The notes under the pieces are model-generated. The model was not told where the DNA came from, ran no database searches, and worked only from the letters and a program-made list of their open reading frames with translations. Below, piece after piece: positions 1 through 64,000 of a stretch of DNA of 64,000 nt. This DNA comes from Ligilactobacillus agilis DSM 20509 (GTDB lineage: Bacteria > Bacillota > Bacilli > Lactobacillales > Lactobacillaceae): the NCBI RefSeq assembly GCF_001436215.1, contig NZ_AYYP01000001.1:1-64000 (forward strand), written 5' to 3'. Each line of letters begins with the position of its first letter. Position 1 is the stretch's first letter. A program made the translations under genes and the position numbers.

Positions 1-399
1 TCAGGCTGCATAAAGTTTATATTTTTTTAGTGTCTACTTGACAGGGCCCACACCAATTAGTCCAGTTTAAATAGTTCACCAGTAGTAAAAAGTAACAGCA
101 GACTAGAAAAGCTGGCAGTGGTGCAAACCTCCATTTCTTAGGGACCGGCACTACTAATACCAACACCACTAACATTTCTAACGTAACGCTAGTCGGCACT
201 TCTTTAGTCTTTTGCCTACTAAGTCGTGCTATTTACTTAGGCAGTGCAAGCTTTCTAAAAGCAAACTAAATAAAAGCCTCGCAAAGTCAGTTTCGGCTTT
301 GCGAGGCTTATTTGGTAGACAATTTATTTTTGTAGATTTTGCTTAAAATATTTTTTGATTTGCTGTTAAATTCAGGCGCACCGACTAAGTTCAGCTAAC
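1..399. other. Gene-poor stretch at window edge
   Basis: No convincing gene is seen before galT. A minus-strand open frame at 17-199 (60 codons, GTG start, hydrophobic) has no clear ribosome binding site and no recognisable family. It could be the tail of a decayed membrane protein or chance. The only clear element is the terminator hairpin at 274-309. Confidence 0.4.
274..309 (-). terminator. Rho-independent terminator after galT
   Basis: A 13-bp perfect stem (AAGCCTCGCAAAG with CTTTGCGAGGCTT) with a 10-nt loop, followed on the minus strand by a T-rich tract. It lies about 90 bp past the galT stop and closes the galKT unit. Confidence 0.8.
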
Positions 400-1884
400 T
401 TAGTCGCCAACTAAACCCACATAGTGGGCGAAGCGCATGAAGCCTGCCTGACCAGCTTTCGTACGCTTATATACACCAGCATCCTCAAGCACCCGCTTGA
501 AGACTTGCCCCACCTCTGCCTTGACAATTTCGCTAGCATTAGCAGGCGTTAATTCAGGATGCTTAGCCTTAATTTCATCGGCCCAAGCTTGGTGGTAGGC
601 CTTGATTTCATTAGGTTGCCCTAACAGGTACTTGGCTACTTCAGCTAGTTCTGCTTTCAAGCGCGGCGGCAAGATTGCCAAGCCCATGACTTCAATAAGC
701 CCAATGTTTTCCTTCTTAATGTGTTGGACGTCTTGGTGAGGATGGTAGATTCCATCGGGGTACTTGGCTGAAGTTTGGTTATCCCGTAAAACCAGGTCTA
801 ACTCAAACTTGCCATCCCGCTTACGAGCAATCGGTGTGATTGTATGGTGCAACTCTCCCTCCGATTCGGCCACGATTTGTAAATCCTCATCAGAGTAAGT
901 ACGCCACTTAGCCAAAATCTTGCTTGCCAGTGCCACTAGCTCTTCCTTACTGTCTGAACTCAAGCGAATGACAGACATTGGCCACTTAACAATCCCGGCT
1001 GCGACGTTAGGATAACCAGCGAATTGTAGCTGCTTTTCAACTGGGGCCTTTTCCATCGCGAACACGTGCCGCCCACCTTGATAATGTTCGTGGGTTAAAA
1101 TTGATCCCCCAACGATTGGTAAGTCGGCGTTGCTCCCTACAAAGTAGCCGTCAAACTGAGCGACAATACTCAACAGGCGTTCAAAGGTTGCCTGGTTAAT
1201 TTCCATCGGCTCATGTTGGCTATCTAGGAAGATGCAGTGCTCGTTAAAGTAAGCGTAAGGCGAATACTGGAAGCCCCAGGTTTTTTGGCCGAGCTTAAAG
1301 CGAATGATTCGGTGGTTAGCCCGCGCAGGATAGTCAACCCGCCCTTGATACCCCTCATTTTCTAAGCACAGTTGGCACTTAGGGTAGCCAGCTTGCTTCA
1401 ACTTTTTAGCAAGCGCAATGGCCTTAGGGTCCTTTTCTGGCTTAGAGAGGTTGATGGTAATTTCAATCTCACCATACTCGGTTGGCACTTGGTAGTAGAT
1501 ATTCTTGGCGATGGCCTTTACCTTAACATAGTCGTTTTGCTTACTTAAGGCATAAAAATCACTGATGGCTTGACTTGGATTCTGATGATAAGTTTCCCAG
1601 AAACGTTGGTTAACCACACTCGGTCTAGGGGTAATGAAGTTCATTAACTCTGCCCCTAACGTATCGCCTTCGTTAAAACTTGCTCCCACCTTGCCGTTTG
1701 CTTGTGCAAGGGCTACCAACTCATCTTTCAAATCAATGATTGCTTCTTTAGTGGTAGTGCGGTCAGCACCAGCTTCACCAACTAGGGCTAGCACCCGGTT
1801 CTTCAAATAAACTGCGTCTAGGTTAGTGTAATCACTATTAGTAATTACCTGCGCTACAAATTCATCTACTAATTTACCTGCCAT
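400..1884 (-). CDS. galT: UDP-glucose--hexose-1-phosphate uridylyltransferase
   Basis: Leloir pathway enzyme: exchanges UMP between UDP-glucose and galactose-1-phosphate, giving UDP-galactose and glucose-1-phosphate in the cytoplasm. The 494-residue protein has the length and layout of the Firmicutes GalT family (class 2) rather than the ~350-residue E. coli type. A stretch near residues 265-275 contains [10 protein letters not shown], a His-rich motif typical of this family. The ATG start has an AAGGACGGG site upstream. It lies 24 bp downstream of galK and is surely co-transcribed with it; a terminator follows. No galE or galM is present in the window, so epimerase and mutarotase must be encoded elsewhere. 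Confidence 0.96.
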
Positions 1885-1908
1885 CTCAATCCCGTCCTTA
1901 ATTAAAAA

Positions 1909-3072
1909 TTACAATACCTTAGTGCCATCAGCGATTTCCGCAATGTAGAAGGCTGGGGCGTAACCAATTTTAGCTGTATAAGCCTTGCCAACTTCTTCTG
2001 TAAAGGCCGCTACCTTGTCTTTAGCGACGATTGCGATTCCGCAACCACCAAATCCAGCCCCGGTCATGCGGGCACCGAGGACACCAGCTTGCTTCCAAGC
2101 TGTGTGTGCCAAGGTATCTAACTCAACCCCAGTTACTTCGTAGTCATGCTCTAATGAAACGTGGGAAGCGTTGACTAGGCGACCAAACTTGTCCAAATCA
2201 CCTGCTTGTAAAGCTTCTTGGGCTTGGAGAGTCCGTTGATTTTCCCAAACAGCATGACGGGCACGCTTCAAACGGTTTTCGTCAGCGATTAAGTAGCTAT
2301 ATTCGTCAAATGTTTGAGCATCTAATTGACCCAAACTTTGAATATCTAACTTAGTTTGGAGTTCGGCCAAAGCTTGTTCACATTCACCCCGCCGTTCATT
2401 GTACTTAGAATCAGCCAATTCCCGGCGCTTGTTGGTGTTCATAATCACAATTACGTTATCCTTTAAATCAAGGGGAACTAATTCATAGTCTAGGGTGTTA
2501 GTATCTAACAGGATGGCCCGGTTGGCTGCCCCCATCCCGACTGCGAATTGATCCATAATCCCTGAGTTAACCCCGATAAAGTCATTTTCAGTCTTCATCC
2601 CGATTTTGACGATTTCAAGGCGTTCAATGTCTAGGTCGAATAACTCTTGGGCGATAACCCCCATCAACATTTCGATTGAGGCTGAAGATGAAAGCCCCGA
2701 ACCGTTAGGAATGTTACCGTTTAGGTAAATATCCATCCCCTTATCGATTGGATAACCAGCTTCCTTTAAGAAATGAATCATCCCTTTAAGGTAGTTAGTC
2801 CAACCATCAGCCTTATCAAAATGTAAGTCGGCCAAAGGCACTTCCACAATCCCTTGGTCTGCAAAGTTAGCCGAATAGAAACGGAGTGTTTGGTCGTCAC
2901 GCTTCCGCGCAGCCCCGTATGTACCTAGGGTAATCGCACATGGGAATACGTGGCCCCCGTTATAGTCGGTATGTTCACCAATTAAATTAATCCGTCCAGG
3001 TGAGAAGAAAGTTGCATCTGCTTCTTGTTGAAAAATTTTACTAAATTCTGCTTTTAAATCTGCTTTATTCAT
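1909..3072 (-). CDS. galK: Galactokinase
   Basis: Phosphorylates galactose at C1 with ATP, the first committed Leloir step. This GHMP kinase has 387 residues, normal for the family. Seen in order: the galactokinase signature [15 protein letters not shown] (about 26-40), the ATP-binding [11 protein letters not shown] loop (about 123-133), and the C-terminal GHMP motif [15 protein letters not shown] (about 333-347). The ATG is preceded by AAAGGGG at good spacing. It is the first gene of galKT; its promoter region (3073-3222) holds a cre-like site and a palindromic operator that also occurs near aga, so catabolite repression and GalR control are inferred. Confidence 0.97.
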
Positions 3073-3102
3073 AATTAATTTACCCCTTTAAGTCGTATTA
3101 TC

Positions 3103-3116
3103 AGAAAGCGTTTTTA
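3103..3116. promoter_or_regulatory. cre (CcpA) site upstream of galK
   Basis: AGAAAGCGTTTTTA matches 12 of 14 positions of the low-GC Gram-positive cre consensus. It lies 31-44 bp upstream of the galK start, where CcpA binding would repress. Confidence 0.55.
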
Positions 3117-3163
3117 TTTACAAGCTTATTCTATCCTTAACTGAGTAAAATTTCAAGTATTAT

Positions 3164-3182
3164 TTAGTTAATTTTTACTAAC
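3164..3182. promoter_or_regulatory. Putative GalR operator upstream of galK
   Basis: TTAGTTAATTTTTACTAAC is an imperfect palindrome (TTAGT..AA / TT..ACTAA). The same pattern occurs as a perfect palindrome in the aga-galR intergenic region (8534-8548), so a shared regulator, presumably the adjacent LacI-type protein, is inferred. Confidence 0.45.
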
Positions 3183-3221
3183 TTAACCAAATTTATTTAC
3201 CAAATAATTTTGGCCAGTAAA

Positions 3222-3255
3222 AAACGAGCCTCTTTTTACAAAGAGAACTCGTTTA
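3222..3255 (-). terminator. Terminator after lacZ
   Basis: Hairpin AACGAG-CTCTTT / AAAGAG-CTCGTT just past the lacZ stop, followed on the minus strand by a T-rich run. It separates aga-lacZ from galKT, so galKT needs its own promoter. Confidence 0.65.
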
Positions 3256-3265
3256 AACTTTATGC

Positions 3266-8483
<5,218 letters not shown>

Positions 8484-8520
8484 CAAAAAACCTCCTTCGA
8501 CTGTCGTTTCTACCCATTCT

Positions 8521-8534
8521 AGAAAACGCTTCCT
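8521..8534. promoter_or_regulatory. cre site upstream of aga
   Basis: AGAAAACGCTTCCT matches 12 of 14 cre positions. It is 38 bp upstream of the aga start and abuts the palindrome at 8534-8548. Confidence 0.55.
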
Positions 8535-8548
8535 AGTAAATTTTACTA
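8534..8548. promoter_or_regulatory. Perfect palindromic operator, aga-galR region
   Basis: TAGTAAATTTTACTA has 7-bp perfect arms around a central base. A degenerate copy lies at 8573-8590 closer to galR, and related sites occur upstream of galK and lacS. Likely the GalR operator (inference). Confidence 0.55.
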
Positions 8549-8603
8549 TATTTTACTTAATGTTTCAATTAATTTAGTTAACGATTTTATTTTTAACTTA
8601 TCT

Positions 8604-8613
8604 ATGCTACAAT
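8604..8613 (+). promoter_or_regulatory. galR promoter, extended -10
   Basis: TATGCTACAAT is an extended -10 element (TG-n-TACAAT, hexamer at 8608-8613); no good -35 hexamer is seen 17 bp upstream. It sits 37 bp before the galR start codon. Confidence 0.45.
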
Positions 8614-8637
8614 ATTTTTAATTAAGAACTGTTCTAA

Positions 8638-9654
<1,017 letters not shown>

Positions 9655-9664
9655 GGGGAATTTT

Positions 9665-10195
9665 ATGCTAACCTATAATGTTGATTCCGAAATCAAACTA
9701 GCCTTACCCCGCCCAGAAATCGACGGTCCTAAGCTCTTTGCGCTAATCCAGGCCAGTCCCAACCTAGGCGACTTTCTTCCCTGGGTTAGACTTACTAAAA
9801 TGGCGGCTGATGAAGAGAGTTTTCTACGTCAATGTAATGAACACTGGGCCAAGGGGCGCTCTTTAAACCTAGTCATCCACTACCGCAACCAAGTCGTCGG
9901 CACGCTTAGCCTAAATAGCATCCATGATTGCCACGCCGACATTGGTTACTGGCTTGGGCAAGAGTTTGAAGGTTACGGCATCATGAGTCGGTCAGTCGCT
10001 GGCCTCATCTCCTTAGTCAAAAAAGATTATCCCCACATTAAACGCTTGGAATTACTAGCAGACGTAGCCAACACCCGCAGTAATAACGTTGCCAAGCGAC
10101 TCAACTTTACTTTGGAAGCCTGCCTCAAGCACCGCCTCAAACACTACGACGGCACAATTCATTCTGCTAACCTCTATGCTTTTTACCTAGACTAG
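9665..10195 (+). CDS. GNAT acetyltransferase, RimL-like
   Basis: Predicted acetyl-CoA-dependent N-acetyltransferase of 176 residues resembling the RimL / ribosomal-protein serine acetyltransferase group. Visible: the IGYWLGQEFEGYGIMSRSV acetyl-CoA loop and a later NTRSNNVAKRLNF segment, both typical of this subfamily. An open frame extends 10 codons upstream into galR, but the ATG at 9665, with a GGGGGA site overlapping the galR stop, is the better start. It begins 10 bp after galR and ends at a strong terminator, so it is probably co-transcribed with galR. The substrate is unknown. Confidence 0.85.
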   Translation: MLTYNVDSEIKLALPRPEIDGPKLFALIQASPNLGDFLPWVRLTKMAADEESFLRQCNEHWAKGRSLNLVIHYRNQVVGTLSLNSIHDCHADIGYWLGQEFEGYGIMSRSVAGLISLVKKDYPHIKRLELLADVANTRSNNVAKRLNFTLEACLKHRLKHYDGTIHSANLYAFYLD

Positions 10196-10202
10196 CCCAA
10201 CA

Positions 10203-10248
10203 AAAAAGGTTGAAATCAGCTTACCTCCAAGTTGATTTCAACCTTTTT
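10203..10248. terminator. Bidirectional terminator after GNAT gene
   Basis: A 16-bp perfect stem (AAAAAGGTTGAAATCA / TGATTTCAACCTTTTT) with flanking A and T runs. It serves the plus-strand galR-GNAT unit and probably also the minus-strand gene ending at 10278. Confidence 0.9.
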
Positions 10249-10277
10249 CTATTGAAAAACTGAATTTAGTAGATTTT

Positions 10278-11180
10278 CTAAATCGGCAGCACTACTCCTA
10301 GCAAAAACAACCATAGTGCTAACCACAAACTCAAATGAGCTATCTTTTTTTGAAGTAGGCTATATTCTGTTAACCCATCTTTTACATAGTAGAGAAAATA
10401 TTCTTTATACTCCTCGTATTCTTTACTTCTCTCAATTTCTTTACGCTCCTCAAGTTTAGCAAAATACTCTTTCAGTATTCCCGGTGTTTTATCATTTATA
10501 GCTACCGTTATAGAAGCTTGGCAGCTAATAAGCACAAAAAGTACGCTTAGTATCCATAGACTATATTCTGACATTTTATTTGAAATAATACCGCTTATAT
10601 TTCCAATCATTAAGATGACGACACAACCAAGGCTTATCAGAATCACTATTCGTAATCCCCTATGTAAATACCAATAAAACGTATTTTCTTTTTTGATTTG
10701 TTGGCGGACATCTTTTCGGATTTGCTTCTTCTTTTTAATTCTCTGCTTGCCAACCCTCCATGTCTCTGTCACTTCTTTTTTAGCATCTTGCCAATATTTT
10801 TTCGCATCTTCCCACCACTTTTTTAAATTACTCTTACGCTGAGCCATAGTAGCCCGCTGGAAAAGTATTCTTCTCAACGAAATAACCTCAACTTCTGTCG
10901 CTTTTCCTTCTTCTGATTTTGCATCTGCTTCATCTGACGTAACTTTTTTCTTACTCAGTCCTTGCCTAATAACTCTAGTTCTTAATTTCCTAATTTTTAT
11001 AATACATACTGCAATCCTTGTTAAAAAAATCGTACTCAAAATTAGTAATGCTAAAAATAATATCAACATAAAAAATGCATTTAATTGCAAAGCTTGGATT
11101 AATTTAGGTAAAGCAGCAATTAGTGTAAGCAGGACTAGACTTATCAAATCAAGCGCTAATTTTAAATTTTTTAACAACAC
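10278..11180 (-). CDS. Hypothetical multi-pass membrane protein
   Basis: Not recognised. About 300 residues with two N-terminal membrane segments, a long very basic hydrophilic middle (runs of KKW, KKKKQIRK, RQQIKKEN, likely cytoplasmic and partly helical), two more membrane segments, a charged region rich in Glu/Lys/Tyr, and a last hydrophobic C-terminal segment. An upstream ATG at 11213 would be possible, but the GAGGAGG site lies inside that frame and points to the GTG at 11180 (5-nt spacing) or the TTG at 11177 (8-nt spacing). It stands alone between galR-GNAT and lacS; its AT-rich, Lys/Ile-rich composition differs from its neighbours. Confidence 0.6.
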   Translation of the reverse strand: MLLKNLKLALDLISLVLLTLIAALPKLIQALQLNAFFMLILFLALLILSTIFLTRIAVCIIKIRKLRTRVIRQGLSKKKVTSDEADAKSEEGKATEVEVISLRRILFQRATMAQRKSNLKKWWEDAKKYWQDAKKEVTETWRVGKQRIKKKKQIRKDVRQQIKKENTFYWYLHRGLRIVILISLGCVVILMIGNISGIISNKMSEYSLWILSVLFVLISCQASITVAINDKTPGILKEYFAKLEERKEIERSKEYEEYKEYFLYYVKDGLTEYSLLQKKIAHLSLWLALWLFLLGVVLPI

Positions 11181-11321
11181 CGTAACCTCCTCAGTAGCTT
11201 GACAGCTAAACACTCCTAGTCAAATCCCTAAAATAGGGCCGTAGGTTAAGTATAACCCCCTCTTGTCAGATTACCAACTCCGCTAACTATTTAGCTACCA
11301 ATTAATGCCACTACTACTAAA

Positions 11322-11357
11322 AAATAGGCTACCAACTTCTGCAGTGGTAGCCTATTT
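11322..11357 (-). terminator. Terminator after lacS
   Basis: A 13-bp stem AAATAGGCTACCA / TGGTAGCCTATTT followed on the minus strand by a T run, 38 bp past the lacS stop. Confidence 0.85.
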
Positions 11358-11394
11358 CAGTGACGTTGGTTCAAGGTTTGCTTAAACCAACTTG

Positions 11395-13326
11395 CTATTT
11401 ACTTTGTAAACTTAGTACTTCATCTTTGGCGCTGACCATGGTGCCACTAGCTAGCTTGAGGTCAATGTCTTTGAAAGCATCGGAGTTAGTAACCGTCACA
11501 ATCACGGTGTCATCTAAACCGGCTTTCTTAATGGTTGGATCCCAGAACTCTAGAATTTCTTGGCCAGCCTTAACGCGCTGCCCTTCTGTCACGTAGGAAA
11601 CAAAGCCCGTGCCCTTTAGCTTAACTGTTCCTAACCCAACGTGAATCAAAAGGACGACCCCATCATCTGACACTAAGCCCACGGCGTGACGGGTAGTGAA
11701 GGCTTGGCGAACGGTAGCGTCAAATGGAGCAAAGACGCGGCCGTCACTAGGCTTAATTGCAAAACCTTGGCCTAATTTGCCGCTAGCAAAGGTTGCATCA
11801 TTAACTTCTGCTAGGGAAATTAATTGACCAGCGATTGGAGCCTTAACACTTAATACTTGGCTAGAAACTGCTTCTGTTTCGCCTTCACCTAAGTATTCAT
11901 CCCAAGTCTTTTCAAGTTCAGCCACAATTTCGGCGTGCTTTTCTTCGGTTAACTTAACCTTGAAGAAGAAGACTAGGGCCCCTAAGATGATTAAAACAAA
12001 TGGAATCCCAAATACATACAACTTGAAGGACATGATGCCATGAGCGGTCATGGTCTTAGCAGTTGCCCCTGTAGTCATTCCGGCAGCTACGGCCGCAATC
12101 CCGATGACTGAGTTAGAAACCGCGCCCCCGAACTTATCAAGTAAAGGACGAACTGATAAGGTAAGTGATTCGTCACGGTGACCTAACTTAAGTTGCCCGT
12201 ATTCAACGCAGTCAGTAATTGTCATTAAAACTACCAAGAATACTAATGGTTGGGGAATGAAGAAGAGTTCGGCTGCAACTAAGACCATTACCAATGAAGT
12301 ACCGGCAATCGTGAAGACCCCAATCCCACAAAGCATGATGAAGATACAGATGAAGAAGAGGTTTCTTCTGTTAATCTTGTCTGCTAATTTAGGAAAAAGC
12401 GATACTGATAACAACCCCACTAAGGTGTTGATGGTCCCTAGTAATGCGAATTGAGCTGCGTGGCCTAATACGTAGGTAAAGTAGTAAAGCTCGGAAGCAT
12501 TTAAGATATTTACCCCAGTTGTATATAAAACGTAAGACAAGGAAATTGCCATTAACTGATCATTCTTCACTAACACTTTCAAAACGTCTTTAAACCCAGT
12601 CTTTTCAGTGTTTTTCCGCAAGTCTGAATCAATTTCATGGGTACCAAGTCCAACTCCGACGGCAGTTAAAAAGGAGATAGCAGCCACGATAAAGGCAAAC
12701 CAGAACCAACCCCGGTTATCACCGGCCCCACCATTTCTACTCATTGAGAAGAAGAGGACGATTGGCATGATAACCACACTGACAATGTTAGCACCGATGG
12801 TAGAACCAATCCGGGCGAAGGTCGCTGTCTTTTCCCGTTCCTGTGATGAGAAGGATAAGGCGGGAATCATGGACCAAAAACCAATATCTTTAAAGGAATA
12901 AAAGATATCCATGGTGATGTAAATAATTGCAAATAAGATTAGGTATAGGCCTGGATTAGTCTTGTTTAAACCACCCATGTCGGTAAATAAAATTAACAAC
13001 GAAACAGAACTGATTAATCCACCAATTACAACCCAAGGCTTAAATTTACCCCAGCGGGTCTTAGTGTTGTCGATAGCGTTTCCAACAAATGGGTCAATTA
13101 CTAATTCGATAATCCGTAAGGCCGCGATAATGTTGGTAATGTATAAAACCATCCGGTTATTTTGGGCTTCGTTCCCCGTGTTAAATAGGTGCGAAGTAAC
13201 AAAAGTAATGAAGAATGTTGATAAGGTCGCATAAAAAATATCGTGACCAAATGCCCCAAATGAGTACGCAATCCGTGATTTAGCGTTACCGCTTGTTTGA
13301 GGTACAGCTTGACTAGTACTTTCCAT
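11395..13326 (-). CDS. lacS: Lactose/galactoside permease LacS with EIIA domain
   Basis: GPH-family (galactoside-pentose-hexuronide) symporter in the cytoplasmic membrane that imports lactose, or exchanges it for galactose. In 643 residues it has a 12-segment carrier domain (about 15-460) and a C-terminal glucose-type EIIA domain (about 490-643). The EIIA phosphorylation site is His562 in LIHVGLGTV, matching the HPr-dependent control known for Streptococcus thermophilus LacS. It is monocistronic: terminator behind, and in front a near-perfect cre site plus a TTTAGTAAA repeat. Range could include raffinose or melibiose given the nearby aga. Confidence 0.93.
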
Positions 13327-13371
13327 AGGAGTCTATCCCCTTTTCTACTATAATTTCTTTACAAGCATTAT

Positions 13372-13385
13372 AGTAAACGATTTCA
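13372..13385. promoter_or_regulatory. cre site upstream of lacS
   Basis: AGTAAACGATTTCA matches 13 of 14 cre positions, 46 bp upstream of the lacS start. Confidence 0.65.
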
Positions 13386-13404
13386 AGAAAATTTTCAATA
13401 CTTT

Positions 13405-13421
13405 TTAGTAAATTTTTAGTG
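13405..13421. promoter_or_regulatory. GalR-like half-site repeat upstream of lacS
   Basis: TTAGTAAATTTTTAGTG carries the TAGTAAA half-site of the aga operator followed by a direct TTAGTG copy rather than a clean inverted arm. It links lacS to the galR regulon by inference. Confidence 0.35.
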
Positions 13422-13523
13422 AAATATTTATTATTTTTTACCACAAAAAATAGTGGTTACCTCACCGCTGTCTCACTGGTAACTACTTCCTACTATATAT
13501 AAGATGTACTTTCTAACCATAAC

Positions 13524-13556
13524 AAAAAGTCCTTAGATGATTTCCTCGGACTTTTT
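13524..13556. terminator. Terminator downstream of the 13691 gene
   Basis: Stem AAAAAGTCC / GGACTTTTT with a 15-nt loop, A and T runs on both sides; it serves the minus-strand gene ending at 13691. Confidence 0.7.
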
Positions 13557-13690
13557 AACTAATATTTACTACAAAAATTACCGAAGAAATTAAACCATAA
13601 ACACTGGGAATTAAATAAAATGGAAACCTATTTAAAAAGCAATGTTTTCTAACACTCAAAAAAAGGATTAAAATATTCAGCCTCAGATAG

Positions 13691-14092
13691 TTACGCACCT
13701 AGTGCCTCACGTAGCCTCTTTAAATTTTTGTTGTGCCAACCAATCATACTCAGCTTAGGAAAATCAACAAACAACTTGATCCCTTCACCATCCCTAGCCT
13801 GCTCTGTTAATTCTAACACTAAGCTAGTGGCCAGTTCTCGTTCATAAATTGACGCCTTTGCAATCTTTTCAGCGGGTATATATAGTCCATCATGAAACGT
13901 CCCTTGCTTGCTTTTATATTCCGCGGTGAAAAAACCCCCTAAACGCGAAATGTGGACGTAACTAGTTTCAACCTTATCCTTACGCAGGGCGTTAACGGAA
14001 AGCAAAACTGCTTCAGGTTGATATGTTACCTCGGGAATTACCGACTGCATGTAATCCCGGAATTTTTCACGATGCGAAAATCTAAACTCCAT
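13691..14092 (-). CDS. Uncharacterised protein, paralogue A of PTS locus
   Basis: Not a family I recognise. The 133-residue soluble protein is clearly homologous to the one at 20060-20458: both share an REKF..YM start, an AVLLS(V/L)N segment, (L/F)YIPA.KI, and a C-terminal LPKL....W(H)..KNLKRL block. The start is set at the ATG with GGAGG six bases upstream; a longer frame from 14116 includes that site. It lies downstream of the EIID terminator, so it is probably a separate transcript. The two copies bracket the sigma-54 PTS locus, which suggests a role tied to that system (inference). It does not resemble the DUF956/ManO protein often found with man operons. Confidence 0.7.
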   Translation of the reverse strand: MEFRFSHREKFRDYMQSVIPEVTYQPEAVLLSVNALRKDKVETSYVHISRLGGFFTAEYKSKQGTFHDGLYIPAEKIAKASIYERELATSLVLELTEQARDGEGIKLFVDFPKLSMIGWHNKNLKRLREALGA

Positions 14093-14432
14093 TCCACACC
14101 TCCATTCTGCCAACACTATTTACCCTAAAACTATCATTTTGTGTAACTTTTTGCAATTCTTTTTTAGTTAAATTGTACAAAATCTACCGCTTTTTTAATT
14201 AAAATCTTAAAGCCTTTAAATTAGCTACCGGCATTGTTACAACGGTATATACGAATGTAACATTATCCACTTGTAAGTGTTCGAGTTGCCTGCGATATTA
14301 AAAGTTACTTATACTCATTTGATAATTAATGTTCAAATTCGAACTTATAAATAATAGTAAAAAAATCCTTCGCAATGAGCCTGTCATTACGAAGGATTTT
14401 TTCTTGTTAGCAACTAAAGTTTTAGTATTGAT
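14093..14432. other. Intergenic region with IR and terminator
   Basis: 340 bp between EIID and the paralogue A gene. It contains the EIID terminator (14359-14402), a short inverted repeat CACTTGTAAGTG (14269-14280), and an imperfect TTCAAATTCGAA palindrome around 14333. No -24/-12 sigma-54 site and no gene are seen. Confidence 0.5.
14359..14402. terminator. Terminator after the mannose-family PTS operon
   Basis: Stem AAAAAATCCTTCG / CGAAGGATTTTTT with T runs on both strands, just past the EIID stop. Confidence 0.88.
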
Positions 14433-15266
14433 TTAGCCTAAGAAACCTAACCATTTACCTAAGATACCAAGGGCAAAGATTGCCACGATAATTAACATTG
14501 GGTTTACACCCTTCTTAAGTAACCAGGAAACAAAGAGGGTTAACAGTAAGGCTAACATCCCAGGCATCACGGAATCCAAGATGTCTTGCACCGTTTGGGT
14601 CTTACCGTTAATCTTAGTTGCCACAATCGGAATGTTAATCGTGGTCCACTTAGATACCAGCGCCCCCATAACGAATAACCCTACAATTGAAGCACCTTCA
14701 GTTAGTTTCTTAATTCGGTTACCAGCCATGTCTTGGATAATTTCGCTCCCCTTGACGTAACCGTAACGGAGGAAGTACCATTTCATGGTCAAGCGAATGG
14801 CATTGATTAAGACGAAGAACAATAATGGTCCCAGGATGCTACCAGTCATGGCAATCCCAGCCCCTAAGGCGGCTAACACAGGCCGAGCCGTCCCCCAGAA
14901 TAGTGGGTCACCAACCCCGGCAAGGGGCCCCATCAACCCAATCTTCATGGCAGCAATGGCAGTCCCGTCAATGTTACCACCGTTGGCCTTTTCTTCTTCC
15001 ATAGCGGCTGTTACCCCAAAGATTGGAGCGGTTAACCATGGGTGGGTGTTGAACCATTCCATGTGCCGAACCAAGGCTTCGTTTCTTTCCTTACCTGGCT
15101 TGTATAAGCGCTTGATGGCTGGAATCATGGTGAAGCAGTAACCCATGTTTTGGGCCCGTTCAAAGTTAAATGACCCTAGCAAGAACCAAGACCGGATATA
15201 CATATTGCGAATATCGCCTTTAGTTAATTTTACTTGTTTGTTGTTTAAGTCTGCTGGTGTTTGCAT
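14433..15266 (-). CDS. Mannose-family PTS EIID membrane component
   Basis: Membrane subunit that forms the sugar channel together with EIIC. The 277-residue protein has the typical EIID start (KGDIRNMYIRSWFLLGSFNFERAQ region), a central MGPLAGVGDPLFWGTARP block and C-terminal membrane segments. The ATG at 15266 follows GGAGG at 7 nt; the TTG just before it is less likely. It is the last gene of the A-B-C-D operon, 11 bp after EIIC. Separate EIIA and EIIB genes and subunit lengths match Bacillus/Lactobacillus lev-type fructose/mannose systems, but substrate (mannose, fructose, sorbose) cannot be decided. Confidence 0.93.
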   Translation of the reverse strand: MQTPADLNNKQVKLTKGDIRNMYIRSWFLLGSFNFERAQNMGYCFTMIPAIKRLYKPGKERNEALVRHMEWFNTHPWLTAPIFGVTAAMEEEKANGGNIDGTAIAAMKIGLMGPLAGVGDPLFWGTARPVLAALGAGIAMTGSILGPLLFFVLINAIRLTMKWYFLRYGYVKGSEIIQDMAGNRIKKLTEGASIVGLFVMGALVSKWTTINIPIVATKINGKTQTVQDILDSVMPGMLALLLTLFVSWLLKKGVNPMLIIVAIFALGILGKWLGFLG

Positions 15267-15277
15267 CAAAATCCCTC

Positions 15278-16096
15278 CTAGTCATCCAAGTCGTCGTCTA
15301 GATCATCGTCTAAGTCGTCATCGCTAGCACTGGTATTACTTACAGTTGCTACCCTAGGAGCCTTATTTTCATTGCGGTATTCTAATTGTAAGTAAAGCAA
15401 GGCCATGATTAGACCTAAGCCACCAAAACCAACTAAGTTGAAGTTAGTGAAGGCGGCAAAGAGGAAGCCCATGTAGAAGAATGGTTTTAATTGCGGAACA
15501 TCCATCATATTAATAACCATCGCATAACCTACAACCACGATGATACCCCCACCAATTTGGAGCCCCTTGGTAATCACGGTTGGAATCGCAGCTAACATGT
15601 GTTGCACGGCTGCGGTACTCAAAGTCATGATAATTGCGGTTGGAATCATTACACGCAAGGCTTGCAAGGCTAAGGCAATCCCGTGCATCCATTCAATAGC
15701 CCGGTAGTTCCCCTTAGCAGCGAAGTCATCACCTTTGTGAACAAAGAAAACAACGATTGTCCGCACAAAGATGGTTAAAGCTTGACCGGCTGCGGCCAAT
15801 GGTACGGCAATGGCAATCCCTTCACCAACACTGGTATGAGTATTAATAACGATTAAAGTAGAAATTGCTGAAGCTAAGGCAGTATCAGGTGCCATTGCTA
15901 ACCCAACGTTCATCCAACCAAGGGCCATCATTTCTAGGGTCCCACCTAAGATAATCCCCATCTTGAGATCCCCTAAAATCAAACCGATTAAGGTACAAAC
16001 CACTAAGGGTCTGTGTGTTTGGGCTTCGTCTAAAACGGATCCCATCCCGGCAATCCCGGCAACAATTAAGATTAATACAATTTGTAGAGCATTCAC
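15278..16096 (-). CDS. Mannose-family PTS EIIC with acidic repeat tail
   Basis: Integral membrane permease subunit of the mannose/fructose/sorbose PTS class, 272 residues. It carries the family motifs GIAGMGSVLDE, GGTLEMMALGWMNVG and APDTALAS. A GTG start is used, eight bases after GGAGG. The C-terminus is odd: after about residue 255 it ends in a tandem DDDL tail of 14 residues, encoded by near-identical 12-bp repeats (15279-15324). Such a tail is not part of the transport domain and could vary in length by slippage. It lies 21 bp after EIIB in the operon. Confidence 0.93.
   Translation of the reverse strand: MNALQIVLILIVAGIAGMGSVLDEAQTHRPLVVCTLIGLILGDLKMGIILGGTLEMMALGWMNVGLAMAPDTALASAISTLIVINTHTSVGEGIAIAVPLAAAGQALTIFVRTIVVFFVHKGDDFAAKGNYRAIEWMHGIALALQALRVMIPTAIIMTLSTAAVQHMLAAIPTVITKGLQIGGGIIVVVGYAMVINMMDVPQLKPFFYMGFLFAAFTNFNLVGFGGLGLIMALLYLQLEYRNENKAPRVATVSNTSASDDDLDDDLDDDLDD
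15279..15324 (-). repeat. Tandem 12-bp repeat encoding DDDL units
   Basis: Repeated GATGACGACTTA-like units at the 3' end of the EIIC gene, about three and a half copies with synonymous differences. They encode a tandem acidic tail. Confidence 0.75.
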
Positions 16097-16117
16097 TACA
16101 ATCTCCTCCTTTGAGGC

Positions 16118-16606
16118 CTAGCCTAATTTTGTATCTAAGATTTTCATAAAGTCTTGCTTGCTATCTCCTGGTAATTGACGTAGTTCCAATTCAACCCCTA
16201 ATTCATGCAGTTTCTTGAAAGCAGCTACATCTTCTGGTGTAACACTAACGGCTTCCGTTACTTGCTTCTTGCTTGGATCAAAACGCATTCCCCCGACATT
16301 AACAACCTTAATATCAACTCCTGCTTCCACCGCAGTTACAATTTCGCTTGGATTACCAAACAATAGCATGGCCGTAGTATCGGCATACTTAGGGTTCTTG
16401 AAGACCCGCCCCATCTTTTCAGGGGTTACGGCGCTGGCCTTAACATTAGAAGGGGCAACCGATAAAACTAAGGTCTTTCTCATTGGGTCGTTAGCTACTT
16501 CATTACTTACGACAATAATTCTTTCTGCTGGTAATAACTTAATCCACTTAGTCAAAACTTGACCATGAATGTAACGATCATCAATTCTTGCAACGGTAAT
16601 TTTCAT
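16118..16606 (-). CDS. Mannose-family PTS EIIB
   Basis: Cytoplasmic phosphocarrier that passes phosphate from EIIA to the incoming sugar. The 162-residue protein is standard for the IIB-Man fold, with active His14 in RIDDRYIHGQV at the N-terminus. The ATG overlaps the EIIA stop region, so translation is probably coupled. Unlike the ManL/ManX type, EIIA and EIIB are separate chains, as in lev operons. Confidence 0.94.
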   Translation of the reverse strand: MKITVARIDDRYIHGQVLTKWIKLLPAERIIVVSNEVANDPMRKTLVLSVAPSNVKASAVTPEKMGRVFKNPKYADTTAMLLFGNPSEIVTAVEAGVDIKVVNVGGMRFDPSKKQVTEAVSVTPEDVAAFKKLHELGVELELRQLPGDSKQDFMKILDTKLG

Positions 16607-17046
16607 TATAATTCGTCCTCCTCTTCGTCTTCTTGGGCTTGAGCTAGCTTGGCTGCTTCAAGTGAGAAGACTTTAAAACTGTCTTGATTTACGGTTTGTA
16701 GGTGACTGGTCAATTCTTTTAAGCTCATCATTGGCGCATTGGCTAACGCTTCTAAGACCATTGGTAAGCTAACACCTGTCACTACGTCCAAATTATCCTT
16801 CCCATAGGCTAAGGAAACTGCCGCATTATAAGGGCTGCCCCCAAAAAGGTCTATTAAAAATAGCACTTCGCTGTTAGGTTCAAAGCTTTGGAGCGCTTCT
16901 TCAAAGTGCGCTTTGAGATCCTCTAGCCCTTCTTCTTTTTTAAATGGCACGGCCTTAATCGTATCGTTGGTGCCAAAAATCATCTCGGCTGCGCTTAGCA
17001 ACCCGGGCGCCAACTGGCCGTGACCAGAAACAATTAACGAAACCAT
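16606..17046 (-). CDS. Mannose-family PTS EIIA
   Basis: Accepts phosphate from HPr on His9 (motif LIVSGHGQLAPG) and passes it to EIIB. The 146-residue chain ends in an acidic EDEEEDEL tail. It is the first gene of the EIIA-B-C-D operon. Its start (ATG after AAGGGAG) lies about 45 bp downstream of a near-ideal sigma-54 -24/-12 element, so the operon is expected to need RpoN plus the LevR-type activator encoded just upstream. Confidence 0.94.
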   Translation of the reverse strand: MVSLIVSGHGQLAPGLLSAAEMIFGTNDTIKAVPFKKEEGLEDLKAHFEEALQSFEPNSEVLFLIDLFGGSPYNAAVSLAYGKDNLDVVTGVSLPMVLEALANAPMMSLKELTSHLQTVNQDSFKVFSLEAAKLAQAQEDEEEDEL

Positions 17047-17088
17047 TTTTGAAACTCCCTTCTTTCAACTTAGCTACACTTTTTATGT

Positions 17089-17105
17089 AGCAATTTGCGT
17101 GCCAA
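17089..17105 (-). promoter_or_regulatory. Sigma-54 (-24/-12) promoter of PTS operon
   Basis: Read on the minus strand this is TTGGCACGCAAATTGCT, which fits the sigma-54 consensus TTGGCAC-N5-TTGCT, with the invariant GG and GC correctly spaced. It lies between the levR terminator and the EIIA gene, exactly where a LevR-type activator would need it. Confidence 0.9.
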
Positions 17106-17109
17106 TTTT

Positions 17110-17123
17110 AGAAAACGCTTTTA
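17110..17123. promoter_or_regulatory. cre site next to the sigma-54 promoter
   Basis: AGAAAACGCTTTTA matches 12 of 14 cre positions and lies directly upstream of the -24 element. CcpA there could block the activator or polymerase, as described for levanase-type operons. Confidence 0.5.
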
Positions 17124-17133
17124 AACCAATAAC

Positions 17134-17176
17134 AAGGCCGGACCCGTTTTTCACTAATCAAAACAGGTCCGGCCTT
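17134..17176 (-). terminator. Terminator after levR
   Basis: An 11-bp perfect GC-rich stem AAGGCCGGACC / GGTCCGGCCTT with a 21-nt loop, between levR and the sigma-54 promoter. It isolates the structural operon from readthrough. Confidence 0.75.
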
Positions 17177-17230
17177 AATTTGCTCTTAAGTATTTTAAAA
17201 TAAAACAGGTTTGTCTTTGCTTGAAACAGG

Positions 17231-20047
17231 TTAGCGTTGATTATCAATAACCGTCTCGGCAATAAAGTAGTATTCATCTTGTGGGAGCGTTAATTTCAAG
17301 GACGAAACCGCGTGATCTAGGGTTTGCTTAACCACCGGCAATAGTTCTAACAGCTCCGGACTAGGTGTTTCATCGTAATTGAGACTAGTCTGGTGATGCG
17401 ATGCCCGTTCCAAGGCAAAGGCCGTATGCACAATGCAGGCAATCTGCTGACTATTAGATAGTTCGAGCTTAAGTCTCCTGCTCAAATCTTCCAACCAGTT
17501 TTGGAGCATTTGGTTAACCAGGCGGGGATTGAGGTAGACTAGGTGCTCGTTTAAAATATCTTCACACATTTGCGAAACAACTACGTTACTTTGCGACTGT
17601 TTTTCTTTCGCAGGCGGCGTCTGCTGGCGAATAATCGCTTCTAGGCGAGCTTCCCCGTTACTAGCAATTAAATCTTCTAGGGAAATAAAGGGCACTGCCA
17701 CACTTGGTTCCTTGGTGCCAACGGTGGCGATTAATTCATACTCCTTGGCTAAGGGTGGAATGGATTCGCTCATCTTTAGCGCTGAAACAGTTTTTACCTC
17801 GATATTTTCGGTGGTGGTCTTTCTAATAATGCCCTCGATTAATTTTTTCAATTTAAGGGCCGTTCCACTCCCGGTCATACAGATCGACACAATCGCCCGC
17901 TTTTTACCCGTACTCTTTTCTTGGACCGCAAAGTTTTTAATGAAGTCGCGCCGTAACTGGTTAGCCAAACTATTGAGGTCCATATCAATATAGTTGACCT
18001 TACGTAAGGCCTCCAAAATAATGGAAGTCGTTACGTTTTGGACTGCCCGCACGGGAATGCCTGTTTCGGTGGCTAACTTTTGGGTAAACATCCCTAACGA
18101 CCCCATATCCACCAGTAATAAGACCCCTTTTCCCTGGTTGAGCTCCCCTACCTTGGTCTTCATCTGTTCATAAATGGTGGAAGGCGAAACAGTTAGGGGC
18201 ATGTCTAAGGCGTCAATGTTGCCTTTACCCAACAGTTCTGTCGCCACATTCACCATGGAAGTCGCGGTCGAATTGCCGTGAGCCACCACTAGTAAGCCAA
18301 TCTTTTTAGTCGCCGACATCGATTCAATCGAGGTTAAAAGCATCGTTAGGTAAATAACTTCAATATCCGGGATGGCGGTCCCAGTCTCCTTGAGGATTTC
18401 CGTTTGAAACAGCTTGGCTACCTGATACTCTAACCCATGTTCGCGCTTGATATTTTCAATCTCGGCAGACATCAGCAGGTCATTTTTACTGCCCCGTTTA
18501 AAGAAAGCATCTAGGTGGAGGCTGAAGTAATGGATAAAGCTAGCGTCAAAGCGGAGGTCCATTTCTTCTTCCGCAATTAACTTTAATTTCTCGGCTAACT
18601 TAATTGCCGCCGGGTCTACAAACTTACTAAAGTTTTCCTCGTTGATTTCCTGTTTAAAGAAGTTTTTAATGTGCAAATGCAGGTCGGTCATAATGTACTG
18701 GTGAATTTCTTTTTCATTAATCCCTTCAGCGCGGAGCTTATGAACCTTAGTTTCAATCGTACTGTAGATGTTTTCCTCGTTGTCTAACTTATCAAGGCTA
18801 GGTTGCCCCACCTCGATTAAAATCTGACTTTTTAGGTAACGGGACAGGTCGCTTTGCTTACGTTCGGCCCTACTAACCGCCAGCCAACTTTGCCGTAGTT
18901 TTTCCGGCAGGTCGTTATCGGTGACACTAATCGTCGTCTTTTCCCCCATGCTATTCAAAAAGGCTTGGGCACAGGTAAGCTGAATCTGCGATTTTAACTG
19001 GCCGACATTGCCATAGTTATCCTCATTTAGGATAATCTCAAAGACACTGCGTTTAACGCTTAACGCCCGTTTAATACGTTTGGTTTCGGTTTGAAAGAGG
19101 AAGTGGGCTAGCTCAATCCGCTCGGTAATTGGTCGCTCGTCTAAAGCTGGAATGGTAATTGACATTGGAATGCGCCGTAAGAAGGTAGCCAGCATGGCAG
19201 AATCTGGATTTTCTGTTGTTGCGCAAATAATCAAGACCTGGGCGTGCCGCTTCTTTTGGCTCTCACCCAAGCGATTAAAGACCCCGTTATCAATAAAATA
19301 AAAGAGCATTTCCTGGCCTTCAGGCGGAAGACGGTGGACTTCGTCTAAGAGCAAAATCCCCCCGTTAGCCTGTTCGACTAAGCCGGCTTTTTCTTGGTCA
19401 GCCCCGGTGTAAGCCCCCTTAGCGTGACCAAAAAGCGTAGCCATCAACAGTTGCGGATTATTGTAATAATCGGCGCAGTTAAAGGAGACAAAGGGGGCAT
19501 CTTCCTTAAGAATCTGGGCGAACTTTGCGTAAGCGTAAATCTTATTGGCAAAGTAGGTCTTCCCTACCCCAGTTTGGCCCAAAAGCATCATATGTAAGCC
19601 GTGTGGGGGGTACATTAAGGCTGCCTTGGCTTGGGAAACAGCGTTATGGAGGCTGCCCCGGTAACCTATCATTGATTCAAGCGGATCTGCCTGATTGACC
19701 TGCTCAGAAGCAGCTTCCTTGATAGCCTGCTCTGGTTTGGCAGTCGGTTTGACTGGCTTTTTAGTTAGGGCCGTTAAGGAGGCCACTTCATAGTAATCTA
19801 GTTGCTTTAGGCCAAAATGCTGTTCAATCACTATCATCGGTAAATAGCGTACCGGAAAGGTCTTGATTTTAACAACCTGGGCCTGTCTGACTAGCTTATT
19901 TAATTCTAAGGACGTATTAGCCCGGGTTAAGCCTAATTCCGCCGCCAATTCTTTAGCCGCGCTGCCCTGCTTGGCTAAGACTTCTTCCTTAGTGGCCGCC
20001 TGCCATTTGGTCACTAGTCCTTGGTAAACCTTATCAATTCGTTTCAT
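17231..20047 (-). CDS. levR: LevR/ManR-type sigma-54 activator with PRDs
   Basis: Transcription activator of a PTS operon. Its 938 residues are in the LevR size class. Domains in order: N-terminal winged-helix region (1-95); AAA+ domain (about 120-360) with Walker A GQTGVGKT, the sigma-54 contact loop as GAYTGA (family GAFTGA) and Walker B GILLLDEVH; PRD1 (about 450-560); EIIA-Man-like domain with VVAHGNST (about 565-690); EIIB-like domain with CMTGSGTA (about 715-800); and PRD2 (about 830-938). Phosphorylation of PRDs by HPr and the cognate EIIB is the known control mode. ATG 20047 is favoured by AAGGGG at 8 nt. It lies 12 bp after the paralogue B gene and upstream of its presumed target promoter. 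Confidence 0.95.
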   Translation of the reverse strand: MKRIDKVYQGLVTKWQAATKEEVLAKQGSAAKELAAELGLTRANTSLELNKLVRQAQVVKIKTFPVRYLPMIVIEQHFGLKQLDYYEVASLTALTKKPVKPTAKPEQAIKEAASEQVNQADPLESMIGYRGSLHNAVSQAKAALMYPPHGLHMMLLGQTGVGKTYFANKIYAYAKFAQILKEDAPFVSFNCADYYNNPQLLMATLFGHAKGAYTGADQEKAGLVEQANGGILLLDEVHRLPPEGQEMLFYFIDNGVFNRLGESQKKRHAQVLIICATTENPDSAMLATFLRRIPMSITIPALDERPITERIELAHFLFQTETKRIKRALSVKRSVFEIILNEDNYGNVGQLKSQIQLTCAQAFLNSMGEKTTISVTDNDLPEKLRQSWLAVSRAERKQSDLSRYLKSQILIEVGQPSLDKLDNEENIYSTIETKVHKLRAEGINEKEIHQYIMTDLHLHIKNFFKQEINEENFSKFVDPAAIKLAEKLKLIAEEEMDLRFDASFIHYFSLHLDAFFKRGSKNDLLMSAEIENIKREHGLEYQVAKLFQTEILKETGTAIPDIEVIYLTMLLTSIESMSATKKIGLLVVAHGNSTATSMVNVATELLGKGNIDALDMPLTVSPSTIYEQMKTKVGELNQGKGVLLLVDMGSLGMFTQKLATETGIPVRAVQNVTTSIILEALRKVNYIDMDLNSLANQLRRDFIKNFAVQEKSTGKKRAIVSICMTGSGTALKLKKLIEGIIRKTTTENIEVKTVSALKMSESIPPLAKEYELIATVGTKEPSVAVPFISLEDLIASNGEARLEAIIRQQTPPAKEKQSQSNVVVSQMCEDILNEHLVYLNPRLVNQMLQNWLEDLSRRLKLELSNSQQIACIVHTAFALERASHHQTSLNYDETPSPELLELLPVVKQTLDHAVSSLKLTLPQDEYYFIAETVIDNQR

Positions 20048-20059
20048 GTGTAACACCCC

Positions 20060-20458
20060 TTATTTTGCTACCGGAACCTGGGCTTGGAGGCGTTTTAAAT
20101 TCTTAATGTGCCAAGGAGTGCGGTTTAATTTAGGCAAGTTGAGCTTAAGCTTCATCAACTGGCCGTTGACCTCTTGAGTTGTTTCAATGTAGAGGTAGGT
20201 TGAAAGTAGCTGCTCCTTGCGGTAAACCTCCTTAATCTTAGCAGCCGGGATATAAAAGCCATCTCCAAAGATATCCCACATACTCTCATATTGAGCTGCA
20301 TACAAGCCCGCTTCCTTAGAGAAGTGAATACAGTTGGTAACCGCCTTGCCCCGAACCGTGTTCAACGACAAGAGTACTGCATTTTCATCATACTTAATAT
20401 CTGGTTGATCATCCAACATATACTCTTTAAATTTTTCCCGTTTAATAAATAATCCCAT
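20060..20458 (-). CDS. Uncharacterised protein, paralogue B of PTS locus
   Basis: Not recognised as a named family. The 132-residue soluble protein is homologous to the 13691-14092 product along its whole length; shared blocks are REKFKEYM, AVLLSLN, FYIPAAKIKE and LPKLN..PWHIKNLKRL. The ATG at 20458 is chosen because AAGGTGA lies just upstream; the frame can be opened at a GTG three codons earlier. It is the first gene of a two-gene operon with levR (12-bp gap). Operon position suggests that it affects LevR activity or PTS function (inference only). Confidence 0.72.
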   Translation of the reverse strand: MGLFIKREKFKEYMLDDQPDIKYDENAVLLSLNTVRGKAVTNCIHFSKEAGLYAAQYESMWDIFGDGFYIPAAKIKEVYRKEQLLSTYLYIETTQEVNGQLMKLKLNLPKLNRTPWHIKNLKRLQAQVPVAK

Positions 20459-20657
20459 CTGACTCACCTTCTGAAAACGTTATTACAAATTCAACTATAC
20501 CCAGTTTTTAAAACACTTTCAATAAAAATTTCAAGGTAAGTGTTTTAAGTGTTTCAACTCGGTTGGTAAAATAATTAATTTTTTCGCATTTTGTTATTTA
20601 TTTTTAATTTATTTCATGCTAAATTAATAACCAACAAGATGAACGAGGTAATTGATT
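20459..20657. other. Promoter region of paralogue B/levR and leader RNA
   Basis: AT-rich interval between two divergent transcription units. Three AAGTGTTTT-like copies occur between about 20507 and 20556, one inverted and two in tandem, suggesting a binding site near the levR-operon promoter. An extended -10-like TGCTAAATT at 20618-20626 could start the plus-strand leader RNA. Confidence 0.4.
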
Positions 20658-20717
20658 ATGAAAAAGACTAACTTCAACAACATTATTATTGCAAGCATTC
20701 GGGTCATTATTAGTTAA
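20658..20717 (+). CDS. Isoleucine-rich leader peptide
   Basis: A 19-codon open frame, MKKTNFNNIIIASIRVIIS, with an ACGAGGT site upstream. Six of 19 residues are Ile, all encoded by ATT, plus one Val. It is followed directly by alternative hairpins and a strong intrinsic terminator ahead of an MFS gene, the layout of a ribosome-mediated transcription attenuator. It is too short for family assignment; function is inferred from layout. Confidence 0.6.
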   Translation: MKKTNFNNIIIASIRVIIS

Positions 20718-20718
20718 T

Positions 20719-20766
20719 GATGCGGCTTGCATGGTTGTGCCCGCATCGCTTGTAAGAAGATGCGGG
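20719..20766 (+). promoter_or_regulatory. Mutually exclusive hairpins of attenuator
   Basis: Segment CCCGCATC (20740-20747) can pair either with GATGCGG at 20719-20725 just after the leader stop, or with GATGCGGG at 20759-20766. A further CGCTTG (20747-20752) can pair with CAAGCG (20778-20783), which invades the base of the terminator stem. This gives 1:2 versus 2:3 alternatives as in amino-acid attenuators. Confidence 0.55.
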
Positions 20767-20780
20767 TAGGAGTTAGCCAA

Positions 20781-20816
20781 GCGCTGGTGACTATCCACAG
20801 TCACCGGCGCTTTTTT
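20781..20816 (+). terminator. Attenuator terminator before MHS transporter
   Basis: Stem GCGCTGGTGACT / AGTCACCGGCGC (12 bp, one G-U pair) with a 6-nt loop and T6. It lies 27 bp upstream of the next start codon, so it must be regulated or leaky for that gene to be expressed. Confidence 0.85.
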
Positions 20817-20842
20817 GTTTGTTTTGTTAAAATTTTTTTAGA

Positions 20843-22162
20843 ATGGATGTGACGTCTATGGAATCAGTAGAAAGTACCAACTTTAAAGTAGAAAAAGACC
20901 CGGTGAAAACTGTTATTGCCGCTTCGATGGTGGGCACCGCCATTGAATTCTTTGATTTTTACGCCTACGGGACCGCAGCGGCCGCTTATTTCCCTAAAAT
21001 TTTCTTCCCAGCAATGACCCCCTTAATCGCAACCATGCTCTCATTATTAACATTCGGGGTTGCCTTTGTTGCCCGCCTAGTCGGTTCCTTTGTCTTCGGT
21101 CACTTTGGCGATAAGATGGGTCGTAAGAAGACCCTAGTCGTTTCCCTCTTATTGATGGGGTTATCCACCGTTTTAATCGGTTTTCTGCCCGGTTACCGCA
21201 CTTTAGGGGTAGCAGCCGTCTTACTACTTTGCTTACTCCGCTTCGTTCAAGGGGTAGGCCTTGGGGGTGAATGGTCTGGGGCCGTTTTAGTCGCCACAGA
21301 AAATGCTCCTAAGGAAAAACGCGCCCTCTACGGTTCTTTCCCCGAACTAGGAGCTCCTATCGGTTTCTTCCTTTGCAACGGGCTCTTCTTCGTCTTAGAA
21401 AGTTTCTTAAGCCCTGCTCAAATGATGAGCTTTGGCTGGCGGATTCCTTTCTGGGCCTCAGCTGTCCTCGTGGTGGTTGGCCTTTACGTCCGGCATAAAC
21501 TTCAAGAAACACCACTCTTTAGGTTAGCCCAAGAAAAGGCCGAAGTTAACCACTCCCCATTAAAGGTTGTCTTAAAGCACCACTGGAAGCAAATCCTTCA
21601 AGGAACTTTCATCATGGGCTCAACTTACGCTTTCTTCTTCACCCTAACAACCTGGTCACTTTCTTATGCCACGACTGCCCTTGGCTTCGGTCACCAAGAA
21701 TTCCTCTTCTTGTTGATGATGGCCATCGTCATCTTTGCAGTCATGATCTTATTATCATGCCTTTACGCTGATAAAGTTGGTCGTAAATCCGTCCTCTTAT
21801 GGACAACGGTTGCCCTACTGGTCTTCTCCTTTGTCTTTCCAGTCTTACTGAAGGGCCAACACAACATGGCTGGGATGCTCACCTTCCTAGGGGTTGGTTT
21901 CGTCATCATGGGTACCCTTTACGGTCCCGTTGGTGCCTTACTTCCAGAACTCTTCCCAACCAACGTTCGTTATTCCGGAGCCGGTATTGCTTATAACATG
22001 GCGGCGGTAGTTGGGGCAGCCTTGGCTCCTTCCATCACCACTTGGTGCATCAGCAAGTTCGGCTTAATGTCAGCTGGATACTACATGGGCGCCTTAGCCG
22101 TCTTGGCAGTCGTTGCCCTTGTTTTAACCAAGGAAACCAAGGACATGGACTTCAGTAAATAA
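20843..22162 (+). CDS. MFS transporter, MHS (metabolite:H+ symporter) family
   Basis: Proton-coupled importer of small metabolites with 12 membrane segments, 439 residues. MHS signatures are clear: FFDFYAYGTAAA near the N-terminus, GHFGDKMGRKKTL between segments 2 and 3, RFVQGVGLGGEWSGAV and ENAPKEKRALYGS. Known members carry proline/betaine, alpha-ketoglutarate, shikimate or citrate; the substrate here cannot be set. The isoleucine-rich leader upstream hints at a link to branched-chain amino acid status. The start is uncertain: neither ATG 20843 nor ATG 20858 has a good binding site. It is monocistronic. Confidence 0.88.
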   Translation: MDVTSMESVESTNFKVEKDPVKTVIAASMVGTAIEFFDFYAYGTAAAAYFPKIFFPAMTPLIATMLSLLTFGVAFVARLVGSFVFGHFGDKMGRKKTLVVSLLLMGLSTVLIGFLPGYRTLGVAAVLLLCLLRFVQGVGLGGEWSGAVLVATENAPKEKRALYGSFPELGAPIGFFLCNGLFFVLESFLSPAQMMSFGWRIPFWASAVLVVVGLYVRHKLQETPLFRLAQEKAEVNHSPLKVVLKHHWKQILQGTFIMGSTYAFFFTLTTWSLSYATTALGFGHQEFLFLLMMAIVIFAVMILLSCLYADKVGRKSVLLWTTVALLVFSFVFPVLLKGQHNMAGMLTFLGVGFVIMGTLYGPVGALLPELFPTNVRYSGAGIAYNMAAVVGAALAPSITTWCISKFGLMSAGYYMGALAVLAVVALVLTKETKDMDFSK

Positions 22163-22238
22163 ACGCTACACTCAGTTGTTTTTGTTACAACAACATGTCA
22201 ACTAACATGATATAATATACATGTTTTAACCAACATGT

Positions 22239-22296
22239 ACCCACCCTAAACTTTCCTATTTGTACACTTACATAAGTTAGGGTTGGTATTTTTTAG
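22239..22296 (+). terminator. Terminator after MHS transporter gene
   Basis: An imperfect stem of about 13 bp (22239-22253 with 22274-22287) followed by ATTTTTTAG. Upstream (22193-22236) are several ACATG(T) repeats around a TATAAT-like sequence whose role is unclear. Confidence 0.6.
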
Positions 22297-22302
22297 ACAT
22301 TA

Positions 22303-22334
22303 AAAAGGTCGGAAACAATAGTTTCCGACCTTTT
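22303..22334. terminator. Terminator after adhE
   Basis: A 14-bp perfect stem AAAAGGTCGGAAAC / GTTTCCGACCTTTT with a 4-nt loop, 17 bp past the adhE stop. Confidence 0.9.
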
Positions 22335-22350
22335 GATATATGGCTAGCGA

Positions 22351-25035
22351 CTAGAATTGGTCAATCAACATTTGTCTGATTTCTGACAAGTATGGTTGCC
22401 GTGGGTTAGCTGGTGTACATTGGTCGTTGTAAACAAGGTCAACCAACTTATCAAGTGACTTGTCAAATTGTTCCTTAGTAACACCATTAGCTGATAACTT
22501 AGGTTCTACGTCTAAGGCCTTCATTAATTCGGCAATCTTAGCGCAAAGTGCTTCAACTAATTCAGCGTCGTCCTTACCCTTCAAACCAAGGTAACGAGCG
22601 ATGTCGGCGTAGTCCTTTTGACCACGGTATACTTCGTAACGAGGGAATGGTGTCCGTTTAACGTTACCAGAAGCACCGTTGAAGCGAATAACGTGTTGCA
22701 TTGCGATTGAAATTGCTAACCCGTGTGGTAACCCGAATTCCCCACCAGTCTTGTGAGCTAATGAGTGGTTAATTCCTAAGAAGGCATTAGCAAATGACAT
22801 CCCGGCTAAGGTTGCAGCATAGTGCATGTTTTCACGGGCTGTTTCCCCTTCAAGGGTTGGGTGCTTAGGATCGTACTTGTAAGATGTTTCCAAGTTTTCA
22901 AAGACTAACTTGATGGCTTGTAAGGCCCATGGACGGGTAAAGTCTGAAGCCATTACGGATACGTATGATTCTAAAGCGTGTGACAATGAGTCTAACCCTG
23001 AAAGTGCAACGGTTCTCTTAGGCACAGTCATAACAAATTCTGGGTCAACGATTGCAACTTGTGGTGTCAATTCGTAGTCAGCAAGTGGGTATTTTACGTG
23101 AGTATGGTCGTCAGTGATAACCGCAAATGGAGTTACTTCTGAACCTGTCCCTGAAGTAGTTGGGATTGCGAAGAGCTTCGTGTTAGTTGAGTGGTGGAAC
23201 TTAACAATTCTCTTCCGGATATCCAAGTACTTTTGTTGTAAGCGGGTAAAGAGTTCACTTACTGCTTCGTAGCTTTCCAAGAAGCCTGGTTCTTGGTCTA
23301 GTGAGTATTCGTAGATGTAGCGTGCAATCTTAGCTGCATCAAGGGCTGACCCACCACCGATAGCAATAACTGTATCTGGCTTAAATTGAGCCATTTGCTT
23401 AGCAATTTCGATTGTTTGTCCTAAGGTTGGGTCAGGACGAACTGTCCCGTAAATAGCAGTCTTAACTTCGTTATTTCTTACTTCGAGTTGAGCGTATACC
23501 TTATCAACAAAGCCGAATTGAACCATTCCTGGGTCGGCTACGATGAAGGCACGGTTGATGTCTTCATATTCATCTTGTAAGTAAGAGATAGCATTCTTTT
23601 CATAGTAAATCTTTTCTGGTAGGCGGACCCATTGTGGACGGTTACGCCGTTTTGCAACAGTTTTGACGTTCAAGAGGTCTGCAGTTGATAAGTTGTGTGA
23701 CAATGAATTCTTCCCCCATGATCCTGTTCCAAGAGTTAAACTTGCACGTAATGCGTCTGTGTAAACATCACCAATACCACCGATGGAGTCTGGTTGGTTA
23801 ACCAAAATCCGGGCAGCCTTAGTTCTGTCACCGAATTCTGTTACGAATGGGTCTGCTTGAGAACCAATTTGGATAGCGGCGTTGTGACCTGCCCCTTGGT
23901 AGTCAAGTAACTTAGCTACAATTTGAACCCCATTTTCACGGTCCTTAGCCTTGTAAACTGACAATAATGGAGATAATTTTTCAGAGGAAAGTTTTTCGCC
24001 AATGTTCTTTTCATCAAGTTCAAAGAGCATGACATCCTTACCGGCTGGAAGGTCTACCCCGGCATGTTCTGCAATCCACTTAGCTGGCATCCCAGCAACT
24101 GGACCATTAACCCCGTGGCGGTCGTTGAAGACAAAGTCCGCAATCTTTTGGTAGTCCTTCTTAGGTACTAAGTAAGCACCCTTTTCTTGCATCTTCTTTA
24201 ACCATTCGTCATAGATTGGAGCTTCAACAACGGCTGAGTTTTCAGTTGCACAAATCATCCCGTTATCAAACCGCTTGGAAAGAAGTAAATCTTCTACCGC
24301 CCGGTCAAGGTGAGCTGTGTGGTCAACGTAGATAGCCCCGTTACCAGCACCAACCCCAAGTGATGGGTTCCCTGATTTGAGGGCGGCGTTAACCATTCCA
24401 GGACCCCCAGTTGCTAAGATAGAAGCAATCTTAGGATTTTGAATTAATGCGGTGGTATTGGCCAATGATGGGGTTTCAATCCATTGGATAATGTCCTTAG
24501 GAGCCCCAGCTGCTACGGCTGCGTCGTAAACAATCTTAGCAGCATGTGCAGAACATTTTTGAGCTTGTGGGTGGAAAGCAAAGACAATCGCATTTCTAGT
24601 CTTCAAAGTAATGATTGACTTAAACATTGCGGTTGAAGTTGGGTTAGTCGTAGGAACAATCCCTGCTAATACCCCTAGTGGAGCGGCAATCTTAACTTCA
24701 CCTTTGGTTTTATCTTCTTCAATAATTCCAACTGTTTTATCATTCTTGATAGCGTGGTAAACATTTTCTGTCGCAAAGCGGTTCTTAGTATCCTTATCTT
24801 CAACGACCCCACGACCTGTTTCATCAACGGCTTCGTGTGCTAACATTAAAGCGGCTTCTGAACCGGCTAACGCAGCAGCAGCCACAATCTTATCTACTTG
24901 TTCTTGAGTGAAGGTTGCGAATTCTGCTTCCGCCTTCAATGCTTTTTGAACTAAACTATCTGTGTAGGCACGTGCCTTTTCCATTTCAGCAGCCTTTTCT
25001 TCAGCTGTAGGAACTTTCTTTTCTTTTGCAGCCAT
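22351..25035 (-). CDS. adhE: Bifunctional acetaldehyde-CoA/alcohol dehydrogenase
   Basis: Reduces acetyl-CoA to acetaldehyde and then ethanol, consuming two NADH; cytoplasmic, forms spirosomes in characterised members. The 894 residues have an N-terminal ALDH domain with catalytic Cys262 (MICATENS) and a C-terminal iron-dependent ADH domain (from about 465) with GGGSALDAAK and the metal-site region HKTGGEFGLPHGLA. A GGAGG site precedes the ATG. It is monocistronic, behind a long AT-rich upstream region, and very likely redox- and carbon-regulated, though no perfect Rex site is seen. Confidence 0.97.
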   Translation of the reverse strand: MAAKEKKVPTAEEKAAEMEKARAYTDSLVQKALKAEAEFATFTQEQVDKIVAAAALAGSEAALMLAHEAVDETGRGVVEDKDTKNRFATENVYHAIKNDKTVGIIEEDKTKGEVKIAAPLGVLAGIVPTTNPTSTAMFKSIITLKTRNAIVFAFHPQAQKCSAHAAKIVYDAAVAAGAPKDIIQWIETPSLANTTALIQNPKIASILATGGPGMVNAALKSGNPSLGVGAGNGAIYVDHTAHLDRAVEDLLLSKRFDNGMICATENSAVVEAPIYDEWLKKMQEKGAYLVPKKDYQKIADFVFNDRHGVNGPVAGMPAKWIAEHAGVDLPAGKDVMLFELDEKNIGEKLSSEKLSPLLSVYKAKDRENGVQIVAKLLDYQGAGHNAAIQIGSQADPFVTEFGDRTKAARILVNQPDSIGGIGDVYTDALRASLTLGTGSWGKNSLSHNLSTADLLNVKTVAKRRNRPQWVRLPEKIYYEKNAISYLQDEYEDINRAFIVADPGMVQFGFVDKVYAQLEVRNNEVKTAIYGTVRPDPTLGQTIEIAKQMAQFKPDTVIAIGGGSALDAAKIARYIYEYSLDQEPGFLESYEAVSELFTRLQQKYLDIRKRIVKFHHSTNTKLFAIPTTSGTGSEVTPFAVITDDHTHVKYPLADYELTPQVAIVDPEFVMTVPKRTVALSGLDSLSHALESYVSVMASDFTRPWALQAIKLVFENLETSYKYDPKHPTLEGETARENMHYAATLAGMSFANAFLGINHSLAHKTGGEFGLPHGLAISIAMQHVIRFNGASGNVKRTPFPRYEVYRGQKDYADIARYLGLKGKDDAELVEALCAKIAELMKALDVEPKLSANGVTKEQFDKSLDKLVDLVYNDQCTPANPRQPYLSEIRQMLIDQF

Positions 25036-25645
25036 ATATCAATTACCTCCAATAATTTAAAAAGCATAATGTGAATTTCTTCACTAACAATATAACGCAA
25101 AAAGAATTGCTTTTCAACGGTAATTTTTTAAAAATAATTGTAGTTTGTGACTTATCACGCTTGTTACATTGAGGAAAACTTAATTTTTTTGGAATGGTTT
25201 TCTTTTATAAAAGCTTAAGCGTTTTCGTTACAAAAGTTTATCTAATAACATTTCCCAAATACTCAATTTAGTTTTTAATTTAAATTTTTTATGGTTTTCA
25301 AATTTAAAAATTCCTGCAAAAAAATTTTTATTTTTTTGTTTTCAAATCTTTTTTCAGACAAATTATGCTCAAATCCGTGGAATATCCTTAAAAAAGATTA
25401 CATAAAGTGATTTTTATTATATTTAAATATTTTGTCCAAACCTTTGACTTCCTTATTTTAAAGGGATTTGTTCCCACAGGGACGCTTAATTTCCCACTGA
25501 AATTGTGAGATTTTTAACTATCATCCCTTAAATATCCCTTATTTTTCCTGCCTAAGCCGCCTTACCTTTTTCCAGCTTAACCTGTATAATAAAGTTATTA
25601 GCACAAAAATGATTAGTTAGAAAGAATCAAAAAGAAGGGATCAAT
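25036..25645. other. 610-bp AT-rich region between adhE and a GntR gene
   Basis: No protein gene is seen. It contains an inverted repeat GTGACTTATCAC (25147-25158) that resembles a Rex site but has a 4-bp rather than 6-bp spacer, a weak cre (about 25214-25227, 11 of 14), long A/T tracts (25255-25345) that may bend DNA, and the promoter of the GntR gene at its right end. The length suggests complex control of adhE. Confidence 0.5.
25562..25600 (+). promoter_or_regulatory. Promoter and palindrome before GntR regulator
   Basis: An extended -10 TGTATAAT (hexamer 25585-25590) with a weak TTACCT 17 bp upstream. Overlapping it is the palindrome TAATAAAGTTATTA (25587-25600), a plausible autoregulatory operator. 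Confidence 0.45.
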
Positions 25646-26359
25646 ATGACATTAAAATACAAATTAGTTGCTAAGGACATTGCGCAAAAAATCGACGACC
25701 AAGTTTATACAGATAAACTGCCGAGTGAACAAGAACTGATTAACCACTACCAAGTTAGTCGTAACACCATCAGAAACGCTTTAAACCTCCTTTATAACCA
25801 AGGCATGGTGCGTTCGATCCAAGGGAGCGGCTACTTCGTTAACACTAGTGCTCAACCAGGGGAATTAATCGTTAACGGTGGGTCTAAAAAAGGCCTCTAT
25901 GACTTGGAAAAGGCCGACCCCATCTCTTCTAAGGTTCTGAGCCTGGAAGTAATTCCCGCCGACCAAGAAATTGCCACGCGCTTGCAATGCCCACTTGCAA
26001 CAGATATTTACCACGTTAAACGTCTGCGTTCAAATAGCAAGGAAGTTGTCAGCCTGGAAGATGCTTACTACCTCAAAAGTGTTGTGCCTTACTTGACCGA
26101 AGAAGTCTGTCGTGAATCCATCTTTAATTTCATCACTAAAACCTACGGGGTGGAAATTAAAAATGGGGATGAATTCATTAAGCTAGCCCGCCTAACTAAA
26201 GCGGAAGCCGACTTAACTGGCCTAGAAGTAGCCACCCCGGCCTTACACCTAACAGAGGTTAACTACCTTAAAAACGAGCAGCCTTTTAACTACTCCAAAA
26301 CGCTCTACCTTCAAAGCGACTTAACCCTTTACTACCACGTAAGTAACTACCTTAACTAA
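25646..26359 (+). CDS. GntR/HutC-family regulator (UTRA effector domain)
   Basis: Sugar-type transcription regulator, 237 residues. The N-terminal winged helix contains LPSEQELINHYQVSRNTIRN (about 26-45) and GSGYFV; the UTRA ligand domain follows from about 90, ending with the FNYSKTLYL segment. It is closely related to the regulator at 32790-33500 (same VSRNTIR, IQGSGYFV, SLEDAYYLK, NEQPFNYSKTLYL blocks), which neighbours a cellobiose-type PTS. Its own target is unclear: it stands between adhE and a broken HAD gene with a terminator after it. A beta-glucoside or phospho-sugar ligand is a reasonable guess. Confidence 0.88.
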   Translation: MTLKYKLVAKDIAQKIDDQVYTDKLPSEQELINHYQVSRNTIRNALNLLYNQGMVRSIQGSGYFVNTSAQPGELIVNGGSKKGLYDLEKADPISSKVLSLEVIPADQEIATRLQCPLATDIYHVKRLRSNSKEVVSLEDAYYLKSVVPYLTEEVCRESIFNFITKTYGVEIKNGDEFIKLARLTKAEADLTGLEVATPALHLTEVNYLKNEQPFNYSKTLYLQSDLTLYYHVSNYLN

Positions 26360-26364
26360 TTAAA

Positions 26365-26405
26365 AACCAGCCCGGAAGTAATTTACTTCTGAGCTGGTCT
26401 TTTTT
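26365..26405. terminator. Terminator between GntR gene and HAD gene
   Basis: Stem AACCAGC...GGAAGTAA / TTACTTC...GCTGGT followed by a T run on the plus strand; convergent genes on both sides. Confidence 0.82.
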
Positions 26406-26410
26406 ATTAA

Positions 26411-27212
26411 TTATTCGAGGTAGCCCTTAAGGACTTGTAATACGCCCGCTTCGTTGTTAGCAGGAGCAATGTAGTCCGCAATGGCTTTAACCTTAGGATC
26501 ACCGTTTTTCCATGGCGTAACCATACTTAGCGTGGGTTAACATTTCAATGTCATTGCCCCCGTCCCCAAAGGCGATTAAGTCATCATGGCCTAAGTTCCA
26601 GCGCTTAAGCATTAAATCTAAGCCTTGGGCCTTATTAACCCCTTTTTTCATGAGGTCGATGCTACCAAAGCCTGACGAGGTAATCTTTAAGACCTGCCCA
26701 AATTCGGCTTGCAAGGCTGCTAATAGTGGCTTAGTGTCTTCAGCCCTCATGCCCGCTGTCAACTTTAGGTAGGCATCAACCGGTAGCTTCTCCAAACTCT
26801 CAATCAATTCGTGTTTGGGACAATAGTACTTCATCCCTTCCACAAAATCCGTTTCTTCGTCATGGGGAATATAAGCTGCCTTGACCCCACAAGCTGCTAG
26901 GTGCAATTCTGGGTAGGCCTGCTTAAATGTTACTACCTGCTTAATCACATCTAAATCTAGCGCTTGCGTTAACACCGCTTGTGTCCGGTCAATCAGATAG
27001 GCACCATTTTCGGCTACGAAGGCCAAGTCTTGGTAGTGTTCCACAAAGTCCAAGCGCAAGCGCTCGTACTGGTTACCGCTAGCCACAATGAAATGGATGC
27101 CCTGCTCGTTCATCTTGGTTAACAGATAAGCGAAAAGTTCCTTATCGTAGTTTTTTTGATCATCCAAAAAAGTCCCATCCATATCAACTGCAATCGCTTT
27201 AAATGGTGCCAT
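26411..27212 (-). pseudogene. Cof-type HAD phosphatase, frameshifted near C-terminus
   Basis: HAD-superfamily sugar-phosphate phosphatase of the Cof/YidA group. The first 237 residues read normally: VDMDGTFLDD nucleophile motif (about 10-19), a cap domain, then the Lys and FGDGGNDIEML motifs. At a run of five A residues (plus-strand T run 26505-26509) the frame shifts and hits a stop at 26499. Removing one A restores a family-like end (ENGDPKVKAIADYI, then EAGVLQVLKGYLE) with a stop at 26411, giving about 267 residues, the usual length. So this is a recent indel, a phase-variable homopolymer or a sequencing error. All catalytic motifs precede the shift, so activity may survive. ATG 27212 is preferred over the TTG before it. 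Confidence 0.8.
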
Positions 27213-27271
27213 CAAAATTCCTCCTTAAACAAAACGGGCCGGTAACAATCCCAGCCCGTTATTTTTAATTT

Positions 27272-29155
27272 TTACTTAGGCAAGTTGACCTTAACATCGT
27301 GTGGATCTGTGACCACGCAGATGACAGTCGTATCATAACCTGCTTTTTCAATTTGAGCTTTATCAAATTCTACCAAAACATCACCGGCTTTGACAAATTG
27401 CCCTTGCTTAACCTTAACGTCAAATCCTTGCCCTTTTAGCATGACAGTGTCTAAACCAATGTGTAAGAGGACTTCTGCCCCGGCAGTGGTAGTCAAACCA
27501 ATCGCATGACCCGTTTCATAAGCAACTGTTACTTCTGCATCCGCTGGTGCTGTCAACACGCCTTTACTTGGAATCACTCCGAAACCTTGACCCATCATCC
27601 CAGTTGAGAAGACCTGATCTTTTACTTCGGCTAAAGGAATGATTTGCCCTTCAACAGGGGCAACCAATGTTTCTTCTGAAGCCTTAGCGTCTAAGTTAGC
27701 TGCTGGCTTAGGAGTTGAGCCTGGCCGTTGCTTCTTTTCAACCTTTTTACCCATTTCCATCTTGTCGTTGTAACCCCAAACCCAGGCAATTACAAAGGAA
27801 ACGACTAAAGCAGCTGCAGATGAAAGTAAGAAGGCATAGAAACTATTTAAGTCACTTGGGTTCTTAGGGTTGAAGAAGGAAGAAAAACCGATTAATGACC
27901 CAGTGAAGCCGTACATTGTCCCGTGCATTAAGCCGGTAATGAAGCCCCCGACTGCAGACCCAATTAAACCAGAGATAAATACCCGGCGGAAGCGCAAGTT
28001 AATCCCGTAAATAGCTGGTTCAGTTACCCCACAGAAAGCGGAGATGGTAGCGGCAAAACCTAATTCTTTAATATCATCTTTTCTTGACTTGATAGCAACA
28101 GCTAAAACAGCGGCACCTTGAGAAACCATCGTTGTGGAAATAATTGCGTTTAAGGCACTTTCTCCACTACCGGTAATTTGTTGAGCCACCAAAGGCACAA
28201 CGCCCCAGTGTAGACCGAAGATAACAAGTAATTGGTAGAAGCCACCAATTAGAAGCCCACCTAAACAACCGGATACATGCACCATCCAGTTAATTAAGTC
28301 CGCAATGCCGTTGGCGAACCCTTGGATAACTGGGCCAGTTACAACTAAAGTAATCGTAGAAACAACTAAGATCGTAATCAATGGGTTGAAAATCATTTGT
28401 AGGTAGCTTGGGAGGTGATCTTTGAGCCAGTCACCAACTTTTTTAGCTAACCAAGCTGCTAAAATCATTGGGAAAATTGAGTAAGTATAGTTTAGGAATT
28501 GGAACTTAAAGCCCCCAACTTCAAACATTAACTTAAAGGCTTTCCCAAAGGTTACTAGTTGTGGGTAAGTTAAAACCCCACCGATAACAGCGGCGACAAT
28601 TGGGTCACTTCCCAAGCGTTTAGCGGCTGCAAACCCTACCAAAATTGGCAAGAAGAAAAAGGCCGAGTCAGCCATCGCGCTAACAGAGATATAAACTAAA
28701 CTAGTAGGACTAAGTAATGAGCCTAGTTGAGGTAAAGTTAATAATGCTAAAATCCCTTTAATAATACCAGAAGCTGCGATTACCCCAACAACCGGACTCA
28801 TTGACCCAGTAATAAACCCAATTAGGTTACCCATTGCACGACTAACTGGATTTTTGCCATCGTCTTCAGCGGGAGCTGGTGTTGCTTCCCCGCTAAAGCC
28901 AGGTCCTAATTGACTAACAACGGCATCAAACACGTTAGTAACTTCGTTTCCGATTACGACTTGGTATTGGCCGGAAGCGTGAATTACATCTAACACCCCA
29001 GTCGTATTCTTCAAAACATCATCGTTAGCCTTACCTTCATCCTTTAGATAAAAACGTAAGCGAGTGATACAATGAATAACGTTGGCGATATTCTCTTGCC
29101 CACCGACGTTTTCAATAATGGTTTGAGCTAACTTAGTGTAGTCCTTTTTCGCCAT
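27272..29155 (-). CDS. treP: Trehalose PTS EIIBCA transporter
   Basis: Imports and phosphorylates trehalose to trehalose-6-phosphate across the membrane. In 627 residues: EIIB with Cys29 (IHCITRLRF), EIIC with about ten membrane segments (110-460), then a glucose-type EIIA with His565 (LLHIGLDTV). The open frame can start at ATG 29170, but GGAGG lies inside that extension and points to ATG 29155. Trehalose specificity is inferred from the divergent treR-treC pair with a shared operator region. A weak cre (29175-29188) overlaps the leader. Confidence 0.92.
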   Translation of the reverse strand: MAKKDYTKLAQTIIENVGGQENIANVIHCITRLRFYLKDEGKANDDVLKNTTGVLDVIHASGQYQVVIGNEVTNVFDAVVSQLGPGFSGEATPAPAEDDGKNPVSRAMGNLIGFITGSMSPVVGVIAASGIIKGILALLTLPQLGSLLSPTSLVYISVSAMADSAFFFLPILVGFAAAKRLGSDPIVAAVIGGVLTYPQLVTFGKAFKLMFEVGGFKFQFLNYTYSIFPMILAAWLAKKVGDWLKDHLPSYLQMIFNPLITILVVSTITLVVTGPVIQGFANGIADLINWMVHVSGCLGGLLIGGFYQLLVIFGLHWGVVPLVAQQITGSGESALNAIISTTMVSQGAAVLAVAIKSRKDDIKELGFAATISAFCGVTEPAIYGINLRFRRVFISGLIGSAVGGFITGLMHGTMYGFTGSLIGFSSFFNPKNPSDLNSFYAFLLSSAAALVVSFVIAWVWGYNDKMEMGKKVEKKQRPGSTPKPAANLDAKASEETLVAPVEGQIIPLAEVKDQVFSTGMMGQGFGVIPSKGVLTAPADAEVTVAYETGHAIGLTTTAGAEVLLHIGLDTVMLKGQGFDVKVKQGQFVKAGDVLVEFDKAQIEKAGYDTTVICVVTDPHDVKVNLPK

Positions 29156-29214
29156 AAGCTTTTCCTCCATTTTACAAAAACGTTTTCTTAACTCTTCGAA
29201 TTTATCTTACAACC

Positions 29215-29224
29215 TGTGCGCACA
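29215..29224. promoter_or_regulatory. TreR-like box 1
   Basis: Perfect palindrome TGTGCGCACA in context CTGTGCGCACAT, proximal to treP. An identical box lies 81 bp away centre to centre. Confidence 0.65.
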
Positions 29225-29295
29225 TGTGTCAACGTATTTCCTAAAAAAAGTTATTAAAACAAGAATGTAAGCTTTTTTATAACTCTCGTCTTGCT

Positions 29296-29305
29296 TGTGC
29301 GCACA
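29296..29305. promoter_or_regulatory. TreR-like box 2 in the treR promoter
   Basis: The second TGTGCGCACA, located between a TTGCTT -35-like element (29291-29296) and the -10 TATAAT (29314-29319) of treR, so binding would block polymerase. Confidence 0.7.
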
Positions 29306-29349
29306 TCTGATAATATAATAAACATAGAATTACTTTTAAAGGATGATTG

Positions 29350-30069
29350 ATGATGGTTAAAAGTAAACAAGAAATTATTACCCAAGATATTGCTTTAAAA
29401 ATTAAGCATCAACTTTATAAACCCGGTGACTACCTTCCCAGCGAAAACCAGCTAGCGGAACTTTACGGCGCAGCTAGAAATACCGTCCGTAAATCGCTCG
29501 GGGACTTAACAGACCTGGGCTTAATTCAAAAAATCAAGGGAAAGGGCTCGTTAGTCTTAGACAGCAGTCGCTACGCCTTTCCAGTTGCTGGAATCACTTC
29601 TTTTAAGGAATTAAATGAAACCTTAGGGATGAAGGCTAAAACAGAGGTCTTACGTCTAGAAGAAATTGAACAGTTACCTGCAAACATCAAAGTCGAACAG
29701 GTTGACGCAGACAAGTTCATCTTCTTGGAAAGACTGCGGTTAATCAATGACCAACCAAAAGTTTTGGACCGTGACTACCTCTTAAGTCCCCCGGTTAATT
29801 TCCTACCTATGGAGGAAGCCCAAAATTCGATTTACGCTTACCTGGAAGATAAGTTAGGCTTTGTAATTTCTTACGCAACAAAAGAAATCACCGTCCGTAA
29901 GGTTGATGACTATATCGCTAGTAAGCTCAAGTTAGAAGCAGACCGGCGTGCGGTCTTAGTTTCAAGTAAAACTTACTTAGAAGACACTAGGCTCTTTGAA
30001 ATCACCGAATCTTATCACCATCCCGACGATTTCAGCTTTTTTGATTTTGCCCGCAGACGAAAAATATAA
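29350..30069 (+). CDS. treR: Trehalose operon regulator, GntR/UTRA family
   Basis: Repressor expected to sense trehalose-6-phosphate, 239 residues. N-terminal winged helix with LPSENQLAELYGAARNTVRK (about 32-51) and a C-terminal UTRA domain. Three consecutive start codons (TTG 29347, ATG 29350, ATG 29353) follow AAAGGATG; 29350 is chosen by spacing. It is followed 11 bp later by treC and is divergent from treP, with twin palindromic boxes between. Distinct from the other two UTRA regulators in the window. Confidence 0.92.
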   Translation: MMVKSKQEIITQDIALKIKHQLYKPGDYLPSENQLAELYGAARNTVRKSLGDLTDLGLIQKIKGKGSLVLDSSRYAFPVAGITSFKELNETLGMKAKTEVLRLEEIEQLPANIKVEQVDADKFIFLERLRLINDQPKVLDRDYLLSPPVNFLPMEEAQNSIYAYLEDKLGFVISYATKEITVRKVDDYIASKLKLEADRRAVLVSSKTYLEDTRLFEITESYHHPDDFSFFDFARRRKI

Positions 30070-30080
30070 AGGAGGCTCTT

Positions 30081-31739
30081 ATGCAAACACTCGGTCAAAA
30101 AGTAATTTATCAAATTTACCCTAAGTCATTTTATGATAGTAACAACGATGGCATTGGCGATTTACGGGGAATCATTGCCAAAATCCCTTACATTGCTAAG
30201 TTAAACATCGACATGATTTGGTTTAACCCCTTCTTTGTCTCGCCCCAAAACGATAATGGTTATGACATCGCCGATTACTACCAAATCGACCCTCGGTTTG
30301 GGACCATGGCTGATTTTGAAGAACTAGTAGCTAAACTCAAGGAAATCAACGTGGGTGTGATGCTCGATATGGTGTTAAACCACTGCTCCACCGAACACGA
30401 ATGGTTTAAGAAGGCCTTAGCCGGCGACAAGTACTACCAAGACTTCTTCTACTTAAGACCGGCCAAGGCTGACGGCAGTCTCCCTAATAACTGGTCTTCC
30501 AAGTTTGGTGGTCCGGCCTGGGAGAAATTTGGCGACACTAACCTTTACTACCTCCACCTCTACGATAAGACTCAAGCCGACCTTGACTGGCACAACGAAA
30601 ACGTCAGAAAAGAAGCAAGTAAAATTATCAACTTTTGGAGAAGTAAGGGCGTAGCTGGTTTCCGGTTTGACGTAATCAACGTTACTGGTAAAGACACCGT
30701 CCTAGTTGATTCAACCGATATTAATGAAGAAAAAGCCCTCTACACCGATACGCCCGTCGTGCATGATTACCTTAAAGAGCTGAATCGGACTAGCTTTGGT
30801 CAAGATGAAGACGCTATCACCGTAGGGGAAATGTCATCGGCAACTATCCCTAACTCAATCGAATACTCCAATCCAGCCGAGCATGAACTCTCAATGGTTT
30901 TCACCTTCCACCACCTCAAGGTCGATTATAAAGACGGCGAAAAGTGGAGCGACTATCCCTTTGACTTCATGAAGTTAAAGCAACTTTTCACCGACTGGCA
31001 AGAAAAAATGGACCAAGGTGGCGGCTGGAACGCCCTCTTCTGGAATAACCACGACCAACCTTGGGCCCTCAACCGCTTTGGCGACCCCGTTAACTTCCGG
31101 GTGGAATCAGCTCAAATGCTGGCTTCTGCCCTCCACTTGATGCGGGGGACCCCTTACATCTATCAGGGTGAAGAATTAGGGATGATGGACCCTAGCTACA
31201 CGGATATCTCCGAATACGTTGACGTTGAAGCTTTGAATGCCTACCAAGCCCTCATTGAAGCTGGCAAGTCACCTGCAGAGGCCTTCCACCTCGTAAGCCT
31301 CAAGGCCCGCGATAATTCCCGGGTCCCAATGCACTGGAATGCCGATAAATACGCTGGTTTTTCTACCGTAACTCCGTGGTTAAAGCCAACTGACCAAGCA
31401 GAAATCAACGTTGAAAAAGAGCTAGCTAGTGGTCAAATCTTCACTTACTACCAACAGCTAATCAAGCTCCGGAAAGAAATGCCCCTCATTTCCGCAGGAC
31501 ACTTCCAAACCGTCTTCAAAGATCACCCACAGGTTTTTGCCTACCGGCGCTACCTTGATAACCAAGCTAAAGAACTTTTGGTTATCAATAACTTCTACGG
31601 CCAAGAAACAGAACTTGACTTAGGTACTTACGCTAACAGAGCTTGCCGTCTCGTCATCAGCAACTACGACCAAGACCTAGCCAAGTTGCCAGCCAGGTTA
31701 ACCCTGCGTCCGTACGAAACTATTGCCTGGGAAATATAA
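30081..31739 (+). CDS. treC: Alpha,alpha-phosphotrehalase (GH13)
   Basis: Hydrolyses trehalose-6-phosphate to glucose and glucose-6-phosphate in the cytoplasm. At 552 residues it is a standard GH13 oligo-glucosidase fold: DMVLNHCSTEHEWF, nucleophile Asp197 in GFRFDVIN, acid/base Glu250 in VGEMSS, and NNHDQPW for the transition-state Asp. Closely related oligo-1,6-glucosidases share the fold; assignment to trehalose-6-P rests on the treP/treR context. It follows treR with AAGGAGG and ends at a strong terminator. Confidence 0.94.
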   Translation: MQTLGQKVIYQIYPKSFYDSNNDGIGDLRGIIAKIPYIAKLNIDMIWFNPFFVSPQNDNGYDIADYYQIDPRFGTMADFEELVAKLKEINVGVMLDMVLNHCSTEHEWFKKALAGDKYYQDFFYLRPAKADGSLPNNWSSKFGGPAWEKFGDTNLYYLHLYDKTQADLDWHNENVRKEASKIINFWRSKGVAGFRFDVINVTGKDTVLVDSTDINEEKALYTDTPVVHDYLKELNRTSFGQDEDAITVGEMSSATIPNSIEYSNPAEHELSMVFTFHHLKVDYKDGEKWSDYPFDFMKLKQLFTDWQEKMDQGGGWNALFWNNHDQPWALNRFGDPVNFRVESAQMLASALHLMRGTPYIYQGEELGMMDPSYTDISEYVDVEALNAYQALIEAGKSPAEAFHLVSLKARDNSRVPMHWNADKYAGFSTVTPWLKPTDQAEINVEKELASGQIFTYYQQLIKLRKEMPLISAGHFQTVFKDHPQVFAYRRYLDNQAKELLVINNFYGQETELDLGTYANRACRLVISNYDQDLAKLPARLTLRPYETIAWEI

Positions 31740-31746
31740 GCAACTT

Positions 31747-31777
31747 AGCCCGAATTCCTCAAAATTCGGGCTTTTTT
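31747..31777 (+). terminator. Terminator after treC
   Basis: Stem AGCCCGAATT / AATTCGGGCT with T6, 8 bp past the treC stop. Confidence 0.92.
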
Positions 31778-31786
31778 GCCCCAAAA

Positions 31787-31800
31787 AGAAAACGCTCACT
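31787..31800. promoter_or_regulatory. cre site upstream of nitroreductase
   Basis: AGAAAACGCTCACT matches 12 of 14 cre positions, 55 bp upstream of the start codon. Confidence 0.45.
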
Positions 31801-31854
31801 ATAAAATCTGTTATGATATTAATAGAATTAAATTTTCTTTGTGGAGGAATTAAT

Positions 31855-32508
31855 ATGGACTTCGATCAAATTATCACTAGCCGCCGGTCAATCCGTTTCT
31901 TTAGCTCTAAGCCGGTGGCAACCGACCTACTAACCGAAATTTTAACCTTAGCTAACTACGCCCCCTCTTGGTCTGACTCTCAACCTTGGCAGGTCTACCT
32001 GGCTCAAGGCGAGACCTTAGCTAAAATTAAAGCCGCCCACCAAAAGGCAACCGCAGTTAAGCTAGCCACTAGCCCGACCCTTGCTCCCATGCGTCGCCGC
32101 TTTTGGGAAGATTTCGCCCGCGAAAACATGCATAACAATAGCGAAGCTATGCGGGCTTTTGTCGGCGGGGCTGAAAATTTAACCGAATTTAACCAGGCAC
32201 AAACCGACCTCTTTAACGCCCCCGTTATCTGTTACTTGACCATTCCTCAAAAGGCCCCAGACTGGTCCTTATTTGACCTAGGACTTTTCAGCCAAAGCCT
32301 AACCCTTGCTGCCAAGTCCCGCGGCGTCGATAGCATCATCGCCTATGAGTTAATCAAGTATACCGACCAACTCAAGGCTACCCTCCAAATTCCAGCTAGC
32401 GAGAACCTAATTGCCGGTATCGCCCTCGGCTACCGCGACTCCCACGCCCTAAACGATTACCAATCACCCCGCCGGCCGCTAGCCGAATTTGTGCATACTT
32501 TTGACTAA
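31855..32508 (+). CDS. Nitroreductase-family flavoprotein
   Basis: FMN-dependent NAD(P)H oxidoreductase of 217 residues; natural substrate unknown. Family features: SRRSIRFF near the N-terminus (FMN phosphate contact), ANYAPSWSDSQPW, and a C-terminal GIALGYRD stretch. A longer frame begins at 31723 inside the treC end, but it would read through the treC terminator; ATG 31855 with GGAGG is the real start. Single gene with its own cre-containing promoter. Confidence 0.9.
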   Translation: MDFDQIITSRRSIRFFSSKPVATDLLTEILTLANYAPSWSDSQPWQVYLAQGETLAKIKAAHQKATAVKLATSPTLAPMRRRFWEDFARENMHNNSEAMRAFVGGAENLTEFNQAQTDLFNAPVICYLTIPQKAPDWSLFDLGLFSQSLTLAAKSRGVDSIIAYELIKYTDQLKATLQIPASENLIAGIALGYRDSHALNDYQSPRRPLAEFVHTFD

Positions 32509-32513
32509 AAAAG

Positions 32514-32556
32514 ACCCCCGTAATAGCACTTCAATTCCTTGTGTCATTACGGGGGT
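32514..32556. terminator. Strong hairpin after nitroreductase gene
   Basis: An 11-bp perfect stem ACCCCCGTAAT / ATTACGGGGGT with a 21-nt loop. The T run is only on the minus-strand side; on the plus strand no U-tract follows, so it may act mainly on antisense transcripts or merely protect the 3' end. Confidence 0.6.
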
Positions 32557-32624
32557 TACTGCTATTTAAAATTTTCCTTTATAGCTATTGACTTAGACTA
32601 TAGTTTAAGTTGTAAGTTAATAAT

Positions 32625-32638
32625 TGTAAACGATACTA
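32625..32638. promoter_or_regulatory. Distal cre site of GntR gene
   Basis: TGTAAACGATACTA matches 13 of 14 cre positions, about 150 bp upstream of the regulator gene. Confidence 0.5.
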
Positions 32639-32729
32639 TCCGAAAATGCTTTTTAGCCAATAAAAGTTTACTAGTCACCTTATTGGCAACTAGTAAATAA
32701 ATTTTAGCACCAATAACCTATTATTAGGG

Positions 32730-32735
32730 TATAAT
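32730..32735 (+). promoter_or_regulatory. -10 element of GntR regulator gene
   Basis: TATAAT at 32730-32735; the -35 is poor. A cre site lies just downstream. Confidence 0.4.
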
Positions 32736-32751
32736 ATTTATATAAACTTAT

Positions 32752-32765
32752 AGTAAACGGTTTCT
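32752..32765. promoter_or_regulatory. Proximal cre site of GntR gene
   Basis: AGTAAACGGTTTCT matches 12 of 14 cre positions and lies downstream of the -10, a roadblock or repressing position. Confidence 0.55.
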
Positions 32766-32789
32766 TTTTATAATCGGGGGGATTCAAAT

Positions 32790-33500
32790 ATGTTAAAGTA
32801 TCAAAAAGTTGCAAATGATTTAGCCCAAAAAATCGAGGCAAAGGTCTATCCGGAACGACTACCTAAAGAGGAGGAACTAATCGCCGCTTACGGGGTTAGT
32901 CGTAATACCATTAGGTCTGCCCTTGACATTTTAACAAACCAGGGGATTATTCGACGCATCCAGGGTAGTGGCTACTTTGTTAGTTTTCATCCTGATCGTT
33001 TGAATAACGTGATTAATATGTCAAATAAATATGGTTTACGGGATTTAGGCGTTGAAACACCCATTATTTCTAAGGTTCTCACTCTCGAAGTCATCCCAGC
33101 TACCAAGCGAACCGCAGACTTTCTCCAATGTCGACCGGGGACACCTTTATACCACGTGCTTAGACTACGCTACAAAAACAATGAATTAATTAGTCTCGAA
33201 GATGCCTACTACCTTAAAGATGTCGTCCCTTATTTAGACGAAAAGATTTGCCAAAAGGCTATCTACGCTTTCATTATTGAACATTATAATTTAGAAATCA
33301 TCAGTGGTGATGAATATTCCCAGGTACACGTCTTATCCGAACAGGAAGCAAGTCTAACTGGTTTACCCGCGGGAACACCAGCTATGTGCATCGAAGAAGT
33401 TGATTATTTAAAAAACGAGCAACCTTTTAATTACTCTAAAACCCTTTATCTAAAACCTAAACTTACTTTCTACTACCATGTCAGAAATCACCTTCACTAA
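32790..33500 (+). CDS. GntR/UTRA regulator of the adjacent PTS
   Basis: Transcription regulator, 236 residues. N-terminal winged helix (LPKEEELIAAYGVSRNTIRS at about 25-44, then IQGSGYFV) and a UTRA effector domain. It is the close paralogue of the 25646-26359 product. It is convergent with the cellobiose-type PTS genes at 33579-36648, and control of that operon is the natural inference. CGGGGGG precedes the ATG. Double cre sites suggest that its own expression is glucose-sensitive. Confidence 0.87.
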   Translation: MLKYQKVANDLAQKIEAKVYPERLPKEEELIAAYGVSRNTIRSALDILTNQGIIRRIQGSGYFVSFHPDRLNNVINMSNKYGLRDLGVETPIISKVLTLEVIPATKRTADFLQCRPGTPLYHVLRLRYKNNELISLEDAYYLKDVVPYLDEKICQKAIYAFIIEHYNLEIISGDEYSQVHVLSEQEASLTGLPAGTPAMCIEEVDYLKNEQPFNYSKTLYLKPKLTFYYHVRNHLH

Positions 33501-33505
33501 CAAAA

Positions 33506-33553
33506 AAGGGCTTCATACTTGCTAGCTATGTTACTAGCAAATATGAAGCCCTT
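33506..33553. terminator. Bidirectional terminator, GntR gene / EIIC gene
   Basis: Long stem AAGGGCTTCATA.TTGCTAG / CTAGCAA.TATGAAGCCCTT between convergent genes, with a T-rich tract on the minus-strand side. Confidence 0.88.
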
Positions 33554-33578
33554 CAATTTCCTGGGTCATTTTTAACTA

Positions 33579-34952
33579 TTATTTAGCTTGACTAGCAGCC
33601 TGTTCGTTCTTGTAAAGCTTGTTGTCGTAACGCTTGATAAATGGATACCAAATTACGGCTGCGATAACAGCTGTTACAACGGCTAAGACAGCACCACGCC
33701 AACTTTGGGTTGCAATGAAGCCCCCTAAACCGATTGGAGTTGGCCAAGGTTGTTGAACGGTAATCTTAGGAACAAGGTGACTAGCGATTGCAGCGTAAGT
33801 AACTACGGCCGTAGTCATTGGTGCAAGTGCAAATGGAATGGCAACATCAATGTTGTAAACGATTGGTAGCCCAAACAAGATTGGTTCATTGATGTTGAAT
33901 AATCCTGGAACAATAGCCAGTTTACCTAACTCACGTAATTGCACAGAACGAGCTCTAAAGCACATGTACAAAACAACACCTAAAGTTGCACCTGAACCAC
34001 CAAGTAAAACAAAGGCATTAGCAAATTCACCAGCGAAAACATGGTAGCCACCAGCGTTATTAGCAGCTAAGTTAGAAAGTGTAAATGCTTGGTAGAAACT
34101 TGAAATGATAGTGGCACCGTGAATACCAACGAACCATAGCAAAGCAATTAAGAAGAAGATAATTGCAACTCCCCACCAAGAATCAACTAACTTAGAAACG
34201 AAGGAAAATGGAATATAAAGAACGTTGAAAATATCTGTTCCCATCATGACTAAAATTCCATCAATAATCCCAACAACAAAAGCAATCATGAAGCCAGGCA
34301 ATAAGGCAGTGAAGGAATCAGCAACACCCTTTGGCACCGAGTCAGGCATTTTAATACCCCAACCTTTTTTAACAACCATACGGTAAATTTGAACTGCTAA
34401 GGTTCCAATGATTAAACCAGTAAAGATCCCAGTAGCTCCCAACCGGGCAAAACCTGAGGCACTAGCACCATACCCGCTAATAACAGCGCTTCCAGATTCA
34501 ACCGCTTTTTTACTTGCGTTGGTCAAGAAAGATGCTTTACCATCTGTCCACACATATTGAGGGATGGTGATAAAGAAACCAAAGAGTGCTAAAAACATCC
34601 CGTTTAATGGATCAACATCAATCTTTTCTTCGTCACGATAAATCTTAGTGAAGTTAAACGCAAACGAACCTGCAAAGTAAATAGCGATAAAGCCCATAAC
34701 GGCATTGTAGATGTTAGAGTAGAGGTCTTGGAAGCGACCTAAAGTATTGTTATAAAAATCTACAAACCAGTCAGCGGTAATAATCAGTTGCAAGTTACTT
34801 AAGATCAAAAACATAGAACCAACAATAGTAAATGAAATAACTGTAAATCCGGCGGCCATAACGGCACGGACAAAGCGGAAGTTAGCAAACTTCCCCATTG
34901 GACCCACAATGTGCTTGTTCAAAAAATCTTGAAAGCCAGAACTTGATGCCAT
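33579..34952 (-). CDS. celB: Lactose/cellobiose-family PTS EIIC
   Basis: Membrane permease of a beta-glucoside PTS (cellobiose, chitobiose or related), 457 residues with about ten membrane segments. Family features include FNINEPILFGLPIVYN and the WFVGIHGATI region. The ATG follows GAGGAGG. It is the last gene of a minus-strand operon (EIIB, EIIA, membrane protein, EIIC). No phospho-beta-glucosidase is encoded in the window, so the hydrolase must be elsewhere. Confidence 0.92.
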   Translation of the reverse strand: MASSSGFQDFLNKHIVGPMGKFANFRFVRAVMAAGFTVISFTIVGSMFLILSNLQLIITADWFVDFYNNTLGRFQDLYSNIYNAVMGFIAIYFAGSFAFNFTKIYRDEEKIDVDPLNGMFLALFGFFITIPQYVWTDGKASFLTNASKKAVESGSAVISGYGASASGFARLGATGIFTGLIIGTLAVQIYRMVVKKGWGIKMPDSVPKGVADSFTALLPGFMIAFVVGIIDGILVMMGTDIFNVLYIPFSFVSKLVDSWWGVAIIFFLIALLWFVGIHGATIISSFYQAFTLSNLAANNAGGYHVFAGEFANAFVLLGGSGATLGVVLYMCFRARSVQLRELGKLAIVPGLFNINEPILFGLPIVYNIDVAIPFALAPMTTAVVTYAAIASHLVPKITVQQPWPTPIGLGGFIATQSWRGAVLAVVTAVIAAVIWYPFIKRYDNKLYKNEQAASQAK

Positions 34953-34968
34953 GAGAGTTCCTCCTCAA

Positions 34969-35466
34969 CTAATTTTTAATATGATTTTTCTTAAAAGCGG
35001 AAATAACCTTGTAATACTTATCTGAATTTGTTTTGACAGCTTGAAGTCTATTTAACACCATGATTGCACCAAAAATCCCGATTAATAAAATCATCGTAAT
35101 AATAGCTCTAGCATTTTTAGCGCTTACAAACGGAAATACACTAGCTGCCAAGGGTGTAAAACAAATAATCCCTAGTAGTAAGTTCAGCGTCAGTTGAACT
35201 AGAAAGTAAAAAGTCGTCTTAGGTGCATCCGTTGTTTTGCTTTGCAACTTACCAGCTATCTCCATTGAAGATAGTAAGTTTAAAACAACCATCACTAACG
35301 GAATATATAATGTCCAACTTTGATAAGAAAAAGCCACTAAGGCCCAAGCCGCATTAACAAAGAAATAAGCCGCTGAAAGATACCGCACCATCATGAAACG
35401 GTTAAAGTGCATGTACTTTAAGCTTTCTTCTAGCTTTTGCTTATCTACTCTTTCTTCTCTAGTCAT
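34969..35466 (-). CDS. Small membrane protein inside PTS operon
   Basis: Not a named family. The 165-residue protein has four predicted membrane segments (about 28-50, 52-68, 85-112, 120-142) and charged ends. It has a strong AGGAGG site and sits between EIIA and EIIC with short gaps (28 and 16 bp), so it is an integral member of the operon. It might assist EIIC assembly or sugar specificity (inference). Confidence 0.7.
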   Translation of the reverse strand: MTREERVDKQKLEESLKYMHFNRFMMVRYLSAAYFFVNAAWALVAFSYQSWTLYIPLVMVVLNLLSSMEIAGKLQSKTTDAPKTTFYFLVQLTLNLLLGIICFTPLAASVFPFVSAKNARAIITMILLIGIFGAIMVLNRLQAVKTNSDKYYKVISAFKKNHIKN

Positions 35467-35494
35467 CTTAATACCTCCTACTAGGAATTAACGT

Positions 35495-35860
35495 TTACTC
35501 AGTAGTTAAACTTTTTGACTTATACAGTAATTCATATAAATCAACCATTTCTCCTGCTAGGTCACGGAACGTAATGGCGTTCATCATATGATCTTGGGAG
35601 TGAACTGTTAACAAAGTGACCTTGGCATGTTGCCCTTGTGCTTCTTTAGTTAACATATCTGTTTGGGTATTATGGGCTTCTACTAAAGCTTCATCAGCTG
35701 CTTTTAATTTTGTGCGAGCTTCTTCAATCTTGCCCGCTTTAGCCGCACGAATAGCTTCAAAAGATAGGCTTTTAGCGTTACCGCCATTAATAATCAAGCC
35801 CATAGTTACTTCTAACTGCTTTTGTTCTTCTTCAGGCGTTAATTTCTTTTCTTCTGCCAT
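35495..35860 (-). CDS. Lactose/cellobiose-family PTS EIIA
   Basis: Cytoplasmic phosphocarrier from HPr to EIIB; 121 residues, all-helical trimer in the family. The active histidine lies in the VHSQDHMM motif (His87 and His91). The Lys/Glu-rich N-terminus is ordinary for cellobiose types. Second gene of the operon. Confidence 0.93.
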   Translation of the reverse strand: MAEEKKLTPEEEQKQLEVTMGLIINGGNAKSLSFEAIRAAKAGKIEEARTKLKAADEALVEAHNTQTDMLTKEAQGQHAKVTLLTVHSQDHMMNAITFRDLAGEMVDLYELLYKSKSLTTE

Positions 35861-35882
35861 AGTTAAACCCTCTAACTCTAAA

Positions 35883-36218
35883 TTATTTCCCCATTAATTT
35901 ATCCGCTTGTGCAAGTACAGTTTTTCCATCCATCATACCGTAAGCACGCATATCAATCACATCAAATGGGATATCCTTACCGCCTTCACCACGGCCCTTT
36001 AGTTTGTTTTCAAAATCAGCACGCATATATGCAACTTGTGGTCCTAATAAAACTACGTCAATCTTCATTGTATCCAGTTTTTGGTCAGCTTCACTAGCTG
36101 AGCATGCAAAGATTTCAGTATCGCGCCCTTGAGCCTTTGCTTCATCTTGCATCTTCTTAACCAATACACTAGTACTCATACCAGCAGCGCAGTTTAACAT
36201 AATAGTTTCTTTTGCCAT
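35883..36218 (-). CDS. Lactose/cellobiose-family PTS EIIB (first)
   Basis: Phosphocarrier with active Cys10 in LNCAAGMSTS, 111 residues. First gene of the EIIB-EIIA-membrane protein-EIIC operon. Its upstream region has a good promoter, a cre site and a perfect 12-bp palindrome, so this is the operon's main promoter. Homologous to the neighbouring EIIB at 36313. Confidence 0.93.
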   Translation of the reverse strand: MAKETIMLNCAAGMSTSVLVKKMQDEAKAQGRDTEIFACSASEADQKLDTMKIDVVLLGPQVAYMRADFENKLKGRGEGGKDIPFDVIDMRAYGMMDGKTVLAQADKLMGK

Positions 36219-36246
36219 AATAATAGCCTCCTAAAATCTTTCGGTT

Positions 36247-36260
36247 ATTAACCGCTTTCA
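36247..36260. promoter_or_regulatory. cre site of the cellobiose-type PTS operon
   Basis: The plus-strand sequence ATTAACCGCTTTCA (minus strand TGAAAGCGGTTAAT) matches 12 of 14 cre positions, downstream of the -10 element. Confidence 0.55.
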
Positions 36261-36268
36261 ACGGTATA

Positions 36269-36297
36269 AATATAACACATTGGTACAAATTTGTAAA
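36269..36297 (-). promoter_or_regulatory. PTS operon promoter with palindromic operator
   Basis: Minus strand TTTACA (36292-36297), 17-bp spacer, TATATT (36269-36274). The perfect palindrome TACAAATTTGTA (36284-36295) overlaps the -35, a likely site for the GntR/UTRA regulator. Confidence 0.6.
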
Positions 36298-36312
36298 GAC
36301 CCAAGGAATTTT

Positions 36313-36648
36313 TTATTTTTGATTTTCTTTAATTAACTGCTTCGCCCTAGCCAAAACAGCCGCGCCACGTAAGCGGCCGTAATCCAAGGAATTAATGACT
36401 TCAAAAGGAATTGCTTTTCCATTTGGACCTTTATCCTTAAGGAACTCTTCTAGTCTTGCAGCCATAAAAGCTAATTGCGGCCCTAACATAACCACATCAT
36501 AAGTTTCAAACTGCAAATGTTGCATTAATGCTTCGGCTGCCATTGCCCTAATTTCTACATCATCTCCCTGCTTACGAGCAGCCTTTTTCATCTGTTCAAC
36601 TAAAACGCTTGAACTCATTCCCGCCCCGCAACAAATCATGATTTTCAT
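36313..36648 (-). CDS. Lactose/cellobiose-family PTS EIIB (second)
   Basis: A second EIIB phosphocarrier of 111 residues with Cys7 in ICCGAGMSSS. It shares the MLGPQ(L/V)A(F/Y)M and GK.IPFEVI blocks with the 35883 product but is clearly diverged. It lies upstream of the main operon promoter with its own GGAGG site and no EIIA or EIIC of its own. It may use the same EIIC with another sugar, or serve a regulatory phosphorylation role. Confidence 0.9.
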   Translation of the reverse strand: MKIMICCGAGMSSSVLVEQMKKAARKQGDDVEIRAMAAEALMQHLQFETYDVVMLGPQLAFMAARLEEFLKDKGPNGKAIPFEVINSLDYGRLRGAAVLARAKQLIKENQK

Positions 36649-36669
36649 AAAAAAACCTCCGTAATATAG

Positions 36670-36705
36670 TTGGTACTTGAATAATTAATACCAATAAATT
36701 ATAAT
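36670..36705 (+). promoter_or_regulatory. SemiSWEET promoter with inverted repeat
   Basis: TTGAAT (36677-36682), 17-bp spacer, TATAAT (36700-36705) on the plus strand. An inverted repeat TTGGTA (36670-36675) / TACCAA (36689-36694) brackets the -35. TTGGTAC also occurs at the PTS operon promoter (36281-36286). Confidence 0.6.
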
Positions 36706-36751
36706 ACTTTTGAAAAACAAAATAAACCGCTTACTTACGGAGGTAAACTTT

Positions 36752-36991
36752 ATGATTGGTACTATCGCTGGAATCCTAACCACCCTCGCCTTTGTTCCCC
36801 AGGTAATTAAAGTTGTCAAAACTAAAGATACAGCTGCGCTGTCATTAGGTATGTATTCCATTCAAGTTCTCGGTATTGCCCTCTGGTTAATCTATGGCCT
36901 ATCTATTAGCGACTTCGCCTTGATTTCAGCCAATGCTGTCACCCTCTGCTTATCACTAACCATCCTTGGTTATAAATTGCGCTATCGTTAG
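36752..36991 (+). CDS. SemiSWEET (PQ-loop) small transporter
   Basis: A 79-residue three-helix membrane protein of the SemiSWEET/PQ-loop family, which dimerise to form a sugar facilitator. The PQ motif is in TTLAFVPQVIKVVKTKDT (about 10-27), with conserved SL.MYSIQV following. The start is ATG 36752 after ACGGAGG; a 14-codon upstream extension lacks a site. Divergent from a cellobiose-family EIIB and possibly co-regulated, so a role in sugar passage (uptake or overflow export) is inferred. Confidence 0.85.
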   Translation: MIGTIAGILTTLAFVPQVIKVVKTKDTAALSLGMYSIQVLGIALWLIYGLSISDFALISANAVTLCLSLTILGYKLRYR

Positions 36992-37018
36992 TAATCTGAC
37001 TAACTTTCTAAAATAAAA

Positions 37019-37054
37019 GACGCTAAAGCCAACATCATTGTCGACTTTAGCGTC
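37019..37054. terminator. Bidirectional terminator, SemiSWEET / OCD genes
   Basis: A 10-bp stem GACGCTAAAG / CTTTAGCGTC between convergent genes, with adjoining T-rich sequence. Confidence 0.75.
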
Positions 37055-37076
37055 CTTTATATTTACTTACTTTTAT

Positions 37077-38042
37077 TTACCCTTGAATTTTACGGACAAT
37101 CTTATCTGCAACAACCACGTCCAAAGCCGAGGTCCCGACCGTCTTAAAGACCGTGATGTCTTTGGCACTTTGCCGGCCTAGCTCTGGGTGTGAGACCAAC
37201 TGGCCTAACTCGCCACTAAGATCCTCTTTTGTGATGGTTCCTTTTTCTAAGGCACCAACCACGTCACCAGCTTCTGCTAAGACCCCATCATCGGTATCGG
37301 TGAAAATTTTTGCAGCTTTAACCAAGGCTGTTTCTGGTAGCTCGTGCATCTCTAAGGTATAAGCACCCACCCCATTGATATGACAACCTGGCTTAACTAG
37401 ACTCCCATCAAAAGTTGGCACCTTAGCGGTTGTAACGGTGGTAATTACGTCACATTCACCCACAACGGCATTAACGTCGGCTACGGCTTCAAATTCAACC
37501 CCAAAGGCAGCTAAACTAGTTGCAACTTCCTTGGCAAAGGCTTGGGCGCGAGCTTGGTCAATGTCAAAGATATACATTTTTTCAAAATTGCGCACAGTCA
37601 ACATCGCCCGGAGCTGTTGGAAGCCTTGACCTCCAGTCCCAATTAAAAGTCCGATTTTTGCATCTTTTCTAGCCAATAAATCGGTGGCTGCCCCTTGAAC
37701 CGCCCCAGTTCGTAACTGGGTTAAAAAGGTCCCATCTAAAACCGCGTTAACAATCCCTGTTTTCGCATCCATTGTCAGCATGGTGGCCGGAACTGATGGC
37801 AGGTTAGCCTTAATATTATCTGGAAAAACAGAGACAATCTTAATTCCCAAGGCTGGGGTGCTACCACTTACGTAGCCGGGCATAAAGAGGGCTTGGCCGT
37901 TATTTTCCGGCACATCAATGTTAGTCCGTAAGGGAATGTCGGCCCGGCCAGCGGAATAGAGCTCTAGGGCTTCCTTACAAGCGGCGATCGCTTCTTCCAT
38001 GGAAAAATTAGCAGCAATTTGTTCTTTGTCTAAATATTGCAT
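37077..38042 (-). CDS. Ornithine cyclodeaminase / mu-crystallin family enzyme
   Basis: NAD(P)-dependent amino acid or imine-type dehydrogenase, 321 residues. The Rossmann motif GTGGQG lies near residue 130; the substrate Lys stretch GIKIVSVFP (about 68-76) and a later INGVGAYTLEMHEL (active Asp replaced in this stretch) are visible. The family includes ornithine cyclodeaminase, alanine dehydrogenase and ketimine reductase, so the substrate is open. The start is ATG 38042 just after the TSUP stop; a 22-codon extension overlaps that gene. Last gene of a three-gene operon with a TSUP transporter and a TrmB-like regulator. Confidence 0.85.
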   Translation of the reverse strand: MQYLDKEQIAANFSMEEAIAACKEALELYSAGRADIPLRTNIDVPENNGQALFMPGYVSGSTPALGIKIVSVFPDNIKANLPSVPATMLTMDAKTGIVNAVLDGTFLTQLRTGAVQGAATDLLARKDAKIGLLIGTGGQGFQQLRAMLTVRNFEKMYIFDIDQARAQAFAKEVATSLAAFGVEFEAVADVNAVVGECDVITTVTTAKVPTFDGSLVKPGCHINGVGAYTLEMHELPETALVKAAKIFTDTDDGVLAEAGDVVGALEKGTITKEDLSGELGQLVSHPELGRQSAKDITVFKTVGTSALDVVVADKIVRKIQG

Positions 38043-38046
38043 TAGC

Positions 38047-38913
38047 TTAAGCCTCACTTTCTTTACGACCAGCCATAAATAATGATACAGCTGAATAGAG
38101 TAACACAACTAAAACCACCCATTGGAGCATTTGGGTATTCAAACTCTTAACTAAGAAGACGGCAATTAAGACGCCGATTACCCCGAAAACTGACATCATG
38201 GTAATCTTGCGTGAGTAGTCTTGTAACTTGATAAATTGCATACTTCCAATTGAAACAGAAAAGGTACATGCCCCCATCATGATTGGGAAGGCGGCTGCGG
38301 GATTCATCCCCATCGCGTAAACAGTCGCCATCGTTAGGGCATAAGAACCAATCCCAATATTATTTAAAGCCCCATAAACAAACATCAACAAACCAGTTAG
38401 AACCAGCTTAGTTCCAGTTAATTCCGTTGCGGTCCCGTTAGCAGGAATCCAGTTGAATTTTCCAGCTAAAATTAAGAGACTGGCTACTAATAACCCGACC
38501 ACCACGAAATTCTTGATTACTTTTTCTGGTAACTTAACCACAAAGTATGGCCCGACATAAGCGCCGATAACTTGGCAGACGATACAAACCAATAGGGTGG
38601 TTACCCCAACTGAAATACTGTTAATGTAGGCCAAAGCCATTACAAAGACAGGAATTACACACTGAGTGTTAAGTGTTCCTGGTAATTTCTTCATTGAGAC
38701 CCACTTAGCTTTCGGATAGAGTGCCGTAGAAATCGCAAAGTCGGAAATTCCAAAGGTCGACAAGAAATAAATAATTACTTGCGCAATTGGTGTCCAAATT
38801 GTGCTTGCTGGTTCTGACATCACTTCATCCTTGTGCTTGATTAAATCCTTAACTAAGGTATAGATAAATAACAAGTTAATAATTACGATTGCAGTTAATA
38901 AAATCGTTAACAT
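38047..38913 (-). CDS. TSUP (TauE/SafE) family permease
   Basis: Integral membrane protein of 288 residues with about eight segments, matching the TauE/SafE sulfite/organic-anion exporter family (two repeated halves, YGALNNIGIGSYAL in the second). Members move sulfite, sulfoacetate or organic acids. ATG 38913 is chosen for its GAGGGGG site; an upstream TTG lacks one. In an operon with an OCD-family enzyme, so the cargo could be an amino- or sulfo-acid linked to that reaction (inference). Confidence 0.8.
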   Translation of the reverse strand: MLTILLTAIVIINLLFIYTLVKDLIKHKDEVMSEPASTIWTPIAQVIIYFLSTFGISDFAISTALYPKAKWVSMKKLPGTLNTQCVIPVFVMALAYINSISVGVTTLLVCIVCQVIGAYVGPYFVVKLPEKVIKNFVVVGLLVASLLILAGKFNWIPANGTATELTGTKLVLTGLLMFVYGALNNIGIGSYALTMATVYAMGMNPAAAFPIMMGACTFSVSIGSMQFIKLQDYSRKITMMSVFGVIGVLIAVFLVKSLNTQMLQWVVLVVLLYSAVSLFMAGRKESEA

Positions 38914-38936
38914 AAGGCTTTCCCCCTCGATGTTTA

Positions 38937-39740
38937 TCAATCAAAATAAATGTTGCGAACATCTGCTAAATCAGCCCCAAAGACCTCCCTAGCCTCTTTA
39001 TCTAATTTATTCAGTGTTCTTAGATTATAAGCATCATGCAAAACATATTCTTGGGCCATAAAGACCATCGAGCTATTTTGCGTCCACAGTAAGTCACTAC
39101 CTGCTTCCTCACTAATGCGCCCCGAAACAACGGCTTGACTATCCGCTACCACGCTAAGCCAACGACCGTGATAATCGGCCTTTTTAGCTGCTTCAAAGTA
39201 GTGTTTATAATAGCGCCTAAAGGGCAATGAGTAGCGATGGTGCTGACTGAAAAGAATGACCACAAAATCATGCAGTCTACTTTCAGCTCGCTCTAAAGCT
39301 TTAATTAACGGCGGGGTTAAATCCTCGGTGTATATCTGAACGTACAGACTTTTTTGCGCAGTCTGAATCTCATACAAGGCCCGCTCCATGGCTTGCTCAT
39401 AGCTTGCTAACTGCCAAACCGGAGCCTTATCAACCTTGGTGTCTAGCTGGGTTAAGTTTTCCCTTACGTCTTGAATATGCTTTTGCCGATCCAAATCCAA
39501 CTTAGCCACTAACTCCTTTAAGGTTAAACTCCGATAAACGATGGGTTCTTCCTTCGATTGGAAAATTAGGCCCTTTTCGACTAGACTAGATAAAAGGGGA
39601 TAAATTTTTGAGCGCGCAATCCCCGAATCCTTACTAATCTTATAGCCCGTCTTGCCATCTTCCTTATAAATCGTTAAAAAAACCCGGGCTTCATTGGGAC
39701 TGAGCCCAATTTTTTCTAAAGCTGTAAGTGCTTTTTCCAA
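38937..39740 (-). CDS. TrmB-type transcriptional regulator
   Basis: DNA-binding regulator of 267 residues. The N-terminal winged helix (ALEKIGLSPNEARVFLTIYK, then KISKDSGIARSKIYPLLSSL) and a C-terminal ligand-type domain are of the TrmB group. Start: the open frame extends 29 codons further, but a promoter (-35 39800-39805, -10 39777-39782) lies inside that extension and an AGAAGG site points to TTG 39740. First gene of the regulator-TSUP-OCD operon, so it probably autoregulates. A cre site overlaps the promoter. Confidence 0.82.
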   Translation of the reverse strand: MEKALTALEKIGLSPNEARVFLTIYKEDGKTGYKISKDSGIARSKIYPLLSSLVEKGLIFQSKEEPIVYRSLTLKELVAKLDLDRQKHIQDVRENLTQLDTKVDKAPVWQLASYEQAMERALYEIQTAQKSLYVQIYTEDLTPPLIKALERAESRLHDFVVILFSQHHRYSLPFRRYYKHYFEAAKKADYHGRWLSVVADSQAVVSGRISEEAGSDLLWTQNSSMVFMAQEYVLHDAYNLRTLNKLDKEAREVFGADLADVRNIYFD

Positions 39741-39776
39741 AATCACACCTTCTTTTAGTAGTTCCTTACGGTAACT

Positions 39777-39805
39777 ACTATATAGCTTTGAAAACGATTT
39801 GTCTA
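39777..39805 (-). promoter_or_regulatory. Promoter of TrmB-TSUP-OCD operon with cre
   Basis: Minus strand TAGACA, 17-bp spacer, TATAGT. A cre-like TGAAAACGATTTGT (39789-39802, 12 of 14) occupies the spacer and part of the -35. Confidence 0.6.
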
Positions 39806-39833
39806 GTGAAAAAGTGATTTTTTTCACATTAAA

Positions 39834-39887
39834 AATAACCTAAGTTAGTGGTTCACAAATGATAATTCCCGTCTAACTTAGGTTATT
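39834..39887. terminator. Terminator after fbp
   Basis: A 15-bp stem AATAACCTAAGTTAG / CTAACTTAGGTTATT, 24 bp past the fbp stop. Confidence 0.8.
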
Positions 39888-39911
39888 TAACTTTTATTTC
39901 ACAATCTTTTT

Positions 39912-41846
39912 TTACTGCAACATTGTCTTGAGTAAAGCAATATTTTCCTGCAACTGCCGGCCAATATCCGTATCCGCCACTAACTTCCGTTTTAGCTCAT
40001 GGTTGACCACCCGGGTGGTGGAAATAATGTCTTGCCCACTCTTTAAGGTTTCCTCCTTGGAAGTAAAAGGATGGTGGGCAACTAGCTGTAGGCCATATGA
40101 GTTATAAAGCAAGGTATAACCACCAAAGCCTGTCGTGGGCTGATAAGCCTTAGAATACCCCCCATCAATCACAATCATGCGGCCGTTGGCTAAGATGGCC
40201 TCGTGGCCCCGCTTAACCGGAGTGTGGCCGTTAATAACGTGGCCACTAACGTCTAGGCCAAATTCACCTAAGAGCTTCTTAACGAACTCCTCTTGCTTTC
40301 TCAGTTTGAAATAAGGGTTACGGACTTCTTCGTGACTGGCCTTATCCTTGATAAAGTAGCGGGCAAAGGTCGTCATCTGTTGTTTGCCAAACAAAGGTGA
40401 AATCGGCCCCTGCCACAAGTACCAAATTAGATCCTGCGCCGTTTGGTCACCTTCGGGGTGATTATAGGCATAACGGACCTGGTCATCAAAGAAATCCAGT
40501 AAGGCCCGGCCCGCATAAGCTTTGCCTTGGTAGTTAAAGGCTAAAAAGTTACCGGCTTCATCTACCGGTAAGCAGCCGTGAACCAAGAGGTTGCCATTAT
40601 AAGTTAAGTACATGCTGCCCTTATTAACTAAAAAGTCTAGGTGTTTTCTTAGGGCCTTGGAATTCACAAAGGATTGCCGTAACCCTAAAATAATCTGTTC
40701 TTCTTCTGGGGTTAATTGGTAGGGGTGCTTAGGATCAATTGTATCAAAACAAGTATTTTCTAGCTGATAGGTCCGCTTGTTTAACTTAATCGTTTGAGCC
40801 TGGTAGTCGATTTTAGACAGGAGGGCGGTTTGTTCCATCTTAAAATCTGGTTGGCGCGCGATTACTTGTCCCTCTAATTTGAATTGCATAATCGCCAGGG
40901 CTTGTTGGAGCTGCGTTAACTGTAACTGCTCCCCCCGAAAGCTAAATGAGTCGCCCTTGACTAAGTTAGGCAAAAAAGCAGGGTTTAGGCCATAGGTTTC
41001 CTCGGCAAACTTCGATAGGTGCCGCAAGCTAATACCGTAAGCGTCTTCGACCGTCGCCAAGTTATTATAGCGTGCACAAATCCGTAAGAGGTTTAGCATG
41101 CACAGCTCAGAGCCACTGGCAGCCCCGATCCAAAGCATGTCGTGGTTGCCCCACTGGATATCGACGGAATGGTAATTCATTAAGGTTTCCATAATTAAAT
41201 CGGGATGCTCACCCCGGTCATAAATGTCGCCAATAACATGTAGGTGGTCTACCACCAACCTTTGGATTGTGTAGCAACTTTCTTTAATGAACTCCTTAAC
41301 CACCCCCATCTTAACTAGGTTTTTCAAGAGTTGGTTGAAGTAGTTGCGCTTATCTTCTTGGGCTTGATCGGTGTAAAGCAACTCTTCGGTTATGTAAACA
41401 AAATTAGGGTCCAGGGCCTTTCTAACCTTAGACCGGGTATACTTGCTAGCAACCATCTTCAACAGCTCTAGCAGGCGGATAATTGTATCTAAATACCATT
41501 GCTCTAGGTCCACTTGGCTTAACTTTTGTTCCTGCAAGTGTAACTTATCTTCGGGATAATAAATCAGTAAGGCAAAGTCTTGCAAACTCTTTTGAGTCAA
41601 GCGACTACCGAAGGTCTCCTTGATTTTTTGGTAGACGTTGCCTGACCCGTTACGCAAAATATGGTCAAAGGCCGAGTATTCTCCGTGTAGATCCGAAACA
41701 AAGTGCTCAGTTGCCTTAGGCAGGTGTAAAATTGCCTCTAAGTTCATTATTTCAGTAACAACCGCTTCCCTAGTCGGAAATTTTTCAGCTAGCAAGCGGC
41801 GGGTATAGGTCATATAATCACTTTGCTTTAAACTTGTTTGTGACAT
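39912..41846 (-). CDS. fbp: Fructose-1,6-bisphosphatase, class III
   Basis: Gluconeogenic phosphatase converting fructose-1,6-bisphosphate to fructose-6-phosphate. The 644 residues match the Firmicutes class III type, which is built on a metallophosphoesterase fold: FVSDLHGEYSAFDHILRNGSG, DIYDRGEHPD, WGNHDMLWIGAA, and NGHTPVKRGHEA near the C-terminus. An AGGGGG site precedes the ATG. Monocistronic, with a long unexplained region upstream. Confidence 0.96.
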   Translation of the reverse strand: MSQTSLKQSDYMTYTRRLLAEKFPTREAVVTEIMNLEAILHLPKATEHFVSDLHGEYSAFDHILRNGSGNVYQKIKETFGSRLTQKSLQDFALLIYYPEDKLHLQEQKLSQVDLEQWYLDTIIRLLELLKMVASKYTRSKVRKALDPNFVYITEELLYTDQAQEDKRNYFNQLLKNLVKMGVVKEFIKESCYTIQRLVVDHLHVIGDIYDRGEHPDLIMETLMNYHSVDIQWGNHDMLWIGAASGSELCMLNLLRICARYNNLATVEDAYGISLRHLSKFAEETYGLNPAFLPNLVKGDSFSFRGEQLQLTQLQQALAIMQFKLEGQVIARQPDFKMEQTALLSKIDYQAQTIKLNKRTYQLENTCFDTIDPKHPYQLTPEEEQIILGLRQSFVNSKALRKHLDFLVNKGSMYLTYNGNLLVHGCLPVDEAGNFLAFNYQGKAYAGRALLDFFDDQVRYAYNHPEGDQTAQDLIWYLWQGPISPLFGKQQMTTFARYFIKDKASHEEVRNPYFKLRKQEEFVKKLLGEFGLDVSGHVINGHTPVKRGHEAILANGRMIVIDGGYSKAYQPTTGFGGYTLLYNSYGLQLVAHHPFTSKEETLKSGQDIISTTRVVNHELKRKLVADTDIGRQLQENIALLKTMLQ

Positions 41847-41940
41847 TTTAAAGCCCCCTAGTAATTAAAAGAATGTTTTTATTATATTCCTTACCATCGT
41901 TATTTTCAAACTTTATTTTTAAGTATTTACGTAAAAGGTA

Positions 41941-41975
41941 ATAAAAAAAGACTCGGAATCCGCAAATTCCAAGTC
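41941..41975 (-). terminator. Orphan terminator upstream of fbp
   Basis: Minus strand: stem AGACTTGGAAT / ATTCCGAGTCT with a TTTTTTT tail. No annotated minus-strand gene lies directly upstream of it, which implies an unrecognised transcript or a decayed gene. Confidence 0.78.
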
Positions 41976-42374
41976 TCACTATGTAATAATACGAACCCGA
42001 CATCCTAAAAGGTTCATATTCAATTATCCTAAAATCCCTTTTTCTCCAAAGGCTTTCCCTTTGTATCGTTTGAGTAAAGACACTAACAACTAACAATAAC
42101 TTTGTCCTTACCTAAACAAGTATCCCTAAAACACTTATGATTATATGGATACTCCCCCCTAAAAGCAATTATCAAGGTAATTTTAGGGTTCATATATATA
42201 CAAGTTGAGATTGGTATAACTGATATAAAGCCCTTCATAACAAGCATATACAAGTTTTAAAGCTTGTCTAGTTTGGTTTCTTTCCTAAATTTTTAGGCTA
42301 AAGTTCAATAAGTTGTAAATTATCTTTTTTCGAAACTTGTCTATACTTGAAAGGGGTTTATTAAGCGCTTATGA

Positions 42375-42409
42375 GAAAAAAAGAGCCGCCTGCCAATAGC
42401 GACCCTTTT
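42375..42409 (-). terminator. Terminator after aldo/keto reductase gene
   Basis: RNA stem AAGGGUCGC / GCGGCUCUU (9 bp with two G-U pairs) with a U7 tail, 10 bp past the stop. Confidence 0.75.
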
Positions 42410-42417
42410 ACTTCAGC

Positions 42418-43419
42418 TTACTTTTTATCAACCAAAACAGTTCCTGCCGGTGGATTTTGCTTAAGTGCTCCCTTGATTTTATGTGGTTGATATAATTCCT
42501 CTAGGTAAGCTACCTCTGCTGGCGTCAATTTAAGGTTTAAAGCAGCAACCGCATCGTCAAAATGACTAGGCTTGGTAGTCCCTACAATTGGCGCCATTAC
42601 TCCTTTAGCCCACTGCCATGCTAGGGCTATCTGTGTCATTGAGACCCCGTGTTTTTGGGCTAGCTCGTTTACCCGCAAAACAATTTGATAGTCCTTATCC
42701 TTAGTGTCATCATATTTTCCCATCGCCACGCGGTCAGTCCGTGAACGCAAACTATCTGTTTGCCAACCTAAATGACTCAAGTGGCCCGCAGCTAACGGAC
42801 TATAAGGCATCAAAGATACCCCGTATTGCTTGCAAACCGGAATTAATTCCCGTTCGTCTTCACGGTATAAAAGGTTATAGTGGTTTTCCATTGCCTCAAA
42901 TTGGGCTAAACCTGCTTGCTTAGCAAATTCCTGCATGTTGTGAAACTGGTAACCGTACATTGCCGAAGCGCCTAGCGCCCTAACTTTACCGGCTTTTACC
43001 AACTCATTTAAGGCTGTCATCGTTTCTTCAATCGGCGTCTCATAGTCAAACCGGTGGATGATGTACAAGTCTAGGTAATCTGTTCCTAGCCTTTTTAAAG
43101 TACCATCAATTTCACGTTGAATTGCTTGAGCTGACAACCTGCCCGGATTGAAATAAACCTTAGAAGCAATTACCACTTGATCACGAGCAACATTTCTGCG
43201 CAAAGCCCTGCCTAAATATTCTTCACTTGTTCCCTGCGAATAGCTGTTGGCTGTGTCAAAAAAATTAATTCCTGCATCTAAAGCATGCTTAATGACCTGT
43301 TCACTAGCAGTGGCATCTAGGGTCCAATCATGCATCGTGCCCGCCTTTCCAAAGCTCATACAGCCTACACAAAGCTTGGAAACTTGGATGTCCGTCTGGC
43401 CTAAAAATTGATACTCCAT
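42418..43419 (-). CDS. Aldo/keto reductase
   Basis: NADPH-dependent carbonyl reductase of 333 residues on a TIM barrel. Catalytic residues are visible: Asp and Tyr in FFDTANSYSQG (about 52-62), Lys in VIASKVYF, His in YIIHRFD. The C-terminal PIVGTTKPSHFDDAV is the usual cofactor stretch. It resembles YajO/GSP69-type members. Substrate unknown; single gene with its own terminator. Confidence 0.9.
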   Translation of the reverse strand: MEYQFLGQTDIQVSKLCVGCMSFGKAGTMHDWTLDATASEQVIKHALDAGINFFDTANSYSQGTSEEYLGRALRRNVARDQVVIASKVYFNPGRLSAQAIQREIDGTLKRLGTDYLDLYIIHRFDYETPIEETMTALNELVKAGKVRALGASAMYGYQFHNMQEFAKQAGLAQFEAMENHYNLLYREDERELIPVCKQYGVSLMPYSPLAAGHLSHLGWQTDSLRSRTDRVAMGKYDDTKDKDYQIVLRVNELAQKHGVSMTQIALAWQWAKGVMAPIVGTTKPSHFDDAVAALNLKLTPAEVAYLEELYQPHKIKGALKQNPPAGTVLVDKK

Positions 43420-43480
43420 TTTAAAAAACCCCTTTCATTTATGCCTACTATACAACTTGGAGTTAAGTCCAAGTCAAGCT

Positions 43481-43515
43481 AAAAAAACCTGGTTACCCAC
43501 GGGGGTAACCAGGTT
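43481..43515 (-). terminator. Terminator after asnB
   Basis: A 12-bp perfect stem AACCTGGTTACC / GGTAACCAGGTT with a T7 tail on the minus strand. Confidence 0.92.
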
Positions 43516-43525
43516 GATGTGCTTA

Positions 43526-45418
43526 TTAAATTTTAGCTGCAGTTGCTTGAATTTCTTCAGCGTCTGGTAAATAATCGTTTTCGACGTAAATCTTATGCCA
43601 CATCATGAAGGCTAAGACCGTCCATAATTTCCGTGAATTATCAGCCTTACCATCCCGGTGGTCATCTAATAACTTAAGCATGTATGTCTTGTCTAAGTAT
43701 TTGTCTGTTTGGGAGGCCAAAATTTGGTCTTTAGCCCAATCGTAAAGTTCATCCTTAAGCCAGAATCTGAGTGGTACTGGGAAACCTAGCTTTCTTCTGT
43801 GTAAGACGTGGTCAGGAACAATCCCTTCAACCGCCTTACGTAAGATGTACTTAGTGGTATTATTGGCAATCCGTAAGTCGGCCGGAATTTCCCGGGCAAC
43901 GGCAAAGACTTCCTTATCTAAGAACGGGGTCCGCAACTCAAGACTGTGCGCCATTGTTGTTCGATCGGCATTATGGAGTAAGTCACCGTTAAGCCACTGA
44001 TTAATGTCCACAAATTGCATCTTCGTCACAGGGTCATAGTTCTTAGCAATATCGTAATATGGTTTAGTTACATCCACAAATGGTTGATTAGCATCATATT
44101 GGGTCATAAACTGTTGCTTTTCTTTTTCATTAAAGATAAAGGCGTTACCAACATAACGTTCTTCTAGTAGAGTCGTCCCCCGAAGTAAGAAGCTCTTACC
44201 CTTAACCCCTTCTGGAATGATACGGGCTAGGGCATGGAGCGCACCATTTAATGGTTTAGTGTAATTAAACATCTTAAGTGAGTATGGTTCGTGGTAAATA
44301 GTGTAACCACCAAATAACTCATCGGCCCCTTCACCGGTTAAGGCAACCTTGACTTGCTTACGAGCTTCCTTAGCCACAAAGTATTGAGGCACAGCAGCTG
44401 GGTCAGCCAAAGGATCATCCATGTTCCAGATGAAACAAGGAAAAGCCTCAACAAAACGTTGGGGGGTGATGACTGTGCTAAAGTTTTCCACGTCTAGTTT
44501 AGCCGCAGTTTCCTTAGCAACATCGATTTCATTATAGCCTTCCCGTTCAAACCCAACGGAGAAGGTCTTTAACTTCGGACTTAGTTGTCTTGCCAAAGCC
44601 ACCACGATGGATGAGTCAATCCCACCCGAAAGGAAGGAACCGACGGTAACATCAGCCCGCATGTGTTTTTCAACCGAGTCCAATAAGACGTTACGGACCC
44701 GCTTCACGTATTCTTCTTCTGGCCGGGCAATTACATTGAATTCTGGCTTAAAGTAGCGCTTAGTAACGACGGCTTGGCCTGGTTTTTTAATAATGTAATG
44801 GCCTGGTAAGACGGCCTTAATTTCTTTAGTTAATGTCTTAGGTTCGGGTACAAATTGGAAGGTCATGTAATCTTGAAGCGCAGCCTTATCAAAGCTCTTG
44901 TCCTTCAAGACCTTGTAAATAGCCTTACCTTCTGAAGCATAGTAGAACTTATCGCCCTCTTCAGCGTAGTAAAGCGGCTTAATTCCAAAGTGATCCCGGG
45001 CTGCAAACATCGTTTTGGTATCACGATCCCAAATTACAAAGGCATACATTCCCCGCAGGAAGTCGACACACTTTTCTTTATAACGCGCGTACATTGCGAT
45101 AATAACTTCTGAATCGGAGTCAGTTTTAAATTCGTAGCCTTCCTTTTTCAAGTCGGCTCTTAATTCAAGATAGTTATAAATTTCCCCGTTGAAGGTCATC
45201 CAATAACGGTCGTTATCGTAAGATAGAGGTTGGTGACCCCCTTCTAAGTCAATAATACTTAAACGGCGAAAACCCATTGTGATGTGTTCATCTTCAAAGT
45301 AACCTGAATCATCAGGTCCCCGGTGAACAATCATTGAATTCATATCGCTGACGGTCAGCTGATCATTAAGATCTTTGGTATTTTTAATTGTTGTCAGACA
45401 GCCAACAAATCCACACAT
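43526..45418 (-). CDS. asnB: Asparagine synthase (glutamine-hydrolysing)
   Basis: Makes asparagine from aspartate, ATP and glutamine. The 630 residues have an N-terminal glutaminase domain with the catalytic Cys2 (MCGFVGC) and a C-terminal synthetase domain with the pyrophosphate loop FLSGGIDSS and ALTGEGADELFGGY. An AGAGGAG site precedes the ATG. Monocistronic; no T-box was found in the 150 bp upstream. Confidence 0.95.
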   Translation of the reverse strand: MCGFVGCLTTIKNTKDLNDQLTVSDMNSMIVHRGPDDSGYFEDEHITMGFRRLSIIDLEGGHQPLSYDNDRYWMTFNGEIYNYLELRADLKKEGYEFKTDSDSEVIIAMYARYKEKCVDFLRGMYAFVIWDRDTKTMFAARDHFGIKPLYYAEEGDKFYYASEGKAIYKVLKDKSFDKAALQDYMTFQFVPEPKTLTKEIKAVLPGHYIIKKPGQAVVTKRYFKPEFNVIARPEEEYVKRVRNVLLDSVEKHMRADVTVGSFLSGGIDSSIVVALARQLSPKLKTFSVGFEREGYNEIDVAKETAAKLDVENFSTVITPQRFVEAFPCFIWNMDDPLADPAAVPQYFVAKEARKQVKVALTGEGADELFGGYTIYHEPYSLKMFNYTKPLNGALHALARIIPEGVKGKSFLLRGTTLLEERYVGNAFIFNEKEKQQFMTQYDANQPFVDVTKPYYDIAKNYDPVTKMQFVDINQWLNGDLLHNADRTTMAHSLELRTPFLDKEVFAVAREIPADLRIANNTTKYILRKAVEGIVPDHVLHRRKLGFPVPLRFWLKDELYDWAKDQILASQTDKYLDKTYMLKLLDDHRDGKADNSRKLWTVLAFMMWHKIYVENDYLPDAEEIQATAAKI

Positions 45419-45569
45419 ATTTTAAACTCCTCTTTATTTTTCCCTTAAACTTAGATTGGTTCAAATCTACCTAGTATTTATCATAACATAAAAAGTTCTT
45501 GGCAAACCTTAAGTATTTTAAACATACTCTAAATTCTACTCTTCTCAGTCCAAATTGCAATTACCTTGC

Positions 45570-47021
45570 TTAATTTATCCTTGGTAGGGTCAGCGTAATC
45601 TTTAAGCCCTGTTCATTTCTAGCCGAGATTGTCCCGCCGGCTTGGTTAATAATCGTACGGGCAATGTATAGGCCTAAGCCGCTTCCCTTCTTCTTAGTGT
45701 TTCGTGATTCGTCACCCCGGTAAAATTCATTAAAGACTTCGCCTAACTTATCTTCTGGAACACCGGGACCATTATCTCCTAGGCAAAGTTTTACCTCATC
45801 AGCGCTGGTAATTAAATCGATTGTAACTAGAGCTGTGTTCTTATCGTTATACTTAATTGCATTTTCGATAATATTAACCAATACCCGCCGTAATTGCTCT
45901 GCGTCTATCTTCACCTGACTAGTCTCTGTTCCTAACCGCAAACTCAGCTGGGCACCTTCTTCCTCCCAAGCTAACCGATTCTTAGCCACTAAGTCGCTAA
46001 CGAAGGTGCGTAAATCCAAAACAACCGGGTTAGCCGGCATATTCCCTGTTTCTAGCTTAGATAAATAGAAGAGTTGTTGAAGCAAACCTTCCATCTCATC
46101 GGCCTTATTGTAAGCAATTTCGATATATTTCTTCTGCCGTTCAGGTGTCCTAGCGACTCCATCGATTATCCCCTTTAAACAGCCCTTAATCGAGGTTAAG
46201 GGAGTATTTAAGTCATGGGAGATACCAGAAATCATCTTAGTCCTAGCTCGTTCATAAGCTGCAGTCTTATCCATATATTCCTTAATACTGGTCTGCATAT
46301 CATTAAATGATTTGATTAAAACTTCCATCTCATAATCGCCCCCAGTATAGACGACTGGTTTGAACTCCTGGCCCTCTTCAATTCGCCTAGAAGCTGCGAC
46401 TAACTTATCCAAGGGGGCCATAATTCTGCGTAAGGTTCGTTTGGAAAAGAAGAGCACCGTTAAGGCTACAATGACGATAATCAACACCCCTGCCCATAAG
46501 GTAAAGATAATCCGATTTCTTAAATCTAGTTTGGAAATATGGGTATTATACTTTTTCGGGCGGTAGTGGGTTAACTTAGTGGCTACCAAGCCTATCTTTT
46601 GCCCCTGATAATTATAGAGGCGGCTAACAAAGGCAGAATTAGACCATTGGTAACGCTTGGCCTTCTTGGTTGAAAAATCATCAGTTCTGATAGAGTTTAC
46701 GAAGTAAAGTTCATCTTCCGCAAATTTATCGGTATAGATTACCTTGCCGGTCTTTTGATTAAAAATCCGAACCCGGTAATGATAAGCGTGGAGGTCCCTA
46801 ATTATTTGAGCCTGGTTAGCCTTACTATACTGGCTATTAGTTACTAATTGCTTAACCTTATGGCCATTCTTTTCAATCTGAAAGTAACGGACATCCGTTG
46901 CATATTCGTCATACTTAGCATAGTAGGCTACCATGAAAGCCCCCCCGATTCCTAACAGGGTTAACAAAGCCAACACAATAATAATCACATATGAGGTCAC
47001 AATTCGCCTTTGTAGACTCAT
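45570..47021 (-). CDS. Sensor histidine kinase
   Basis: Membrane sensor, 483 residues. Two membrane segments (about 9-34 and 170-192) enclose an extracytoplasmic sensing domain; then HAMP (about 195-250), HisKA with the phosphoacceptor in SGISHDLNTPLTSIKG, and an ATPase domain with NAIKYND, GDNGPGVPEDKL and GSGLGLYI. It follows the response regulator by 3 bp, so they are co-expressed. The signal is unknown. Neighbours (asnB, a PfoR-like protein) are separated by terminators and do not identify a target. Confidence 0.92.
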   Translation of the reverse strand: MSLQRRIVTSYVIIIVLALLTLLGIGGAFMVAYYAKYDEYATDVRYFQIEKNGHKVKQLVTNSQYSKANQAQIIRDLHAYHYRVRIFNQKTGKVIYTDKFAEDELYFVNSIRTDDFSTKKAKRYQWSNSAFVSRLYNYQGQKIGLVATKLTHYRPKKYNTHISKLDLRNRIIFTLWAGVLIIVIVALTVLFFSKRTLRRIMAPLDKLVAASRRIEEGQEFKPVVYTGGDYEMEVLIKSFNDMQTSIKEYMDKTAAYERARTKMISGISHDLNTPLTSIKGCLKGIIDGVARTPERQKKYIEIAYNKADEMEGLLQQLFYLSKLETGNMPANPVVLDLRTFVSDLVAKNRLAWEEEGAQLSLRLGTETSQVKIDAEQLRRVLVNIIENAIKYNDKNTALVTIDLITSADEVKLCLGDNGPGVPEDKLGEVFNEFYRGDESRNTKKKGSGLGLYIARTIINQAGGTISARNEQGLKITLTLPRIN

Positions 47022-47024
47022 TTT

Positions 47025-47726
47025 TTACTTGCCTCCGTTAAAACGGTAGCCAACTCCCCACACCGTTTCAATCAACTTGGGGTTATTGCTATCCTGTTCG
47101 ATTTTTTCGCGAATCCGGTTGATATGAACAGCTACTGTGGCTGGATCACCAATGTAATCGTAGCCCCAAATTTTTTCAAAAAGCTGTTCCTTAGAGTAAA
47201 CGTAGTTGGGATTTTGCGCTAGGAAACGGAGTAACTCAAATTCCTTATTAGGAAAACGGAGCTCCTTACCATCCTTAGTCACCTTATAACTCCCCAGTTC
47301 CATTACAATCCCGTTACCAATAACCAACTTTTCTTCAGCTTGAGCAGTTTGCCCCTTCAAACGCTCATACTGGTTGAGGTTAGCCTTAACCCGGGCAACC
47401 AATTCAGCCGGATCAAAAGGTTTTGTTAAGTAGTCGTCAGCCCCTAGTTCCAAGCCCAACACCTTATCTAACGATTCCGTTTTAGCCGTTACCATGATAA
47501 TGGGAATGTCGACTTGTCCCCTAATTTTCTTGCAAACGTCGTACCCACTCATTCCCCCGGGAAGCATCAAGTCGAGCAAAATTAAATCGTAACTATTATC
47601 GTTTAATTTTTGTAAGGCACTAGCCCCATCACCAACCACTTCTGTTTCAAAATTACTTAATTCTAAGTAATCCTGTTCAATCATAGCGATTGCTTCTTCG
47701 TCTTCAATAATTAGTATTTTCTTCAT
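47025..47726 (-). CDS. OmpR/PhoB-family response regulator
   Basis: DNA-binding response regulator of 233 residues. The receiver domain has the acidic pair in IIEDEEA, the phospho-Asp in LILLDLMLPGG, and the conserved VTAKTE and TKPFDP; the C-terminal winged helix contains NKEFELLRFLAQ and VWGVGYRF. ATG 47726 is favoured over the preceding TTG by an AAGGGG site at 7 nt. Partner of the adjacent kinase. Confidence 0.94.
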   Translation of the reverse strand: MKKILIIEDEEAIAMIEQDYLELSNFETEVVGDGASALQKLNDNSYDLILLDLMLPGGMSGYDVCKKIRGQVDIPIIMVTAKTESLDKVLGLELGADDYLTKPFDPAELVARVKANLNQYERLKGQTAQAEEKLVIGNGIVMELGSYKVTKDGKELRFPNKEFELLRFLAQNPNYVYSKEQLFEKIWGYDYIGDPATVAVHINRIREKIEQDSNNPKLIETVWGVGYRFNGGK

Positions 47727-47819
47727 CAAAAATCCCCTTAACTAATCAAAAATTACCTACATTATAGCATTATTTCCCAGGAAATAATAAGAACTGACTT
47801 GAATTACCCGCTAGCCAAA

Positions 47820-47855
47820 TAAAAAGACAGGAAGTGTACTTCAGCTTCCTGTCTC
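47820..47855 (-). terminator. Terminator after PfoR-like gene
   Basis: Stem AGACAGGAAG / CTTCCTGTCT with a T-rich tail on the minus strand, just past the stop at 47864. Confidence 0.85.
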
Positions 47856-47863
47856 TTTCAATC

Positions 47864-48976
47864 CTAAAGGATGTTTAAATGTAATTCGTTATCTCTTACC
47901 AAGCCAACTTTCTTCATCAGCTTGAAGCCCACAACAGAGAATAACGCTGGTAAAACAAGCCCACAAAGGACGTAAACGCCAAATGTTCCTAAACCTTGGC
48001 CCCAGAAGTAGATTGGCGCGATAAAGGAGTTAAGCCCTAACCCCCCAACAGTGTACGGAGCTTGGAAACCAAAGACCACTGTTGCTAACGGAGCACAAAC
48101 CATGGCTGAAACCAACGGTGGTAACAATTGCCAAGGATTCACGATTAAGTTAGGGAATTGTAATTTAGGTGTAACTACAAATTGAGCAACGTTTGCTCCG
48201 ATGGTATTTTGCTTGTATGACATAGCTGTGAAGCCTACGAATTGAGCCGTTGTCCCAATTGCTGCCGCCGCAGCTGAAACGGGATCCAAGGTTAAGGCGA
48301 CTGCCAAGGCTGCCGATGAAGCTGGGGTCATTAAGAATAACGCCCACACCATTGAGATGCAAACCGAACCAACAAACGGATTAACCTTCATAGATTCAGC
48401 GATAAAGGCACTAACACTAAGTAAAGCTGGAGTTACAACTGCCGCTAAGCCTAGTCCGACTAAAGTCCCGACCATGGTAGCACCAAATGGTACTAACACC
48501 ATGTCAAGTGGAGTCTTACCAGAAAGATACTTCCCAACCAAGGCTGCCACTAACCCTGCCGCTACCGCAGAGATAGGTTGCCCGGTTGAAAAGACCCCGG
48601 TGCCAGCGGCTTGAACTGCGGTTTGACCAGTCGCAGTTACGGTTGCGACCCCATTTGCTGCAGTAACAAAGTGAACCGCGTTTGCCCCAACTGTTGCGGC
48701 AATCATCGAACTAAACATTACCAAAGTAGTTACTCGTAATTGTGAGGCAACTGCTAGCCCTAAGGCTGGTGCTAATAAATCTTGTGCCAGCGTCCCAGCT
48801 TGATAAAGTGGTTGAAAATGAACAAAACCAGCAATGGTTTGCATCAACAACCCCATCCCTAAGGTAACTAAAATTGCATTAGCTACCGCAGCTGAGATAT
48901 TATAGGCGTATTCTTTAACAGTTGTTCTATCTTGGCCTGCATTCGCAAAGGCACTCGTCTTTGTAGTTGCTTCCAT
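47864..48976 (-). CDS. PfoR/PTS EIIC_2-type membrane protein
   Basis: Integral membrane protein, 370 residues, very Ala/Val/Gly-rich, about ten segments. It matches the family annotated as PTS sugar transporter subunit IIC (EIIC_2) or PfoR, for example LMTPASSAALAVAL and GTTAQFVGFTAMSY. Real substrate and any PTS role are unproven; no EIIA or EIIB is nearby. A GGAGAAAG site precedes the ATG. It is expressed through a leader-peptide attenuator (49010-49213), whose logic suggests that it responds to translation of a Val/Ile/Leu-rich peptide. Confidence 0.75.
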   Translation of the reverse strand: MEATTKTSAFANAGQDRTTVKEYAYNISAAVANAILVTLGMGLLMQTIAGFVHFQPLYQAGTLAQDLLAPALGLAVASQLRVTTLVMFSSMIAATVGANAVHFVTAANGVATVTATGQTAVQAAGTGVFSTGQPISAVAAGLVAALVGKYLSGKTPLDMVLVPFGATMVGTLVGLGLAAVVTPALLSVSAFIAESMKVNPFVGSVCISMVWALFLMTPASSAALAVALTLDPVSAAAAAIGTTAQFVGFTAMSYKQNTIGANVAQFVVTPKLQFPNLIVNPWQLLPPLVSAMVCAPLATVVFGFQAPYTVGGLGLNSFIAPIYFWGQGLGTFGVYVLCGLVLPALFSVVGFKLMKKVGLVRDNELHLNIL

Positions 48977-49009
48977 ATTCTTTCTCCTTTTATCTTGCCC
49001 TTATAATTC

Positions 49010-49050
49010 CAACAAAAAAAGCATCCTCCGTTACAAACGGTGGATGCTTA
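49010..49050 (-). terminator. Attenuator terminator before PfoR-like gene
   Basis: Minus strand: a GCATCC.CCGTT / AACGG.GGATGC stem with a T7 tail, 35 bp upstream of the ATG. Its 5' arm (TCCACCGTT) can instead pair with AGCGGTGGA at about 49058-49066, and that segment can also pair with CCACGGCGCGCT further upstream, giving the classical 1:2, 2:3, 3:4 set. Confidence 0.85.
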
Positions 49051-49111
49051 ACTTCTTATTCCACCGCTCGTTACCTTTTGGTTAGCGCGCCGTGGATTAA
49101 ATGCTCCTAGA

Positions 49112-49213
49112 CTAATAAGCCGAGACATTCGATCGCACCTGACGCGCGTTGATAATGACTAGGCTGAGAATAATGTATTCAACTGTAGCGAAAACTGTTA
49201 CCAAGTTTGTCAT
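49112..49213 (-). CDS. Branched-chain-rich leader peptide (33 aa)
   Basis: An open frame of 33 codons with AAGGGAG upstream of its ATG. The first two thirds are rich in Val, Ile, Leu and Thr (MTNLVTVFATVEYIILSLVI), followed by an Arg-containing end and a TAG stop. It lies between a consensus-like -10 (minus-strand TATAAT at 49274-49279) and the alternative hairpins and terminator. Position and structure fit a regulatory leader peptide; a small membrane peptide with its own function cannot be excluded. Confidence 0.65.
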   Translation of the reverse strand: MTNLVTVFATVEYIILSLVIINARQVRSNVSAY

Positions 49214-49273
49214 TGCGACCGACTCCCTTCTTAAATAAAGATTAAAATTGAATTAGTTTTCCCTTTGTTAAGT

Positions 49274-49279
49274 ATTATA
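49274..49279 (-). promoter_or_regulatory. -10 element of the leader transcript
   Basis: TATAAT on the minus strand, 60 bp before the leader ATG; a TTGTAA -35-like hexamer lies upstream with a rather long 19-bp spacer. Confidence 0.45.
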
Positions 49280-49327
49280 ATAACAGATAAAAAAATAATT
49301 ACAAGGCTTTTTTAAGAATTTTTTCAT

Positions 49328-50488
49328 TTATTTTTCAGAAAGCAACCGAGTTCCAATTATCAACATGATAACCGAAGAAAGTACGTAGTTAAGCGGCAAA
49401 TAGAGATAATTACCGGTCCAATCCATCAAAGAGCCTAGGGCCAAAGGAATGATTCCGGCCATAATGTAGCCACCAGCCTGCATTAACCCTGTTTTCAAGC
49501 TCGCCTCATCAGCCTGAGTTGAAAATTGTAAGGGTAACAACAAGGAAATTGGAAATAGTCCCCCACTTCCAATCGCAAATAGGAGGATAGCCACGAAGTA
49601 GGCCCAGTCATTGCTTCCTAACCAAAAGGTCAAGCCACTGAAAAGGGCTGCCACGGTACAAAAAATATTCCAGTTTTTAGTTGAGCCAAACCGGTCCATT
49701 AAACTTGGAATAATAAAACTGCAAGCCGTAATCAGCACCATCATCACGGTTAAGTAAAGTGTATTTTTTGCCGCTGGCAGGTTCCGACTTGAAAAAAACG
49801 ACGTGGTCCAGGCAACTGCACTGTAATAAATTCCCGATTGGAAACCAAAGTAGAGGATTAAGGCCCACATCTGCTTCGTCTGTAAAAGTTCACTCACTTT
49901 TAAGGGTGAAGAAGTTTGGCTAGTAAGCTTAGGGGCTTTTTTATCATCGGCTGCCCCAAGTTGCCAAACTAGGGCTGAAACTAAGGCAATTACGCTCCAA
50001 ATCCCCAGGCCAACTTGCCAAGAGTAACGGTGACTTAGACTAAGAGCTGCCCCTGAGGCAACCGTAGCCCCGACCCCCATTGAAAGTGAGTAAACTCCCA
50101 CCATACTACCTTGATGGTGGGGAAATTGTTCCTTGATAAAGCCAGATAGCATTGGGCCAATGATTGCGATTGTTAAGCCAATGATAAAGGCTGACAAGCA
50201 TAAACTAATAAAAGAGTGGCTACCTAAACGTGTAGCCGCCGCAACAAACATCAAGAGCAAGAGGTAAAAAATACTCCGCTTGCGCCCATATTTAGTCTGA
50301 AGTAGCCCGACAAAAAAGGCAAAAATTCCCATACAAAAAACTGGGATACTGGTTAGTAGGCTGACCTGAAAATTACTGAGGCTCAACTTTAGCTTCAAAT
50401 AGTCTACCACAGGAGAAACACTAGTGATTCCCCACCGGAGGTTAAAGGCCACAATAATTACCAAGGCAACATTTTTGAAAATTTTCAT
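49328..50488 (-). CDS. MFS transporter, CynX/NimT-like
   Basis: Twelve-segment major facilitator of 386 residues. NLRWGITSVSPVVDYLK at the N-terminus and LLQTKYGRKRSI in the loop 2-3 position fit the CynX/NimT (cyanate/nitroimidazole) group. Substrate unknown. A TAAGGAG site precedes the ATG. Single gene; a terminator-like hairpin at 50536-50561 lies just upstream. Confidence 0.82.
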   Translation of the reverse strand: MKIFKNVALVIIVAFNLRWGITSVSPVVDYLKLKLSLSNFQVSLLTSIPVFCMGIFAFFVGLLQTKYGRKRSIFYLLLLMFVAAATRLGSHSFISLCLSAFIIGLTIAIIGPMLSGFIKEQFPHHQGSMVGVYSLSMGVGATVASGAALSLSHRYSWQVGLGIWSVIALVSALVWQLGAADDKKAPKLTSQTSSPLKVSELLQTKQMWALILYFGFQSGIYYSAVAWTTSFFSSRNLPAAKNTLYLTVMMVLITACSFIIPSLMDRFGSTKNWNIFCTVAALFSGLTFWLGSNDWAYFVAILLFAIGSGGLFPISLLLPLQFSTQADEASLKTGLMQAGGYIMAGIIPLALGSLMDWTGNYLYLPLNYVLSSVIMLIIGTRLLSEK

Positions 50489-50722
50489 AAGAAACTCCTT
50501 ACTATAGATAATCTAAACAATTCTAACATAAAAAACTCCGCAATTTAAAAAAATTGCGGAGGAAAAAGGAGTTATTTATTACAAAGCTAGGGGAACTTTA
50601 TAATCTCATTACTTTTGTTTAGGGAGAAAAGCAAATGAAAAATTGTTTTTGGATATTAGGTATGGTTATATATTAACTAGAATGTATGAAGATTATATGA
50701 ACATTTAGGGGTGAAATTCCGA
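50489..50722. other. Intergenic region between two MFS genes
   Basis: It holds the minus-strand terminator (50536-50561) and, on the plus strand, a tiny frame MKNCFWILGMVIY (50635-50676) with an AGGGAG site and a TATAAT at 50599-50604. The tiny frame may be chance; no plus-strand gene follows it. Confidence 0.35.
50530..50561 (-). terminator. Terminator upstream of CynX-like gene
   Basis: An 11-bp perfect stem CTCCGCAATTT / AAATTGCGGAG with a T6 tail on the minus strand; it ends the transcript of the 50723-52183 gene, about 160 bp past its stop. Confidence 0.8.
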
Positions 50723-52183
50723 CTAATTTTTAAAGACTTTCTTTTGCGCCCAAAGCGAAAAGGCTAAACCTACTAACAATAAGCCCGTAGCTGTTAACAT
50801 AATGGTGTGTAACCCCTGATGCAAGATAAGTTGCATTTGGGGAATTAAGTTTAGGGGTAATTCCTTGTTAGTCACTGGGTTACTGAGCTTATTCATCATT
50901 TCCAAGCTAATCTTGCCCTTAGTCTGTGCCACTCCTCTGGCAAGCTCGAAGTTTAATAACACTCCATAGACGGCTGCCATTAAGGTCTGAGCCAAAATTC
51001 TGAGTAGGTAACTCAAGGAAGTGGCTGCGGGCATGTCCTTTATATCTACGTCTTGTTGCACCCGAATCTGCAACACAACAAAGACTAGCCCCACCCCAAA
51101 ACCATAAAAGGCACTTAAAAATAAAAGCCAGCCATAGGCAGCCTTAGCATCTAGGAAATATAAACCCAACACTGAAACCATGATCCCGATTAGGCCCAGG
51201 TTAACTACCGTTAGATCCCGGAATTTCCGTTGAAAGGCCGGAGCCAAGTTAGCACCTAAAAAGTCGGTTAAAGCCCCAGGAACTTGGGTTAAGCCCCCGA
51301 CCAAGGCCGTAGCTGCTAACAAGCCTTGCGCCCACATTGGGACGTAGGTATTAAAGGCAATTGACGCCCCCCAAGCAATCCCAAATAAAATGAAGTCAAC
51401 CACTAAGGCCTTATTCTTAAAGAGGTGGCCTGGAATTAAGGGAGTCTGTTGCTTGGCTTCCACCTTGAATAGGCGCCAAATTAATAAACTACCTACTAAG
51501 ACTAAGCCAGCACAATAATACCAACTAACCATCCCTAATAATTGAATCCCTAATAGAAAGGCTACTAAGCCTAAGACCATCAACCAAGCCCCGCGATAAT
51601 CGAAGGCTTGCTTAGTTTGACGGACTTCTTCTTTATAAGCCGCTTGAATCAAGCTGATAGTTACTAGGCCCAAAGGAACGTTGATGTAAAAGATCCAATT
51701 CCAACTTAGGGTATCCACAATCCAGCCACCTAATAGTGGACCGATAATTGAGCCGGCACTAAAAGAAGCTGAAATGAGCCCTAAAATGTGAGCCCGCTTG
51801 TTAATATTTTCGAACACGTAACCGATGATAATGTAAGGCAGTGCCCCCATTCCGCCGGCCCCAATCCCCATTAAGGTACGGGCGGCAATGAAAAAGCCAA
51901 TGTTAGGCGCCAACCCTTCCAATAAAGAGCCAGCCAAGAATAATACTACCGACAGCTGAAAAGCCTTTTTGTTACCCCAATTTTCACCTAACTTACTCCA
52001 TAAAGGGGTAAAGACAGCCATTCCCAATAAAAAGACGGCAATAATCCAACCCATATATTCAATTCCGTTTAAGTCACTGATAATGGCTGGCAGAGCCGTA
52101 TTAATAATCGTTGCGTCCAAACCGGCAATTACACTGGCTAATAATAAGCCGGCTGTGACCCACTTAATTTGTTTACTAGTCAT
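50723..52183 (-). CDS. Drug:H+ antiporter, DHA2 (EmrB/QacA) family
   Basis: Fourteen-segment MFS exporter, 486 residues. The signature of the DHA2 group is present: GLDATIINTALPAI near the N-terminus, WSKLGENWGNKKAF in loop 2-3, and GPLLGGWIVDTLSWNWIFYINVPLG (motif C region). Probable export of toxic compounds; no local regulator gene. Its promoter region has a striking 30-bp palindrome, suggesting a dedicated repressor. Confidence 0.88.
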   Translation of the reverse strand: MTSKQIKWVTAGLLLASVIAGLDATIINTALPAIISDLNGIEYMGWIIAVFLLGMAVFTPLWSKLGENWGNKKAFQLSVVLFLAGSLLEGLAPNIGFFIAARTLMGIGAGGMGALPYIIIGYVFENINKRAHILGLISASFSAGSIIGPLLGGWIVDTLSWNWIFYINVPLGLVTISLIQAAYKEEVRQTKQAFDYRGAWLMVLGLVAFLLGIQLLGMVSWYYCAGLVLVGSLLIWRLFKVEAKQQTPLIPGHLFKNKALVVDFILFGIAWGASIAFNTYVPMWAQGLLAATALVGGLTQVPGALTDFLGANLAPAFQRKFRDLTVVNLGLIGIMVSVLGLYFLDAKAAYGWLLFLSAFYGFGVGLVFVVLQIRVQQDVDIKDMPAATSLSYLLRILAQTLMAAVYGVLLNFELARGVAQTKGKISLEMMNKLSNPVTNKELPLNLIPQMQLILHQGLHTIMLTATGLLLVGLAFSLWAQKKVFKN

Positions 52184-52300
52184 CTTTTTCCCTCACTTGT
52201 TAAAAAGTCCACCCTTTATCTTAAACAAGGTTGAACTTATTCACAAGTAAAGTGGGCAAGTTCTCATAAGAGAGCCCTTACTTGCTCAGAATGTGCTCAT

Positions 52301-52330
52301 TTTCAATAATCCACAAGTGGATTATTGAAA
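52301..52330. promoter_or_regulatory. 30-bp near-perfect palindrome upstream of DHA2 gene
   Basis: Arms of 14 bp, TTTCAATAATCCAC and GTGGATTATTGAAA, perfect and separated by AA. No T tract follows on either strand, so it is not a standard terminator. It may be an operator. Confidence 0.6.
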
Positions 52331-52363
52331 TAAAAGTCGGTGTAACTTTCTTTTATTTCTAAC

Positions 52364-52372
52364 TGTGGATAA
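52364..52372 (-). promoter_or_regulatory. Perfect DnaA box outside oriC
   Basis: TGTGGATAA (minus strand TTATCCACA), about 10 kb from the main cluster, between rpsR and the DHA2 gene and 34 bp from the palindrome, which itself contains a TAATCCACA near-match. Confidence 0.5.
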
Positions 52373-52390
52373 CTTGTTTGTTGATAACTA

Positions 52391-52434
52391 AAAAATACTC
52401 CAACCAAGTAACTCGTACTTAGTTGGAGTATTTT
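52391..52434 (-). terminator. Terminator after rpsR
   Basis: A long stem AAAATACTCCAAC / GTTGGAGTATTTT just past the rpsR stop, with a T run. Confidence 0.9.
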
Positions 52435-52442
52435 ACTTTTGC

Positions 52443-52679
52443 TTAATCTTCAGCAACGAATGGTAATAAGCCCATAATCCGCGCACGCTTAATAGCAACT
52501 GTTAAACGACGTTGGTTCTTAGCGCTAGTACCTGTCACACGACGAGGTAAAATCTTACCGCGTTCTGAGATGAAACGCTTCAATAAATCAGTATCTTTGT
52601 AGTCGATGTATTCGATGTGGTTAGCTGCGATAAAGTCAACCTTACGACGACGACGACCACCTCTACGTTGTTGTGCCAT
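52443..52679 (-). CDS. rpsR: 30S ribosomal protein S18
   Basis: 78 residues, matching S18: basic N-terminus GGRRRRKVD, then [22 protein letters not shown] and [13 protein letters not shown]. It binds S6 on the small subunit platform. Last gene of the rpsF-ssb-rpsR operon, whose leader is autoregulated by the S6:S18 complex in many bacteria. Confidence 0.98.
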
Positions 52680-52699
52680 GTCGGTGTCCCTCCTCTAAT

Positions 52700-53236
52700 C
52701 TAGAATGGTAGGTCATTATCTGCGATATCAATCGTATCACCGTTATCTGCAAATGGATCCGCACTTGGTTGTGCCTCACTAGTATTGTTGTTAGTAAAGC
52801 CACCCGGTTGCGCTTGGTTTGCAGCTGGTGTCCCGTATGGGTTAGCTTGATAGCCTTGACCTTGTGGAGTATAACCTTGACCACCGCCGTTTTGTTGCCG
52901 GTAAGCATCGGCTTGTGCCTTAGATTCGAGGAAGCTGAAGTTTGATACCACCACTTCTGTAACGTACACCCGTTGGCCTTGTTGGTTTTCGTAATTCCGT
53001 GTTTGAATCCGGCCTTCGATTCCAACTAAAGAACCTTTGTGGGTATAGTTAGCAAAGTTTTCCGCAGCCTTACGCCAAACAACACAGTTAATAAAATCTG
53101 CATCTCTTTGGCCTTGTTGGTTAGTAAAGTTGCGGTCAACCGCCAACGTAAAGTTAGCAGTTGCAACACCAGAGGGGGTGAACCGTAAATCAGGATCTCT
53201 GGTCAGGCGACCTACAAGTACGACATTGTTAATCAA
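52700..53236 (-). CDS. ssb: Single-stranded DNA-binding protein
   Basis: 178 residues: N-terminal OB fold ([20 protein letters not shown], then [11 protein letters not shown]) up to about 110, a Gln/Gly/Pro/Asn-rich flexible linker, and the conserved acidic tail ending DNDLPF that docks SSB partners. Protects ssDNA during replication and repair. Between rpsF and rpsR as in most Firmicutes. Confidence 0.98.
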
Positions 53237-53285
53237 AGTCTACTCCTCCTTTTTATATTAGTTAATTGTATTCAATCAGTTAAAA

Positions 53286-53576
53286 TTAAGCTTCACGCTT
53301 AACAATCATGTGACGTAAGATACCGTCGTTGATCTTTGCAAGACGGTCAAATTCGTTGATTGCATCAGCGTTTTCAGCCTTAATGTTTACGATGTGGTAG
53401 ACACCTTCCGTGTAACCAGCAATTTCGTAAGCAAAACGACGCTTAGACCAGTCTTTTGAATCTACAACTTCAGCACCATCATTCTTTAACACGTTGTCGA
53501 AGCGTTCTACTAAGTCGTTCTTAGCAGCTTCATCAAGTGATGGGTTGATGATGTAAGTAATTTCGTAATTTGTCAT
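53286..53576 (-). CDS. rpsF: 30S ribosomal protein S6
   Basis: 96 residues, matching S6: [15 protein letters not shown] at the start, [20 protein letters not shown] in the middle, and [10 protein letters not shown] at the end. ATG 53576 is preferred over a GTG four codons earlier that overlaps the AAGGAGG site. First gene of rpsF-ssb-rpsR. Confidence 0.97.
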
Positions 53577-53758
53577 GACTGTTTGCACCTCCTTATGGAC
53601 TATTGGTTCTAAATATAATTTGAGAACAAGGAGAATCTAAACTTTTGCTATTTAGATACTCACGAGTAAAAATTATAACATTAAAAATTTAAAAAAACAA
53701 GTAAAATCCTGAATACAGTTCACCTATATTTAATATACGCAAAAAATCCACGATTAAT

Positions 53759-56227
53759 TTATTTTTCTTCAGAAATTTCTGAATTTTCTTCCGGTTCGAC
53801 CTTAGCCATAGTTGAAACAACCGAATCTTCATCAAGGTTAATCAGGTGAACCCCCATGGTAGCACGACCGGTTTGGGAGACCGTTTCAATGTTAAAGCGA
53901 ATCATAACCCCTTTATCGGTAATGACCATGATGTCTTCGTCACCCTTAACCGTGGTTAAACCGACTAACGGCCCATTCTTAGTTCCAATATTCGCAGTCT
54001 TAATCCCTTTACCACCGCGACCTTTAATTGGATATTCAGATGCTAGGGTTTGCTTGCCGTAACCTTTTTCTGAAATGACAAAGACCTTACTGTCGGCAGC
54101 TAAGACGTCTGAGCCGACTACATAATCAGCTTCACGCAAGCGAATTCCACGAACCCCGGCGGCTGCCCGGCCCATCAACCGAACATTTTCGACCGCAAAT
54201 GAAACGCTGTAGCCTTGGTGAGTCCCAATGATTACGTTAGCGTCGGCTTTAACAGCAACCACATTAATTAGTTCATCGCCCTCATGGAGATTCAAAGCTT
54301 TGAGTCCGTTCTTTCTGATGTTAGTAAATTCGGCTACACTCGTCCGCTTAACCACCCCAAGTTTAGTGGTAAAGAAGAGGGCTAAATCATCTGGTTGCTC
54401 TACTTTACTATCTTTTGGCACATTGATGACGGTGGTAATCTTTTCGTCACCTTCAATATTTAACAGGTTGATTACTGGAATCCCCTTGGCAGCTCGACCA
54501 TACTCAGGAATTTCATAGCCCTTCATGCTGTAAACCTTACCTAGGTTAGTAAAGAAGAGGAGTTCATCATGGGTCGAACTAGTAATGAGTTGTTCGATGA
54601 AGTCATCATCATGTACACCCATTCCTTGAACCCCACGACCACCACGATTTTGTTGCTTGAAATCACTGGTTGGAATCCGCTTAATGTAACCATTATGGGT
54701 AACGGTGATGGCAACAGATTCTTCTTCGATTAAGTCTTCATCCTCAATGCTTAGGACTTCCCCAACCATTAATTCTGTCCGCCGTTCATCCCCAAAGCGG
54801 GCTTGAATGTCGAGTAATTCTTCGTAGATGATTTGGTGAATCCGTTCTGGCTTAGCCAAAATATCTTCGTAGTCGGCAATGGCTTCCATCGTCTTTTGAT
54901 ACTCGGCTTCAACCTTATCTCTTTCCAAACCGGTTAGGCGAACTAAGCGCATGTCTAAGATGGCTTGGGCTTGCTTGTCACTCAAGGCATACTCGTTAAT
55001 TAACCGATCCTTGGCCACGTCTCCACTTGGTGATTTGCGGATGATATCAATAATGGCTTGAATATGGTCTAGGGCAATCCGTAACCCTTCTAGGATATGG
55101 GCTCTTGCCTTAGCCTTCTTTAATTCAAACTCTGTCCGCCGCCGAATTACGCTTTCTTGGTGATTTAAGTAATGTTGCAGTATTTGCTTTAAACTCAAGA
55201 CCTTAGGCGTACCATCAACGATGGCTAACATATTGAAGCCAAAGGAAGATTGCATCAAGGTTAATTTATATAAGTTATTTAAAACGACTGAGGCACTGAC
55301 ATCACGCCTAATATCAATCGTAATCCGCATCCCTTCCCGGTCGGATTCATCTTTAATATCAGTAATTCCTTCAATCTTCTTTTCCCGGGCTAATTCGGCA
55401 ATCCGTTCGATCAAGCGGGCCTTATTTACCATGTAAGGAAGTTCGTGCACGATAATTTGTTGGCGCCCATTTTTGAGCTCCTCAATATCAACCTTGGCCC
55501 TTAATGTTACCTGACCCTTACCAGTTTCATAGGCCTTCCGAATTCCAGATTTACCCATGACAATTCCCCCGGTTGGGAAGTCCGGCCCAGGAATGGCTTC
55601 CATCAAGTCGGCCGTGGTTGCATCCGGATTCTTCATTAAGATATGTAACCCAGAGATTACTTCGCCTAAATTATGAGGCGGAATATTAGTTGTCATCCCA
55701 ACCGCAATCCCCGTGGCCCCATTGACTAAGAGGTTAGGGAAACGAGCCGGTAAGACCTTAGGTTCCCTTTCGGTCCCATCATAGTTGTCTTGGAAATCAA
55801 TCGTATCCTTATTAATGTCCCGCAACATTTCCAAGGTAATCTTGCTCATCCGCGCTTCGGTATAACGCATCGCTGCGGCGCCATCACCATCGACAGACCC
55901 AAAGTTCCCGTGACCATCGACTAACATGTAACGGTAGCTAAAGTCTTGCGCCATCCGGACCATGGATTCATAGATAGCTGAGTCCCCGTGGGGGTGGAAT
56001 TTCCCCATGACTTCCCCAACGATTCTGGCCGATTTCTTATACGGTTTATCGGGAGTCACACCCAGTTCATTCATCCCATATAAAATCCGGCGGTGAACCG
56101 GCTTTAGCCCATCACGAACATCCGGCAAAGCCCGGGCTACGATAACACTCATAGCGTAGTCTAAAAAGGACGTGCGCATGACTTTCGAAAGATCAACATT
56201 TTTAATTCGATTTGGTAAATCTACCAC
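53759..56227 (-). CDS. gyrA: DNA gyrase subunit A
   Basis: Breakage-reunion subunit of gyrase, 822 residues. The active tyrosine lies in [11 protein letters not shown] (about residue 124); the quinolone-resistance region [15 protein letters not shown] shows the normal Ser/Glu arrangement. The C-terminal beta-pinwheel with [12 protein letters not shown] (GyrA box) is present. A GTG start follows AAGGAAGGTG. It is 18 bp after gyrB in the operon. Confidence 0.98.
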
Positions 56228-56245
56228 TTATTTCACCTTCCTTAA

Positions 56246-58222
<1,977 letters not shown>

Positions 58223-58227
58223 TCAAA

Positions 58228-59412
58228 TTAGTTTTTTGTGCTTTCATCTTTTTCATCCTTATGGGGATAAAAAATTTCTACTTGCAAAGTGTTTTCATCA
58301 TCTGTGGAAATTTTTCCATTATTGACATGAAAAATTTTGGGTTCTTTTATCAACTGCTGGGCAATATCGTTTAGGCCCGGGGTGGTTAAAAAAGTTTGGA
58401 CCTTATCTTGAATTGTCTTTAACAGGTGGGTTTGGCGTTGGCCATCCAATTCCGACAAAACATCATCTAGTAATAAAACCGGGTATTCCCCCGTTTGTTC
58501 GTGCATCAGTTCAATCTCTGCCAACTTGACTGACAAAGCTGTTGTCCGTTGCTGACCTTGGGAGCCGTATGTTTGCACGTTATTGTCATTAAGATAAAAA
58601 CTAAGGTCGTCCCGATGGGGACCGGCTAAGCTCGTTCCCTGTGAGAGCTCTTTTTGGCGTAACTGCTGAAACTTAGCCAACAGGTTAGTTGCCAAATCAT
58701 TTTCGGTTTGAGTGCCTAGGTCCTTTAAATTCGTTTTGTACCTGAGGGTCAACTGTTCTTTGCCCTGGGTAATCTGGGCGTGTAAGTCCTTAGCGTAAGT
58801 TTCTAAACGTTTTAGATAGATTAAGCGTTTAGCGATGACCTTGCCACCCAAGTTAGCTAATTGCTCCGTTAAAATATCTAGGTAAACCAAATCATTAGCC
58901 TGTTTTAATTGCAGGGCCTTTAAATATTTATTGCGTTGGCGTAAAACTTGTTTATACTGACTTAAATCATGGAGATAAAGGGGGTCTATTTGACTAAATT
59001 CCATATCAATAAACCGCCGTCGCTCCTGGGGCGCCCCCTTAACCAAGGCCAGGTCTTCAGGCGCAAACAAGATTACATTTAATTGGCCAATGTATTCGGA
59101 AAGCTTGGGCCGTTCTAAGTGGTTGACCTTAGCAATCTTACCTTTTTTGCTTAAAATTAACTCTAGCTTTAAGTCCCCTAATCTCCGGTTAATCGTCCCC
59201 TCAAGCCGGGCCGCCTCTTGTTTAAAGCGAATTAGCTCCTTATCCTTACTAGTCCGGTGGCTTTTAGCCATTGCCAAGACAAAGATGGCTTCTAGCAGGT
59301 TGGTTTTTCCTTGCGCATTTTTCCCAATCAAGACATTAACAGCTGGGGAAAAGTCTAGCTTTTGCTTTTGATAATTCCGAAAATCAGTGAGTATAATTTG
59401 TTTTAAATACAT
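58228..59412 (-). CDS. recF: DNA replication and repair protein RecF
   Basis: SMC-like ATPase that loads RecA at gaps, 394 residues. Walker A IGKNAQGKTNLLEAI at about 30-44, signature QGQQRTTALSVKLAE, Walker B VLLLDDVLSELD. The C-terminal tail beyond residue 365 is charged and longer than usual. It starts one base after yaaA, so coupled translation is likely. Confidence 0.97.
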   Translation of the reverse strand: MYLKQIILTDFRNYQKQKLDFSPAVNVLIGKNAQGKTNLLEAIFVLAMAKSHRTSKDKELIRFKQEAARLEGTINRRLGDLKLELILSKKGKIAKVNHLERPKLSEYIGQLNVILFAPEDLALVKGAPQERRRFIDMEFSQIDPLYLHDLSQYKQVLRQRNKYLKALQLKQANDLVYLDILTEQLANLGGKVIAKRLIYLKRLETYAKDLHAQITQGKEQLTLRYKTNLKDLGTQTENDLATNLLAKFQQLRQKELSQGTSLAGPHRDDLSFYLNDNNVQTYGSQGQQRTTALSVKLAEIELMHEQTGEYPVLLLDDVLSELDGQRQTHLLKTIQDKVQTFLTTPGLNDIAQQLIKEPKIFHVNNGKISTDDENTLQVEIFYPHKDEKDESTKN

Positions 59413-59413
59413 T

Positions 59414-59635
59414 TTAAGCCTTCATTATGTAGGTCCCAAAATCGGCAATTTCCACTAAATCATCGGGATAGAGTTTCTTTCCCCGCCGATTTTCAGGTTG
59501 ACCATTTACCAAAATTTTTCCAGCATATTCTTGCAAGAAAAACTTAGCTTGGCCACCAGATGAAATAATATCGGCAATTTTCAATAACTGACCTAAAGTA
59601 ATATATGGTGTTTTCAATTTGATTTCTGTTTGCAA
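59414..59635 (-). CDS. yaaA: S4-domain protein YaaA
   Basis: A 73-residue S4-like RNA-binding protein always found between dnaN and recF in Firmicutes; contains ITLGQLLKIADIISSGGQAK and GKILVNGQPENRRGKKLYP. Function is unclear, possibly ribosome-related. Confidence 0.93.
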   Translation of the reverse strand: MQTEIKLKTPYITLGQLLKIADIISSGGQAKFFLQEYAGKILVNGQPENRRGKKLYPDDLVEIADFGTYIMKA

Positions 59636-59778
59636 TTGGTGAACCTCACTTTGATAGTTTTACCTTCTAATTATACCCTTTTTAGCGGCTAAAAACAATT
59701 TTAGCGCCAATATTTTGCGTTTTTAGCGTTTTTTTACCTTGGTAATGGTTAGGTACTGGTCTTAACTTTAACGCGTCA

Positions 59779-59819
59779 AAAAAAGCTCTGGAAACTATTG
59801 CTAGTCTCCAGAGCTTTTT
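59779..59819. terminator. Terminator between dnaN and yaaA
   Basis: A 13-bp stem AAAAAGCTCTGGA / TCCAGAGCTTTTT right after dnaN. It separates dnaN from the yaaA-recF-gyrBA unit, which must have its own promoter in 59636-59778. Confidence 0.88.
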
Positions 59820-59827
59820 GCTTATGG

Positions 59828-60973
59828 TTAGTTGGCTGTTCTCATTGGGGTGATTAATTGGACGAAATCTCCCTCTGATTCAGTTGGCACCAAAGTAAAT
59901 GGACGGAGGGCCATTGTAAATGAAAGAGTCGTTTGCGTCTGACCAAAGGACCGTAGCGCTTCTTTCATATAATCTGGGTTAAACGAAATTTCTAGGCTGT
60001 TTCCATTCAAATTGGTAAATTCAAGTGCTTCTTCCACCATCCCGACTTCTGGAGAATTACTTGAAATCATTACCGTTTGTTTATCCACATCAATACTTAA
60101 CTTAACGACGTTACTTCGACCTGCATGAGATAGTAAGGAGGCCCGGTCAATTGCCTTTAATAATTCTGAGGCGTTAAATTCAACCTGGGTTTCTGATGTA
60201 GCCGGAATTAAGCGCTCTGTATCAGGATAGTTTCCTTCTAGTAAGCGGGAATAGAAGGAAGTATGCCCTAAGATAAAGAGAATTTGATTTTCAGCAATTT
60301 GAATTTCGATTTCTTCGCTAGAATCAGTCAACATTTTGGCTAATTCATCCAGTGATTTACCCGGCACAATAATGTTGTAGTTGGCATCCTTAGCTGAGTC
60401 TAATTGAATCTTCCGTTGACTTAGACGGTGAGAATCGGTTGCGACTGCTAGTAGTGTGCCATCTTGAATAATGAGGTGAACCCCCATTAACATTGGCCGG
60501 CTTTCTTGCTTGGAAACTGCCATTACCGTTTGGTTAATAACTTGTTTTAAGATATCGCTTGGAATTTGCAAGCTTTGGGTAGCACCAACTTCTGGTAAGT
60601 GGGGAAAACTATCTGGATCGACCCCATTAATGGAAAATTCTGTTGAACCAGAAGTAATCTTGGTGATAAAGCGGTTAGGATCAGTTTCAATTGTAATTGT
60701 GTCTGCTGGTAACTTTTTAACAATTTCACTGAAGAATCTGGCTGGCAATGCAACTGAGCCTTCTTCAAAGATTTGTAAGTTAGCATCTTCATCAGCAATT
60801 GAAATAATTGTTTCGATAGAAATATCAGCGTTACTCCCTGTCAAAGTTAAGCCATCTGAAAATAAATCTAATTTGATATTACGTAAAATTTCTAGGGTAA
60901 CTTTTGAGGAAATAGCACGTTGAACATCAGTTAGATATTTGATAAATGCAGTTCGTTGGACAGAAAATTTCAT
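59828..60973 (-). CDS. dnaN: DNA polymerase III beta clamp
   Basis: Sliding clamp, 381 residues, three-domain head-to-tail fold: MKFSVQRTAFIKYLTDVQRAIS start, FSINGVDPDSFPHLP, and the C-terminal LITPMRT. A GAGGAT site precedes the ATG. Downstream of dnaA, with a DnaA-box cluster in the gap. Confidence 0.98.
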   Translation of the reverse strand: MKFSVQRTAFIKYLTDVQRAISSKVTLEILRNIKLDLFSDGLTLTGSNADISIETIISIADEDANLQIFEEGSVALPARFFSEIVKKLPADTITIETDPNRFITKITSGSTEFSINGVDPDSFPHLPEVGATQSLQIPSDILKQVINQTVMAVSKQESRPMLMGVHLIIQDGTLLAVATDSHRLSQRKIQLDSAKDANYNIIVPGKSLDELAKMLTDSSEEIEIQIAENQILFILGHTSFYSRLLEGNYPDTERLIPATSETQVEFNASELLKAIDRASLLSHAGRSNVVKLSIDVDKQTVMISSNSPEVGMVEEALEFTNLNGNSLEISFNPDYMKEALRSFGQTQTTLSFTMALRPFTLVPTESEGDFVQLITPMRTAN

Positions 60974-61019
60974 AGTTATCCTCCTGTTTATTATTATATA
61001 TATTATATAAAATTAGTAG

Positions 61020-61123
61020 TAGTATTAGGGCTTGTGGATACTGTTAAAAAGTCCGCCTATCATTGGTAAATCAAGGATATCGCCCTGTGGATAGCTTGTG
61101 GATAAGTTTTGAGTTTGTCCACA
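61020..61123. other. DnaA-box cluster between dnaA and dnaN
   Basis: Minus-strand sites 61033-61041 (TGTGGATAC), 61086-61094 (TGTGGATAG), 61097-61105 (TGTGGATAA, perfect) and plus-strand 61115-61123 (TTGTCCACA). This is the second half of a bipartite origin flanking dnaA, as in Bacillus subtilis. Confidence 0.8.
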
Positions 61124-62488
61124 CTAATTCACAGTTTCAACATCAAGCCGCTTTTTAAGGGTGGCGACTTCTTCTTGAAGTTTGTCATCGTTTAGGATGG
61201 CTTCGGCGATTTTGTCACAAGCATGTAAAACGGTGGTGTGGTCTTTGCCACCAAAAGCCTTCCCAATTTTAGGGAGGGAGGCATCCGTTAATTCTCTAGC
61301 AAGATACATTGCCACCTGGCGGGGGACCACAATGCGCTTAACCCGCTTTTTACCCACGATTTCAGCCACAGTTACATTATAGAATTTAGCAACCGCAGTT
61401 TGGATGGAATGGATATCCAAAATCCGTTTAGCAGGCATATCCGTTAGGTTTTGTAATGCTTCATCCGCTAAATCGATGGTAATCGGCGCCTTTTTCATCT
61501 GAGCATAGGCCTTGACCCTAGTTAAGCCCCCTTCAAGTTCGCGGACGTTAGTTTCAAAGCGCCCGGCGATAAACTTTAAGACGTCATTAGGGATAGTTAG
61601 GCTTTCAGACGTTGCCTTTGTTTCGAGGATGGCAATTCTAGTCTCGTAATCTGGGGGGGTAATTTCAACAGGTAAGCCCCACTTAAAGCGCGAAATTAGG
61701 CGGTCGCCCAAATTTTCAATCATATTTGGCAGCCGGTCTGACGAGAGGACGATTTGTTTCTTATCGTCATACAAGTCATTAAAGGTGTGGAAAAATTCGT
61801 CAATCGTTCCTGGCTTCTTAGCGAAGAATTGGACATCATCTACTAATAAGAGGTCAACGTTGCGGTAAGCGCGTCTGAATTCTTCTTGCTGCTTATTTTT
61901 AATCGAGTTGACGAAGTCATTAGTGAAGGTTTCACTAGAGACGTATTTGACCTTAGCGTTTGGCTGGTTTTTAAGAAGTTGGTTACCAATGGCGTGCATT
62001 AAGTGCGTTTTACCAAGGCCTACACCCCCATAAAAGTAAAGTGGGTTGTAAAGGGTACCCAGTTCTTCTGAAACAGCTAACGCAGCTGCATGAGCCATTT
62101 GGTTACCATCGCCGACAACAAAGGATTCAAACGTATAAGCCTTATTTAAAGGTGAATTACGTAATAGTCCTGTGGTTTCAGCTTCTGGTTGAGGTGCTTT
62201 CTTTTCAACTACAGGTGCAACGCTGGCTAAAGGATTTTTTTCTCCAGGAATCAAGATTAAAACAACAATTTCTGTTTGAAAGTTATCATTAACTAGCTGA
62301 TTAACTTTAGTAATTAAGCGTTGTTTCCAGTAATCACGATGGAAATCGGAAGGGACTTGGATGACAAGGGTGTTGTCAGTAAATTGCAACGGTTCAGCCG
62401 TTTTAATCCAAGTGTCATAGGAAACAAGTGACAAGGTCTCATGGAAATTATCACAGATAAATTGCCACAGTGCATCGAGATTCGGCAC
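61124..62488 (-). CDS. dnaA: Chromosomal replication initiator DnaA
   Basis: Initiator ATPase, 454 residues. Domain I (1-80), linker (80-115), AAA+ domain with YGGVGLGKTHLMHAIG and LLVDDVQFF, and C-terminal DNA-binding domain with GGKDHTTVLHAC. A GTG start lies eight bases after AAGGAGG. It is flanked on both sides by DnaA boxes. Confidence 0.98.
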   Translation of the reverse strand: MPNLDALWQFICDNFHETLSLVSYDTWIKTAEPLQFTDNTLVIQVPSDFHRDYWKQRLITKVNQLVNDNFQTEIVVLILIPGEKNPLASVAPVVEKKAPQPEAETTGLLRNSPLNKAYTFESFVVGDGNQMAHAAALAVSEELGTLYNPLYFYGGVGLGKTHLMHAIGNQLLKNQPNAKVKYVSSETFTNDFVNSIKNKQQEEFRRAYRNVDLLLVDDVQFFAKKPGTIDEFFHTFNDLYDDKKQIVLSSDRLPNMIENLGDRLISRFKWGLPVEITPPDYETRIAILETKATSESLTIPNDVLKFIAGRFETNVRELEGGLTRVKAYAQMKKAPITIDLADEALQNLTDMPAKRILDIHSIQTAVAKFYNVTVAEIVGKKRVKRIVVPRQVAMYLARELTDASLPKIGKAFGGKDHTTVLHACDKIAEAILNDDKLQEEVATLKKRLDVETVN

Positions 62489-62950
62489 AGGGAAGACCTC
62501 CTTTCAAAAAAATAACTGCAAAAATAGTTTAGCACAGAAAAAGAAACTTTTCCACAGCTTGTGTAAAAATCAGAAAAAGAAATTAACAACCTGTGCATAA
62601 AAGTTATCCACAAGGGTGTTAATTGTGTTGACGACTTGTTAAGTTTTTGACTTATCACCAATTAATCTGTGGATGTAAAAACAAGTATTGATAAAGGATA
62701 CGTAAATTTTCCACAAATAGCAACCACATGTGGATAAGTCTTTGGGGAATAAGTTTTTTCCTGGGGATATAGTTGTGAATCTGGAACAAATTTTTGCTTA
62801 AGAAATACACAGCTATTTTTCTTTTTTGGGGATAATTTAAGCAAAATGGTGGATAAGTTGTGGACTGACAAAGGGCTAAAAAGATAGGCGGATGGTAAAA
62901 AAATTCTTTGAATTTTGGATGCGATATGTTATCATTAGCAAGTAAGTCAA
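62489..62950. other. oriC: Chromosomal origin oriC (dnaA-rpmH gap)
   Basis: Contains DnaA boxes: perfect TTATCCACA at 62604-62612 and TGTGGATAA at 62729-62737; single-mismatch boxes at 62548-62556, 62592-62600, 62707-62715, 62827-62835 and 62849-62857; weaker ones at 62652, 62668, 62762 and 62860. AT-rich segments around 62890-62920 could form the unwinding element. dnaA leaves on the minus strand and rpmH on the plus strand. Confidence 0.88.
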
Positions 62951-62988
62951 CTTGACAGGCAATTTTTTTTTTAGTAAAATGTCAAGTA
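62950..62988 (+). promoter_or_regulatory. rpmH promoter within an inverted repeat
   Basis: TTGACA (62952-62957), 17-bp spacer, TAAAAT (62975-62980). ACTTGACA at 62950 and TGTCAAGT at 62981 form perfect 8-bp inverted arms around it. Confidence 0.75.
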
Positions 62989-63032
62989 TCATTGTAAATA
63001 TGAATTACATATTGGAGGAGGTGTTATTCACC

Positions 63033-63167
63033 ATGAAGAGAACTTACCAACCTAAGAAACGCCACCGTCAACGTGTGCATGGTTTCCGTAAACGTATGAG
63101 TACAAGCAACGGTCGTAATGTGTTAGCACGTAGACGCCGTAAGGGTAGAAAAGTATTGTCTGCATAG
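63033..63167 (+). CDS. rpmH: 50S ribosomal protein L34
   Basis: 44 residues: [20 protein letters not shown] start and the [11 protein letters not shown] end are diagnostic of L34. GGAGGAGGTG precedes the ATG. First of rpmH-rnpA-yidC on the plus strand; a leaky terminator follows. Confidence 0.98.
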
Positions 63168-63195
63168 GCCACTGGACCGTCAGTGGTCTTTTTTT
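63167..63195 (+). terminator. Terminator/attenuator after rpmH
   Basis: Stem GGCCACTG / CAGTGGTC with T8. It probably reduces expression of rnpA relative to rpmH. Confidence 0.75.
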
Positions 63196-63227
63196 CTATG
63201 TGCAGACCCTAATTTGGGAGATGTACG

Positions 63228-63578
63228 ATGAGAAAATCATACCGCGTTAAAAAAGAGGCGGAATTCCAACGGGTTTTTACCCAGGGGAAATCGTGTGCTA
63301 ACCGTCAGTTTGTTGTTTATATGATTGAAAAACCAGAGCAAATCCATTTTCGGGTGGGAATTTCCGTCGGCAAGAAGATTGGCAATGCTGTGGCTAGAAA
63401 CTGGGTTAAGCGCCGGATTCGTCAAAGTTTAACTGAATTAAAACCACAATTAAAACAAGATTGCGACTTTATCGTGATTGCCCGTCCTGGGGTAGCGTGG
63501 ATGGAGATGGCTGAAGTAAAAGACCACTTGATTCATGTTTTACGCCTAGCCAACGTTTTAGTTGACGAAGACAAATAG
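63228..63578 (+). CDS. rnpA: Ribonuclease P protein component
   Basis: 116 residues; basic, with the [25 protein letters not shown] signature region (about 44-68). Binds the RNase P RNA to mature tRNA 5' ends. A GGGAG site precedes the ATG. Followed 15 bp later by yidC. Confidence 0.97.
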
Positions 63579-63593
63579 GAGAGGGGAAAAGCA

Positions 63594-64000
63594 GTGAAGA
63601 AAAAGAAGCCAGTATTAGCATCTTTGGCAGCTTTATCTTTAATCTTGGTTCTAACAGGTTGCAGTAGCCAAACTGCTCCCATTACTGAACATAGTACCGG
63701 TTTTTGGGATCATTACATAATTTGGAACTTTGTTAGAGCAATCGAAGGATTGAGTAGCTTTTTAGGTCACAATTATGGTTGGGGTATCGTTGTCTTTACG
63801 GTAATCGTCAGAATTATCATCTTACCATTGATGGTTTACCAAATGAAGAGTATGCGTAAGACAAGTGAACTCCAACCTAAATTAAAGGCCTTGCAAGCTA
63901 AGTATCCAGGTAAAGACCCTGAGTCTTTAAAGATGATGCGAGAAGAGCAACAACGTCTATACGCTGAAGCTGGAGTTAATCCAGTAGCGGGATGTTTACC
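63594..64000 (+). CDS. yidC: Membrane insertase YidC (partial, cut by window end)
   Basis: The frame runs off the window edge. A GTG start with AGGAGAGGGG; a lipoprotein signal peptide with the lipobox LTGC (Cys at residue 23); then the first large membrane segment (YGWGIVVFTVIVRIIILPLM) and the conserved MKSMRKTSELQPKLKALQAKY stretch of OxaA/YidC family proteins. It inserts membrane proteins with or without Sec. Confidence 0.95.
   Translation, partial: MKKKKPVLASLAALSLILVLTGCSSQTAPITEHSTGFWDHYIIWNFVRAIEGLSSFLGHNYGWGIVVFTVIVRIIILPLMVYQMKSMRKTSELQPKLKALQAKYPGKDPESLKMMREEQQRLYAEAGVNPVAGCL

Follow-up and report, generated by a model that had tools for sequence, protein, structure and literature searches.

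What does the short hydrophobic reading frame ahead of the PTS_EIIC_2 gene of Ligilactobacillus agilis control, which signal would it read, and what might the controlled protein do? The window, i.e. the whole stretch of 64,000 nucleotides that was analysed, carries on its minus strand a gene for a membrane protein of 370 amino acids from this family (PF13303; 47864–48976, Pfam E 3.5e-74). It is very likely that the element in front of this gene is a leader-peptide attenuator, a judgement made without transcript data. That it is specific for branched-chain amino acids, most clearly leucine, with isoleucine and valine, is held with the same high confidence. The complete reading, an attenuator responding to branched-chain shortage in front of an inferred importer, is likely.

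All features of the leader lie on the minus strand and are given here in the direction of transcription. A promoter-like pair, TTGTAA (49299–49304) and TATAAT (49274–49279), is followed by a Shine-Dalgarno sequence, GAAGGGAG (49223–49230), and by a leader peptide frame of 33 codons, MTNLVTVFATVEYIILSLVIINARQVRSNVSAY (49112–49213), taken from the list of open reading frames and supported by its relatives. Taken alone the promoter is unremarkable: TTGTAA with an overlapping TATTAT scored 9/12 in a promoter scan, not above chance, and the scan reported 2 promoter-like sites in 501 bases vs 1.5 in shuffles. Between the Shine-Dalgarno sequence and the start codon lies segment A, TCGGTCGCA (49214–49222), which pairs with segment B inside the leader, TGCGATCGA (49129–49137), as judged from a duplex test and the alignment. 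The probable control codons, ATT ATT CTC AGC CTA GTC ATT ATC (I I L S L V I I, 49151–49174), were assigned from conservation and the rare CTA. They are followed by the GC-rich segment 0, CGCGCGT (49142–49148), which by its duplex energy is able to pair with segment 1, TCCACGGCGCGCT (49084–49096). Segment 1 also pairs with segment 2, AGCGGTGGA (49060–49068), in four aligned leaders, and alignment and folding make segment 2 the partner of either segment 1 (OFF) or segment 3 (ON). Segment 3, TCCACCGTT (49036–49044), identified from the alignment, is both the 5' side of the terminator and the antiterminator partner of segment 2. The intrinsic terminator (49014–49049, -16.9 kcal/mol) consists of a hairpin at 49019–49049 and a run of seven T at 49014–49020. 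A simple terminator scan reported none in the window leader, probably owing to a mismatch in the stem. Behind the EIIC_2 gene a further hairpin with a T run (47821–47854, picked by eye and unscored) was found; hence the transcript probably comprises a single gene. Upstream of the leader an MFS gene (49328–50488) lies on the same strand. A second small frame, MSRLISLGAFNPRRANQKVTSGGIRS (49048–49128), overlaps the end of the leader and spans segments 1 and 2.

The leader RNA of the window folds better than 200/200 dinucleotide shuffles (z -2.70). At the gathering score no Rfam family, including RF00230, matches the window. A T-box in the window leader was considered and rejected, as no RF00230 match was obtained in 48900–49350 even at E<=5.

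A sequence-only reading had proposed this layout of promoter-like TATAAT, Shine-Dalgarno sequence, 33-codon frame, stems, terminator and gene, and it held on the minus strand. For the distance from terminator to gene it gave 35 bp; 37 nt were counted from the T run to the ATG (48976). Its anatomy was incomplete, however: the start:end pairing A:B and segment 0 with its pairing to segment 1 had been missed. Segment 1 lies 3' of the leader stop codon and, consequently, is out of reach for simple masking by a stalled ribosome. The logic of the switch requires both A:B pairing and the region pairing with segment 1. The pairings of the window form a chain, A:B, (0/B):1, 1:2, 2:3 and 3:4, whose alternate members are the OFF and the ON sets. 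In the proposed mechanism, ample charged tRNA, or no translation of the leader, would leave the OFF set in place, in which A:B and 1:2 form and 3:4 terminates transcription. A ribosome stalled on the Ile, Leu and Val (ILV) codons would allow the region after those codons to capture segment 1, whereupon segment 2 would be released to pair with segment 3, so that the terminator would be blocked and the EIIC_2 gene transcribed.

The attenuators of the E. coli leu, ilv and trp operons work by stalling on control codons and by alternative hairpins, and the leu leader has rare Leu codons. The window shares with them the alternative hairpins, the rare Leu codons and, in the model, the stalling on control codons. 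In E. coli, however, segment 1 lies with the control codons inside the frame, whereas in the window leader the parity of the switch is kept by the additional A:B helix and by one more hairpin step.

Upstream regions of related genes were collected from named genomes (65), from the genus (7 loci with high scores, the window locus among them) and from the order (59; 55/395 genomes matched at E<=1e-60). One of these 131 regions (L068, containing runs of N) was removed, and 114 were left after near-identical ones had been taken out. The closest protein among the genomes searched is that of Ligilactobacillus ubinensis (87–88% identity). A leader was called when an ATG frame of 10–50 amino acids with a Shine-Dalgarno sequence, at least 36% Ile/Leu/Val and a run of three such residues was followed by a terminator. 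This rule found 47/130 regions, or 38/114 non-redundant ones; 20 dinucleotide-shuffled sets gave 0 or 1 each (mean 0.2). As a second control, the rule called 8/249 upstream regions of other frames in the same loci, two of which precede genes linked to branched-chain metabolism, namely a leuA/leuC remnant of Periweissella and a hydratase-like gene of Weissella cibaria. Under strict rules 64/114 loci, including the reuteri-group Limosilactobacillus, had no leader, CodY-like box or T-box; at least eight of these have leaders picked by eye (L050, L051, L055, L060, L061, L065, L066 and L067). Examples of leaders are MAPSAIVLTIIILVLVIIIVRAVRSRIPAF (L. mucosae), MLVIIIIGLLLDLVLIITT... (L. gorillae, start only), MTNTFNKQVNNALLLNLLLI (Leuconostoc) and MTKTVMNNANNALLLGLILDLIIIS (Weissella). 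In the window and three relatives the LVII block is conserved in 4/4 aligned leaders.

The choice of Leu codons in the leaders is unusual as well. In Leuconostoc-type leaders CTC makes up 63/88 Leu codons vs 1% in the EIIC_2 genes behind these leaders, in Ligilactobacillus and Limosilactobacillus leaders the rare CTA makes up 12/25 (3% in genes), and Weissella leaders mostly use TTA (25/36 vs 16% in genes). Base-pairing constraints may explain part of this bias, which sequence comparison shows, and the related sequences are not independent.

The stems were compared in a Leuconostoc-type alignment (n=16) and in the window alignment (n=4, the window and three relatives). Each structure was drawn from one member of its alignment, which favours that structure. 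In the Leuconostoc type the OFF set (A:B, 1:2, 3:4 and terminator) contains 8 pairs with two-sided changes vs 1.8 in shuffles (reached in 0/500). The ON set is 94.7% paired and almost invariant with one two-sided change, and its covariation is not above shuffles (86/500). For the OFF set of the window type, 9 two-sided cells were counted vs 4.5 in shuffles (0/500); by pair count, 5 pairs with two-sided changes vs 3.8 are not above shuffles (120/500). Among the four aligned leaders the 1:2 stem is paired in 100% of cells with one two-sided change, and the terminator has three pairs with two-sided changes. The antiterminator 2:3 is 100% paired in 4/4, with one such pair and covariation not above shuffles (92/500). 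Terminator and antiterminator stems, which are mutually exclusive, are thus both present and conserved in these leaders.

The duplex between the leader start and the region after the control codons is stronger than in shuffles (window p=0.005). The same holds with p<=0.01 in 5/6 Ligilactobacillus and Limosilactobacillus leaders, L. gorillae being the exception (p=0.10). Quite different letters make up this start:end pairing in L. equi and L. gorillae. In L. mucosae A:B shows a two-sided change to TTGATCGCA/TGCGATCAA. Outside these genera the test is mostly not significant: p<=0.05 was reached in 6/38 leaders, five of them from Ligilactobacillus or Limosilactobacillus. The combined Fisher value is 6.6e-6. 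The duplex of the post-control region with segment 1 amounts to -16.4 kcal/mol in the window and -19.7 kcal/mol in L. ubinensis, where segments 0 and 1 read GCATGC/GCATGC.

Whether the position of the ribosome would decide between the two sets was predicted with an equilibrium folding model in which only the RNA downstream of the ribosome is folded and P(1:2) or P(2:3) is read. The expected switch was obtained in 3/4 close leaders and in 15/15 Leuconostoc-type leaders. For L. ubinensis P(1:2) does not exceed 28% until the A site has passed I19, and is 83–85% from I20 (84% without ribosome). For L. mucosae it is <=13% through I17, 63% at I18 and 82% from I19 (82% without ribosome). Lactobacillus sp. 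MRS-253-APC-2B gives <=14% through V16, 45% at I17, 58% at I18 and 81% from I19, the value also predicted without ribosome. In the Leuconostoc type (n=15) P(2:3) is 71–99% with the ribosome on the LLLNL codons vs 1–29% at the stop codon; without ribosome it is <=0.44 in 13/15 leaders, and for L065 and L066 the state without ribosome is predicted to be ON. When pairing of the terminator arm was measured instead, most Leuconostoc-type leaders gave no clear switch, although the earlier decision (2:3) did show one. ON is mostly predicted for ribosomes halted at earlier codons too. Hence, the model locates the flip at the control codons and shows no amino acid specificity.

The leader of the window itself is predicted to switch only weakly, which is the main weakness of the case. 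P(1:2) is 59–73% with the A site at I14–I21, 75% at the stop codon and 70% without ribosome. Segment 1 is held upstream (61–66%) only with the ribosome at codons 3–4, and the 5' arm of the terminator is paired upstream to 57–63% at every codon and to 49% at the stop codon. Possibly kinetics decide in this leader.

Other regulators stand before related genes. Three other genomes of the genus have a leucine T-box ahead of the EIIC_2 gene, with the specifier CUC in 3/3. These T-boxes, found in E-value mode only (1.6e-7 or better), score 73.6, 58.9 and 45.3 bits, all below Rfam's 93; at the gathering score, 14 related loci gave only a tRNA and two T-boxes, neither before an EIIC_2 gene. To calibrate the specifier column, T-boxes of the window genome were used whose genes we take, by eye, to be leuS, tyrS, asnB, hisZ, metN and a BrnQ-like carrier. 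The leucine T-box (RF00230) would read the same inferred signal for the same target gene in three related species, whereas the window leader has no T-box match. CodY-like boxes (<=2 mismatches to the CodY box consensus, within 200 nt) occur in 9/114 loci, vs a mean of 1.1 and a maximum of 4 loci in 30 shuffled sets, and one is perfect (Enterococcus sp. HY326).

Some isoleucine T-boxes were also seen. The one before the BrnQ-like carrier of the window genome, so named by eye, lies at G000:C36:42250-42498 (L095; specifier AUC). A gene resembling, by eye, 2-keto-4-pentenoate hydratase adjoins the EIIC_2 gene and has an isoleucine T-box (AUC, plus strand) in three genomes (L006 3269–3534, L007 2236–2477, L008 3170–3421). 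The hydratase-like gene of Weissella cibaria (L060:481-1260, minus strand), with family matches below the cut-off, resembles these by eye and is preceded by an ILV leader, MTNMQHTANLIIRDIISIIIIR.

The sequence-only reading had claimed ribosome-mediated attenuation. The claim is supported by ILV-rich leaders in several lineages, covariation of the OFF stems and rare control codons. It had also proposed comparing stems and peptide across relatives: the OFF-state helices covary, 2:3 is kept without covariation above shuffles, and ILV-rich leaders with a terminator are found as counted above. The branched-chain amino acid it had suggested as signal is supported too, also by the independent leucine T-boxes and CodY-like boxes; the alternative it had named, translation stress, is unsupported in the present analysis.

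What the controlled protein does can only be inferred. It scores well within PTS_EIIC_2 (250.2 bits, gathering cut-off 28.9), and PF13303 is its sole Pfam match. An AlphaFold model (pLDDT 79) shows a PTS EIIC fold, with structure matches to modelled PtsG (Z 17.3), modelled PttBC (16.7), the MalT crystal structure (16.1), PtsG from cryo-EM (15.8) and ChbC (11.8). The alignments to EIIC structures cover 309–324 residues; in helical proteins a Z below about 13 may arise by chance. The PDB structure matches with Z >=8 include no amino acid carrier, which is not evidence of absence, and sequence searches of the PDB gave no relative up to E 1, nor up to E 10 with a profile. PTS sugar permeases have IIB/IIA partner domains and conserved Glu/His residues for sugar binding and phosphotransfer. 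No invariant Glu or His was found in 20 hand-chosen related proteins, which were compared by sequence alignment without reference to a solved EIIC structure. The fold is thus common to the window protein and the PTS EIIC glucose superfamily (PtsG, MalT, ChbC); unlike in that superfamily, the window gene is very likely under amino-acid-responsive control and PF13303 is the only domain found.

A branched-chain aminotransferase gene adjoins the EIIC_2 gene in 11/69 loci (two tested above the curated cut-off, the others found by BLAST). Further neighbours are a LivJ-like binding protein (7/69) and a BcaP-like permease (2/69), in each case with the one tested below the cut-off, and a leuA/leuC remnant (1/69). 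This remnant, in Periweissella beninensis (L075, 1262–2197), seemingly joins the start of leuA to the end of leuC and has a Leu leader of its own, MSIKINAKTTLLNLLL; possibly it is a decayed leucine operon. In L047, L056 and L080 a neighbouring frame resembles, by eye, a further PF13303 gene, as tandem copies would. A branched-chain aminotransferase is encoded in the window genome (99.99% complete), but there is no match to the ilvC and ilvD families, both of which match in 14/14 control genomes. From regulation, neighbours and missing biosynthesis genes we infer, with a modest preference over the alternatives, that the product transports branched-chain amino acids. It would be an importer of these (or of their keto acids) with an EIIC fold and without PTS phosphorylation. 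The substrate predicted here is that of the branched-chain carriers BrnQ/LIVCS and BcaP; the window protein differs from them in family, with PF13303 only.

PF13303 occurs in 105/151 genomes of the window's family and in 0/14 control genomes. A second PF13303 gene of the window genome (G000:C8:46712-47704; L002, L186) has a terminator and the leader MLKKTTLQLNNYYYFYFFRKGL, which is rich in Tyr and Phe (YYYFYFF); its L. ubinensis counterpart has the leader MIKPVSLQSNSYYYFYFFKECL. Four related paralogues from other genomes of the genus, PF13303 being confirmed for two, carry a tyrosine (UAC) T-box (53.5–56.9 bits, below Rfam's cut-off). They are 40–46% identical to the genes with YYYFYFF leaders and 23–24% to the window protein where aligned. 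A fifth paralogue, L014 (97% to L019), has no T-box match upstream; the end of a group II intron (L014 2706–2775) lies upstream of this gene, whose close relatives have the tyrosine T-box. The pairing of ILV leaders with leucine T-boxes and of YYYFYFF leaders with tyrosine T-boxes points to two clades, each reading one amino acid via two unrelated sensors. A bolder reading, to which we lean only slightly, is that PF13303 proteins are amino acid transporters on a PTS EIIC fold without PTS phosphorylation, with a branched-chain clade (ILV leaders, leucine T-boxes, CodY-like boxes) and a Tyr/Phe clade (YYYFYFF leaders, tyrosine T-boxes). No recognised signal was found in 78/80 further PF13303 upstream regions, a partial selection in which orthologues of the window gene are in part included; the greater part of the family is therefore unexplained.

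Among the rival explanations, the one that survives best keeps the same attenuator and assigns another role to the protein, which might carry e.g. branched-chain 2-oxo acids, or regulate or sense uptake. This is possible: the aminotransferase is a neighbour in some loci and present in the window genome, and sequence searches gave no solved relative. Against it, leucine T-box and leader would both read a shortage of tRNA-Leu, and since the host has no ilvC/ilvD match, a starvation-induced importer is the simplest use. Judged by its codon pattern and by the regulators of related genes, it is very unlikely that the leader is inducible by antibiotics or translation stress, with a drug-stalled ribosome opening the gene. 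Resistance genes often have a leader peptide with an attenuator, and upstream of the gene the window encodes two MFS transporters; however, the feature conserved across lineages is the runs of Leu, Ile and Val codons, many of them rare, and some related genes have leucine T-boxes or CodY-like boxes instead. Very unlikely, too, is a hydrophobic small membrane protein with hairpins that merely terminate the upstream gene, for which the hydrophobic peptide and the MFS gene on the same strand speak. Against it, Leuconostoc-type and Weissella leaders have 19–25 amino acids, conservation (judged by eye) lies mainly in their ILV end, and mutually exclusive pairings are conserved.

The preferred reading, an attenuator responding to branched-chain shortage before an importer, has a counterpart in another Firmicute. 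Staphylococcus aureus ilvD (ilv-leu) is controlled by a leucine-rich leader-peptide attenuator, whose terminator lies 52 nt after the leader stop, and by CodY as second regulator of the operon (PMC5794164). The short Ile/Leu-rich peptide and the alternative structure are common to both; unlike the window locus, the S. aureus attenuator controls biosynthesis and not a PF13303 gene. The transporter classes listed for T-boxes are ABC, APC, DAACS, LIVCS, MFS, NHAC and NSS; 54 T-box genes of unknown function are also listed, which might include PF13303 genes (Wels 2008, PMC2494555). A search of open-access titles and abstract beginnings, which was not exhaustive, gave no paper that connects PF13303/PfoR with leader peptides or with branched-chain amino acids (papers used: PMC5794164, PMC2494555, PMC3766115, PMC8632094, PMC9413887, PMC2843714).

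Leader-peptide attenuation is best known from biosynthesis operons, mostly those of Gram-negatives. In the loci compared here, which span several lineages of Lactobacillales, it very likely controls a transporter-like gene and interchanges with leucine T-boxes and CodY-like boxes. A family annotated as sugar PTS components thereby gains a testable function, amino acid uptake. If true, a fold known for sugars would also serve an amino acid carrier, and it would be easier to understand how bacteria that lack branched-chain biosynthesis detect these amino acids and scavenge them.
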